Below, piece after piece: positions 1 to 37,298 of a DNA stretch of 37,298 bases; within the stretch, counting starts at the first letter, position 1; each line of letters starts with the position of its first letter. The translations under genes were made by a program, and so were the position numbers. Source of the stretch: a virus; IMG/VR virus record IMGVR_UViG_3300032893_000174, positions 1 to 37,298 of that record. One strand, given 5' to 3'. Below the pieces are notes generated by a model. That model ran no database searches. It was given only the letters and a program-made list of their open reading frames with translations, and was not told where the DNA came from.

Positions 1-108
1 GGTAGTTTAACATCTTCAGCACAAGGTGATTCAATTGAATTGGTGTGTTTGACCGCTAATACCATTTGGGTTGTCCAATCTCTAGTTGGAAATATCACAG
101 TCGTTTAA
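1..108 (+). CDS. 3' end of the short tail-fibre gene (partial copy of the gene at 36785-37279)
   Basis: The first 35 codons plus stop duplicate the C-terminus of the protein encoded at 36785-37279, because the window ends overlap. The encoded tail includes GDSIELVCLTANTIWVV, which is the end of the C-terminal module shared by several fibre genes of this phage. On the circular map this is not a separate gene: the complete gene runs across the junction and is followed 17 bases later by the glycine-rich fibre gene. Confidence 0.9.
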   Translation, partial: GSLTSSAQGDSIELVCLTANTIWVVQSLVGNITVV

Positions 109-127
109 AAAAAGAGGAGTGAAAAAT
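1..127. repeat. Terminal direct repeat, left copy (contig circularity)
   Basis: These 127 bases are identical to the last 127 bases of the window (37172-37298). The repeat ends just before the start codon region of the first glycine-rich fibre gene and carries the 3' end of the last fibre gene. A 127-base exact overlap is what a de Bruijn assembler produces when it closes a circle, so I read it as assembly redundancy of a circular or circularly permuted molecule, not as a biological terminal repeat. Confidence 0.95.
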
Positions 128-890
128 GGTAACTCAAAATTCATGCAATTTTGGAACAGGTGCTACAGGTCAATTATTGACTAGTAATGGGCCAGGAGTG
201 GCGCCGACTTTCCAAACTTCTACTTCTTTCGCTACAGTAAATATTCAAACATTTACCTCAAATGGCACCTATACCCCTACCTCAGGAATGAAATATTGCG
301 TTATTCAATGTGTCGGAGGAGGCGGTGGAGGGGGCGGAGCCCCAGATACAGTAATTAACACACTTGTTTCTGTAGGAGGAGGCGGACAATCCGGTGGGTA
401 CGCTGTAGGAGTATTTACCGCAGCAGACATTGGAGCTTCAAAAGCTGTAACTGTTGGTACAGGAGGCACTGGTGGTAATGGAGTTTCTGGAACTAACGGA
501 GGGAATACCTCTGTAGGTACATTGATTTCTATTCAAGGAGGTTCTCCAGGATCAGCAAGCGGAACAGGAGCAACAGCTTCAGCCAATGGAGGAAATGGAG
601 CTATGACTTCTCCGGGGTCATCTTATTTCTCTACAGGAGAATTTGGAGGAACTGGATCCATAGCTAATCTTGGAAATGGAACTGCATTTACTTTTAGTGG
701 TGCTGGAGGAAGTAGTATATTGGGTGCAGGTGCACCACAAATCAGTTCCCCATCGGCTCTTACCGCTAATGGTACTGCTGGAGGAAATTATGGTGGTGGA
801 GGAGCCGGTGCAGCAAATTTCACCACTGGATCGGCTAAAACAGGGGGCAATGGAGCTCCAGGAATAGTAATTATTACAGAATATATTTAA
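126..890 (+). CDS. Glycine-rich tail-fibre tip protein (paralogue A)
   Basis: This 254-residue protein starts with a short polar N-terminus containing GQLLTSNGPGVAPTFQT, a segment type common in trimeric phage fibre proteins. It then has an aromatic/threonine stretch and a long glycine-rich C-terminal domain with runs such as VGGGGGGGGAP. Glycine-rich domains of this type occur at receptor-binding tips of phage fibres, for example polyglycine-sandwich adhesins, so a role in host recognition is inferred. The start is set by a strong GAGGAG ribosome site ending about 8 bases upstream of the ATG. The next gene is a clear paralogue, 29 bases downstream and sharing the same first 30 residues with few changes. 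Receptor and exact fold are unknown. Confidence 0.75.
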   Translation: MVTQNSCNFGTGATGQLLTSNGPGVAPTFQTSTSFATVNIQTFTSNGTYTPTSGMKYCVIQCVGGGGGGGGAPDTVINTLVSVGGGGQSGGYAVGVFTAADIGASKAVTVGTGGTGGNGVSGTNGGNTSVGTLISIQGGSPGSASGTGATASANGGNGAMTSPGSSYFSTGEFGGTGSIANLGNGTAFTFSGAGGSSILGAGAPQISSPSALTANGTAGGNYGGGGAGAANFTTGSAKTGGNGAPGIVIITEYI

Positions 891-919
891 ACAATTATTT
901 AAAAAATGAGGGATAGCTA

Positions 920-1696
920 ATGGTTACACAAAATTCATGTGATTTCGGAACAGGTACACTAGGGCAATTGTTAACCAGCAATGGAACAGGAGTAGCACCT
1001 ACTTTCCAAACCCCTGCTTTTTTTAAACAAATAAATGTTCAAACATTTACGACTCCAGGTGCATTTACTTACACTCCAACGGCTGGAACTCAATATGTAA
1101 TTGTAGAGTTAGTAGGTGGAGGGGGTGGTTGTGGTGGAACTGCTTCTACTACTAATATTGCTGTATCTGGAGCAGGTGGCGCAGGAGCGTATGCTAAATT
1201 TTTACTCACTTCAGCGCAAATAGGCGTTTCTTTGTCTGGATCAGTTGGAGCAGCCGGTACGGCAGGGGCTTCAGGAAACAATGCTGGAGGAAATGGAGGA
1301 AACACAACATTGGCAACTTCTTCACCATGGACAGCAGGTGGAGGTCTTGGAGGAGTAGGAGGCATATCTTCTACAGTTGCAACGCCCGAAGGAGCTTTTG
1401 GAGGAACAGTGACTTCTGGAACAGGAACAGTATTTATAACCAGTGCTGGAGGAGAAGCTGGACAAGGAGTTGCATCTTCACCAATTGGATTCGTTGTTGG
1501 TGGTTATGGTGGATCAAGTTTCTATGGTGTAGGTGGCGCACAAGAAACTCAAATAGTACTAAATAATGGAGCATCTGGATCCCCTGGGTATGGATATGGT
1601 TCTGGAGCTTCTGCGGCCACAGCACTTGGTACCGTTGGCAATCAAACAGGTACGGCTGGAAACGCTGGAATAGCAATTTTTACAGAATTCGTATAA
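920..1696 (+). CDS. Glycine-rich tail-fibre tip protein (paralogue B)
   Basis: This 258-residue protein is a paralogue of the preceding gene. Both begin MVTQNSC, continue with GQLLTSNGTGVAPTFQT or a close variant, then a QTFT/YTPT segment, and then a glycine-rich domain. The C-terminal domains have diverged much more than the N-termini, as expected when a conserved attachment part carries a variable receptor-binding part. The leader has a GAGGGA ribosome site. The pair closes the tail-fibre block that begins near 30393 and passes through the circle junction. It may be an alternative or additional fibre tip; no enzymatic motif is visible. Confidence 0.75.
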   Translation: MVTQNSCDFGTGTLGQLLTSNGTGVAPTFQTPAFFKQINVQTFTTPGAFTYTPTAGTQYVIVELVGGGGGCGGTASTTNIAVSGAGGAGAYAKFLLTSAQIGVSLSGSVGAAGTAGASGNNAGGNGGNTTLATSSPWTAGGGLGGVGGISSTVATPEGAFGGTVTSGTGTVFITSAGGEAGQGVASSPIGFVVGGYGGSSFYGVGGAQETQIVLNNGASGSPGYGYGSGASAATALGTVGNQTGTAGNAGIAIFTEFV

Positions 1697-1706
1697 AAGG
1701 AAAACA

Positions 1707-1886
1707 ATGGTTAAAGAAAGTAAGAAAGCTAAGCAAAAAATAAAAAAAGTAATGCATGAATTCAAAGAAGATAAATTGCATTCAGGATCTAAAAAAGGTC
1801 CTAAAGTTGAAAACCCTAAGCAAGCAATTGCCATAGCTCTTAGTGAAGCCAGAAAAAAAGGACTTAAAGTTCAAAAGAAAAAATAG
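1707..1886 (+). CDS. DUF6496-like small basic protein
   Basis: This is a 59-residue lysine-rich protein. It contains KVMHEFKEDKLHSGSKKGP and then PKQAIAIALSEARKKG, which I recognise as the signature of the DUF6496 family: a short K-rich start, a serine/glycine turn, and an alanine-rich helix. Family members are common in phages and some bacteria and their function is unknown; the basic character suggests nucleic-acid binding, which is only inference. It starts 11 bases after the second glycine-rich fibre gene behind an AAGG site, so it is the last gene of the rightward late block. Its final 23 bases overlap the 3' end of a leftward lipoprotein gene. Confidence 0.8.
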   Translation: MVKESKKAKQKIKKVMHEFKEDKLHSGSKKGPKVENPKQAIAIALSEARKKGLKVQKKK

Positions 1887-1980
1887 TCATTTTGCCACCA
1901 GGAAAAGGTGTAAAATCTTCATCCTCTTGTGAACAAGAGCTAAAAACTAAAATACAAAGCACAACATTTGAAATTTTCAT
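1864..1980 (-). CDS. Small putative lipoprotein (38 aa)
   Basis: The product starts MKISNVVLCILVFSSC: a lysine, a hydrophobic core and a cysteine at position 16 preceded by F-S-S. This looks like a type II signal peptide with a relaxed lipobox. The mature part would be only about 22 residues, acidic at first and then proline/glycine rich. The start codon is one base beyond the stop of the upstream leftward 59-residue gene, so the two are probably translated together. Small outer-membrane lipoproteins in phages act in lysis (Rz1-like) or in blocking superinfection; neither can be assigned here. The gene is short and overlaps the DUF6496 gene antisense, so expression is uncertain. Confidence 0.5.
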   Translation of the reverse strand: MKISNVVLCILVFSSCSQEDEDFTPFPGGKMTIFSFEL

Positions 1981-2160
1981 TCATGTGCCAAACATTTCCA
2001 TTTGCTGGCCCGATTTTTTTGAAGACAACAATGTAGGTCCAGTTCTGTTCATTTGCATCACCTCTTTTAGAAATCTGATCTCTTTGTGCATTTGATGCAT
2101 TCTTCTTTCAAGATATTCTATCTTTCCTCTTAATGTCTGTTCAAAAAAGTCTGGTTGCAT
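1981..2160 (-). CDS. Small helical protein of unknown function (59 aa)
   Basis: The product begins MQPDFFEQTLRGKIEYLERR and continues with a charged heptad-like helix (residues about 8-38, with L, I and M repeats) and a polar C-terminus. No signal peptide or membrane segment is present, so it is probably cytoplasmic and possibly dimeric by coiled coil. The start is supported by a GGGAA site about 6 bases upstream. It precedes the lipoprotein gene on the same strand with a one-base gap. It lies downstream of the leftward terminator that ends the RusA operon, so it needs its own promoter or readthrough. I do not recognise the family. Confidence 0.5.
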   Translation of the reverse strand: MQPDFFEQTLRGKIEYLERRMHQMHKEIRFLKEVMQMNRTGPTLLSSKKSGQQMEMFGT

Positions 2161-2213
2161 AACGATTCCCTTTTTTACAAACAGAAATCATAAATTGTTT
2201 AAAGATTTAGTCA
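2161..2213. other. A/T-rich spacer between the leftward operons
   Basis: This short A/T-rich spacer lies between the RusA-operon terminator and the leftward 59-residue gene. It contains the ribosome site of that gene and plausibly its promoter. I could not place a convincing -35/-10 pair. Confidence 0.3.
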
Positions 2214-2242
2214 AAGAAAAAACCCCCTAGAAATCTAGGGGG
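2214..2242 (-). terminator. Rho-independent terminator of the leftward RusA operon
   Basis: CCCCCTAG (2223-2230) and CTAGGGGG (2235-2242) form a perfect 8-bp stem with an AAAT loop. Read leftward, the stem is followed by an unbroken run of six T residues. It sits 38 bases beyond the RusA stop codon and fits as the end of the leftward HTH-RusA transcript. Confidence 0.85.
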
Positions 2243-2279
2243 AAAAAAGGAGTGAAATATGAATGTGGTCAATAGGAGC

Positions 2280-2699
2280 CTACCACATATCGAGGCTTTG
2301 GACCTCTATTTTTGTTTTACACTCTAAACTAAAAATTTTTCTACTAAAAACTTCTACAACTTGATTATCGTCCTTGATGACAATCCCTTTAAGGCAGTCT
2401 TCATAAAGCTTTTGCAAGTTGGTCAGATCAGGTTTTTTGTCGTGATAAATAATTTTACCCTGTTTCAATAGATCCAAAGTTTTTTTTGCAAAACTTTTGG
2501 GGACGGGCATATAAAATGTGAACGCCAAAGAAACTTTTTGGTCTAAAATATTTCCGTTATATTGGGTCTTTATTCTCCAGCGTATGGATTGTTTTTCTTT
2601 TAATTTAGGATCAAAAGCGCCTCTTTTAGTTATTCGTGATGCAGTCCATGGTACGGGTTTGCCCGGGATCGTTAATGTAATCATAATATGAACATACAT
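2280..2699 (-). CDS. rusA: RusA-family Holliday junction resolvase
   Basis: This 139-residue protein matches RusA crossover-junction endonucleases in length and motifs. It opens with the typical IPGKPVPW start. The C-terminal catalytic block HDKKPDLTNLQKLYEDCLKG is followed by KDDNQVVEV, giving the spaced aspartates expected to bind Mg2+. RusA enzymes are dimeric nucleases that cut four-way junctions made by recombination or replication, here probably clearing branched DNA before packaging. The start is ambiguous: ATG at 2699 has a weak AGAAG site, while the internal ATG at 2684 gives the more usual family start. The gene overlaps the end of the upstream HTH-like gene by 74 bases in another frame. 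It fits functionally with the ERF protein encoded nearby. Confidence 0.85.
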   Translation of the reverse strand: MYVHIMITLTIPGKPVPWTASRITKRGAFDPKLKEKQSIRWRIKTQYNGNILDQKVSLAFTFYMPVPKSFAKKTLDLLKQGKIIYHDKKPDLTNLQKLYEDCLKGIVIKDDNQVVEVFSRKIFSLECKTKIEVQSLDMW

Positions 2700-2874
2700 T
2701 AAGATCTTCTAATGTCAAAGAACCTTTAGTTGCTTTTACTATTTTTTTAGCAGTTCTTTTAATAATAGGATTGCCTTTGTATGCACTATATGCGGTAGCA
2801 TCAGCTATTCTTGCCAATACAGCAAACTGTCGAGGAGTTAGGTTATTTTTATCTAAATATTCTTTAAATTTCAT
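2626..2874 (-). CDS. Small HTH-like DNA-binding protein
   Basis: The product of 82 residues starts MKFKEYLDKNNLTPRQFAVL and continues with an alanine-rich segment and a basic stretch (KRTAKKIVKATKG). The pattern, in which a short helix is followed by L-T-P-R-Q-F-A and then the A-T-A-Y-S-A-Y recognition-helix-like segment, resembles small Cro/XRE-type helix-turn-helix proteins. I chose ATG 2874 over an upstream ATG because GGAAAG lies 7 bases before it. It is the first gene of the leftward operon with RusA and sits beside a palindromic region at 2966-3000, so autoregulation or control of the divergent operon is plausible. The family assignment rests on pattern only. Confidence 0.55.
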   Translation of the reverse strand: MKFKEYLDKNNLTPRQFAVLARIADATAYSAYKGNPIIKRTAKKIVKATKGSLTLEDLNVCSYYDYINDPGQTRTMDCITNN

Positions 2875-2965
2875 GACAGCTTTCCCATAAAGATGCATTC
2901 CAGTTAGCCATCCCGCTTCAAAAAAATCAAGAAAATCTAATAAATACTCCTCAAAAAAATTATGT

Positions 2966-3000
2966 AGTTGAATTCAACTCTCCCATGGAGTTATCATATA
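2966..3000. promoter_or_regulatory. Palindromic operator/promoter region between divergent operons
   Basis: The perfect 14-bp palindrome AGTTGAATTCAACT (2966-2979) is followed by a second dyad, AACTC...GAGTT (2975-2991), and then by TATAAT within the next ten bases. The rightward operon starts at 3079 and the leftward HTH-RusA operon at 2874, so this is the natural control region for both. The 12-bp core GTTGAATTCAAC recurs once more at 27110, also between divergent genes. The TATAAT would serve as a rightward -10 box; no good -35 is visible at the right spacing, which would suit an activated or regulated promoter. Confidence 0.55.
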
Positions 3001-3078
3001 ATCATCTTAAAAAGTTAAGAGCTGACTGAAAAGAACTTAAGGTCTACTTTCAAGTTAGGGACATCAAGGAAAAAGACC

Positions 3079-3234
3079 ATGACAACTTTAGATGCAAAAT
3101 ATTTAGAGCAAACGAAAGAACATCTTTCAAATGTGCTGAAAGCAATTCAATCGAATATCGAATATGCAAAAAGAATCGCACAAGAAATCGAACAACTGAC
3201 TTTGGAGATTAAAAATGAGATATCTGAAAACTAG
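3079..3234 (+). CDS. Small coiled-coil protein (51 aa)
   Basis: The product starts MTTLDAKYLEQTKEHLSNVL and is almost entirely predicted helix, with heptad-spaced I and L and many E and K residues. It has no membrane segment. The start is backed by AAGGA about 9 bases upstream. It is the first gene of the short rightward operon leading to the ERF annealing protein, and its end overlaps the next gene by 20 bases in a different frame. Such tiny helical proteins often sit before phage recombination genes, but I do not recognise the family and give no function. Confidence 0.6.
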   Translation: MTTLDAKYLEQTKEHLSNVLKAIQSNIEYAKRIAQEIEQLTLEIKNEISEN

Positions 3235-3382
3235 CGAGATGGACTCTCCATACGACAATGAACCATATTTCGAACGACAAAAGATGAACGAACTGATTTG
3301 GGAGCTTGATTTAGATCCCGAATGCAATTATACGTATGATGAGGTAATGGAAATTATGCAACAAGGTGATCATTATGAATAA
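3215..3382 (+). CDS. Small acidic protein (55 aa) before the ERF gene
   Basis: The product starts MRYLKTSEMDSPYDNEPYFE and ends in an acidic helix (DEVMEIMQQGDHYE). It overlaps the previous gene by 20 bases and the ERF gene by 8 bases, so the three are translationally coupled. A GGAG-like site lies just upstream of the start. The composition (acidic, tyrosine rich, no cysteine pairs) gives no clear family. An accessory to recombination is possible from position alone. Confidence 0.55.
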   Translation: MRYLKTSEMDSPYDNEPYFERQKMNELIWELDLDPECNYTYDEVMEIMQQGDHYE

Positions 3383-4046
3383 GTCTGAACAAATTAACGA
3401 ATTAGCCACAGCCATGTCTAAACTTCAATCAGAAACTAAAGGTGCAGACAAAGGAGCTAATAATCCTTATTTTAAATCCAAGTACACGACTTTAGAAAAC
3501 GCGTGGGATTCAATCAGAGAACTGCTTGGTAAATACGGCTTGTCGATCTTACAGAATTTAACAACACGCGAATCTAGCGTAGCAGTGACCACTATGGTTA
3601 CACATTCTAGCGGTCAATGGCTTGAATTCGGTCCACTAGACATTCCCATCATGAAGAAAGATCCTCAAAGCGTAGGATCTGCATGCTCCTATGCCAAAAG
3701 ATATTCTCTTTGCGCGGCTGTAGGAATCGTTTCAAGTTCAGAAGATGATGATGGAGAAGCGGCTATGAAGCCCTATCGCAAGCAAATCTCTAAAGAAGAT
3801 GAGGAATACGTAGACAATTGCGAAAAGATCCAACCCATCGAAAAGCCAATCTCTTTTGCTCAATTCTGCGAAACCATGCATCAACGGGGGATGGTATTTA
3901 CGAATCAAGAAATGTTGGATTTTCTAAATGGAATGGCCACTGACTCTAAAAAGCCTAAAGAAAAAATCATGGCCCACGCTATAGATCCTCAGAACTTTGA
4001 CAGATTCGCAAAGCTCTTCAATGAAAAAAGCAAAAATTCAGCCTAA
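3375..4046 (+). CDS. erf: ERF-family single-strand DNA annealing protein
   Basis: The 223-residue product matches the ERF superfamily. It has an N-terminal region with NPYFKSKYTTLE (about residues 29-40), a central WLEFGPLDIP strand pair, and the family signature SVGSACSYAKRYSLCAAVGI (about 98-117) followed by acidic residues. ERF proteins form rings that anneal complementary single strands and in P22 circularise the incoming genome. Here it would support genome circularisation and recombination-dependent replication, with RusA resolving junctions. I chose ATG 3375 because AAGGTGAT lies 6 bases upstream; an earlier in-frame GTG lacks this. A strong terminator follows directly. Confidence 0.88.
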   Translation: MNKSEQINELATAMSKLQSETKGADKGANNPYFKSKYTTLENAWDSIRELLGKYGLSILQNLTTRESSVAVTTMVTHSSGQWLEFGPLDIPIMKKDPQSVGSACSYAKRYSLCAAVGIVSSSEDDDGEAAMKPYRKQISKEDEEYVDNCEKIQPIEKPISFAQFCETMHQRGMVFTNQEMLDFLNGMATDSKKPKEKIMAHAIDPQNFDRFAKLFNEKSKNSA

Positions 4047-4053
4047 ATACGGG

Positions 4054-4088
4054 AAGTGACTAGACACTTGGTTTGGTCACTTTTTTTT
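4054..4088 (+). terminator. Terminator after the ERF operon
   Basis: AAGTGAC (4054-4060) pairs with GTCACTT (4076-4082), and the stem runs straight into eight T residues. It ends the rightward ERF transcript. The stop codon of the convergent leftward gene (4077) lies inside the 3' arm, so the two transcription units meet at this hairpin. Confidence 0.85.
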
Positions 4089-4349
4089 GTGCACTAACAT
4101 GATGTAGCTTTCTTGTGTTCCATCATTCAGCTTTAAAAGAATATGTTGCTTCTCGAAAATATTGGGTTCTCGGCCTAGTTCTTTTAATATGATATAATAC
4201 TCATCAGTAGCATTTTCCAACTTTAAGAGTACCTCTCCGCCAGCCTCTTCCCAACCTGTCAGTCGGTTTATAGTCCAATGAATAGGACCACAAGAATATT
4301 CCTGTTTGCTAAAGGAACAAGGTATTTGATCTAATCCAAACCAAGACAT
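4077..4349 (-). CDS. Hypothetical protein (90 aa)
   Basis: The product starts MSWFGLDQIPCSFSKQEYSC and contains mixed beta-type segments (HILLKLNDGTQESYIML near the C-terminus). No signal peptide or membrane span is present and I do not recognise a family. I use the ATG at 4349; a TTG three codons earlier is also possible. The ribosome site is weak. It is the last gene of the leftward replication block and ends inside the terminator shared with the ERF operon. The gap to the upstream gene is about 60 bases. Expression with the replication genes is likely. Confidence 0.6.
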   Translation of the reverse strand: MSWFGLDQIPCSFSKQEYSCGPIHWTINRLTGWEEAGGEVLLKLENATDEYYIILKELGREPNIFEKQHILLKLNDGTQESYIMLVHKKK

Positions 4350-4408
4350 AACTTTCAAATTTGGCCCAAATGTAGATTTAAGAATGCACTCGGAGGGGTT
4401 AATTCAGT

Positions 4409-4684
4409 TTAAGCCATTTGAGCCAAAAATGGTTGTAACGCCTCAAACACCATTTTGTCAAATTCTTTGTTTCTTTCTTCACCCCAATCATAGTACCTAA
4501 CGTAAACGGTTTTGCCAGAACTGTCTGTACGTGGCTTTTTTGGGTACGAAATGAATTTATGGCCTTTGGCACTCATAACAACTTTTAGCTCAATATAACG
4601 AGAACCATTGTGGTATACGTCGAAAGTAGCAAGAGACTTGTCGTTGTCGTATTGCTTTCCTTCTCTAAAGTTTTCAATGTACAT
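4409..4684 (-). CDS. Hypothetical protein, possibly SpoVG-like fold (91 aa)
   Basis: The product starts MYIENFREGKQYDNDKSLAT and alternates beta strands: ATFDVYHNGSRYIELKVVMS, then HKFISYPKK, then VYVRYYDWG. It ends with an amphipathic helix, FDKMVFEALQPFL. The strand-strand-'PKK'-strand-helix order recalls SpoVG-like nucleic-acid-binding proteins and a phage family near replication genes, but the match is by eye and weak. Its start overlaps the end of the upstream gene by 11 bases, so translation is coupled. Being in the replication block, a DNA- or RNA-binding accessory role is a reasonable guess. Confidence 0.55.
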   Translation of the reverse strand: MYIENFREGKQYDNDKSLATFDVYHNGSRYIELKVVMSAKGHKFISYPKKPRTDSSGKTVYVRYYDWGEERNKEFDKMVFEALQPFLAQMA

Positions 4685-4892
4685 CTAGAGTTTTCCTTAG
4701 TTTGCTGAGTATTGATTGAATCCTTTTCTCTTTTTTCTTTTCAAGCTCTGTAACCTCATGGAACCAATATTTCTTCAATTCTCCATCAGATTTGTTCATA
4801 AATTGTGTACAGCTAGCTATTTGCCTGCAATCTGATTCTATGTCTACAAATTGTTTTTTAATTAAGTCTTCTATTTTTTTGTAGTTAATCAT
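4674..4892 (-). CDS. Small helical hypothetical protein (72 aa)
   Basis: From ATG 4892 the product starts MINYKKIEDLIKKQFVDIES and continues as charged helices ending in KKEKRIQSILSKLRKTLDVH. The open frame extends upstream to 5012, but the part before 4892 overlaps the preceding gene's reading frame. Start 4892 lies ten bases after the upstream stop, the usual spacing in this operon. There are two cysteines but no zinc motif. I do not recognise the family. Its position in the leftward replication operon suggests an accessory role there. Confidence 0.5.
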   Translation of the reverse strand: MINYKKIEDLIKKQFVDIESDCRQIASCTQFMNKSDGELKKYWFHEVTELEKKKEKRIQSILSKLRKTLDVH

Positions 4893-4902
4893 AAATCGAA
4901 TT

Positions 4903-5175
4903 TCAAACCTTTGCAAATTCTGATAAAAAATATTCAATTTTTCCAAATGACTTTTTCTTAGTAAGATAGCCAAATTCCATAGCTTCCTTAACAATTTTGT
5001 AAATTCGATCACGGCCCATAAACTCTTTGCAATGGTTGCATAATTGCTTCAAATTTATTTTCCAGCTGTCTTTGGTAGATATAATGTACATCAGAAGCCA
5101 GCGACATTCTGGAGAAATGCGAGCATCTATGATTAGTTGATGGCTGATAATTACATAAGGATTTTCTTTATTCAT
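4903..5175 (-). CDS. Winged-helix DNA-binding protein (90 aa)
   Basis: The product starts MNKENPYVIISHQLIIDARI and contains SPECRWLLMYIISTKDSWKI, then NLKQLCNHCKEFMGRDRIYK and EAMEFGYL. This order (helix, helix, recognition helix ending G-R-D-R, then a G-Y-L wing) is the pattern of the small winged-helix proteins that sit beside phage replication initiators and are used in DNA binding. The start codon overlaps the stop of the upstream initiator gene (8 bases shared), so it is translationally coupled to it. It may be a second initiator subunit or a regulator of replication gene expression. Confidence 0.65.
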   Translation of the reverse strand: MNKENPYVIISHQLIIDARISPECRWLLMYIISTKDSWKINLKQLCNHCKEFMGRDRIYKIVKEAMEFGYLTKKKSFGKIEYFLSEFAKV

Positions 5176-6115
5176 ATTTCTTGGGCCATTTTAAATTTCT
5201 TTTAGTTAACTGGTTTATAACATCATCTTTAAATGTTAAAGATTTGTAGTTTATTGTTATATAACAATTAGCTCCATTATTAAATCCAATGTATTCATCA
5301 CAAAAGTCGATATCGTTTCTATTTCCGTAATCTTCTTTTAATTTCTTTGCGATTTTTTTATTTTCTTCGATTCCATTTTGAAAAGTTTTTTTGGTGTTGT
5401 TCATTTGAATTTCAATTTTATCAAGATTTTTTAGTAGGTTCTCAGGAACGACTATAACGTTACTCCAAAAATGGTGCTTAAGTGCCCAATCTAAAATGGT
5501 TTTTATTTGTTCCCCACTTCTTTTGATCAACAATATGTCCATAGTCATCGCCCAATCAGGATCAGGATGTAAAGAATAGTCCGATTTTCTTTTCTTCTGT
5601 GAAGTATAAAAATAATTTGATAACTCTTCAGCTTTTTCCGTAGGTGGTTCACAATCGAATGCTGAAAACGGCTTTTTTTTCACAAGGGGGTTAGGGGGTT
5701 TTATATTCTTCTTTTCTTCTTTAGAATACTTATTCTTCTTTATGGGTGACAAAATTGTCGGGGGGGAGTGACAAAATTGTCGGGGGGGGGTGACAAAATT
5801 GTCGTCCTGTAAAAATTTTTTGAATTTGTCTGAGAGGTATATTTTTCTCTGGTGTTGAATGCCATTTTTATCTGTAATGATTTCAAAATAACCTTCTTTG
5901 CAAAGATTTTTTAGCCATCTCTGGACACTCCTTTCGTCAGAATTCATCATTTGAGACAAATATTCATTCGTAGCAAAGCAATAGCCATTCATTCTTGAAA
6001 GGTTTCGCACTATTGCATAAAATTTTATGCAGTTAGGTTCAAGCTTATCGTTAAAGAAGATAGATGAAGGTAAAACGCAATCAAAAGACAGTTTAGAAAT
6101 TTCTTCTCGGTTCAT
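5168..6115 (-). CDS. Replication initiator with N-terminal winged helix (lambda O-like role)
   Basis: This protein of 315 residues starts MNREEISKLSFDCVLPSSIF. Residues about 15-75 hold a winged helix (FYAIVRNLSRMNGYCFATNE, then YLSQMMNSDERSVQRWLKNL and EGYFEI), as in HTH_36/DnaD-type phage initiators. A proline-, lysine-rich linker follows (about 110-150), then a helical C-terminal domain. I chose ATG 6115 because AGGAG lies 5 bases upstream; an earlier in-frame start lacks a site. Three 22-bp iterons lie inside the linker-coding part, the arrangement known from the lambda O gene. No helicase, primase or polymerase gene is recognisable, so it would recruit host machinery. A structured region with a rightward terminator sits directly upstream and may control expression. 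Confidence 0.7.
   Translation of the reverse strand: MNREEISKLSFDCVLPSSIFFNDKLEPNCIKFYAIVRNLSRMNGYCFATNEYLSQMMNSDERSVQRWLKNLCKEGYFEIITDKNGIQHQRKIYLSDKFKKFLQDDNFVTPPRQFCHSPPTILSPIKKNKYSKEEKKNIKPPNPLVKKKPFSAFDCEPPTEKAEELSNYFYTSQKKRKSDYSLHPDPDWAMTMDILLIKRSGEQIKTILDWALKHHFWSNVIVVPENLLKNLDKIEIQMNNTKKTFQNGIEENKKIAKKLKEDYGNRNDIDFCDEYIGFNNGANCYITINYKSLTFKDDVINQLTKRNLKWPKKYE
5700..5804. other. ori: Candidate replication origin: three 22-bp iterons beside an A/T-rich tract
   Basis: The 14-mer TGACAAAATTGTCG occurs at 5747-5760, 5769-5782 and 5791-5804, exactly 22 bp apart. Copies 1-2 and 2-3 are joined by G-rich spacers (runs of seven and nine G). Each copy holds the dyad GACAA-AA-TTGTC. The bases to the left (about 5700-5745) are almost only A and T with long pyrimidine tracts, a good unwinding element. 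Iterons plus an A/T-rich tract inside the initiator gene is the lambda ori layout. The repeat period is not a multiple of three and the encoded peptide is not a clean repeat, so selection is on DNA. Confidence 0.7.
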
Positions 6116-6149
6116 AATACTCCTATTGGTTAAGAGTACTCGGAACACC

Positions 6150-6267
6150 GCACTAAACTTTGCATTTGCTTTATATTAGCCATCTGATAATATGGCTGAC
6201 ATCTGTTGATCTGCTAAGCATGCAGAGTTTAGTGCCTGGGGGTGGTATATCCGGGCACTTATTTTTT
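6150..6267 (+). promoter_or_regulatory. Nested inverted repeat with overlapping rightward terminator upstream of the initiator gene
   Basis: GCACTAAACTTTGCAT (6150-6165) is complementary to ATGCAGAGTTTAGTGC (6220-6235) with one G-U-type mismatch. Inside the loop, AGCCAT (6178-6183) pairs with ATGGCT (6192-6197). The right arm's last five bases are also the start of a terminator stem, AGTGCCTGG (6231-6239) with CCGGGCACT (6251-6259), followed by TATTTTTTC. The long stem and the terminator therefore exclude each other. A possible rightward promoter (TTGCTT, 16 bp, TAATAT at 6188-6193) would give an RNA of about 68 nt antisense to the initiator mRNA leader. Either an antisense copy-control RNA or an attenuator is possible. 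Confidence 0.5.
6231..6267 (+). terminator. Rho-independent terminator of a short rightward transcript
   Basis: A nine-base-pair stem (one G-U pair) between 6231-6239 and 6251-6259 has an 11-base loop and is followed by a T-rich run. No rightward gene lies upstream within the available space, so the transcript it ends must be short and non-coding, or be readthrough against the initiator operon. Confidence 0.7.
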
Positions 6268-6421
6268 CTAGACTAATTCAAATCACCTTAAAGAGCTACA
6301 TCAAAATCATTTTCACTTTGGATGTGATCCCAAAATGTCAAGAAAATATTTTAGATATGTTCTTTAAAATTCAATGACTTAAGACTAAAATTTCTTTTTT
6401 TTCCAAAACAAGATAAGATAC

Positions 6422-6489
6422 AGATATCCAATGCTTCACAGAATACGTGGATATCTCCAAAGTTGCCCCGAGGTTTTCTCGGGGTTTTT
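6422..6489 (+). ncRNA. Candidate small RNA with two hairpins and a terminator
   Basis: AGATATCCA (6422-6430) and TGGATATCT (6448-6456) form a perfect 9-bp stem. Ten bases later CCCCGAG (6466-6472) and CTCGGGG (6478-6484) form a terminator stem followed by five T residues. No rightward reading frame precedes it, so this looks like a short structured RNA. A TAAGAT box lies about ten bases before the first stem, but no clear -35 box is visible. The convergent zinc-ribbon gene stops inside the T-run. Function is unknown. Confidence 0.4.
6466..6489 (+). terminator. Strong rightward terminator
   Basis: A perfect 7-bp G/C-rich stem (6466-6472 with 6478-6484), five-base loop and five T residues. Read leftward there is no T-run, so it acts on a rightward transcript. 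Confidence 0.85.
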
Positions 6490-6722
6490 CAAATAAACTT
6501 AGTCACAAAGTCCCAATTGCTCGAGTAGAGCTGAAGATGATACGAAGATCCCACCACAAAAATATTCCCACAATATGAACATTCGACAACATCTTTAAAA
6601 ATGATGTCGAAAGGATAATCGAAGAATTTTTTTTTGCAGTTAGCACATCTGTCTTTGCTTTTCTCTATTTCACAGGGTAAAAAGATCTTTTTTCGTGACT
6701 TTTCAATATTTTTTTTAGCCAT
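6489..6722 (-). CDS. Zinc-ribbon small protein (77 aa)
   Basis: The product starts with a basic stretch (MAKKNIEKSRKKIFLP). It then has the pair CANCKKKFF and, about 20 residues later, CSYCGN, a C-x2-C ... C-x2-C arrangement expected to bind one zinc. The C-terminal part is aromatic and hydrophobic. Small zinc ribbons in phages act as nucleic-acid-binding or transcription accessory proteins, but nothing here fixes the role. The ribosome site is weak. It is the most upstream gene of the leftward early block and is separated from the replication initiator by about 370 bases that hold two terminators and the nested inverted repeat. Confidence 0.6.
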   Translation of the reverse strand: MAKKNIEKSRKKIFLPCEIEKSKDRCANCKKKFFDYPFDIIFKDVVECSYCGNIFVVGSSYHLQLYSSNWDFVTKFI

Positions 6723-6797
6723 AAGAATTTGTTTACCAAAAAACTTTTGTTAAATTGAGGAAATTGTTTTACTGAAATAGACCACGGTTAGAAATAT

Positions 6798-6827
6798 TTA
6801 TACCTAGTTATACCCACTTATACTTGA
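6798..6827. repeat. Three tandem 10-bp repeats (TTATAC core)
   Basis: TTATACCTAG, TTATACCCAC and TTATACTTGA follow each other at 6798, 6808 and 6818. The 10-bp period puts the TTATAC cores on the same face of the helix, as expected for cooperative binding of a regulator. They lie immediately before a promoter-like sequence that would feed the packaging operon. Confidence 0.6.
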
Positions 6828-6850
6828 AAACGAGTATATGTGAATATAAA
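6824..6850 (+). promoter_or_regulatory. Candidate late promoter for the packaging operon
   Basis: TTGAAA (6824-6829) and TATAAA (6845-6850) are 15 bp apart, slightly short. A TAAATC alternative gives 17 bp. The 10-bp repeats overlap the -35 box and the first gene starts about 30 bases downstream of the -10 box, so this is the likely regulated start of the rightward late transcript. Confidence 0.5.
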
Positions 6851-6878
6851 TCGAAAAAAATTAATGAAGAGGCCCTAA

Positions 6879-7115
6879 ATGGCAAAAGCAATCAAAGAAA
6901 AAATGGCAAAAAAAGATTCTCATTCTCATCATCATAAGATGGCAAAACACCATCATGCGGAGATGGAAAAACATATTGATCATCTTCATAAGTTGGCTAA
7001 ACATGCTCATCATGGTGCTGCTCACAAACAAACAAAAGCAGATAAAAAACACGAACATGCTGGAATGGAAACATATGAGCGCGGTCCTGTAAAACATCAT
7101 CATAAAGAGAAGTAG
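6879..7115 (+). CDS. Histidine-rich small basic protein (78 aa)
   Basis: About a quarter of the residues (19 of 78) are histidine, in clusters such as SHSHHHKMAKHHH and KHHHKEK, and lysine is also frequent. Many of the histidines are spaced as in an amphipathic helix. Such composition binds transition metals and nucleic acid, but I do not recognise a family. The leader has GAAGAG upstream. It is the first gene of the rightward packaging operon, with the next gene 4 bases downstream. A metal store, a DNA-condensing protein or a minor virion protein are all possible. Confidence is high that it is a gene, low on role. Confidence 0.65.
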   Translation: MAKAIKEKMAKKDSHSHHHKMAKHHHAEMEKHIDHLHKLAKHAHHGAAHKQTKADKKHEHAGMETYERGPVKHHHKEK

Positions 7116-7119
7116 ACAT

Positions 7120-7395
7120 ATGGCAAGAGATAAAGCATTACCCCCTAAAGTTGGATCAAGTGAATTATCCAAAATAAGAGAAAAGCCTGGTATGTCCGGA
7201 GCATTTAAGCATAAATCAAGTGCATATGCAGGTCCAGAACATACCTTTCCTATAGGTGATATTAAACATGCTCGTAATGCTTTAGCTCGTGCGCATTTTT
7301 CTCCCCATCCTGAAGCCATTAGGGAAAAAGTTTATAAGAAATATCCTGAATTGAAAAAGCGCCATGAAGAGCGCGAAGGTAAAAAGAATGGATAA
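7120..7395 (+). CDS. Conserved phage protein with AGPEHTFPI motif (91 aa)
   Basis: The central block SAYAGPEHTFPIGD, followed by IKHARNALARAHFSP, is a pattern I have seen in small phage and bacterial proteins of unknown function (AGP-x-TFPI, then HARNALAR). The C-terminus is a charged helix rich in K, E and R. No catalytic motif is evident. It begins 4 bases after the histidine-rich gene and overlaps the next small gene by 8 bases, so it is co-translated with the packaging operon. A structural or chaperone role is possible from position only. Confidence 0.65.
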   Translation: MARDKALPPKVGSSELSKIREKPGMSGAFKHKSSAYAGPEHTFPIGDIKHARNALARAHFSPHPEAIREKVYKKYPELKKRHEEREGKKNG

Positions 7396-7525
7396 AGAGA
7401 TTCGCCGTATCGAGAAAAAAACTAAAGGCGTTGAGAAATCCCTTAAAAGCTTAGAGAAGGCTGACAAAAAAAGGGATAAGACATGTGAGTACGGAAAAAA
7501 AATGCTAAAGAAAAAGAAAAAATGA
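7388..7525 (+). CDS. Very small lysine-rich helical protein (45 aa)
   Basis: The product begins MDKEIRRIEKKTKGVEKSLK and ends in a lysine run; it is almost pure charged helix with heptad-like spacing. It overlaps the preceding gene by 8 bases and the following gene by the ATGA-type overlap (4 bases), a dense arrangement that supports translation. The ribosome site GAAGG lies within the preceding gene. It could bind nucleic acid, but this is inferred from charge alone. Confidence 0.5.
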   Translation: MDKEIRRIEKKTKGVEKSLKSLEKADKKRDKTCEYGKKMLKKKKK

Positions 7526-7704
7526 TCGAATTGACCATCAAAGTTTCTAATGAAGAGCAGAGGCTCGTACAAAAACACCTCCTTTATGATGACTTACATC
7601 TTTCTAAAGATAATCCTGTATTATTAGAGAAAATAAAAATAGCAGTTGAAAGTTTTAAAGGAACTGTGGAAGATGTGGTTGTTAAAGTAAAGATGTTATG
7701 GTAG
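7522..7704 (+). CDS. Hypothetical protein (60 aa)
   Basis: The product starts MIELTIKVSNEEQRLVQKHL and ends with VEDVVVKVKMLW, suggesting a short beta-helix-beta fold. It starts inside the stop of the previous gene (ATGA) and its stop overlaps the start of the small terminase by 7 bases. No family recognised. Tight coupling to the terminase genes suggests a head or packaging accessory role. Confidence 0.55.
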   Translation: MIELTIKVSNEEQRLVQKHLLYDDLHLSKDNPVLLEKIKIAVESFKGTVEDVVVKVKMLW

Positions 7705-8156
7705 CAGGAAGACCCCCAAAGTTATTTTCAAAAGAACAAGCAGAAGAACTGGGCAAAGATTTGCTCGAATGGATTAATACCCACGGAAAAAATCAATTAA
7801 ATTGGGTTGAGTGGTATTATAATAAACATAATATGTTTCGTAATGATTGGAGAGCTTTACTTCAAAGATCTGAATTCCTGACGTATTATGAGGTCGCAAG
7901 AAAGATTATGGCTAGTAATATGATGCAAAATAAAGATTTTCATCATTCATATGGTCATAGATATCTTGCACTATACGATGACGAGCTTCTTGAACATGAG
8001 CTAAGTGTTAAGGAACATGAAGCTAAACTTAAGAACACAGATGCTAATCATATTACTGCTGAGGATTGGGAAAAGTTTCTGAAGGTCCAGGGTTATCTGA
8101 ATGAGAAAGAACAGACTTCAGAAAATAACATAGCCGGAGTAGATCATAATTGCTAA
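7698..8156 (+). CDS. terS: Putative terminase small subunit
   Basis: The 152-residue product starts MVAGRPPKLFSKEQAEELGK, the typical opening of many phage small terminases (G-R-P-x-K-x at the N-terminus followed by a helical DNA-binding domain). The middle contains RNDWRALLQRSEFLTYYEVA and the C-terminal part is a charged helix with an acidic end, suiting oligomerisation and contact with the large subunit. TerS recognises the packaging site and delivers DNA to TerL. It lies about 120 bases before the large subunit gene, the usual order. The intervening DNA is crossed by a possible leftward small gene. Confidence 0.7.
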   Translation: MVAGRPPKLFSKEQAEELGKDLLEWINTHGKNQLNWVEWYYNKHNMFRNDWRALLQRSEFLTYYEVARKIMASNMMQNKDFHHSYGHRYLALYDDELLEHELSVKEHEAKLKNTDANHITAEDWEKFLKVQGYLNEKEQTSENNIAGVDHNC

Positions 8157-8238
8157 TGCCCATCCCCGGGTATCTTTCAATCTCCTTTTCTAAGTCAGCA
8201 ATCATCTGGTTTAATTCAAACTCTTGGTCGTGATTCAT
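8053..8238 (-). CDS. Possible small leftward protein antisense to the terminase small-subunit end (61 aa)
   Basis: The product starts MNHDQEFELNQMIADLEKEI and is helical and acidic in its first half; the second half (YFLKSVLSHSDNPGP) is less convincing and lies antisense to the last 104 bases of the small terminase gene. A weak GGA site lies about 12 bases upstream. It fills the otherwise empty 120-base gap between the terminase genes. It could equally be a chance frame, so I list it with low confidence. Confidence 0.3.
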   Translation of the reverse strand: MNHDQEFELNQMIADLEKEIERYPGMGISNYDLLRLCYFLKSVLSHSDNPGPSETFPNPQQ

Positions 8239-8277
8239 TGACAAATTTTTCCTTTACACATATTTTGATGTCTAATA

Positions 8278-9603
8278 ATGAACGACAAACCTTTTTCTCC
8301 CAAGCAAAAAGAGTTCATCCTCAACTCTAATGCTAAGTTCAATATCTCTCATGGATCTGTCCGATCAGGCAAAACAGTATGTGTTCTTTATAGATTTCTG
8401 CAGTTAGCTGCTTCTTGTCCCGGTGAACAAATCTGGATGATAGGACATACAAGAGATTCTGTTTATCACAATTGCATCCGCGTTTTAATGGATGAAAAAT
8501 CTTCCCAGTTTGGATTCTTTAGCAAATTTTGTACTTGGATGCCTGGAAAAGGCGAGCTTAAGTTTGGCGATAAAACTATCTACTGTTTGGGAGCCAGAGA
8601 CGAAGGCTCTATAGGTCCAATCCAAGGAAAGACATTTGATCTATGCTATTGCAACGAGATGACTCTTTATCCAGACAATGTAATCCAAATGATTGCCACC
8701 CGACTTTCTATGCCTCATTCTAAGCTTTTGGCAGATATGAACCCTGTGCAGCCTACACATATTTGTAAGAATTGGGTCGATTTAGCTGAAAAAGGGGATA
8801 AGAATTATTACTCTTTACATTTCAGCATTGATGACAATCCTTATTTAACTGAAGAATACAAAGAGATACAGAGACAAACTTTAACGGGTTTATTTTACAG
8901 GAGAAATTATCTTGGCGAATGGTGTTTGGCTGAAGGTGCTATTTTTGATTTTTTTGATAAAAATATTCATGTTGTATCTCGTCCTCCAAGGGCTGCTGAA
9001 TTTTGGATTGCGGGGATTGATTATGGTGCCTCCAATGCTTTTGCCTGCGTTTTGATTGGAATAAGCACAGGAAAGTATACTCAAGATGGTGGGCACATGT
9101 GGGTAGAAAAGGAATATTACTACGACCCTAAGAAAAGCCGCCAAAAGACAAACAGTGAATATGCAAGAGATCTTATTGCCTTTTTTGGCGACTATAGCAT
9201 CCGTTCTGTTTATATTGATCCGAGTGCTGCTTCTTTCAAAGCTGAAATGAGAAAAAATGGAATACATACAGTAGATGCCGATAACGATGTCTACGATGGT
9301 ATACTTACCTTAACAAACGTACTTAAGGAAGGTACACTTACTATTTGCAAAAACTGTCCCAATTTAATCCGAGAAATGGAAGGATACGTATGGGACCCTA
9401 AGGCAAGCAAGCAAGGATGGGATGAGCCCCTTAAACAAAACGATCATGCTGTTGATGCTCTTAGATATGCAGTGAAGACTTTTATTAGAGGAAGAACCTC
9501 TTTAAAAAGCATGAATGACGAAGATCCTCTTAAGGGATCAATTGTTAAAGGAAAAAATTCTTCCGGTCCTATTGATTGGGGACACGGTTGGCAAAAGTTT
9601 TGA
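8278..9603 (+). CDS. terL: Terminase large subunit (PBSX-type ATPase/nuclease)
   Basis: The product of 441 residues has both TerL domains. The ATPase part carries Walker A GSVRSGKT (26-33) and Walker B/catalytic DLCYCNE (121-127). The RNase H-like nuclease part has GIDYG (Asp 248), YIDPSAASF (Asp 314) and DHAVDALRYAV (Asp 389, Asp 393), the expected acidic residues for two metal ions. It pumps DNA into the prohead through the portal and cuts concatemers. Its length fits the PBSX/Terminase_3 group. It follows the small subunit gene and precedes two small genes. No ribosome site of canonical strength is visible before the ATG. Confidence 0.95.
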   Translation: MNDKPFSPKQKEFILNSNAKFNISHGSVRSGKTVCVLYRFLQLAASCPGEQIWMIGHTRDSVYHNCIRVLMDEKSSQFGFFSKFCTWMPGKGELKFGDKTIYCLGARDEGSIGPIQGKTFDLCYCNEMTLYPDNVIQMIATRLSMPHSKLLADMNPVQPTHICKNWVDLAEKGDKNYYSLHFSIDDNPYLTEEYKEIQRQTLTGLFYRRNYLGEWCLAEGAIFDFFDKNIHVVSRPPRAAEFWIAGIDYGASNAFACVLIGISTGKYTQDGGHMWVEKEYYYDPKKSRQKTNSEYARDLIAFFGDYSIRSVYIDPSAASFKAEMRKNGIHTVDADNDVYDGILTLTNVLKEGTLTICKNCPNLIREMEGYVWDPKASKQGWDEPLKQNDHAVDALRYAVKTFIRGRTSLKSMNDEDPLKGSIVKGKNSSGPIDWGHGWQKF

Positions 9604-9611
9604 GGAGTATT

Positions 9612-9812
9612 ATGCATTATTGGATAGAAACAACTAGTGGCGATTGGCTTAATAGCGAATGGATAAGAACTTTATATGTGCAGGAGTTTGCCGATACATT
9701 CGAAGTCATTGCTGATATAGGTGAAAGAGAAGTTCTCATTTCTGAGCATGATACTGTTTTTGAAGCTAATAGAGATTTAAGAAAACTGTTGGATTCATTT
9801 CAAAAAGGATAA
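9612..9812 (+). CDS. Hypothetical protein (66 aa)
   Basis: The product starts MHYWIETTSGDWLNSEWIRT and contains FEVIADIGEREVLISEHDTV and a C-terminal helix (LRKLLDSFQKG). The start is decided by GAGGAG five bases before the ATG; an earlier in-frame start would overlap the terminase gene. The sequence reads as a small alpha/beta protein. I do not recognise the family. It follows the large terminase by 8 bases and is likely co-transcribed with it. Confidence 0.6.
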   Translation: MHYWIETTSGDWLNSEWIRTLYVQEFADTFEVIADIGEREVLISEHDTVFEANRDLRKLLDSFQKG

Positions 9813-9817
9813 TTTTA

Positions 9818-9982
9818 ATGAAATTAAACAAGGTTGAGTTAAAAAAACCTCTTCTATCTATTCCTGAGGAATTCGAATTAGTTCAAATGAAGCAAACATC
9901 TCATAAGACTTCCAGCTGTGCAAGTATTGTATTTCAGATACTTCGAGAATTGGGAAATATCTGTAAGCATGGACTGGAATAG
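9818..9982 (+). CDS. Small hypothetical protein (54 aa)
   Basis: The product starts MKLNKVELKKPLLSIPEEFE and ends with a hydrophobic helix containing SIVFQILRELGNIC. It begins 5 bases after the previous stop with an AAGGA site. Three cysteines are present without a metal-binding spacing. It is the last gene of the packaging operon before a region of about 160 bases that precedes the recombinase. No function can be assigned. Confidence 0.45.
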   Translation: MKLNKVELKKPLLSIPEEFELVQMKQTSHKTSSCASIVFQILRELGNICKHGLE

Positions 9983-10055
9983 TCAATAAATTTTTTTAAC
10001 CAGTGCGCTAAATAAACGGCCGTATAAATTACTCTTTGTGATTTCGCCATAATAG

Positions 10056-10076
10056 GTTATTTTTTAACTAAATAAC
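10056..10076. repeat. Inverted repeat upstream of the recombinase (candidate res/operator half-sites)
   Basis: GTTATTT (10056-10062) and AAATAAC (10070-10076) are perfect 7-bp arms around a 7-bp centre. It lies about 65 bases before the serine recombinase ATG, in a 158-bp non-coding gap that is A/T rich and also holds a second, imperfect dyad near 10115-10134. Small serine resolvases usually bind dyads directly upstream of their own gene, so this is a candidate recombination or autoregulation site. Confidence 0.4.
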
Positions 10077-10140
10077 TCTTTCCAAAAAACTATGCATAGC
10101 CGCATAATATCTCCCAAGTTTTTTAACTTTGGAGAACAAA

Positions 10141-10758
10141 ATGATGATCGGTTATGCTCGCGTGTCCAAAAATGACGGAACGCAATTGTTAGATTTACAG
10201 CTTGATGCCTTGAAAGAAGCGGGTATTTCCGCTGATCGCATCTATTCAGATAGTGCGTCAGGCGCTCATGATGATAGACCAGGACTTCTTGCATGCATGA
10301 AAGCATTGAGAGAGGGAGATGTATTGGTGGTATGGAAATTGGATAGGTTAGGAAGAAATCTCCGACATCTGGTAAATTTCGTGAACGATCTTATAAAAAA
10401 GAATATAGGGTTTAAGGTTCTTGCGGGTCAAGGAGCTCAAATAGATGTCACTACCATCAATGGTAAACTGATGTTTGGAATCTTTGCTGTTTTAGCTGAA
10501 TTTGAACGTGATCTGATAGCTGAAAGAACGCGAGCAGGTCTTGAAGCAGCAAGAGCTCGTGGACGTAAAGGTGGAAGGAAGCGCAAGATGGATATTGCCC
10601 GTGTTAAAATGGCAATGGCAGCTATGTGTGATAGGAATGCTAAAGCATTTGAGATTGCCGAAAAATTGGGCATAACTACAGCATGTCTATATTCTTATGT
10701 GAATGGGGATGGCTCGCCAAAAGAATTAGGAACTAAGGTATTGAATGGAATTAGATGA
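10141..10758 (+). CDS. Small serine recombinase (resolvase/invertase family)
   Basis: The 205-residue product begins MMIGYARVSKNDGTQ, with the nucleophile Ser at position 9 in YARVS. It continues with the conserved arginine block (DRPGLLACMKALREGD, then KLDRLGRN), the E helix FAVLAEFERDLIAERTRAGL, and a C-terminal HTH (FEIAEKLGITTACLYSYV). It is of Hin/Gin/Tn3-resolvase size, not a large serine integrase. Such enzymes invert segments or resolve multimers at short dyad sites. I chose ATG 10141, where GGAG lies 6 bases upstream; an in-frame TTG at 10129 is less likely. It overlaps the next small gene by 14 bases. Its substrate in this phage is unknown; resolution of genome dimers would fit the plasmid-like origin. 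Confidence 0.9.
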   Translation: MMIGYARVSKNDGTQLLDLQLDALKEAGISADRIYSDSASGAHDDRPGLLACMKALREGDVLVVWKLDRLGRNLRHLVNFVNDLIKKNIGFKVLAGQGAQIDVTTINGKLMFGIFAVLAEFERDLIAERTRAGLEAARARGRKGGRKRKMDIARVKMAMAAMCDRNAKAFEIAEKLGITTACLYSYVNGDGSPKELGTKVLNGIR

Positions 10759-10960
10759 AATTGAAAAGCGATCCAAAAATCTTTCAAAATTAGTCATAGA
10801 GCTTTTTCATTTAAATTCGGTTGAGCCTGAAATAGCTATTAATGCGCTTCTTCATACCTTAATAGGTGGATTATTTTCTATGGGTCTAAATCGTGCGGGT
10901 TTTTTAGAAATGATGGACATTGTGAAGCAAGACTATAAACATATCTTCGAAGAAAAATAA
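10745..10960 (+). CDS. Small helical protein, tandem paralogue 1 (71 aa)
   Basis: The product starts MELDEIEKRSKNLSKLVIEL and contains EIAINALLHTLIGGLFSMGL followed by a charged helix ending YKHIFEEK. It is clearly related to the next gene: both share an N-terminal acidic helix, an A-L-x-x-A hydrophobic middle, N-R/H-x-G-F/Y-L, and an aromatic K/E-rich end. No signal peptide is seen; the middle helix is hydrophobic but short. AAGG lies 6 bases before the ATG, within the recombinase gene. The pair probably arose by tandem duplication. Function unknown. Confidence 0.65.
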   Translation: MELDEIEKRSKNLSKLVIELFHLNSVEPEIAINALLHTLIGGLFSMGLNRAGFLEMMDIVKQDYKHIFEEK

Positions 10961-10970
10961 ATGGGGCGAA

Positions 10971-11186
10971 ATGGACAATGAACAATTAGAGTTAGATATT
11001 TCAGAAGCGGCTGAGTTGATTTTAGAATGTATAAAAATTAATAACATAGAATATAAAGTGGCTTTAGCTGCTCTTTGTAAGGCATTTGTTACTGGATTAT
11101 GTAGTTTGGAAATGAACCATTCTGGTTATTTAAGCCTTATGCAAGAAATTACTGAAAGATATGAATATTTATTTAAAGAAATATAA
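10971..11186 (+). CDS. Small helical protein, tandem paralogue 2 (71 aa)
   Basis: The product starts MDNEQLELDISEAAELILEC and contains YKVALAALCKAFVTGLCSLE, then MNHSGYLSLM and an end EYLFKEI. It has exactly the same length as paralogue 1 and aligns along its whole length. Identity is moderate, so the duplication is not recent, and both copies are kept open, which argues both are used. It is 10 bases downstream with a GGGG-type site. A heterodimer of the two is possible. Confidence 0.65.
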   Translation: MDNEQLELDISEAAELILECIKINNIEYKVALAALCKAFVTGLCSLEMNHSGYLSLMQEITERYEYLFKEI

Positions 11187-11202
11187 ACTATGGAAGTACT
11201 AG

Positions 11203-11574
11203 ATGATTGCTAGGATACTAAATACATCTTCATTGGTCATGTTTTTGCTGGCTGGAGGAATGACTTATGCATACGTTTTTGATGTTGATCCAATATCTCC
11301 AGAAAAAACCTATCTTTTGGAGCGTGATTATTTTAATCGAACTAACGATAATTGGAATCTGGAGTTTCCTTCATATGGGGAATGGCTAAGCCATCGTGAG
11401 GAAGGAGAACAAAGATTCAAGGATTGGATTATCCAAAAAACCGAAGAGTTTGGATTAGAATTCGCGGCATGTTTTGATCCCAATATAGATCCCTATTCAG
11501 GGAAATATGTAGATTTAAGGCAAGGACATCCAGCTTCAGCTCCTGAGAATCCTTTTAAAGGTGAAAGAGAATGA
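11203..11574 (+). CDS. Exported or membrane-anchored hypothetical protein (123 aa)
   Basis: The product starts MIARILNTSSLVMFLLAGGM, followed by TYAYVFDV: one basic residue, a hydrophobic core of about 15 residues, and a possible cleavage after A-Y-A. The rest is acidic, tryptophan rich and proline rich (EFPSYGEWLSHREEGEQRF, then NPFKGERE). Export to the periplasm or a single N-terminal anchor is the main inference. GGAAG lies 7 bases before the ATG. It sits between the small paralogues and the moron region, so it could act at the envelope in superinfection control or lysis, but no family is recognised. Confidence 0.55.
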   Translation: MIARILNTSSLVMFLLAGGMTYAYVFDVDPISPEKTYLLERDYFNRTNDNWNLEFPSYGEWLSHREEGEQRFKDWIIQKTEEFGLEFAACFDPNIDPYSGKYVDLRQGHPASAPENPFKGERE

Positions 11575-11609
11575 ATTGGAAAAAGGATCATGTTTAGGAG
11601 TGCAAAGAC

Positions 11610-11843
11610 ATGATCCCCAATTTTGAATTGTATGCCAAACAGGAATGTCTAAATGATCGTCCTGTTTTAAAAATGACTTCCTACAGCTATTCCAAAGTTT
11701 ATCCCACTCATGTTGATATCGTTGGTTATGGAACTCATTTTATTCCTATTGGTGGGAAAAGTAGCCCAATGACAATCGCTAAACAATTCCAAGAACAAAT
11801 TTGGTTTATTGACAATTGGCTTCAAATGTATGCCCATTTCTAA
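11610..11843 (+). CDS. Hypothetical protein (77 aa), antisense overlap with the outer-membrane protein gene
   Basis: The product starts MIPNFELYAKQECLNDRPVL and contains alternating strands (THVDIVGYGTHFIPIGG) with an aromatic C-terminus (WFIDNWLQMYAHF). An AGGAG ribosome site lies 8 bases before the ATG, stronger than for many true genes here. Its last 177 bases are antisense to the 3' part of the leftward outer-membrane protein gene. One of the two frames may be fortuitous in the overlap, yet both read like proteins. Listed as probable. Confidence 0.45.
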   Translation: MIPNFELYAKQECLNDRPVLKMTSYSYSKVYPTHVDIVGYGTHFIPIGGKSSPMTIAKQFQEQIWFIDNWLQMYAHF

Positions 11844-12293
11844 GGAAGCTCCTAAATCCTTGTATTGGTCTTTTTTGGGTAAGTACCTGTAGTTATTAAG
11901 TATTTCTATGTCATAAAAAGTAGGAGCCAATCCGCAATAAACAGCATAATAACAATTGAAGAAATGCATATATTTAATGCCAAAAGATACGGTTTGAACA
12001 TTTAATTTAACACTGTTTTCGTTTTTATAATAATTCTTATATATGTCTTCATATTCGTAACATACATGAGAAGAATGTCTTAGAATTCCAGTATCAAAAA
12101 AAACTAAAAAAGGTCCAAACAATTGATAATTAAGCTGTACATGGAAGTTATAGTTTGGAACTTGAAAAATTTTATTTATTCTTTTGTCCAGAAAGTAATA
12201 ATTTCCAGCTTTGATTTCTAATGAAAAATCATTAGATGCCATAACTTTAGTAGAAGTTATTAAAAAAAAGAATATATATACGAACGTTTTCAT
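11667..12293 (-). CDS. Phage-encoded outer-membrane beta-barrel protein (moron)
   Basis: From ATG 12293 the product (208 aa) starts MKTFVYIFFFLITSTKVMA, a signal peptide with predicted cleavage after Ala 19. The mature part is an alternating polar/hydrophobic beta pattern with many aromatics (FSLEIKAGNYYFLD, SVKLNVQTVSFGIKYM, SLEMGIHLKPIV) and ends INFGIAVGSHF, with the terminal phenylalanine typical of BAM-inserted barrels. GGAG lies 6 bases before the start. It has its own leftward promoter with TTGACA and faces against the late operon, the layout of a moron expressed from a prophage or plasmid state. Likely roles are receptor masking or altered host surface. It shows the host is Gram-negative. 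Confidence 0.75.
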   Translation of the reverse strand: MKTFVYIFFFLITSTKVMASNDFSLEIKAGNYYFLDKRINKIFQVPNYNFHVQLNYQLFGPFLVFFDTGILRHSSHVCYEYEDIYKNYYKNENSVKLNVQTVSFGIKYMHFFNCYYAVYCGLAPTFYDIEILNNYRYLPKKDQYKDLGASLEMGIHLKPIVNKPNLFLELFSDCHWATFPTNRNKMSSITNDINMSGINFGIAVGSHF

Positions 12294-12368
12294 TTTGTTC
12301 TCCATAAACCCCACTGTAACCAATGGACAAGAAAACAACAATGCGCCTATTAAAAGAAAATAGGTTAT

Positions 12369-12396
12369 AGTGTATCTTCAAGATTATTCTTGTCAA
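12369..12396 (-). promoter_or_regulatory. Leftward promoter of the outer-membrane protein gene
   Basis: Read leftward, TTGACA (12391-12396) is followed after 16 bp by TACACT (12369-12374), a consensus -35 with a fair -10. The start codon of the outer-membrane protein gene lies about 75 bases further. A CCTATT/AATAGG dyad falls in the leader. The promoter points against the surrounding late genes. Confidence 0.6.
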
Positions 12397-12433
12397 AACA
12401 CTAAGACGTCTGTTTGGACTAAAAGAGGTCAAC

Positions 12434-14536
12434 TTGAGTTTTTACTATCCCCCTTGGAATAACGCCCTGGAACCGAATCAAGGAAATGTCCGACAATGGT
12501 TAGATAATTTATACAGCAAGTTTCAACCTATTGAGCAAGCCCGTTGGAACCAAAGTAATATTGATACATTATTTTATGCTGGCTCTCAAACGTTCATCAA
12601 CAGGTATTTTAATTTCACTCCTTCCTTTTCGTATCAAAACTTTTACTTCAATTTGATACAGCAGCCCGTAAACATGGTAACAGGCTATCAGAGGCAGCAT
12701 AGAAAATCAATAAATTACATTCCTTGTGAAGGAGCTGATACTCACACTACAGATCAATATACAAGAATAATGACACACTTGTGTAACGCAGAAGGTATCA
12801 ATGAACAATTTTCTCGAGCCTGCGAACTTGCAGCTATTTCAGGTCTGGTTTTACTGCAGCCTTATCTTGATTACATGGGTGACGACCCTGCCCAAGGACA
12901 ACTGAAAGTTAAAGTTTGGGAATATAATTCTTTCCTTGTTGATCCTTATTTTAGAGATTTCTACAACATGTCTGATGCTCAATTCGTCTGGTGTCAGGAA
13001 TACATAAGCAAAAAAGAGGCTGAAGATAGATTCCCGGATAAGTTATCAGCTATAGCCCCTATGGCAGGCACCCCTCAAAGATATGGTAGCTTTTATTTCC
13101 TGCCTGAGAATTACAACATGGCGCGTAACGACCTTATGGTCTTAAGTTACGTATGGTACAAATGGAAGAGAAAAAGAAAACGTCTTTATTCAAAGTCGCG
13201 CAATCAGTTCTTCGATTTCTCTGAGAAGCATGCAGACCTTGATCGTATTCTATATAATATTCCAGACTTTGAAGTGGTTACAGTTGAAGTTCCTACATGG
13301 AAGCTAGCAGTAGTTCTTAATGACCAACTTATGTTCCAGGGAGACAATCCTCTTGGTTTTGATAACTGTCCTTTTATTCCCGTTTTTTGGAACTATGAAC
13401 CACATATCAACTATTACGATTTGAGAGCTCGCTCTTTGGTTAAAACCATGCGCGATCCTCAATTCCTTATGAACAGAAAGATCATCATTGCAAATGACAT
13501 AGAAGAAGCAACCATAAATGCTGGGTGGAAGCGTAAAGTTGGAGCAGTAGCAAATGAAGATAATCTAAAAAGATCTGGTCAAGGTTGGGACGTCATCATC
13601 AATGAAGGTTATGACATGACTGATGTTGAGAAGATATTGCCTTCATCAGTACCCGCATCAACCATGCAACTTGCGGACCAATTAGCTAATCTGATTTTCT
13701 CTACATCAGGAGTAAATCTTGAGTCATGGTCTGGCGATGATATGAAACAAATGTCTGGTTTGACATTGCTTATCAAACAAGCAGCCAATCTTATGGTGCT
13801 TCAGAAATACTTCGATCAATGGGATTCATCCTTGAAGACTTTAGGCGAAAGACTTCTTCAGATCATCCAAGAAAATTGGAACGAATCTAAAGTTTCTTTA
13901 ATCTTGGGAGAGGACCCGTCTCCATATTTTTACTCTAAAATATTCTCTAAGTTTCAAGTAGTGGTTGAAGAAGGACTTAATACAGCAACACAGAAACAGC
14001 AAGAATTTGCTCAATGGATGGAACTTAATCAAGCTCTTGGCGGCATTATTCCTCCGAGTGAAATCGCTAAACGTGCTGTTATTCAAGGCAAAAATGAATT
14101 GGTCGAGATTCTTGCGCAACAAGAACAGCAGCAAGCAGCTATGTCAGAGCATACTCAAATGGTTGCTCAATCATTGGAAGATGCAAAGATTAAAGAACTT
14201 TATGCCAAAGCTGCTAACCAGATTGCAATGGCGAGAGAAAGACATAGCAGAAACGAAAGTAATGTAGGTCTTTTCGAAGAAAGATTATCTGAAGTCACTA
14301 AAAATAGAGCATTATCTACAAAAGCCAAAATGGAAGCACTTGAAAAATTGGTGGATGTGGTTGCTAAATATGGTGAAATCGAAACAGCTCTTCAAGCTGC
14401 GAATCTTGAAACCTTTGATTCTTCTCAACTCATGAAAGAGGATATAGAGAAATCAGATGCAAAAAGAACTTCTGCAGGCAATGAATTTATTACTAAAATG
14501 GTAGCAAGTTTAAGCGGAAAACAACCAGAAATGTAG
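12434..14536 (+). CDS. Portal protein (P22 gp1-like)
   Basis: This protein of 700 residues has the length and features of the P22-type portal family. The N-terminal part contains FNLIQQPVNMVTGYQRQHRK, and a core contains EYNSFLVDPYFRDFYNMSDA followed by QFVWCQEYISKKEAE. The long helical C-terminal region (about 500-700) has glutamine- and alanine-rich helices, as in the barrel of P22 portals. Twelve subunits form the DNA channel at one capsid vertex, where terminase docks and the short tail attaches. The gene starts with TTG at 12434 behind AGAGGT; no ATG gives a comparable start. It lies downstream of the divergent moron and upstream of small head genes and the scaffold. Confidence 0.88.
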   Translation: MSFYYPPWNNALEPNQGNVRQWLDNLYSKFQPIEQARWNQSNIDTLFYAGSQTFINRYFNFTPSFSYQNFYFNLIQQPVNMVTGYQRQHRKSINYIPCEGADTHTTDQYTRIMTHLCNAEGINEQFSRACELAAISGLVLLQPYLDYMGDDPAQGQLKVKVWEYNSFLVDPYFRDFYNMSDAQFVWCQEYISKKEAEDRFPDKLSAIAPMAGTPQRYGSFYFLPENYNMARNDLMVLSYVWYKWKRKRKRLYSKSRNQFFDFSEKHADLDRILYNIPDFEVVTVEVPTWKLAVVLNDQLMFQGDNPLGFDNCPFIPVFWNYEPHINYYDLRARSLVKTMRDPQFLMNRKIIIANDIEEATINAGWKRKVGAVANEDNLKRSGQGWDVIINEGYDMTDVEKILPSSVPASTMQLADQLANLIFSTSGVNLESWSGDDMKQMSGLTLLIKQAANLMVLQKYFDQWDSSLKTLGERLLQIIQENWNESKVSLILGEDPSPYFYSKIFSKFQVVVEEGLNTATQKQQEFAQWMELNQALGGIIPPSEIAKRAVIQGKNELVEILAQQEQQQAAMSEHTQMVAQSLEDAKIKELYAKAANQIAMARERHSRNESNVGLFEERLSEVTKNRALSTKAKMEALEKLVDVVAKYGEIETALQAANLETFDSSQLMKEDIEKSDAKRTSAGNEFITKMVASLSGKQPEM

Positions 14537-14608
14537 TTATGGATCTGAAATATAAGATTTTACATTTTTTTAAAAAAATTTACATCTGGATTCTTTCCTA
14601 AATGTATA

Positions 14609-14636
14609 TTGCAAAAGATTCCTTGATAGATATAAT
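14609..14636 (+). promoter_or_regulatory. Promoter before the small head genes
   Basis: TTGCAA (14609-14614) and a perfect TATAAT (14631-14636) are 16 bp apart, about 30 bases before the next start codon. It would give an extra rightward transcript for the small proteins, scaffold and capsid, which are needed in large amounts. It sits in the 130-bp gap after the portal gene. Confidence 0.6.
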
Positions 14637-14666
14637 TAAAATAAACAGCATAACCTCGAGGTAAAA

Positions 14667-14879
14667 ATGGCTGGCAGAAGAATTGAAGATAAAGGTGGTT
14701 ATCCTGGTAGCTCAGACGCTATGATGGCATCAGGTAACAGATTAAAAAAATATGAAAGCGCTGATGGTTCTGGCGGCATTTCTAATTATCCAGATACTAC
14801 TGAAGAAATCCGTAGGGATCAGGAACAGGGCAATAAACATATTAAAGCCCGTCCAATGAAAACTGGATATCGATACTAA
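14667..14879 (+). CDS. Small hypothetical head-region protein (70 aa)
   Basis: The product starts MAGRRIEDKGGYPGSSDAMM and is polar, glycine and serine rich in the middle (ADGSGGISNYPD) with a basic C-terminus. It is probably disordered or only partly folded. A GAGGTAAAA leader precedes the ATG. It belongs to a set of three small proteins between portal and scaffold that share glycine/tyrosine-rich composition. No family recognised; a minor virion or assembly protein is possible by position. Confidence 0.6.
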   Translation: MAGRRIEDKGGYPGSSDAMMASGNRLKKYESADGSGGISNYPDTTEEIRRDQEQGNKHIKARPMKTGYRY

Positions 14880-14885
14880 AAATTA

Positions 14886-14936
14886 GAATTGCTTGGACGG
14901 CGAAAAGCTGATACCTTTTTTAAATCTAAGCAATTC
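14886..14936. repeat. Nine-bp inverted repeat in the gap between small head genes
   Basis: GAATTGCTT (14886-14894) is perfectly complementary to AAGCAATTC (14928-14936) across a 33-base loop with a poly-T stretch. It lies just after one stop and before the ribosome site of the next gene, so it would fold in the mRNA between the two. It may protect, process or modulate the downstream message. Confidence 0.45.
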
Positions 14937-14950
14937 CCTTAAGAGGTAAT

Positions 14951-15187
14951 ATGTCTAAAGAAAAAGTTCTTCATAATCCTATAAAGCCTAAGTATAGGAG
15001 AGCAGATATAGAATTTGCAAATCCCACAAAAGAACAGGCTACTACTGGTAGATTTATGCCAGCTGGTGATGATTATGGAACAGGATTTAGAGTAAATGTT
15101 GGAAGAGAAGGTCAACCGAAAGGATATGATCAGGGTCCAATTCCTTTAAAGCCATATGCATTTAGACCTGGAGAAGCAATTGACTAA
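14951..15187 (+). CDS. Small hypothetical head-region protein (78 aa)
   Basis: The product starts MSKEKVLHNPIKPKYRRADI and contains DDYGTGFRVNVGREGQPKGY followed by a proline-rich end. The block Y-G-T-G-F-R-V-N-V-G resembles YGTGYKPSIG in the next gene, so the two may be distant paralogues or share a short interaction motif. AGAGGTAAT precedes the ATG. Its stop and the next start overlap by one base. It is polar, basic and probably extended. No family recognised. Confidence 0.6.
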   Translation: MSKEKVLHNPIKPKYRRADIEFANPTKEQATTGRFMPAGDDYGTGFRVNVGREGQPKGYDQGPIPLKPYAFRPGEAID

Positions 15188-15402
15188 TGTTTCCTTTAAA
15201 GCCTGGCAAAACTAATAGCTCTCGAATTAATAAGCCAAAAGGGCAGACAAAAGAAGCCCATACCCAGTATGTGACTCACGGCATGGGGAACTATTACGGA
15301 ACTGGTTATAAGCCTAGCATAGGTAAAATGAGATCCGATAGCGTCGGATTTAGACCAGTTAATAAAACAAAATTAGGATCTAAGCCTAAATCGGTTGTAT
15401 AA
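15187..15402 (+). CDS. Small basic head-region protein (71 aa)
   Basis: The product starts MFPLKPGKTNSSRINKPKGQ and contains GMGNYYGTGYKPSIGKMRSD. It is strongly basic with many K, G, S and P and no hydrophobic core, so probably disordered and nucleic-acid binding or virion-associated. It overlaps the previous gene by one base. Its final 17 bases overlap the end of the convergent leftward gene. No family recognised. Confidence 0.55.
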   Translation: MFPLKPGKTNSSRINKPKGQTKEAHTQYVTHGMGNYYGTGYKPSIGKMRSDSVGFRPVNKTKLGSKPKSVV

Positions 15403-15859
15403 TAGATTTAAATTGCGCCTGTTTAGATATCTCTAAATATATCTTATCAATAGTTTCATCACTTAGATCATCCTCTTCGGGAGATTCCATTTTTTCTCTG
15501 TTATTTATAAAATCATGAATGCTTTCAGTGACTATCTGAGATTCAGTTAATTTACCTTTTTGGTATTGTTCCCACATGCATCTTTCTGGGATCATCCATA
15601 TCACTTTAATTAGATCTGTTCCTGGATATGCTTTGAACAACATACTGTTAGTCTGTGCTTTTGGCTTAGTTAACCTGGGTTGCCATATCAACCGTTTTGT
15701 TACTCCATCGTCTTCTGTTCTAGCGTGAGCAAATATATAAAATGGAACATCTCCGAATGGTCTTTTATTCACTAAATCTTGGCAACATTCAGCAATATCA
15801 AAAGATTGCTTTGTAAAGTGTTCATATCTATCATGAGCATCTAAAGGATCAATTTTCAT
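15386..15859 (-). CDS. Conserved leftward phage protein of unknown function (157 aa)
   Basis: From ATG 15859 the product starts MKIDPLDAHDRYEHFTKQSF and continues with DIAECCQDLVNKRPFGDVPF, a block with RLIWQPRLTKPKAQTNSMLF, and KAYPGTDLIKVIWMIPE, ending in an acidic helix. I remember similar conserved sequences beside capsid genes of other phages, encoded against the structural operon, but not a named function. The open frame extends to 15937; 15859 gives the compact conserved start. It is antisense inside the morphogenesis region, so it must have its own promoter, probably early. A regulator or host-takeover protein would fit that expression. Confidence 0.6.
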   Translation of the reverse strand: MKIDPLDAHDRYEHFTKQSFDIAECCQDLVNKRPFGDVPFYIFAHARTEDDGVTKRLIWQPRLTKPKAQTNSMLFKAYPGTDLIKVIWMIPERCMWEQYQKGKLTESQIVTESIHDFINNREKMESPEEDDLSDETIDKIYLEISKQAQFKSIIQPI

Positions 15860-15950
15860 ATAACAAAACTTTATATTGATTGTTGTTAAACATTTTCTTA
15901 TAACAAGTGTATAAACACAAACGCTAGCCGGCGTCAAGGCAAAGGTTTAA

Positions 15951-16631
15951 ATGACAACTAATAATCAAGCTTCTTCAGTAGATGATTCAGAAGTGAAATC
16001 AGACAAAGAAATAAATTTCGAACGTGTCCGCAAGCAACTCGAACAAGAAAGAGCAGCCCGCTTACAGGCAGAAGAAAGAGCCAAACAATTGGAACAAGAA
16101 AGATTATCGCAAGCACGCAAACCATATAAAGAGGACGATGAAGAGGAGGAATATACAGATGAGCCATATGTTGACCATAAAGTGTTAAATAAAAAATTAG
16201 CAAAGTTTGAACATAACTTCGAGAAAAAAGTTGATCAATTAGCTGAACAAAAAGCTAGAGAATTGTTAGAACAAGAAAAACAGCATAACTACATAAAACA
16301 AAATCCAGATTTTCAGAATGTACTTAACCAAGAAAACATTCAGAAATTTGCCGAACAACACCCTGCTATCGCTGAAAGGATGCTTAGAATGCCAGACAAT
16401 TTTGATAGGCAAGCTCTTCTGTATGAACAAATCAAAGTATTTCAATCCAAACAGAAAGATGATGCTAAACCTTCAGTTCAACAAACCATAGATCAAAACC
16501 GCAGAAGTCCTTACTATCAACCTTCCGGTGTAGGCTCAAGTCCTTATGGAGCTACGGGAGATTTTAGTCCTGCAGGACAAAAGAATGCTTATGACAAGCT
16601 TCAAGAGTTAAAGTCTAAGTTAAGAATCTAA
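15951..16631 (+). CDS. Capsid scaffolding protein
   Basis: This 226-residue, highly charged helical protein has a long coiled coil (EQERAARLQAEERAKQLEQE), an acidic patch (EDDEEEEYTDEPYVD), a second helix region with KKVDQLAEQKARELLEQEK, and a short basic helical C-terminus (YDKLQELKSKLRI). Basic C-terminal helices in P22-type scaffolds contact the coat protein. Position between portal and capsid genes is the usual one. It would direct assembly of the prohead and then leave. AAAGG lies upstream of the ATG. No protease gene was recognised, so the scaffold probably exits intact as in P22. Confidence 0.82.
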   Translation: MTTNNQASSVDDSEVKSDKEINFERVRKQLEQERAARLQAEERAKQLEQERLSQARKPYKEDDEEEEYTDEPYVDHKVLNKKLAKFEHNFEKKVDQLAEQKARELLEQEKQHNYIKQNPDFQNVLNQENIQKFAEQHPAIAERMLRMPDNFDRQALLYEQIKVFQSKQKDDAKPSVQQTIDQNRRSPYYQPSGVGSSPYGATGDFSPAGQKNAYDKLQELKSKLRI

Positions 16632-16642
16632 AGAATAAAAAA

Positions 16643-16660
16643 CCCCGGGATATCCCGGGG
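16643..16660. terminator. Perfect 18-bp G/C palindrome, terminator-like on the leftward strand
   Basis: CCCCGGGATATCCCGGGG is a perfect palindrome. Read leftward it is followed by six T residues, so it would terminate leftward transcription. Rightward, the stem is followed by AAGG and should not terminate efficiently, but it would form a strong hairpin in the message between scaffold and capsid and could protect the capsid mRNA from 3' decay. Confidence 0.65.
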
Positions 16661-16661
16661 A

Positions 16662-17024
16662 AGGTCAAATGAGATGCATTGATTGGACATAAACAATGCG
16701 CTGAGCATTCTATAGAACATATCCACATATGTCAAAAAATATTTTTAAACTCACTCATTGATAAAAATATTTTTGTTTTCTATATTCATAATTACGTCAA
16801 CACTACGTTATGTGTAATCGCGTAATGCCCTTCGCTAAGGCAGCCAAATTGTAAAAAATTAAACCTTACATCTAGCTAATGTAAGTAATATTTTAAGCAT
16901 ATTGGCAAAACATGTCGATTTTAGGCCAGAATTTCGACATGGGCGTAATAGTCCTCTCGCCAAGGTCAAAACTATGAAAATGAACCATTCGGAATTTCCG
17001 AATGGTTATATATGGATTTTGACT
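16662..17024 (+). promoter_or_regulatory. Structured 5' leader of the capsid gene (no gene seen)
   Basis: This 363-bp stretch has no convincing reading frame but a chain of hairpins: AATGC/GCATT (16695-16709), CTTACAT/ATGTAAG (16865-16885), CATGTCGA/TCGACATG (16911-16941), and a 12-bp dyad AACCATTCGGAA/TTCCGAATGGTT (16983-17007) ending 17 bases before the capsid ATG. Two A/T-rich palindromic runs (AAAAATATTTTT) occur near 16735-16780. It probably stabilises the most abundant late mRNA or controls its translation. No clear promoter boxes were found. Confidence 0.5.
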
Positions 17025-17354
17025 ATGTCAATTACAACAACCGGCAATTTGGGACCATTGATTCTCCAGAGCTTAGCTCCGGCGCTACTCTATGTCCCAA
17101 CGCCAACAATGAACTATATTCTGGTATGCGACAAGGTGTCTATGCCAGTAAACGGGGGCACAACTTGCCGCTTTATGCGTCCAAGAGCTCTCGTACCACC
17201 AACTATCCAGTTGGGAAATTCCGGGATTGATCCTCCAGCCCAAGTGCCACAACGCGACATCATTGATGCGCAAATGGCATTCTTCGGTACAGGCTGTATC
17301 ATCAACGAACAGGTAATATTGCAGGATCAAGAGGGTAATTTAATAGCAGCGTAA
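17025..17354 (+). CDS. Major capsid protein, N-terminal part (N4-gp56 type), interrupted
   Basis: From ATG 17025 this frame encodes 109 residues: MSITTTGNLGPLILQSLAPA, then GGTTCRFMRPRALVPPTIQL and GTGCIINEQVILQDQEGN, before a stop. The T-T-T start, the R-x-R-P central segment and the E-Q-V-x-L-Q-D-Q strand fit the N-terminal third of N4-gp56-type capsid proteins. The protein stops where the family would continue into a conserved helix. That helix and the remaining two thirds are encoded about 600 bp downstream. The start has GGA 8 bases upstream, just after a 12-bp hairpin. I treat it as exon 1 of a split gene; a truncated or split protein is the alternative. Confidence 0.75.
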   Translation: MSITTTGNLGPLILQSLAPALLYVPTPTMNYILVCDKVSMPVNGGTTCRFMRPRALVPPTIQLGNSGIDPPAQVPQRDIIDAQMAFFGTGCIINEQVILQDQEGNLIAA

Positions 17355-17948
17355 GCTATAGATAAATATGGATGAATATGATAAAATTGGTTCCCAAAAC
17401 ATAGGTATTTATGGAATGGATACAATTTTTGATTTTAATAATAACTCTAGGATCTTTTATTTGGACTATAAGATCTGACATGAAAGGTTTTGAAAAAGAT
17501 TCAAAAGAATGGCGAGAACGTTATGATCGAGAAACTAAAGAATTTCGTGAAAGATGGGCTCAAGAGACTAAAGAATTTCATGGACGACTTATTGCGATAG
17601 AAGAAAGAAGAAACAAGTTCATATTTAAAGAATAACACGCCCTCTTAGCTTGTCTTAAATGGTGTTAGCGTGGGTGTCAGAACGTCTGGCAGTCGCGATG
17701 AGACAAGCCGAGGATGAAGATAATGTCCTCGATAAACCAACTCTAATTGACTTGGAAGCCCGACAGGGTGACAAGGGCGAAGGCTAATTAACTGCTCTTT
17801 TGTTTATTGGCTACGCTGAACGACTTAATGAGATGGCCCGAAAGGGATGCGAAAGTCTGAGCACGACATATGGAAAGAAAAGTCGTGAGGTTGGTCCGAA
17901 GAGGCTGACCCGCCTAATTGAAGTAGAATTGAATAACCTACATGGCTA
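17355..17948 (+). ncRNA. Insertion in the capsid gene: candidate intron with a folded RNA of about 300 nt (17636-17945)
   Basis: The part after the small internal gene is dense in stems: GCTTGTCT (17648-17655) with AGACAAGC (17701-17708), CGAGGA (17709-17714) with TCCTCG (17726-17731), a CCC-GAAA-GGG tetraloop hairpin (about 17837-17845), CACGAC (17862-17867) with GTCGTG (17882-17887), and AGGTT (17888-17892) enclosing GGTC/GACC and closing on AACCT (17935-17939). It is locally richer in G and C than its surroundings. Joining 17353-region sequence to about 17945-17948 restores an open capsid frame. I found neither the conserved group I P7 sequence nor a group II domain V, so the class is unassigned. 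The exact boundaries are uncertain by a few bases. Confidence 0.6.
17411..17635 (+). CDS. Small membrane-anchored coiled-coil protein inside the capsid-gene insertion (74 aa)
   Basis: The product starts MEWIQFLILIITLGSFIWTI, one transmembrane helix, and continues as a charged coiled coil with an imperfect internal repeat (YDRETKEFRERWAQETKEFH), ending RLIAIEERRNKF. It has no homing-endonuclease or maturase motif. Proteins with an N-terminal membrane helix and a terminal 'F-H-G-R-L-x-x-I-E-E-R' remind me of small proteins common in amoeba-associated bacteria, from memory only. AGG lies 7 bases before the ATG. It occupies the 5' part of the insertion, before the folded RNA. It could be a passenger gene of a mobile intron. 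Confidence 0.55.
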   Translation: MEWIQFLILIITLGSFIWTIRSDMKGFEKDSKEWRERYDRETKEFRERWAQETKEFHGRLIAIEERRNKFIFKE

Positions 17949-17985
17949 TTCAACTTAGCTTAAATAAGGTCACAAAAGTAACAGA

Positions 17986-18573
17986 ATGCTTATCCTCCGT
18001 GACTACATCGTATCTGCGGCATCGCAGATCTATGCAGCTGGTGGAGCAAACGGCGACAACCCAACCAACTTAGGAGTCTCTGACTTCTCAGTTGTTGCGG
18101 CTACTCTCGATACAAATAATGCTTATAAATTTATGAGCGGTATCGAAGGAGATCTGAAATTTGGTACAGGTCCAGTCCGTTCAGCATATTTCATGCTGTC
18201 CTCTACTGAACTGCAACCTGATTTCGATGCTCTAACAGGTAGCGGTTTCTTGGCTCAATGGAACTATCCACAGCCAAAAGACGCTCTTCCATCTGAGTAT
18301 GGTTCTGTATTTAACATCAGAATCTTAGTCAGCTCTGAAGCGCCAGTTGCACGTGGAGCATCTAAAAATGCTCGAGATGTTTACTACAATACTGTTGTAG
18401 GTAAACAAGCGGTCACTCACATCAATCAGGACGGCTATAGCATGAATCTGATTTATCGTGATCCATATTATTCTGGAATGCTCGCACAAAATGCGACTTT
18501 AGCGGTTAAATTCGCTCAAGCGCAAGCGATCACTCAAGATACCGCCATCAGAAACCTACTTTGTACGTTGTAA
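17986..18573 (+). CDS. Major capsid protein, C-terminal part (N4-gp56 type)
   Basis: This frame encodes 195 residues beginning MLILRDYIVSAASQIYAAGG and contains FGTGPVRSAYFMLSSTELQP, YGSVFNIRILVSSEAPVARG and INQDGYSMNLIYRDPYYSGM, the conserved second half of N4-gp56-type capsid proteins. There is no ribosome site before the first ATG, so it is unlikely to start here. The bases just upstream encode a helix ending K-V-T-K-V-T-E in the neighbouring frame, and family members usually have T-E-D/x-x-L-x-R-D here. The T-E part and MLILRD are offset by one base. With exon 1 the total would be near 320 residues, normal for the family. Confidence 0.8.
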   Translation: MLILRDYIVSAASQIYAAGGANGDNPTNLGVSDFSVVAATLDTNNAYKFMSGIEGDLKFGTGPVRSAYFMLSSTELQPDFDALTGSGFLAQWNYPQPKDALPSEYGSVFNIRILVSSEAPVARGASKNARDVYYNTVVGKQAVTHINQDGYSMNLIYRDPYYSGMLAQNATLAVKFAQAQAITQDTAIRNLLCTL

Positions 18574-18585
18574 TGGAGGTATATC

Positions 18586-19674
18586 ATGACTGAATATTCT
18601 AGAATGGTAAAAGGTTTTTTCACTTCAACAGGAAATGCAAAGGCAATTAATATTCCTTTTGTTCCAGACTATGTTGAATTGCAAAACAAAACTGTAGCTG
18701 CTGCAGGTCCTGCAGCAAGTGTTGATTTTTCTGCTTATTGGGATTCAAATATGGGTTCTGGCGTTGCAACTATGCTTGCTTATAATGCCGGAAGCGTATT
18801 GATTGCCGACTTTGTTGCATCACAAGGTATCACCCCATTTCAATGTGGTTTATCTTTGCAATATGGTCCTCAATTGGCTGTTGCTTCAACAACTAAAGCT
18901 ACAGGTACAGTAACTACTGCTGCGCCTCATGGTCTTGCTACAGGTGATGTAGTAATCCTTGAAGGAGCAGGTGGATGGCCTCAAATTTTAGGCGTGCAAT
19001 TCACAGTTACAGTAACAAGTCCTACAGCATTTACAATCAATTGGAATACAAACCAAGCTAACTATGCAGATCCAGGTGCTCTGTTTGTTAGAAAAGTTTT
19101 GTGTCCTTATTTGTATTTGCCAGGACAAAACGTAATCAGTGCATTGGACCTTAGCGGTGCTAACGTAAAAGTTACAACAACAACGTTCCATAATTATGTT
19201 TTGGGCCAAGAAATTGGTTTCCAAATTCCTGCAGTGTGGGGAAGCACTCAACTCAATGAGTTGCCAAATAACACAACTCCAGGTTCTCCGGTTTATTATT
19301 ATGTATCGTCTATCCAAAGCAATACTCAGTTCACATGTACTGCTTTATCTGCTGGCGTAACGGCACTTAATACTAACCAACCGGCAGCTCCTGTAGCTGG
19401 TCAAAGTTTCCCTCAAGTTGTGGCTGTTGGAGATGTAAATAGTGGAGGCTTCCCATATTCTGGTGGCGCTCTCTATCCATCACCAACTTTCCCAACTTTT
19501 TCTGGAGGAGTACCTACTATCAACGGTCCTGCAATCCAAGGTGCTTTTGTGAATAACACAAGCCAAGGATTCATTATCGGCGCTGGTGCTGGTACTAATT
19601 CAGCTGCAATTCTTGTAGGTTCACCAGGAGATGTTATTTTCTGGAGAGCTTTCCTACATGATGGAAACTTCTAA
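18586..19674 (+). CDS. Putative capsid decoration or head protein with Ig-like domains (362 aa)
   Basis: The product starts MTEYSRMVKGFFTSTGNAKA. An N-terminal beta domain (residues 1-100) is followed by a domain with TAAPHGLATGDVVILEGAGG and by a third part with NYVLGQEIGFQIP and PQVVAVGDVNSGGFP. The last part is related to the next gene's product. Beta-sandwich modules with H-G-L-x-x-G-D-x-V are common in phage head fibres and tail proteins. GGAGG lies 7 bases before the ATG and 12 bases after the capsid stop, so it is probably made in large amounts with the capsid, fitting a decoration protein. A tandem hairpin terminator region follows. Confidence 0.6.
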   Translation: MTEYSRMVKGFFTSTGNAKAINIPFVPDYVELQNKTVAAAGPAASVDFSAYWDSNMGSGVATMLAYNAGSVLIADFVASQGITPFQCGLSLQYGPQLAVASTTKATGTVTTAAPHGLATGDVVILEGAGGWPQILGVQFTVTVTSPTAFTINWNTNQANYADPGALFVRKVLCPYLYLPGQNVISALDLSGANVKVTTTTFHNYVLGQEIGFQIPAVWGSTQLNELPNNTTPGSPVYYYVSSIQSNTQFTCTALSAGVTALNTNQPAAPVAGQSFPQVVAVGDVNSGGFPYSGGALYPSPTFPTFSGGVPTINGPAIQGAFVNNTSQGFIIGAGAGTNSAAILVGSPGDVIFWRAFLHDGNF

Positions 19675-19676
19675 AA

Positions 19677-19757
19677 GATATAAGCACTAATGCTTATGTC
19701 TTGGTAAGTGTAAAGAAACTTACTTCATGGAGCCTAGGAAACTAGGCTCCTCTGTTT
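19677..19757 (+). terminator. Three tandem hairpins, the last a likely terminator
   Basis: ATAAGCA/TGCTTAT near 19680-19697, GTAAG/CTTAC near 19704-19723, and a 9-bp stem GGAGCCTAG/CTAGGCTCC (19729-19750) with a GAAA tetraloop follow each other, then TCTGTTT. The last is a partial rho-independent terminator, which would reduce downstream transcription after the abundant capsid genes. The three stems may also protect the capsid mRNA 3' end. Confidence 0.65.
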
Positions 19758-19803
19758 AAATAATTATTGAATAATGCATACTGAAGTTTTAATTTGGTAT
19801 TAC

Positions 19804-20256
19804 ATGAGTTCATCCATATTCCCAGGACCAATAGCACCAGAAAATAATCCTCCCATTGAACCTCAATGGTTTCAGCCATCTAATTTTCAAATAACAGCTA
19901 TTTCTTATGGAACATCAACTACGGTTACAACTGCTCCAGCTTTTGGAGTAAATAATAATTACGTAATAGGACAAGAAGTAAGATTTAATATACCTTTTGC
20001 AAATGGGGCACAACAATTAAATGGTCAGCAAGGAATTGTGATCGGCATTCCTGGTACTAATCAAGTAATTGTTAACATAAATACGTCAATAGGTTATGAC
20101 CCTTTTATATCTGTTCCTTTATTTGGCAGAACACCTCCTCAAATATCAGCTATTGGTGACACAAATTCTGGACCGATTAACACAACAGGAAGAAATAACG
20201 TAGGTACAACTATACAAGGTTCATTCCTTAACATTTCTCCTCAGAATCCAACATAG
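19804..20256 (+). CDS. Paralogue of the C-terminal domain of the preceding head protein (150 aa)
   Basis: From ATG 19804 the product starts MSSSIFPGPIAPENNPPIEP. It carries NNYVIGQEVRFNIPFANGAQ and PQISAIGDTNSGPINTTGR, then TIQGSFLN, matching in order NYVLGQEIGFQIP, PQVVAVGDVNSGG and AIQGAFVN of the 362-residue protein. So this is a single-domain relative, probably also on the capsid or at the portal vertex. The frame also has an ATG at 19774 adding ten residues; neither start has a clear ribosome site. It begins after the tandem hairpins, so it is expressed at a lower level than its paralogue. Confidence 0.6.
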   Translation: MSSSIFPGPIAPENNPPIEPQWFQPSNFQITAISYGTSTTVTTAPAFGVNNNYVIGQEVRFNIPFANGAQQLNGQQGIVIGIPGTNQVIVNINTSIGYDPFISVPLFGRTPPQISAIGDTNSGPINTTGRNNVGTTIQGSFLNISPQNPT

Positions 20257-20268
20257 GAAATTTAACAT

Positions 20269-20835
20269 ATGAATAAGCCGAGAGTTAACAGCGATGGACA
20301 AAAAGAGCTAGATAAAGCTCAGGAAAAAATTGACTCTTTTCAAGAGCAAGCTAGAGAATTTAATCCATTTACTGGATTGACTGACATTGAAGAATCAGAA
20401 CCTCAGACCAAAATGTCTACAAGAGAAGCTAGAAATGCAGATGCAATCTATATAAAACCAATTCGTTCTATTCAAAGACCCAATTTCAAATCAGACCGAT
20501 GCGATTCAAGAGTTTACTGGGACGAAAAATATAGAGAAGATAGAGATAGAGATTGGGAATACGTTCGTTGTATAGTAGAAAATAATGAGATTATCGGCGA
20601 AGAGGTGGAAGTTTGGACAGCTAAATGGGCTTGTGATCCAGCTCATTTTTGGAAAGTTCCAGTCAATAAGCCCGTGATGATCCCTAGAATGTTAGCAGAG
20701 CAATTGTCGAAATGCCATTATCACAGATTGAAAATGGAAGACAATTCGGAAAAAATGAATTATGTAAATTCAAAATTGGTTGCCGATCATGTTGTTCGAC
20801 GCATAGATTGTAGACCTGTAGGATTTGGATTCTAA
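20269..20835 (+). CDS. Conserved head-tail region protein (188 aa)
   Basis: The product starts MNKPRVNSDGQKELDKAQEK and is a charged helical segment up to about residue 75. A compact part then contains YWDEKYREDRDRDWEYVRCI, VEVWTAKWACDPAHFWKVPV, and a C-terminal IDCRPVGFGF. The tryptophan- and proline-rich second part looks like a structural protein domain. Position between head and head-tail joining genes suggests a connector or internal protein. I do not recognise the family. GGAAAT lies upstream, and its stop overlaps the next start by one base. Confidence 0.6.
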   Translation: MNKPRVNSDGQKELDKAQEKIDSFQEQAREFNPFTGLTDIEESEPQTKMSTREARNADAIYIKPIRSIQRPNFKSDRCDSRVYWDEKYREDRDRDWEYVRCIVENNEIIGEEVEVWTAKWACDPAHFWKVPVNKPVMIPRMLAEQLSKCHYHRLKMEDNSEKMNYVNSKLVADHVVRRIDCRPVGFGF

Positions 20836-22049
20836 TGCAGTTATTAAAAGATATAATTACATATGTTAGAAGGATAGTAAAAACTCCATCTAATGATGCT
20901 TTGTCTGATGCATTAATTATAGATTATATCAATCGTTTTTGGATGATTGATATACAAGCTAGGGCTCAGTTTTTCGACTTCAAAACTAAATATCAGTTTG
21001 AAACGATTCCTCAGATTTGTGATTACAATATGCCTATGTATCAAATCCAAACTGAGCCCGGTCCTCAAAACATTTCATTTTATCCAGTTTACCAAGGATT
21101 TACAGGAACATCTTACGTAAACGGCATACAGATACCCATGTATGTTCAAAGAGATGCTTTTTACAAAATTTGGCCCAATTACTTGCAAAGTTTAAACCCT
21201 GTAGCTACAGCAGTCGCGAGTCAAACAACCTACAACTTAACGGCTCCGTTTTTTCCTGCTATTCCTGGGCATGTTGATATGACTGGTATTGTTTATGCCA
21301 ATACTGCCAACGATCCTATTTTTGCCAGTAGCATTCCTCAAATAGCTGATCCAGTCACATCTGTAGTTAGACCCTCGATTCCTTACTCTAGTATTTATCC
21401 TGGAGTATACATCACTTATCAAAATGAGAATGGAAGTACTACTACTATTTCTGATAGCGGAATTTATCTTTCAGGGAATACCGGAGGCCAATTGTATGGT
21501 CTTTTGATTGCTACTCAATCAGATGGAACTATTCCAGTAAGTAGTTATCCTTTCAACTATCTTCCTCTAGGAACTTATAGCACCACTTCTAATACCATCA
21601 ATTATATAACTGGTGAAATAAATGTAACATTTCCATCTCAACCTCAGCCTGGTAGTGATATACAAGTGCAAAGTTATTATTATCAAAACGGTATTCCTAG
21701 AGCTATTTTACAATACAATAATGTTCTCACTATTCGTCCTCCTCCTGAGATCCCATATCTCATAGAACTAGATGCTTACTTGACTCCTGCAGCCTTTCTA
21801 AGCTCAGAACAAGCAATCCAATTCGGATATATGTGTGAATACATAGCACGAGGGGCAGCTAGAAAAATACTTAGCGATACTGGGGACGTAGAACAATTTA
21901 ACTTTTATGAGCCTCTTTTTAAGGAACAAGAAACACTTGTATGGAAAAGAAGCCAAAGGATATTTACCTCTCAACGAACAGGCACTATTTTTAGCGAACT
22001 ACAAGGTCCACAGAGTAATATTCAGGGAGTAGGAAGTGGCGCTACATAG
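20835..22049 (+). CDS. Putative head-tail adaptor/stabilisation protein (404 aa)
   Basis: The product starts MQLLKDIITYVRRIVKTPSN, continues with LSDALIIDYINRFWMIDIQA and then QFFDFKTKYQFETIPQICDY, and then has a beta-rich middle and a helical C-terminus (AQFGYMCEYIARGAARK-like, with R and K). The helical start followed by R-F-W-M-x-D-x-x-A-R resembles head-completion and adaptor proteins of short-tailed phages (P22 gp4/gp10 region). It would sit between the portal and the nozzle. The gene overlaps the upstream stop by one base. An HNH endonuclease gene follows, separating it from the next tail gene. Confidence 0.55.
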   Translation: MQLLKDIITYVRRIVKTPSNDALSDALIIDYINRFWMIDIQARAQFFDFKTKYQFETIPQICDYNMPMYQIQTEPGPQNISFYPVYQGFTGTSYVNGIQIPMYVQRDAFYKIWPNYLQSLNPVATAVASQTTYNLTAPFFPAIPGHVDMTGIVYANTANDPIFASSIPQIADPVTSVVRPSIPYSSIYPGVYITYQNENGSTTTISDSGIYLSGNTGGQLYGLLIATQSDGTIPVSSYPFNYLPLGTYSTTSNTINYITGEINVTFPSQPQPGSDIQVQSYYYQNGIPRAILQYNNVLTIRPPPEIPYLIELDAYLTPAAFLSSEQAIQFGYMCEYIARGAARKILSDTGDVEQFNFYEPLFKEQETLVWKRSQRIFTSQRTGTIFSELQGPQSNIQGVGSGAT

Positions 22050-22107
22050 TGCTTAAATATTTTCATAAACGTTCTTTTATGATATACTTTATCAAAAAGG
22101 AATCGTT

Positions 22108-22779
22108 ATGAAGGTTTGTAAAAAGTGCAGGACTGAGAAGCAAGAAAGAGATTTTTATCCAAAAATGGGCCGATGTAAGGCTTGCCACAATATATATGCA
22201 AGAAATTGGCAAAAAAGTCATCCTGTAGCAGCAAAAAGAATTTGGACAAAATTTAATCGAGAAAAAAGAAATAAATTTAGATATTGTCCAATTTGTGGAA
22301 ATAAATTCAAATTCGCCTGTATTCAAAAAGAATGTTCCGATGAATGTAAGTTTTGGAATTCAATAGAAAAAAGAGAAAATGGATGCTGGGATTGGAAAAA
22401 GGGACGAGATACCAGTGGATATGGATTGTTCTGTAAAGAAAATAAACATTTAAGAGCGCACAGAAAGTCTTACGAAATTCATTATGGTGATATTCCAGAA
22501 GGAAAATATGTATGTCATACATGTGATAGACCAATGTGTGTGAATCCTGCCCATCTTTTTTTAGGAACCCATAAAGATAACATGGATGATATGAATAAAA
22601 AAGGACGGGGGAATGCAGGGCGCGCTCACTTTCGAAAATATTCTCGCGAGCAATGCCATAAAGTTATATCTTTAAGAAAACAAGGCAAATTGTTTAGAGA
22701 AATCGCTGAAGTAGTCGGAATTCCTGAACATGCTTGCAAAAGAATTTCAAAGCATCCTGAACGTATTGGAGCAACATAA
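22108..22779 (+). CDS. Free-standing HNH homing endonuclease
   Basis: The product of 223 residues has an N-terminal zinc-finger pair (C4, C7 and C23, C26), a second C-rich cluster (CPICGNKFKFACIQKECSDE) and a classic HNH core: GYGLF, RAHRKSYEIHYGDIPEG, VCHTCDRPMCVNPAHLFLGT, HKDNMDD. The C-terminus has an HTH-like DNA-binding part (EIAEVVGIPEHACKRIS). Such enzymes cut a site near their own gene and spread by repair. Here it lies between two structural genes, with an AAAGGAA site before the ATG. It is not inside the capsid insertion, but could act there or at its own locus. Confidence 0.85.
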   Translation: MKVCKKCRTEKQERDFYPKMGRCKACHNIYARNWQKSHPVAAKRIWTKFNREKRNKFRYCPICGNKFKFACIQKECSDECKFWNSIEKRENGCWDWKKGRDTSGYGLFCKENKHLRAHRKSYEIHYGDIPEGKYVCHTCDRPMCVNPAHLFLGTHKDNMDDMNKKGRGNAGRAHFRKYSREQCHKVISLRKQGKLFREIAEVVGIPEHACKRISKHPERIGAT

Positions 22780-23348
22780 TGTCTTATCCCTATAATGTTA
22801 ACGGAGCAATTCCAGGACCGAACGATCTTCTTTCTCAATCTCAGGGACAAATACAGACTAATTTCGCAAATATTGTAGGTTGGTCAGCAGTAGATCATGT
22901 TGAATATGGTGCTGCCAATGCAGGATTTCATGATCAAGTTACATTTCCAGTGGTTGGTGATCCTGGGAGTGCTGCCGGATTAGTTAGAACTTATGGAAAA
23001 ACTTCAGGCTCTTTTACTGAGATTTTTCTCCAATCTGATGGTACAAGGGGTCCAATCCAATTAACCAAAGGAAATGTAAACATTACCGGGAATGCAACCA
23101 CTCCTCCTGCTAAAGGGCATTCATTTTTGCCTGGAGGTTTAATCATTCAATGGGGATCGGTCTTAGCAACACCTGGAGGGACTGCTTTTACTTTTGACGT
23201 AACTTTCTCTGCTATTTATTCAATTACCATCGGAATACAAGCCGCAGGTGCTCAAAGTTCTTCATTGTCTTCAGTTAGTGTTGCTGGAGCGACTGCTCAT
23301 TCACAAGCTGGAACACAAGCTATTAACTACATTGCAATAGGCGTGTAA
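22779..23348 (+). CDS. Tail-fibre-like protein with gp53-like C-terminus (189 aa)
   Basis: The product starts MSYPYNVNGAIPGPNDLLSQ, then SQGQIQTNFANIVGWSAVDH, and ends with a beta domain containing FLPGGLIIQWGSVLATPGGT and VTFSAIYSITIGIQ. The pattern 'G-G-L-I-I-Q-W-G, then F-x-x-x-F-x-x-x-Y' is a common C-terminal fold of phage tail fibres. The protein is short, so it is more likely a tail appendage or adaptor than a full fibre. Its start overlaps the HNH stop by one base and its stop overlaps the next gene by one base. Confidence 0.6.
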   Translation: MSYPYNVNGAIPGPNDLLSQSQGQIQTNFANIVGWSAVDHVEYGAANAGFHDQVTFPVVGDPGSAAGLVRTYGKTSGSFTEIFLQSDGTRGPIQLTKGNVNITGNATTPPAKGHSFLPGGLIIQWGSVLATPGGTAFTFDVTFSAIYSITIGIQAAGAQSSSLSSVSVAGATAHSQAGTQAINYIAIGV

Positions 23349-26074
23349 TGACCCAAAAAATATTTATTGGGAAAATTTCTAAGGGCCAAGAGCAGTTTTA
23401 TCTTCCTTTTAACATTGATGATGATGCTTTTCCCAACATGTATAATGCATATACATGGAGAGGAAGAGTAAAAAGGAAGAGAGGGACTACTACTCTTGGA
23501 AGATTGCAAATTCAAGTTCAATTGTCTGCTTCTCCAAATAATTGGCAATATCCACAGTTTGCTCTTGTTGCAGGAGCTGGAAATTTATTAACAGCCATAG
23601 GTCAGGCCGTTCCAGCGTCCATTGTTCCAGGAACGATCAACATAACAGTAGGCGCTAATACTTATACTGAACCTGCCATGCCCGATGGTACTTTAGTTGG
23701 TATGCCTGCAGGATCAGGTACTATAAACTATGCTACTGGAGATATTACTATTGCTGGAGGTGGAGCAAGTAATGTCACAGGAAAATATGCTTTTTATCCA
23801 GATCTTCCTGTGATGGGTCTCAGAGATTTAATTTCAGGTAATACACAATATCCACTTTTACTATCATTTGATACTAAATATGCATACCAAATATTACAAC
23901 AAACTAATGCTAATCCTACATTTTATGGCATTAATTACTATAAAAAAAGCAACAATCCAGTAACTTGGTCCGGACTAAATTATCAACAATTTTGGTCTAC
24001 AAACTATCAAGGAGCTTTTTGGACTGTGAATAACAACCCCGGAATGAGAATTTCTTGGGTTCATGCTTGTGCAAATCAAGTTGGTACGAGCATTGTCATG
24101 CAATTGTTTAACCAAGCAGATAACGCTCCATTGCAGACATTACAGATCAACGACTATTTATATTTTAATGAAGGTACAGGCGTTACTTGGACTTTAAATG
24201 GACAAACAGGATTTATTTCCCTTATCAATAATATGGCTACAGGAACCTATACTGTAACGTTCCCAACAGTTCAAACTGTTAATGGTTATATTCCTGATAC
24301 CGCTCTAGGTCAATTGCTTACCAGCCAAGCAACAGGCACTGGAGACGGTATTAGATGGTATGATGGAGATCCAACTGGAGGAACTGGTCTTCCGGTTCCA
24401 GGAAACACTACTGGTTGGGTTAATTTTGCTCCTCCTTTAACATCCACCACCACATCGATAGATGATGAAACTTCTGCTCTTTATTATTTGGTGGGAGCCT
24501 TAGCAGTAGTTCCTTTTAAAGACAGACTCCTTTTTATGAGTCCGTATATTCAGACTTCATCGCAAGCAAAAAATGGCATTCCTCCTATTCAATTGAATGA
24601 TGTAGTTCTTTGGTCTTGGAATGGCACCCCATACTATTCTTCTCTAACACCGGTCAATGAAACAAGTAGAACAGAAGCATATTACGTAGATCAGACTGGA
24701 TTCGGTGGCTGGATATCAGCAGGTATAAACCAAAACATAACCTCTGTAAATAACAATGAAGACGTTCTATTAATTGGATTTACAAATAGACAAACTCGTT
24801 TTATTTATACAAGCAATGACTTGTATCCATTTTTGTTTTATATAATTAACTCAGAATTGGGTACTTCTTCTACTTTTTCAGCGATTACTTTGGATAGAGG
24901 AGCATTGTCATATGGTGCAGATGGATTTATCCTTACTTCTCAAGTGTCAGCTCAACGTATAGATCTTCAAATCCCAAATAAAGCATTTGAATTTGCCGCT
25001 ACAACATCTAACAATGCTGCAGCAAGAGTAAGCGCAGCTAGGGATTTTTTTCATGAATGGATCCATTTTACTTTTGTACCGCAAAATTCTCCAGTAATTT
25101 TCCCTACTCAAACTCTTCAATACAATTATAGAGAAGAGACTTGGGCCTTATTGTATGAGAACTTTACTGCACAGGGAGAATTCCGAAAATTACAAGGATT
25201 TACATGGTCTAGCAATCCATGGAACGCGTCTATGATGCCATGGGATTCCATTAATGAATCTTGGAATTCAAGCATTATGGTTTCTCTATTTCCTACAGTA
25301 GTAGCCGGAAATCCGCAAGGATTTGTCGTTTTAAAAAATGAAGGAACAGCAGAGGCTCCAACAGGATCAATTCAAGCAATTTCAAATTCCTCCGGGTTTA
25401 CTCAAATTACTTGTTACAACCATTGCGTATCGGCTACCAATGGACCATTAGGAGGAGGAGATTACCTTTATTTTCTTGGGTCCTTAGGATTAACATATCT
25501 TAACGATCAGATTGGTCAAGTCACTCGAGTTATAGACGATAATAATTTTGTTATCGATATACCTTTCCAAGCAGGAAGTTATTTAGGTCTAGGTACTTTT
25601 ACAAGGCTTATACAACCTATTGTACAGACTAAGCAATTTCCTATTTATTGGAATGAGGGAAGAAAAATTCGAGTAGGTGCTCAAAAATATTTATTAGATC
25701 GTACTATTAATGGACAAGTAAGCTTATTTATATTTTTATCTCAAGATCCAGATCATCCATGGAATAATTCAGCGATTGTTCCAAATATTCAATCTACAAA
25801 CAACTCTTTGATTTATTCCACTATTCTATATACATGTCCAGAATCTACCAATATCGGATTGGATCAATTTACCCAATCGATTAACAACCCAAATCCAGAA
25901 TCTGGCACTCAGTTCCAGATATGGCATAGAGTGAATACATCTTTGATCGGAGATACTTTTCAGTTAGGAATAACATTGAGTGATGAACAAATGAGAGTTT
26001 TAGATTATGCCATTGGAGAGATTAGCCTGCATGCTATACAAATTGATGTAGGTAGAGGACCATTGTTAGCATGA
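23348..26074 (+). CDS. Tail nozzle/hub protein, beta-propeller type (908 aa)
   Basis: The product starts MTQKIFIGKISKGQEQFYLP. The N-terminal part mentions PFNIDDDAFPNMYNAYTWRG, and the rest is beta rich with repeated W and Y, for example LYYLVGALAVVPFKDRLLFM, IDLQIPNKAFEFAATTSNNA and LQYNYREETWALLYENFTAQ. The length and repeated beta-blade pattern resemble nozzle proteins of short-tailed phages (T7 gp12 and P22 gp10 roles). It would form the tube below the adaptor and contact the spikes. It is the largest gene of the genome. It overlaps its neighbours by one and four bases, so it is in a tight operon. Confidence 0.7.
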   Translation: MTQKIFIGKISKGQEQFYLPFNIDDDAFPNMYNAYTWRGRVKRKRGTTTLGRLQIQVQLSASPNNWQYPQFALVAGAGNLLTAIGQAVPASIVPGTINITVGANTYTEPAMPDGTLVGMPAGSGTINYATGDITIAGGGASNVTGKYAFYPDLPVMGLRDLISGNTQYPLLLSFDTKYAYQILQQTNANPTFYGINYYKKSNNPVTWSGLNYQQFWSTNYQGAFWTVNNNPGMRISWVHACANQVGTSIVMQLFNQADNAPLQTLQINDYLYFNEGTGVTWTLNGQTGFISLINNMATGTYTVTFPTVQTVNGYIPDTALGQLLTSQATGTGDGIRWYDGDPTGGTGLPVPGNTTGWVNFAPPLTSTTTSIDDETSALYYLVGALAVVPFKDRLLFMSPYIQTSSQAKNGIPPIQLNDVVLWSWNGTPYYSSLTPVNETSRTEAYYVDQTGFGGWISAGINQNITSVNNNEDVLLIGFTNRQTRFIYTSNDLYPFLFYIINSELGTSSTFSAITLDRGALSYGADGFILTSQVSAQRIDLQIPNKAFEFAATTSNNAAARVSAARDFFHEWIHFTFVPQNSPVIFPTQTLQYNYREETWALLYENFTAQGEFRKLQGFTWSSNPWNASMMPWDSINESWNSSIMVSLFPTVVAGNPQGFVVLKNEGTAEAPTGSIQAISNSSGFTQITCYNHCVSATNGPLGGGDYLYFLGSLGLTYLNDQIGQVTRVIDDNNFVIDIPFQAGSYLGLGTFTRLIQPIVQTKQFPIYWNEGRKIRVGAQKYLLDRTINGQVSLFIFLSQDPDHPWNNSAIVPNIQSTNNSLIYSTILYTCPESTNIGLDQFTQSINNPNPESGTQFQIWHRVNTSLIGDTFQLGITLSDEQMRVLDYAIGEISLHAIQIDVGRGPLLA

Positions 26075-26547
26075 CGATTTCATCCATTCAGAAAAGTCCT
26101 TACCTGCGAGTTCAAAGGAACTTTCCAGCTGATACTCAAGCTTTAATGGTTGAAATTAATAAAAGCTATGTCGATATAGCTAACTCAGTCAATGCTAGGA
26201 CTATTGGAATTTTTCCAGTAAATGATCCTATCGCTACTGGAGAAACCTGGTTCATCAACGGAGAATCAGGTAAACAGCAAACATTGAGACAGGTTTATAC
26301 CTTTACATCTGCTGGGAATATTCCTCATGGAATAGTTTTGCCTCAAATCAGCGCATTTACAAGAATATATGGAACTTTCACAAACGGTACCAATTGGTAT
26401 CCTCTACCTTATGTAGACGTCAATGCAGCAAATAATCAAGTAAATGTATATGTGGATCCTACTAACATAGTCATCACTTCAGGAGCAGGGGCACCCCCGA
26501 GCATCACTTCAGGATATGTTGTTTTAGAATGGTTATCTCAAATTTAA
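26071..26547 (+). CDS. Tail protein, probable fibre or spike connector (158 aa)
   Basis: The product starts MTISSIQKSPYLRVQRNFPA, then DTQALMVEINKSYVDIANSV, and then a beta domain with FTSAGNIPHGIVLPQISAFT, TNWYPLPYVDV and a hydrophobic end. The helical start followed by a beta C-terminal domain is typical of small tail attachment proteins. It begins inside the nozzle stop (ATGA overlap), so it is translationally coupled to it. It is the last gene of the rightward tail operon before the leftward membrane genes. No family name is recalled. Confidence 0.6.
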   Translation: MTISSIQKSPYLRVQRNFPADTQALMVEINKSYVDIANSVNARTIGIFPVNDPIATGETWFINGESGKQQTLRQVYTFTSAGNIPHGIVLPQISAFTRIYGTFTNGTNWYPLPYVDVNAANNQVNVYVDPTNIVITSGAGAPPSITSGYVVLEWLSQI

Positions 26548-26709
26548 TCATTTTTTATAAAAATTGATAAACGTTCCTATCACAAGAACAATGCAAAAAA
26601 TTATCAATTTATCTAAATGATCTTCGTATTGAAATATATTAACAAAAACAAAGCGACACATAAAAGCAATTATTAGGATAATCAATGAAGTAACAATTGA
26701 TTTACACAT
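26548..26709 (-). CDS. Small two-helix membrane protein, holin candidate (53 aa)
   Basis: The product starts MCKSIVTSLIILIIAFMCRF and has two hydrophobic helices (about residues 4-25 and 35-50) joined by a short acidic loop (QYEDHLDKL). It ends in K-K. Two membrane spans in about 50 residues is holin-like, and its partner upstream is also hydrophobic at the C-terminus. The ribosome site is weak. The gene lies leftward, against the late operon, after the 97-residue gene with a 15-base gap. Lysis cassettes are usually co-directional, so a superinfection or envelope role is also possible. Confidence 0.5.
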   Translation of the reverse strand: MCKSIVTSLIILIIAFMCRFVFVNIFQYEDHLDKLIIFCIVLVIGTFINFYKK

Positions 26710-26724
26710 CGCTTTGCCGTTTAT

Positions 26725-27018
26725 TTAAGGTGTTGGAAGAGCTGCTGCTATAAGAGCAACTTCTGGGCATTCAACCATAAACCATGGTACCCAAATGGTA
26801 GCCGCCAAACACCCACCAAAGGCGACCCAAGCAGTTATAGGACCTGCAGCTGCAGCGGGTATATTGCTTACTGCATTCATAGCTAAAGTTGCTAAAGCTA
26901 TTTTGCATACTTTTTTTGCTGAAAGATTGGCAAGAATTTGTCTAGGGTCCAATCGATCTTTAACGCTGTTAAATGCATTAACTGCTGTATTTGAAAAACT
27001 GCTTATTGCATTTGTCAT
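26725..27018 (-). CDS. Small protein with hydrophobic, glycine-rich C-terminus (97 aa)
   Basis: The product starts MTNAISSFSNTAVNAFNSVK and has a basic middle (LDPRQILANLSAKKVCKIAL). Then follow a short alanine segment with AAAAGPITAWVAFGGCLAAT and IWVPWFMVECPEVALIAAAL, probably one or two membrane helices with cysteines. AAGGAG lies 6 bases before the ATG, the strongest ribosome site around. A-G-P-I motifs of this kind recall small proteins of amoeba-associated Chlamydiae, from memory and with low certainty. It is upstream of the two-helix membrane protein gene; the two may be an effector or lysis pair. Confidence 0.6.
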   Translation of the reverse strand: MTNAISSFSNTAVNAFNSVKDRLDPRQILANLSAKKVCKIALATLAMNAVSNIPAAAAGPITAWVAFGGCLAATIWVPWFMVECPEVALIAAALPTP

Positions 27019-27109
27019 TTCATTCTCCTTTTTGTTTATTCAAATTATCATTTGCATTTCGAATCTTTTGTTTATAATTTTATAAATTAGTGACATTTAT
27101 ACAGGAACG

Positions 27110-27121
27110 GTTGAATTCAAC
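27110..27121. promoter_or_regulatory. Second copy of the palindrome GTTGAATTCAAC
   Basis: The same 12-bp perfect palindrome as at 2967-2978, extended by CTC on the right in both copies. Here it lies in the 172-bp gap between divergent genes, 92 bases before the leftward start region and 70 bases before the rightward ejection operon, so a shared regulator could act on both. No other copy was seen by eye. Confidence 0.4.
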
Positions 27122-27190
27122 TCAACTCAATTATTTTCCATTAATCCAAGAAATACCTTACATGGTACTATCGGATTAAACGAGGTCTTC

Positions 27191-27829
27191 ATGGCAACAC
27201 CAACAATTTCTAAGTTAAAAGGTACAGGATACAATCAAGTTCAATTACCTAGATTAAGCCCGGAACAACAACAGCTTTTTTCTCAGGTATTTGGTGCAAC
27301 ACAAGCTGGACTGCCCGGAGCCTTGAGCCAATTGTCTTCCTTAGCTGGTGGTGATGAACAAAAATTCCAACAATTAGAAGCTCCCGCCTTAAGACAGTTT
27401 GAAGGGTTACAAGGACAATTAGCTTCTAGATTTAGCGGAATGGGAACCGGAGCCAGAAGATCAAGTGGTTTTCAAAATGCAGCTAACACAGCTGCTGTTG
27501 ATTTAGCCGAACGACTTCAGTCTCAAAGATTGGGATTACAGCAAAGTGCAATACAGCAGCTATTGGGATTATATGGCGATCTTATGGGAGTGGATCAATA
27601 TGAAACATTTCTGCAAAAACAACCTTCATCTAAATGGAAACAAATTATTGGTGGAGCAGCTCCTTTTGTAGGAGGCGGTATAGGAGCTTATTTTGGTGGT
27701 CCTTTAGGCGCTTCTTTGGGTTCCTCTTTAGGATCAAGTCTTGGTAGCTCTCTTTTAGGAGATACTGGCGCACCAGGAAAAATTGATTTTTCAGCTTTGG
27801 CATCTTTACCAACTAAATGGGGAAAATAA
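27191..27829 (+). CDS. Putative DNA-ejection protein with glycine zipper (212 aa)
   Basis: The product starts MATPTISKLKGTGYNQVQLP, with a Q-, L-rich helical half (RLSPEQQQLFSQVFGATQAG). The C-terminal part is glycine-serine rich with a membrane-like zipper (FVGGGIGAYFGGPLGASLGS, then SLGSSLGSSLLG). Internal virion or ejection proteins of short-tailed phages often carry such glycine-zipper segments that enter the cell envelope when DNA is injected. It is the first of three genes of this kind in a row. A GAGG-type leader precedes the ATG. The next gene overlaps its stop. Confidence 0.6.
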   Translation: MATPTISKLKGTGYNQVQLPRLSPEQQQLFSQVFGATQAGLPGALSQLSSLAGGDEQKFQQLEAPALRQFEGLQGQLASRFSGMGTGARRSSGFQNAANTAAVDLAERLQSQRLGLQQSAIQQLLGLYGDLMGVDQYETFLQKQPSSKWKQIIGGAAPFVGGGIGAYFGGPLGASLGSSLGSSLGSSLLGDTGAPGKIDFSALASLPTKWGK

Positions 27830-28524
27830 TGGCTCTACGTGGATTTTTAGAAAGACAACCTAGTACCGCTGAATCACTGGCTAGATTCTCAATTGAATCG
27901 GTACCCAAATTAGCTCAAACCTTAGCTCAATCTTCTGCTAGTAAGCAACAGCAAATGCAAGAAAATGAAAATTTAAAACGTCTTGGATTTGATGTTGAAG
28001 GATTAAGTCCGGAATTGAAAAAAGTTTTTATTGAAAAAGCATTGGCACAAAAACAAGATTCTCAATCAAATTTGAATACTGCACTTTCAGCTCTGGATGA
28101 AATGGAATCACTGATTAAACAACCAGGAATTGGGAAACTAGGTGCATGGAATCCTTCTGATGAAGCCCGAAAAAACAGAGGACTATTTGAATCTTTACAG
28201 GCTTCAATTTTACCAATGTTTAAACAGCTTTTTCCTAGAGGAATGACCCAATCAGAATTTCAAAGAATAATGAATGAATGGGTTCCTCAAGCCGGAGATA
28301 CCGAGTCGAAAATTCAAGGAAAAATACAAGGATTGAGGAAACTTATAATATCAGGTGAAATGCCATCCATTGGTGAAGGAATAGAAAAAAAATCACAAAA
28401 AATATCAAAGCCTAAATTTAATTCAGAGATTTCGGAACACAGAAAAAAAGCAGAACAGCTTTATAAAACTTATAAAGATAAAAAAAGAGTAAGAGAAATT
28501 CTTGAAAAGGAGTTTGAATTTTAA
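27829..28524 (+). CDS. Putative ejection or internal virion protein (231 aa)
   Basis: From ATG 27829 the product starts MALRGFLERQPSTAESLARF and is helical: a Q- and S-rich part with QTLAQSSASKQQQMQENEN, then charged helices and a lysine-rich C-terminus (KTYKDKKRVREILEKEFEF). I chose 27829 since GGGGA lies 5 bases upstream; an earlier ATG at 27817 overlaps the preceding gene and lacks that site. Small helical proteins between the first and last ejection genes are usual in P22-type loci (gp7, gp20, gp16 order). The specific role is not certain. Confidence 0.55.
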   Translation: MALRGFLERQPSTAESLARFSIESVPKLAQTLAQSSASKQQQMQENENLKRLGFDVEGLSPELKKVFIEKALAQKQDSQSNLNTALSALDEMESLIKQPGIGKLGAWNPSDEARKNRGLFESLQASILPMFKQLFPRGMTQSEFQRIMNEWVPQAGDTESKIQGKIQGLRKLIISGEMPSIGEGIEKKSQKISKPKFNSEISEHRKKAEQLYKTYKDKKRVREILEKEFEF

Positions 28525-29837
28525 TGGCTACTGATCCTTTAGCTTTTTTAGATGAACAAATAAGTCATCCTAGTGCGCGATCAGATAAATCTATGGATCC
28601 TTTATCATTTTTAGATAAACCCCAAGCAGAACAACTTAGAGAATCTTTTGGCAAATTTTTAAAATCAAAGCCTCCAGAAAATCTAAGAAATATCGGTGCA
28701 GATATTATAACTACCGGTACAGCAATGGCCGGTTTGCCTGGGGATATAGCCTCTATATTTGGATTAGAAACTCCTTTAACTTCTGAAAAATTGAGAGAAA
28801 AGTCATTTGAATTAATTCCTTCATTAGCACCAAAAAATGAACAGGAAAAAGCTTGGGATGAAGGCTTATCTTTTGTTATGGGTTTTGGGACTCCTTCTGG
28901 TTTAGCATCAGCCCCTATAAAATTAATTGGTAAAGGGATTGGAAAAGCTGGAGGTAAAGCAGCAGTAAAAGCTTTAAAAGGTAAATATAGAGAACTATAT
29001 GAAATAGGCAAAAACCTAGGAATTGATGAAAAAGCTTTAGCTCCTTTTAAACATGGAAAAGTAACTGGTTCTGTTTTAAAAAATTTAGCAAAATTGGGAG
29101 AAACAGCTAAAAAGGGTATAAAATTTGCAGAAGATTTAGCATCTCCATTTTATCAAAAACTTAATGATTTTGGTTCACAAATACCTCTCAATAATATAGT
29201 AAAAAGATCGGTGACTCGTGATTTTACAGATTTGATTTCAGATATTAAAAAATCTCCGGCGTTGGCCAGCGAATCAAAAGATGTTGTTAAGTTTTTAAGC
29301 GAAGCTGCTAACAATTTAAAATCAGGTCAATATACAGTTGAAGGATTAATGGATCTTTATCGACATATGAATAAAACTGTTAATTGGCGTTCTTTAAAAT
29401 CGGCTGGTAAAGGTAATCTTATTAACAAAGCGAAAGAATCTGTTATGAAAGGAATTTATGGCATGTCTCCTAAATTAGGAAAAGAATTTACAGACATGAA
29501 TAAACTCTACACAGGTTACAAGAATTTGGCTAAAGAGGTTTCACCAAATAAATTATGGACCTATGCATCTAAAGGTGGGCCTGTTGGTTATGCTTTATTA
29601 TCTGCATTAACAGGTAAAGATTTGCAAGATGCAGCCACAAAAGCATTGGGGTTATATTTTGGAAAAAAAGCCATAGGTAAAATAAGTGGAAAACTTCTTA
29701 CAGATCCAAAATGGGTTGGGCTAAAAGAAAAAACCTTGCATTCTCTAAAAAAAGGTTCTAAAGAAAATATGCTAAAAATTCTACAGGCAATAAAGAAAAA
29801 GTCCGAAATGGACCAAATAGATCCTGAAGAAGATTAA
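28524..29837 (+). CDS. Large ejection-type virion protein (437 aa)
   Basis: The product starts MATDPLAFLDEQISHPSARS and repeats DPLSFLDKP near residue 25, a short motif often seen at the N-terminus of internal virion proteins. The rest is helical with hydrophobic, glycine-rich segments (TTGTAMAGLPGDIASIFGLE, then SFVMGFGTPSGLASAPIKLI) and a lysine-rich C-terminal half. Its position as the last of three consecutive genes, after nozzle and before fibres, fits a P22 gp16-like or other ejection protein delivered with the DNA. No enzymatic motif such as lysozyme is visible. The start overlaps the previous stop by one base. Confidence 0.6.
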   Translation: MATDPLAFLDEQISHPSARSDKSMDPLSFLDKPQAEQLRESFGKFLKSKPPENLRNIGADIITTGTAMAGLPGDIASIFGLETPLTSEKLREKSFELIPSLAPKNEQEKAWDEGLSFVMGFGTPSGLASAPIKLIGKGIGKAGGKAAVKALKGKYRELYEIGKNLGIDEKALAPFKHGKVTGSVLKNLAKLGETAKKGIKFAEDLASPFYQKLNDFGSQIPLNNIVKRSVTRDFTDLISDIKKSPALASESKDVVKFLSEAANNLKSGQYTVEGLMDLYRHMNKTVNWRSLKSAGKGNLINKAKESVMKGIYGMSPKLGKEFTDMNKLYTGYKNLAKEVSPNKLWTYASKGGPVGYALLSALTGKDLQDAATKALGLYFGKKAIGKISGKLLTDPKWVGLKEKTLHSLKKGSKENMLKILQAIKKKSEMDQIDPEED

Positions 29838-29842
29838 CATAA

Positions 29843-29893
29843 TTAATTTGTTGTGTACGCAAATAGGAACAATAAAACTAAAACTTCTAACAT
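29843..29893 (-). CDS. Possible hydrophobic micropeptide (16 aa)
   Basis: The frame encodes MLEVLVLLFLFAYTTN behind a GAGTGAAAA leader. It is too short to be judged from coding statistics. It is listed because it follows, on the same strand, a membrane peptide gene with a proper ribosome site, and such micropeptides can act in lysis or as toxins. Confidence 0.2.
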   Translation of the reverse strand: MLEVLVLLFLFAYTTN

Positions 29894-29914
29894 TTTTCAC
29901 TCTTTTATTTAGAT

Positions 29915-29998
29915 TTACTTAAGTCCACTTTTTATCCACATCGGCAAAAAAATAATCAAAGAAAAAAACACAGTTACCAATAGTATTTTAGAAACCAT
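29915..29998 (-). CDS. Single-span membrane micropeptide (27 aa)
   Basis: The frame encodes a peptide starting MVSKILLVTVFFSLIIFLPM with a short basic end (KSGLK). The ribosome site AAAAGG lies 4-5 bases before the ATG. It is 12 bases downstream of the leftward 79-residue gene and probably on its transcript. A single membrane helix of this size suits a small holin, an antiholin or a toxin-like peptide. No family can be recognised at this length. Confidence 0.4.
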   Translation of the reverse strand: MVSKILLVTVFFSLIIFLPMWIKSGLK

Positions 29999-30010
29999 TT
30001 TTCCTTTTAT

Positions 30011-30250
30011 TTATTTTTCTATTTTTTTAGGTTTAAATAATGCATCATTGTTCATTACTAATTCTTCGATCTGATCCTTGAAACATTCTTCAACGAGCAA
30101 TAAGGCAGCCCAACCTTTTTGCAAATTACATTCACCCAAACAATCAATTATTTTAAAACTCAAGTTCATTATTTCTTCTTGGTCTTCTTTGGGGACTTTT
30201 TTTAATAAACATGAAAATTTCATATCAGGAGATTTTTGATCATTTTCCAT
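30011..30250 (-). CDS. Leftward helical hypothetical protein (79 aa)
   Basis: From ATG 30250 the product starts MENDQKSPDMKFSCLLKKVP, then EDQEEIMNLSFKIIDCLGEC, followed by an L- and A-rich helix with WAALLLVEECFKDQ and a basic end. GAAGG lies 6 bases before the start; an ATG two codons earlier is less well placed. It is alone against the surrounding rightward virion genes, like the outer-membrane protein, so it is likely expressed at a different time. Two adjacent membrane micropeptide frames follow on the same strand. No family recognised. Confidence 0.55.
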   Translation of the reverse strand: MENDQKSPDMKFSCLLKKVPKEDQEEIMNLSFKIIDCLGECNLQKGWAALLLVEECFKDQIEELVMNNDALFKPKKIEK

Positions 30251-30392
30251 ATTCATCCTTCATTTTTATGGATAAATGATAACCGATTTCTCTTATTTAA
30301 TGTCAGCCCGAAAAATTTTTTGAAATATGTATCTACAAAAATATGTACTTGATAACCTACGCTTAAACCCTAATAATTTTGGAGTAACTCCC

Positions 30393-31169
30393 ATGTCTAT
30401 TCCCACATCTTCGAACAATTATGCGCAAACATTTGGAACATCTTCGTCTACAGTCCCTTTTATTTCTAATGTTGATCCAACCCCAAGTAATATCACTGGT
30501 CCTTCAGGGCCATTTAAATTAGGTCAAGTTTGGGTCAATACAGTAGGTAACACAGTTTGGGAACTTACTTCTTTTTCAACTGTATCCGGAAATCTTACCG
30601 CTACCTGGACTGTTTTGGGAATTTCATCCGGAGCTCTTTCCACTTTAACAGGTAATGTAGGCGGCGCAGTTTCACCTGTTGCTGGGAACATCAATGTTCA
30701 AGGAACTCCTACAGGAGCGATTGTATTTTCGAATGGAGGAGCTGGATTATTAAGCTCAGCAGTACAAGTAGATAACACTACAATCACAGTCAATGGATCG
30801 AATCAACTTGCCGCTGCAAATACACTTACTGGAACAGTCACCACAGTTGGTGCTGTTACTTCACCAGTAGTGACTATCCCATTGGGAGGTACTCCTGGAA
30901 CATATACTTTAGATATCACTGTAGCAGGTTTTGCTACAGTAGGCGGACCTTTAGGAGCAGGATACACTCTTGTAGGAGCAGTGAGAACTACTGGAGGAGC
31001 TGCTGTTCTATTACCTAACCAAGCACTTGATGATTTTGAAGAAGGTGCTCTTTCTGCTGGCAATTGTCAAATAGCAGTTTCAGGAAATAATGCTGTTATT
31101 GAAGTTACAGGAACAGCTGGTAAAACTATTAATTGGTCGGCAATTGTTAGATTTATATTTGTATCATAA
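30393..31169 (+). CDS. Tail-fibre protein with N-terminal adaptor-like repeat (258 aa)
   Basis: From ATG 30393 the product starts MSIPTSSNNYAQTFGTSSST. It has a domain around PSGPFKLGQVWVNTVGNTVW and ELTSFSTVSGNLTATWTVLG, a segment type found at fibre starts, then a beta- and glycine-rich domain (ASAVQVDNTTITVNGSNQLA-like) and a C-terminal trimeric-looking domain with GNNAVIEVTGTAGKTINWSA. GGAG lies 8 bases before this ATG; an ATG 22 codons upstream lacks a site. It opens the long rightward fibre block and probably attaches to the nozzle. Receptor unknown. Confidence 0.6.
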   Translation: MSIPTSSNNYAQTFGTSSSTVPFISNVDPTPSNITGPSGPFKLGQVWVNTVGNTVWELTSFSTVSGNLTATWTVLGISSGALSTLTGNVGGAVSPVAGNINVQGTPTGAIVFSNGGAGLLSSAVQVDNTTITVNGSNQLAAANTLTGTVTTVGAVTSPVVTIPLGGTPGTYTLDITVAGFATVGGPLGAGYTLVGAVRTTGGAAVLLPNQALDDFEEGALSAGNCQIAVSGNNAVIEVTGTAGKTINWSAIVRFIFVS

Positions 31170-31178
31170 GGAGAAAAA

Positions 31179-31721
31179 ATGAGCACAGCATCACCCGTAG
31201 GTTTTAGATCTGGTGGCGTAATGAACGCTACAAACGTTAGATTCGATGGTACAGGATCGGTAGGAGGTCAAGTAACAGCTGATGGACAGCTAATGATTGG
31301 ATCGACCGCATTTCCTAATATCCGAGTAAATACCCTTACAGCAGGTCCAGGAATTTCCATTGCCAATGGAGCTGGATCCATTACTATTTCCAATACTGGA
31401 GTTACTAGTACATGGACAGATGAAGCAGCACCATTTGCTGCAGTAGCATCGAATGGATATTTTGTCACTGCAGCTGTAACAGCAACTTTACCAGCTGGAG
31501 CTGCACAAGGAGACACTATTCAAATTGTAGATGAATTTGGCGGTGGCGTTGTAGTCCAAGCAAACGCAGCACAACAAATCAGAATTGGATCTGTTATTTC
31601 TGCTGTAGCAGGTTCTGCTACAACAACAGCAAGAGGCGATTCAATTACTCTTGTTTTTAGGGCATCCAACAATACATGGATAGCAGTGCCAGGTGTAGAA
31701 GGAAATTGGACTGTAGTTTAA
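31179..31721 (+). CDS. Tail-fibre protein carrying the repeated C-terminal module (180 aa)
   Basis: The product starts MSTASPVGFRSGGVMNATNV, then a collar-like part with NTLTAGPGISIANGAGSITI, and ends in the module VQANAAQQIRIGSVISAVAG followed by GDSITLVFRASNNTWIAVPG. That module recurs, with changes, in the genes at 31743, 34541 and 36785. It may be a trimerisation or receptor-tip domain. AAGGAG lies upstream of the ATG. This is the shortest fibre with the module, consisting of an N-terminal adaptor and the module only, with no beta-helix between. Confidence 0.65.
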   Translation: MSTASPVGFRSGGVMNATNVRFDGTGSVGGQVTADGQLMIGSTAFPNIRVNTLTAGPGISIANGAGSITISNTGVTSTWTDEAAPFAAVASNGYFVTAAVTATLPAGAAQGDTIQIVDEFGGGVVVQANAAQQIRIGSVISAVAGSATTTARGDSITLVFRASNNTWIAVPGVEGNWTVV

Positions 31722-31742
31722 AAATTACAAAGGATTAGTCTA

Positions 31743-33032
31743 ATGACAAGAGCAAATGCAGACAATTTATTTGGCTTAAGTTCTTTTATAGTTGACCCAT
31801 CACCTGCCCATGGATCTTTCACTACTGTTCAATCTGCAATCGATGCAGCAGTTTTAGCAGGTGGCAAAGAAATATTCATTAAACCTGGAACTTACACTGA
31901 AAATTTAGTTTTTCCTTCAGCAACGATTAATTTAATAGGTGTACAAGCTGATGGTAGACCTCCAGGACCTACTGTTATAATAGAAGGAAATCACACTTTC
32001 AACGGTAGTGGAAGCCAAATAATTTTCGAATCAATTGCATTTACAGCGGCTGCAGGAGACAATTTTACCTTAACTAACAATGCTGCTTCGGGATCTATAT
32101 TTGCATGGAAATATGTTCTAGTAAATTCTTCTACAGGAAGATGTATAGTTGCAAATGCTACAGCTGGGGGAATTTTTTGCGCTTCTTTTTCAAGCAATTT
32201 TCAAGCAAATCTAACATGCGTAGAAGTACAAGATAATTGTGCATTACAAGGATTAGATAATAGTAATTTTAACTCCAATAGTGCAGCTGGTATTGATCTT
32301 TCTGGAACTGGTTCGGCAACACAATTACTTTACAGTCAAGTAGCAGGGGAAACGGCTGGTATTTTGATTTCAAATGTATCAGCTAATGCTTCAATAGAAT
32401 ATTGTGAAATCGATGGAAATAGCAATGCATCTATTGTTTTTGCTGCCGCAGGAACCGTTTCTGCCTCCAATTGTACTTATAATAGTAATAATGTTTCTGG
32501 TTTTTACATTGCTGGCACAGGAAGTTATTCCTATGCAGGAGATGTATTGTTCCATGGAACAGCATTCCAAATAGATCCTGCAGTAACACAAACTCCTTTT
32601 GTTTGGAGACCTTTTGCTACATCTGGAAATTCAGGAAGTGCAGTGCGAGGAACATGTGGTTTTGATTCAACTCAATTCAATGTTACTGATGGATTTGTGC
32701 AAATAACATCTGCTCCATCCTCTATTACTTGGTCTGATCAACCGGCTTCTACCACTGTAGGCGTTAATACTGGATCATTTACTTTAAATCCCATTACCTT
32801 AACTTTACCTCCTGCTCCTACAGAGGGACAAGAAGACAGGTTTTTTAACACTGACGGTTCCACATTGATAGTTCAAGCTAATGCTGGACAAGTGATCAGA
32901 ATTGGAAATGTTGCAAGCGGAATAGCTGGTACAGCTACAAGCACAAGTATTGGCGATGGTTTATGGTTAACGTTCAGATCAACTAATAATACTTGGTATG
33001 CATTAGTACAGGGAAATTGGGCATTAGCATAG
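31743..33032 (+). CDS. Beta-helix tail spike, paralogue 1 (429 aa)
   Basis: The product starts MTRANADNLFGLSSFIVDPS. The next part, GSFTTVQSAIDAAVLAGGKE, then IFIKPGTYTENLVFPSATIN, is the entry of a pectin-lyase-type right-handed beta-helix. It continues in turns rich in N, S and G for about 230 residues. The C-terminus is the repeated module VQANAGQVIRIGNVASGIAG, ending in WYALVQGNWALA. The T-R-A-N-A-D-N-L-F-G head is shared with the next two genes and attaches the spike. No hydrolase residues can be identified by eye, so whether it cleaves a host polysaccharide is open. Confidence 0.75.
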   Translation: MTRANADNLFGLSSFIVDPSPAHGSFTTVQSAIDAAVLAGGKEIFIKPGTYTENLVFPSATINLIGVQADGRPPGPTVIIEGNHTFNGSGSQIIFESIAFTAAAGDNFTLTNNAASGSIFAWKYVLVNSSTGRCIVANATAGGIFCASFSSNFQANLTCVEVQDNCALQGLDNSNFNSNSAAGIDLSGTGSATQLLYSQVAGETAGILISNVSANASIEYCEIDGNSNASIVFAAAGTVSASNCTYNSNNVSGFYIAGTGSYSYAGDVLFHGTAFQIDPAVTQTPFVWRPFATSGNSGSAVRGTCGFDSTQFNVTDGFVQITSAPSSITWSDQPASTTVGVNTGSFTLNPITLTLPPAPTEGQEDRFFNTDGSTLIVQANAGQVIRIGNVASGIAGTATSTSIGDGLWLTFRSTNNTWYALVQGNWALA

Positions 33033-33059
33033 GGAAAATATGACAAGAGCAAATGCAGA
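33023..33059 (+). repeat. 37-bp direct repeat, copy 1
   Basis: These 37 bases, spanning the end of paralogue 1 and the start of paralogue 2, are identical to 34524-34560. Homology continues a little further with single mismatches. Recombination between the copies would delete or duplicate exactly one spike gene (1,501 bp). Confidence 0.9.
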
Positions 33060-34458
33060 CAATCTTTTTGGCATTACTGATTACATAGTATCCAACAATG
33101 CTAGTCAAGGATCATTTACCATTATCCAGGATGCAATTAATGCATGCGCTTTAGCTGGCGGTGGCCTAGTTGTTATCAAACCTGGTACCTATAACGAATC
33201 ATTAACCTTAGCAATTGGCGTAGACATACTAGGAGTTGATGATGATGGTAGAGGTACTCCATTAGTAAATATTTTCGGTAACCACTCTTTTACAGGTGAT
33301 AGTACTTCAGGTATGTCGGGATTTGTGATCCAAAACGTTAACCTCGGTAATGGAGTTGGTAACACTTTTACGCTAACGTGTAATGGTCCAAATGGATTCT
33401 TTTGTGCAGTCAAAAATTGTAATATAAATAGTCCAACTGGGGGCGCATTTGTTTTAGATTCAACAAGTACTGGAGGAGTTACTGCATTATTATTAAGTAG
33501 TAATGGAAATTCTAACAACACATTTGCAACTGTCGGAAATTTTTGTGGTATTCAGCTTGATGATTCCTCAATTTATTCTGCAACAGGAGCAGGTGCAGTG
33601 CTTAATGGAACAAATTCCAGTTTTACAAGTACTACCAATGCAACTGTTAGCGCTCAAACAAATGCTGTTATTTTTAACAATTCTTCTGCACAAGCTAGAG
33701 TAGAATTTAGTGATTTACATTCAGGGCAAGAAATTTATAATTTTACTGTTGATGGTGGTAACTTAACGTCTTATCATAATGTCTTAGGAACTGATACTGG
33801 AAGTGGTAATTATATAGTAGGTACGGCTCCAGGAACGAGTCATTATTCTTATGCTTCAGAAGTACTTAGTGGATCTGCTAAAAAAATTGGACCGAATATT
33901 TTCGAGCAGCCACAAATCATAAGACCGTTAGCTACTGCTGGTACTCCTTTGACAGCTGTAACAGGAACAGCTTCTTTTGATTCTTCTTCCTTTACTGTAA
34001 CTGATGGATTTGTAGAAGTCATACCACCTGTAAATCCTGTTTTGACTACAAGCGTAACTTTGACATCACAACAAGTTAAAAATCTGATTGCTGCTCCCAT
34101 ACAAATCATTCCAGCACCTGGTGCAGGAAAGTGTATCACCGGAATAACAGCAGTAGCAAAATTAGTATATGGAGGAACAAGTCCCTTTACTAATCCGCAA
34201 AATATTGGTTTAAATCTTGCTAATGCTTCTGGAGCTTCTGTAGTTTTAAATTTCAATGGTTCAGGGTGGATAGATCAATCTGCTACTACTTATCAAGTAA
34301 CTAATTGTGGTGGAATAGCCGGTACGACTACGGACGCAGCCAACTTTGAAAATCAAAATGTAGTTATTACAAACCTTGGAATTTCAGATATAACTGGAAA
34401 TGCTGCAAATGATAACACTGTAGTAATAAGTGTAACTTATCAAATATTAACGCTATAA
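33040..34458 (+). CDS. Beta-helix tail spike, paralogue 2 with a different C-terminus (472 aa)
   Basis: The product starts MTRANADNLFGITDYIVSNN and then follows the same beta-helix entry (GSFTIIQDAINACALAGGGL, VVIKPGTYNESLTLAIGVDI). The middle is again N-, G-, S- and T-rich. The C-terminus is unlike its relatives: it has LTSQQVKNLIAAPIQIIPAP, then CITGITAVAKLVYGGTSPFT, and ends VVISVTYQILTL, a beta domain with no module. So the receptor end has been exchanged while the attachment head is kept. It starts with the same 37-bp repeat as the next paralogue. GGGAAAAT precedes the ATG. Confidence 0.75.
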   Translation: MTRANADNLFGITDYIVSNNASQGSFTIIQDAINACALAGGGLVVIKPGTYNESLTLAIGVDILGVDDDGRGTPLVNIFGNHSFTGDSTSGMSGFVIQNVNLGNGVGNTFTLTCNGPNGFFCAVKNCNINSPTGGAFVLDSTSTGGVTALLLSSNGNSNNTFATVGNFCGIQLDDSSIYSATGAGAVLNGTNSSFTSTTNATVSAQTNAVIFNNSSAQARVEFSDLHSGQEIYNFTVDGGNLTSYHNVLGTDTGSGNYIVGTAPGTSHYSYASEVLSGSAKKIGPNIFEQPQIIRPLATAGTPLTAVTGTASFDSSSFTVTDGFVEVIPPVNPVLTTSVTLTSQQVKNLIAAPIQIIPAPGAGKCITGITAVAKLVYGGTSPFTNPQNIGLNLANASGASVVLNFNGSGWIDQSATTYQVTNCGGIAGTTTDAANFENQNVVITNLGISDITGNAANDNTVVISVTYQILTL

Positions 34459-34540
34459 AATAAAGGATTTTATGCATAGGGTTAATTTAGAGAACTTATA
34501 TAGACTCATAATATATGGTATGGATTAGCATAGGGAAAAT
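34459..34540. other. Non-coding spacer with a remnant of a duplicated spike-gene end
   Basis: Its last 17 bases (34524-34540) repeat the stop region of paralogue 1 (33023-33039) directly before the ATG of paralogue 3, although paralogue 2, which precedes it, ends differently. It reads as the leftover 3' end of a spike gene that was recombined out. The remaining 65 bases show no coding or structural signal that I can support. Confidence 0.6.
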
Positions 34541-34560
34541 ATGACAAGAGCAAATGCAGA
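34524..34560 (+). repeat. 37-bp direct repeat, copy 2
   Basis: Identical to 33023-33059. Here the first 17 bases are non-coding and the last 20 encode the start of paralogue 3. Confidence 0.9.
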
Positions 34561-35893
34561 TAATCTTTTTGGAATTTCTTCTTATATAGTAGATCCATTG
34601 GCATCAAAAGGGTCTTATACGAGTGTACAGACGGCAATCAACCAAGCGGTAGCTGACGGCCATGACAACTCTAATCCTGCTCAGGTGGTACTCAATCCTG
34701 GATTGTATATTGAAGACGTAACTATGGCGCCAGGGATTGATCTAGTGGGCTTTTGCGATGTATCTTTTAATGCTCCTATCTTTGATCCTAGTCTTGTGGC
34801 TCCTGTTCGAGTGATGGGCCTTTTGACTGTAAACTACTCGGGTCTTGCCAATATTCAAGGTATCAGTTTCTTAGGAAATGGGGGTTCTGCCTTTCTAATG
34901 TCAACTCCAGTGGGACCAATCCCTACCATACTCCAGATTGCAAACTGTTCTTTTTATGCTGATTCTGCTCCTACGATGTCTTGCACTTCTACCAATGGAA
35001 ATGTCTTCATCTATAACACTATAGTACAGCAAGAAGGCGCATTTGGATTTGTGGATCTTACAGGAACCCTTGACTTCAATATGACAAACTGTTTCCTGCA
35101 AAGCCTTGGAAAAACTGCTACAAATTCCACAATTTCTAGCGGAAACTTCCGATTGGGATATTCTATTTCTGATTCTGGAATCACCTGTTCTGGAACAGGA
35201 AGTGTTGAGTGTGATTATTCTAGCCTTGGTGGTAATGGAAATTTTGTTATCGACCAAAGCTCTTCAAATAATGTTACATTGCTCTATTGTACAATACGCA
35301 ATAATGCTCCTTTTTCTTGTATCAACATAGCCTTAGGTTCCTCAGTTTCTTCTATTGGGTGTTTTGTCAATGGAACATCTCCTCAAATAGTCGGTACAGG
35401 CACTCTTAATTACGACCATCTTTTTGAAACCGATGCGATCTCTGGAACAGTTAATGCTGTAACATTTCCTGTTCTACCAGTTTCAGGCACAACTTTACAG
35501 GCTAGAGGACATGCTTATTTTGATCCTCTGGATTTCACTGTGGATTCAGATGGACAAGTACATTCAATAGGAAGAGATGTACGGTGGAATGATCAGCCTT
35601 TAAGTATCACAGTATCATCAAACAGTGGATCGTTTATAACTGGGCCTGGGGTAACTTTGACATTACCACCTACCCCCACTCAAGGCGATGTTTGTGAATT
35701 CGTGTGTCTCGTTAATCCGGCAGTGGTGCAAGCTAATGCAGGCCAAGCTATAGCAATAGGCAGTTCATTAAGTGGTGTGATGGGTACAGTGACAAACACA
35801 GCTGTAGGCGACAGTTTAAGGCTCATCTTTAGAAGCGGAAATAATACTTGGTATTCGGTTCCAGGTACTCAAGGTAATTGGATTATCGTATGA
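34541..35893 (+). CDS. Beta-helix tail spike, paralogue 3 (450 aa)
   Basis: The product starts MTRANADNLFGISSYIVDPL, then GSYTSVQTAINQAVADGHDN and VVLNPGLYIEDVTMAPGIDL, the same beta-helix entry with one longer loop. The middle is a beta-helix rich in C, N, S and T. It ends with the repeated module: LTLPPTPTQGDVCEFVCLVN, VQANAGQAIAIGSSLSG, then FRSGNNTWYSV. So head and end are those of paralogue 1 but the middle is strongly diverged. It starts with the second 37-bp repeat copy. The upstream spacer carries a remnant of an earlier neighbour. Confidence 0.75.
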   Translation: MTRANADNLFGISSYIVDPLASKGSYTSVQTAINQAVADGHDNSNPAQVVLNPGLYIEDVTMAPGIDLVGFCDVSFNAPIFDPSLVAPVRVMGLLTVNYSGLANIQGISFLGNGGSAFLMSTPVGPIPTILQIANCSFYADSAPTMSCTSTNGNVFIYNTIVQQEGAFGFVDLTGTLDFNMTNCFLQSLGKTATNSTISSGNFRLGYSISDSGITCSGTGSVECDYSSLGGNGNFVIDQSSSNNVTLLYCTIRNNAPFSCINIALGSSVSSIGCFVNGTSPQIVGTGTLNYDHLFETDAISGTVNAVTFPVLPVSGTTLQARGHAYFDPLDFTVDSDGQVHSIGRDVRWNDQPLSITVSSNSGSFITGPGVTLTLPPTPTQGDVCEFVCLVNPAVVQANAGQAIAIGSSLSGVMGTVTNTAVGDSLRLIFRSGNNTWYSVPGTQGNWIIV

Positions 35894-35962
35894 TAAAAGA
35901 AAATTCAACACAATCATGGGCTAAAGGTATTATTTAATTAACAAAATGGGATAAAAGCATCT

Positions 35963-36766
35963 ATGTCAAGAATGAATTCTACAAATAATTGGGGTTTGAG
36001 TGAATACATAGTTGCTGCTTCAGCTACTCAGGGGAATTATGCAACCATCCAGTCAGCTATAAATGCGATAAATGCAAGTGTTTCTAAATCTGGCAATATT
36101 CATATTCATCCTGGTTCATATACAGAAAATCTAACTATCCCTTCAGGTACATTTATAAATCTGGTTGCCGCATCAGATGAGGCAATTTTTACAGGACTTG
36201 TTGCGTTAAATGGCAATGTAACTAGTACAGGAAGTTCTTTTTTTAGTTTTTCAAATTTTCAAATTTTAGGCACTGTTTCTGCTACCGGAGGAGGACAATT
36301 GGCTCTTTATGGCACGCAGGTTCTTTCAAGCTCTGGCGCTGCGGTTACAGTATCATCCACAGGATTAGATGCTAAATTTTGTTACATACAAAATGGATCA
36401 GGCGTTGCATTGCAAAATACCAATGTAGGTTCCACTCTGCAAGGATGTTTATTTTCGGGGAATATAAATCTAGTAGGATCTGGTACGCCTATTTTTAACG
36501 ATTGTACTTTTACTACAGGAATTATAAGCGCCTCAGGTGCATCAAGTTCTCGATTTATTTTTTGTGATTTGACAAATTCTGCTGCTAATTGGAATATAAC
36601 CACAGGGTGTACTTTACAGGCAGTAAACTGTATAGCCAATAGCTCTAACGGCTCAGGATTTTTTGTAACAGGTACAGGAACCTTTAATCATGCCAATGTT
36701 GCTTTAACTGGAACGGCAACAAGCATTGATCCTGGTTTAACATCAAATACTTATCCAGTTGTTTAG
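35963..36766 (+). CDS. Beta-helix tail spike, short paralogue 4 (267 aa)
   Basis: The product starts MSRMNSTNNWGLSEYIVAAS, a diverged form of the shared head, then GNYATIQSAINAINASVSKS and IHIHPGSYTENLTIPSGTF, the beta-helix entry. The helix continues to the end (FNHANVALTGTATSIDPGL) and there is no C-terminal module. The module lies instead in the next gene, 18 bases downstream, so this pair looks like one spike split into two genes or two proteins that assemble. The ribosome site is weak. It is the most distant of the four paralogues. Confidence 0.7.
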   Translation: MSRMNSTNNWGLSEYIVAASATQGNYATIQSAINAINASVSKSGNIHIHPGSYTENLTIPSGTFINLVAASDEAIFTGLVALNGNVTSTGSSFFSFSNFQILGTVSATGGGQLALYGTQVLSSSGAAVTVSSTGLDAKFCYIQNGSGVALQNTNVGSTLQGCLFSGNINLVGSGTPIFNDCTFTTGIISASGASSSRFIFCDLTNSAANWNITTGCTLQAVNCIANSSNGSGFFVTGTGTFNHANVALTGTATSIDPGLTSNTYPVV

Positions 36767-36784
36767 AAAATTAGAGGAAAAATT

Positions 36785-37279
36785 ATGGCTTTTAATAATG
36801 CAGTAGATGCTAACCAAACCGGCTTTCAATCATTAAATTCTAGCGGGGTTTGGAATGGAAGAACTCTTACAGCTGGTGCAAATATCAATATCACAAACGG
36901 AGATGGTACTGCTGGTGACCCTACTATTTCAGTAACAGGTGTGACCACTTTTACTTGGAATACAACTTCAGCAAACGTAGCTAATATGTCGGTCAATAAC
37001 GGTTATTTTGCTGTTTCTCCTGGTGGTGCATTAACTTTAGGTCTTCCTGCTACTTCTGTTCTAGGTGACGTTGTTAGAGTGTCTTTGAAAGGAGCAACCT
37101 CTTGGCAAATTACTCAAGCAGCAGGCCAACAAGTTCAAATAGGAAGTGCTACTACAACTCTTGGAGCGGGCGGTAGTTTAACATCTTCAGCACAAGGTGA
37201 TTCAATTGAATTGGTGTGTTTGACCGCTAATACCATTTGGGTTGTCCAATCTCTAGTTGGAAATATCACAGTCGTTTAA
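36785..37279 (+). CDS. Short fibre protein with the repeated C-terminal module (164 aa)
   Basis: The product starts MAFNNAVDANQTGFQSLNSS, then ANINITNGDGTAGDPTISVT, a collar-like part, and ends with the module: LTLGLPATSVLGDVVRVSLK, then QQVQIGSATTTLGAGGSL and ELVCLTANTIWVVQ. It is similar in plan to the gene at 31179. GAGGAAAAATT precedes the ATG. On the circular map it continues across the window junction: its last 108 bases are the first 108 bases of the window, followed by the glycine-rich fibre gene. Confidence 0.75.
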   Translation: MAFNNAVDANQTGFQSLNSSGVWNGRTLTAGANINITNGDGTAGDPTISVTGVTTFTWNTTSANVANMSVNNGYFAVSPGGALTLGLPATSVLGDVVRVSLKGATSWQITQAAGQQVQIGSATTTLGAGGSLTSSAQGDSIELVCLTANTIWVVQSLVGNITVV

Positions 37280-37298
37280 AAAAAGAGGAGTGAAAAAT
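37172..37298. repeat. Terminal direct repeat, right copy
   Basis: Identical to 1-127. It contains the last 36 codons of the preceding gene and the ribosome site of the gene at 126. See the left copy for interpretation. Confidence 0.95.

Follow-up and report, generated by a model that had tools for sequence, protein, structure and literature searches.

Core-less introns in phage capsid genes that may be spliced by the core of the next group I intron

Structure of the interrupted capsid gene

The window analyzed here is the whole of a 37,298-nt viral record (IMG/VR IMGVR_UViG_3300032893_000174), and all of its features described below lie on the + strand. Spliced alignment to uninterrupted relatives shows that a capsid gene at 17025–18573 is broken by two insertions, I1 (325 nt) and I2 (273 nt), with a 54-nt micro-exon between them. 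Exon 1 (17025–17336) encodes residues 1–104, ending in QDQEG, and is followed by I1 (17337–17661), the micro-exon (17662–17715), I2 (17716–17988), and exon 3 (17989–18573), which encodes residues 123–316 and the stop codon. The joints are 17336/17662 and 17715/17989. The exon limits were determined using a protein-to-DNA spliced aligner, which was run with a minimum intron of 24 nt across the relatives; these were retrieved with the second half of the capsid protein as the query. The micro-exon, GTG TTA GCG TGG GTG TCA GAA CGT CTG GCA GTC GCG ATG AGA CAA GCC GAG GAT, encodes the 18 residues VLAWVSERLAVAMRQAED, a peptide that the inspected intact relatives, whose capsid gene has about 319 codons, share with no more than one change. 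The joined exons give a protein of 316 residues, which is identical to that of the uninterrupted relative L002 at 291 of 319 aligned positions and matches the profile of PHROG 1357, a major head protein; a search of 50,697 phage records with the capsid protein gave no match.

The initial annotation had described this locus as a capsid gene split by one element that is removed from the RNA. Its reading of the two frames as successive parts of one capsid protein agrees with the PHROG 1357 match, and the non-capsid sequence between them, which carries a dense RNA fold, does require removal, since 69 of 127 distinct capsid genes are uninterrupted; these 69 genes also speak against the possibility, raised at the same time, that the two frames are independent genes in relatives. 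The idea of an RNA-removed element is supported in this respect, but there are two insertions instead of one, and the single intron proposed had included the 54-nt exon. The joint proposed from 17346–17353 to 17945–17948 was misplaced, as it would drop 18 conserved residues and the frame of the second ORF is closed by stops at 17956 and 17965; the single-intron reading with a joint at 17945 is ruled out by the uninterrupted relatives. The ATG at 17986, from which a separate second frame would start, is the last three nucleotides of I2.

The two introns and the helix between them

I2 contains a group I core at 17732–17861, which was detected by a covariance model with 92 bits (E 6e-18) and is the sole core found in the 37-kb record. 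The model, which also detects cores in the larger insertions of relatives, was built for cores, and the underlying alignment covers 22 larger, core-bearing insertions over 170 columns. In these 22 introns, P3 (pseudoknotted), P4, P5, P6, P7, and P8 are paired in 97.7% of the pair cells, both sides have changed in 20 of 28 core pairs, including all seven P3 pairs, and the covariation score of the cores was reached by none of 500 shuffles. As placed by the alignment and the model, the helices of I2 are P3 (17737–17743/17830–17836), P4 (17751–17754/17772–17775), P5 (17758–17761/17766–17769), P6 (17776–17779/17814–17817), P7 (17822–17826/17853–17857), and P8 (17837–17846), so that the P3/P7 pseudoknot is present together with P4–P6 and P8. 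The internal guide GUCCUCG (17725–17731) pairs with CGAGGAU (17709–17715) as P1, with a U.G pair at the 5' site, and the 3'-terminal nucleotide of the intron is G. By its tested structure, I2 is a group I intron, and it would be self-splicing. The P7 that had earlier been reported missing is formed by GACUU and AAGUC inside the full core; the assignment to an unknown class or an undescribed ribozyme therefore fails for I2, and for I1 it is changed to an insertion that has group I splice-site signals and no ribozyme.

Among the Rfam families of group I and group II introns and of large phage RNAs, none gave a relevant match in the window even at E 5: RF00028 gave no score for the I2 core, and none of the group II families scored. 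A search of the relative L054 at E 1 returned nothing, and among 20 relatives RF00028 had one match only, the intron at residue 91 of L056. That RF00028 misses I2-type cores yet matches this intron indicates a gap of that model.

In I1, the exon strand of P1, AAGAGGGU (17329–17336), ends in U and forms 8 bp with the internal guide GCCCUCUU (17639–17646), with U.G at the site. The guide is preceded by UAACAC (17633–17638), which pairs as P10 with the GUGUUA that opens the micro-exon. UAACAC-GCCCUCUU, near the 3' end of I1, thus has a 14-nt complementarity to the ligated exons AAGAGGGU|GUGUUA, in which a G faces the U of the 5' site; this match was reached by none of 2000 shuffles, and the guide helix is present in the minimum free-energy fold. 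Judged from this complementarity, UAACAC-GCCCUCUU is the P10+P1 guide of I1. The covariance model found no match to the catalytic core P3–P8 in I1 or in the core-less introns of relatives. Since I1 shows the signals of a group I intron (a U preceding the 5' site, a P1/P10 guide, and a G at the end) and lacks a core, it is described here as a core-less group I-type, or mini, intron and not as an autonomous group I intron. The loop of its P1 holds an ORF of 74 aa (17411–17635) with a hydrophobic N-terminus and a charged helix, which weakly resembles a lipoprotein family of PHROG (E 0.006); at this position, relatives have a LAGLIDADG endonuclease.

The tail of I1, from the guide to the terminal G, is complementary to the end of the micro-exon. 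The strand GCUUGUCUUA (17648–17657) forms 10 bp with UGAGACAAGC (17699–17708), which is coding sequence and directly abuts the P1 of I2. This helix, termed Px, was found in all 35 distinct units of a core-less intron and its neighbor, with the exon strand mostly 0–1 nt before the P1 strand of the neighbor. Its mean score was 18.5, compared with 10.2 (sd 0.45) when the tails were swapped. Compensating changes occur between GCUUGUCUUA/UGAGACAAGC in the window and GCUUGGUGUG/UGCGCCAAGC in the pair at residues 105–123, and the pair at residues 105–117 has the compensatory variants GGCUAGA/UCUAGCC and GGCGAGA/UCUCGCC. In the minimum free-energy fold of the window, P1(I1), Px, and P1(I2) are three consecutive helices (z −3.7), and the Px/P1(I2) part reaches z −5.6. 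Energy folding of six units from relatives gave the three consecutive helices in four; in the unit at residue 105 of L010 they lie within an extra helix, and the unit at residue 105 of L099 folds otherwise around P1(I1).

Paired introns and read-through tails in relatives

Among the 127 distinct capsid genes, 58 are interrupted, with 122 insertions in total: 85 of about 200–1270 nt and 37 without a core. All 122 introns of the 58 genes are preceded by U at the 5' site and have G as their last nucleotide; when these letters serve only as tie-breakers in the alignment, no junction in the 58 genes moves. The core-less introns are mostly 30–79 nt long, the smallest (30–36 nt) being too short for any core, and the others represent this element with an ORF added (325 nt in the window and 946–978 nt with a LAGLIDADG-type gene in the rest). 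The guide match of distinct core-less introns is 13.0 bp on average, compared with 4.5 (sd 0.3) when the guides are swapped between sites. Each of the 37 core-less introns lies immediately upstream of a core-bearing intron, with an exon of 24–96 nt between the two, at nine site pairs. A core was present in all 24 searched records with core-less introns, and the window has exactly one.

Further cores recovered from these phages outside the capsid gene pointed to the portal gene. A doublet of a core-less and a core-bearing intron was found in five of six distinct portal genes with clear introns, where the splice signals were inspected by eye, and added four new site pairs at residues 8–26, 23–42, 33–45, and 37–51. 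The loci with these doublets are L269, L271–L274 (start of the portal gene), and L200. The thirteen site pairs in two genes, as read from the sequences, argue for repeated origin or strong maintenance.

Translation of the unspliced gene runs into I1 and ends after NLIAA (17337–17354), a C-terminus that is a close variant of the -LAA of ssrA tags, namely -IAA. Across the capsid genes, the unspliced translation ends in AA, VA, or similar for 36 of the 37 core-less introns, the exception being the one at residue 105 of L010, and several of the tails, such as KEEYLLAA, LENYLLAA, NEYALLAAA, and DYARLAA, resemble the ssrA tag. Core-bearing introns behind a core-less one have the tag in only 4 of 37 cases (Fisher 3e-11; the genes are related, so the p-value overstates their independence). 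For solitary core-bearing introns, it is present in 33 of 36 beyond residue 60 (absent at residue 67 of L010, residue 121 of L096, and residue 78 of L166) and in none of 12 before residue 60. The background of AA-stop is 0.22% at random ORF ends of these loci, and the other frames gave 0 of 162. Where the stop falls within the following exon, as in ten genes, the exon has TGC ATA A.. or TGC GTA A.., which are synonymous codons that create the A-stop in the shifted frame; such codons are used in 10 of 10 of these genes and in 3 of 107 others (p 3e-12, again overstated because the genes are related).

The occurrence of the tag only where the fragment would be long would fit a protection from poisonous capsid fragments. 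The either/or pattern in the capsid genes could also be taken to mean that core-less introns exist to supply the tag; this was rejected as a general purpose, since the core-less introns of the portal gene are untagged. No portal intron before residue 52 has a tag, and the core-less ones lie before residue 40, which agrees with the long-fragment rule and indicates that core-less introns are not only tag carriers. Within the open-licence papers covered by the literature search, nothing relevant to intron-encoded degradation tags was found.

Other features of the relatives were recorded as well. The core-less introns at residue 105 of L110, L116, L122, L123, L125, and L173 carry an ORF of a LAGLIDADG-type endonuclease, which was confirmed with Pfam in two, and this suggests that an intron without a ribozyme may still be mobile. 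Core-bearing introns have ORFs with LAGLIDADG-like motifs on the antisense strand (residue 146 of L180 and L181, residue 99 of L023, residue 97 of L164, residue 182 of L233, and residue 164 of L247), and many other introns contain unrelated small ORFs, for example, DUF6321 at residue 123 of L010. A conserved +1/−1 frameshift pair, GATG GCGCAAATGG ... ATCAAT AGCAGG, lies inside a capsid exon between the introns at residues 70 and 105 of L116, L123, L125, and L178, and L173 has a related shift at the first site only; recoding, a further tiny element, or decay could each account for the pair. The capsid relatives occur in MAG bins of Bacteroidales, Chlamydiia, Pseudomonadota, Patescibacteria, Peregrinibacteria, and Nitrospiraceae. 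The close relatives L178–L183 are binned in MAGs of six unrelated groups and are probably misbinned phage contigs; because of this spread of the bins, no host was called.

Proposed splicing by a shared core

Taking these features of the sequences together, we consider it probable that I2 is self-splicing, that I1 is a core-less satellite removed by the core of I2 via Px, and that a retained I1 gives rise to a tagged fragment for a protease. I2 would leave by its own core. I1, a satellite with its own P1/P10 guide and terminal G, would be held by Px, in which the tail of I1 and the end of the micro-exon would bring the P1 of I1 beside that of I2. The core of I2 could then dock either P1, and both introns would be excised with the micro-exon kept. 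The strand order P1(I1), Px, P1(I2), and core would correspond to P1, P2, P2.1, and P3 of larger group I introns, so that, with Px in the role of a P2-like spacer, the core of I2 could dock the P1 of I1, and a distal P1 is usable by a group I core (PMC10136302). Since the exit of I1 would need an active I2 core, an unspliced transcript would retain I1, ribosomes would end at the stop in I1, and the resulting capsid fragment with its ssrA-like -IAA tail should be destroyed by host ClpXP-type proteases. We infer here the occurrence of splicing, the action of the I2 core on I1, the order of both events, and the reading of the tag by the protease. The motif GUAACA, which core-bearing introns commonly have ahead of the 3' site, is missing in the core-less ones, including I1, and this counts against the proposal as regards the placement of their terminal G in the G site. 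Extended to the relatives, it is fairly likely that in many phages the core of the next intron splices core-less group I introns, down to 30 nt, via a partly coding tether, and that a tail mimicking ssrA dooms unspliced capsid fragments.

I1 could also be removed by group I chemistry with a core acting in trans, supplied by freed I2 or by a host or phage ribozyme or protein factor, instead of by I2 in cis. The guide of I1 requires just some group I core, freed I2 could remain on the joined exons through P1/P10, and an engineered group I ribozyme removes introns of 64–100 nt in trans (PMC4094466). However, the strict adjacency to a downstream core in 37 of 37 cases and the abutment of Px on the P1 of the neighbor favor action within the same transcript, and removal in trans is regarded as unlikely.

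A quite different possibility is that I1 stays in the RNA and is bypassed by ribosomes, as in T4 gene 60 or the mitochondrial byp elements. The smallest core-less introns, with 30–36 nt, have the size of bypassed gaps, a stop follows shortly past the putative take-off codon, and that codon is held in a hairpin. Bypass was nevertheless rejected as very improbable because the take-off and landing triplets match in none of the 37 cases; moreover, the guide can pair with the exon sequence on either side of the joint, the site has U.G and the intron ends in G, Px falls within the coding region beyond any landing site, and some core-less introns have 325–978 nt with ORFs.

I1 and I2 might instead leave as one piece if the core of I2 used the 5' site of I1 and the micro-exon was skipped. 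Two group I introns with skipping of the exon between them are known from Twort orf142 and Coxiella 23S (PMC10136302), and the frame would be kept in the window. This reading, to which we give very little weight, was rejected because of other site pairs: in the 89–97, 92–123, 105–117, and portal 23–42 pairs, loss of the micro-exon would shift the frame, so both introns must be removed separately there. The micro-exon also encodes conserved capsid residues, and for its inclusion I1 is equipped with a P10 and a terminal G. Finally, that the gene is dead or misassembled, or that the two frames are two proteins, is hardly credible even for a metagenomic contig, as 58 of 127 separately assembled relatives are interrupted alike, with conserved exons and signals.

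If the splicing of I1 by the core of I2 is true, it would provide a simple model of how introns come to rely on common splicing machinery. With the ssrA-like tail encoded in the intron, the phage would have an inbuilt protection from poisonous half-capsids that ties splicing to proteolysis. Introns of 30 nt without a core are missed by core-based intron searches and by gene callers.

I2 resembles the known phage group I introns of T4 td/nrdB, Twort orf142, and Bastillevirinae (PMC11878797) in its P1 with U.G, its P3–P8 core, its terminal G, and an optional endonuclease ORF; unlike in those, many capsid and portal sites are occupied here, RF00028 is silent, and a core-less partner and a tail resembling ssrA are present. 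A short exon also separates the tandem group I introns of Twort orf142 and Coxiella 23S, and the Physarum IC1 intron, with its distal 5' site, likewise shows that a distal P1 is usable by a group I core (PMC10136302); in the tandem introns, however, both members have cores or the exon is skipped, whereas here one is core-less and the exon must stay. The engineered group I spliceozyme (PMC4094466) has a core that removes a separate short intron and joins the exons, but it acts in trans with the guide on the ribozyme, whereas the present system is natural, with the guide on the small intron. The bypass elements of T4 gene 60 and byp are also short in-gene insertions missing from the protein; here, however, there are no matching take-off and landing codons, and a group I guide is present. 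The tag added by tmRNA (ssrA) is appended in trans and has a -LAA-type C-terminus. The tails described here share such C-termini, several in an acidic-Tyr context (KEEYLLAA, LENYLLAA, and NEYALLAAA), but are encoded in the reading frame of the intron. The group III introns of euglenid plastids are small introns derived from group II that keep the splice signals and have lost the ribozyme core, as the core-less introns have, although the latter are of group I type. We know of no earlier natural self-splicing ribozyme that serves a separate core-less intron; the arrangement of I1 and I2, if true, would be the first such natural case and a group I counterpart of the group III introns.
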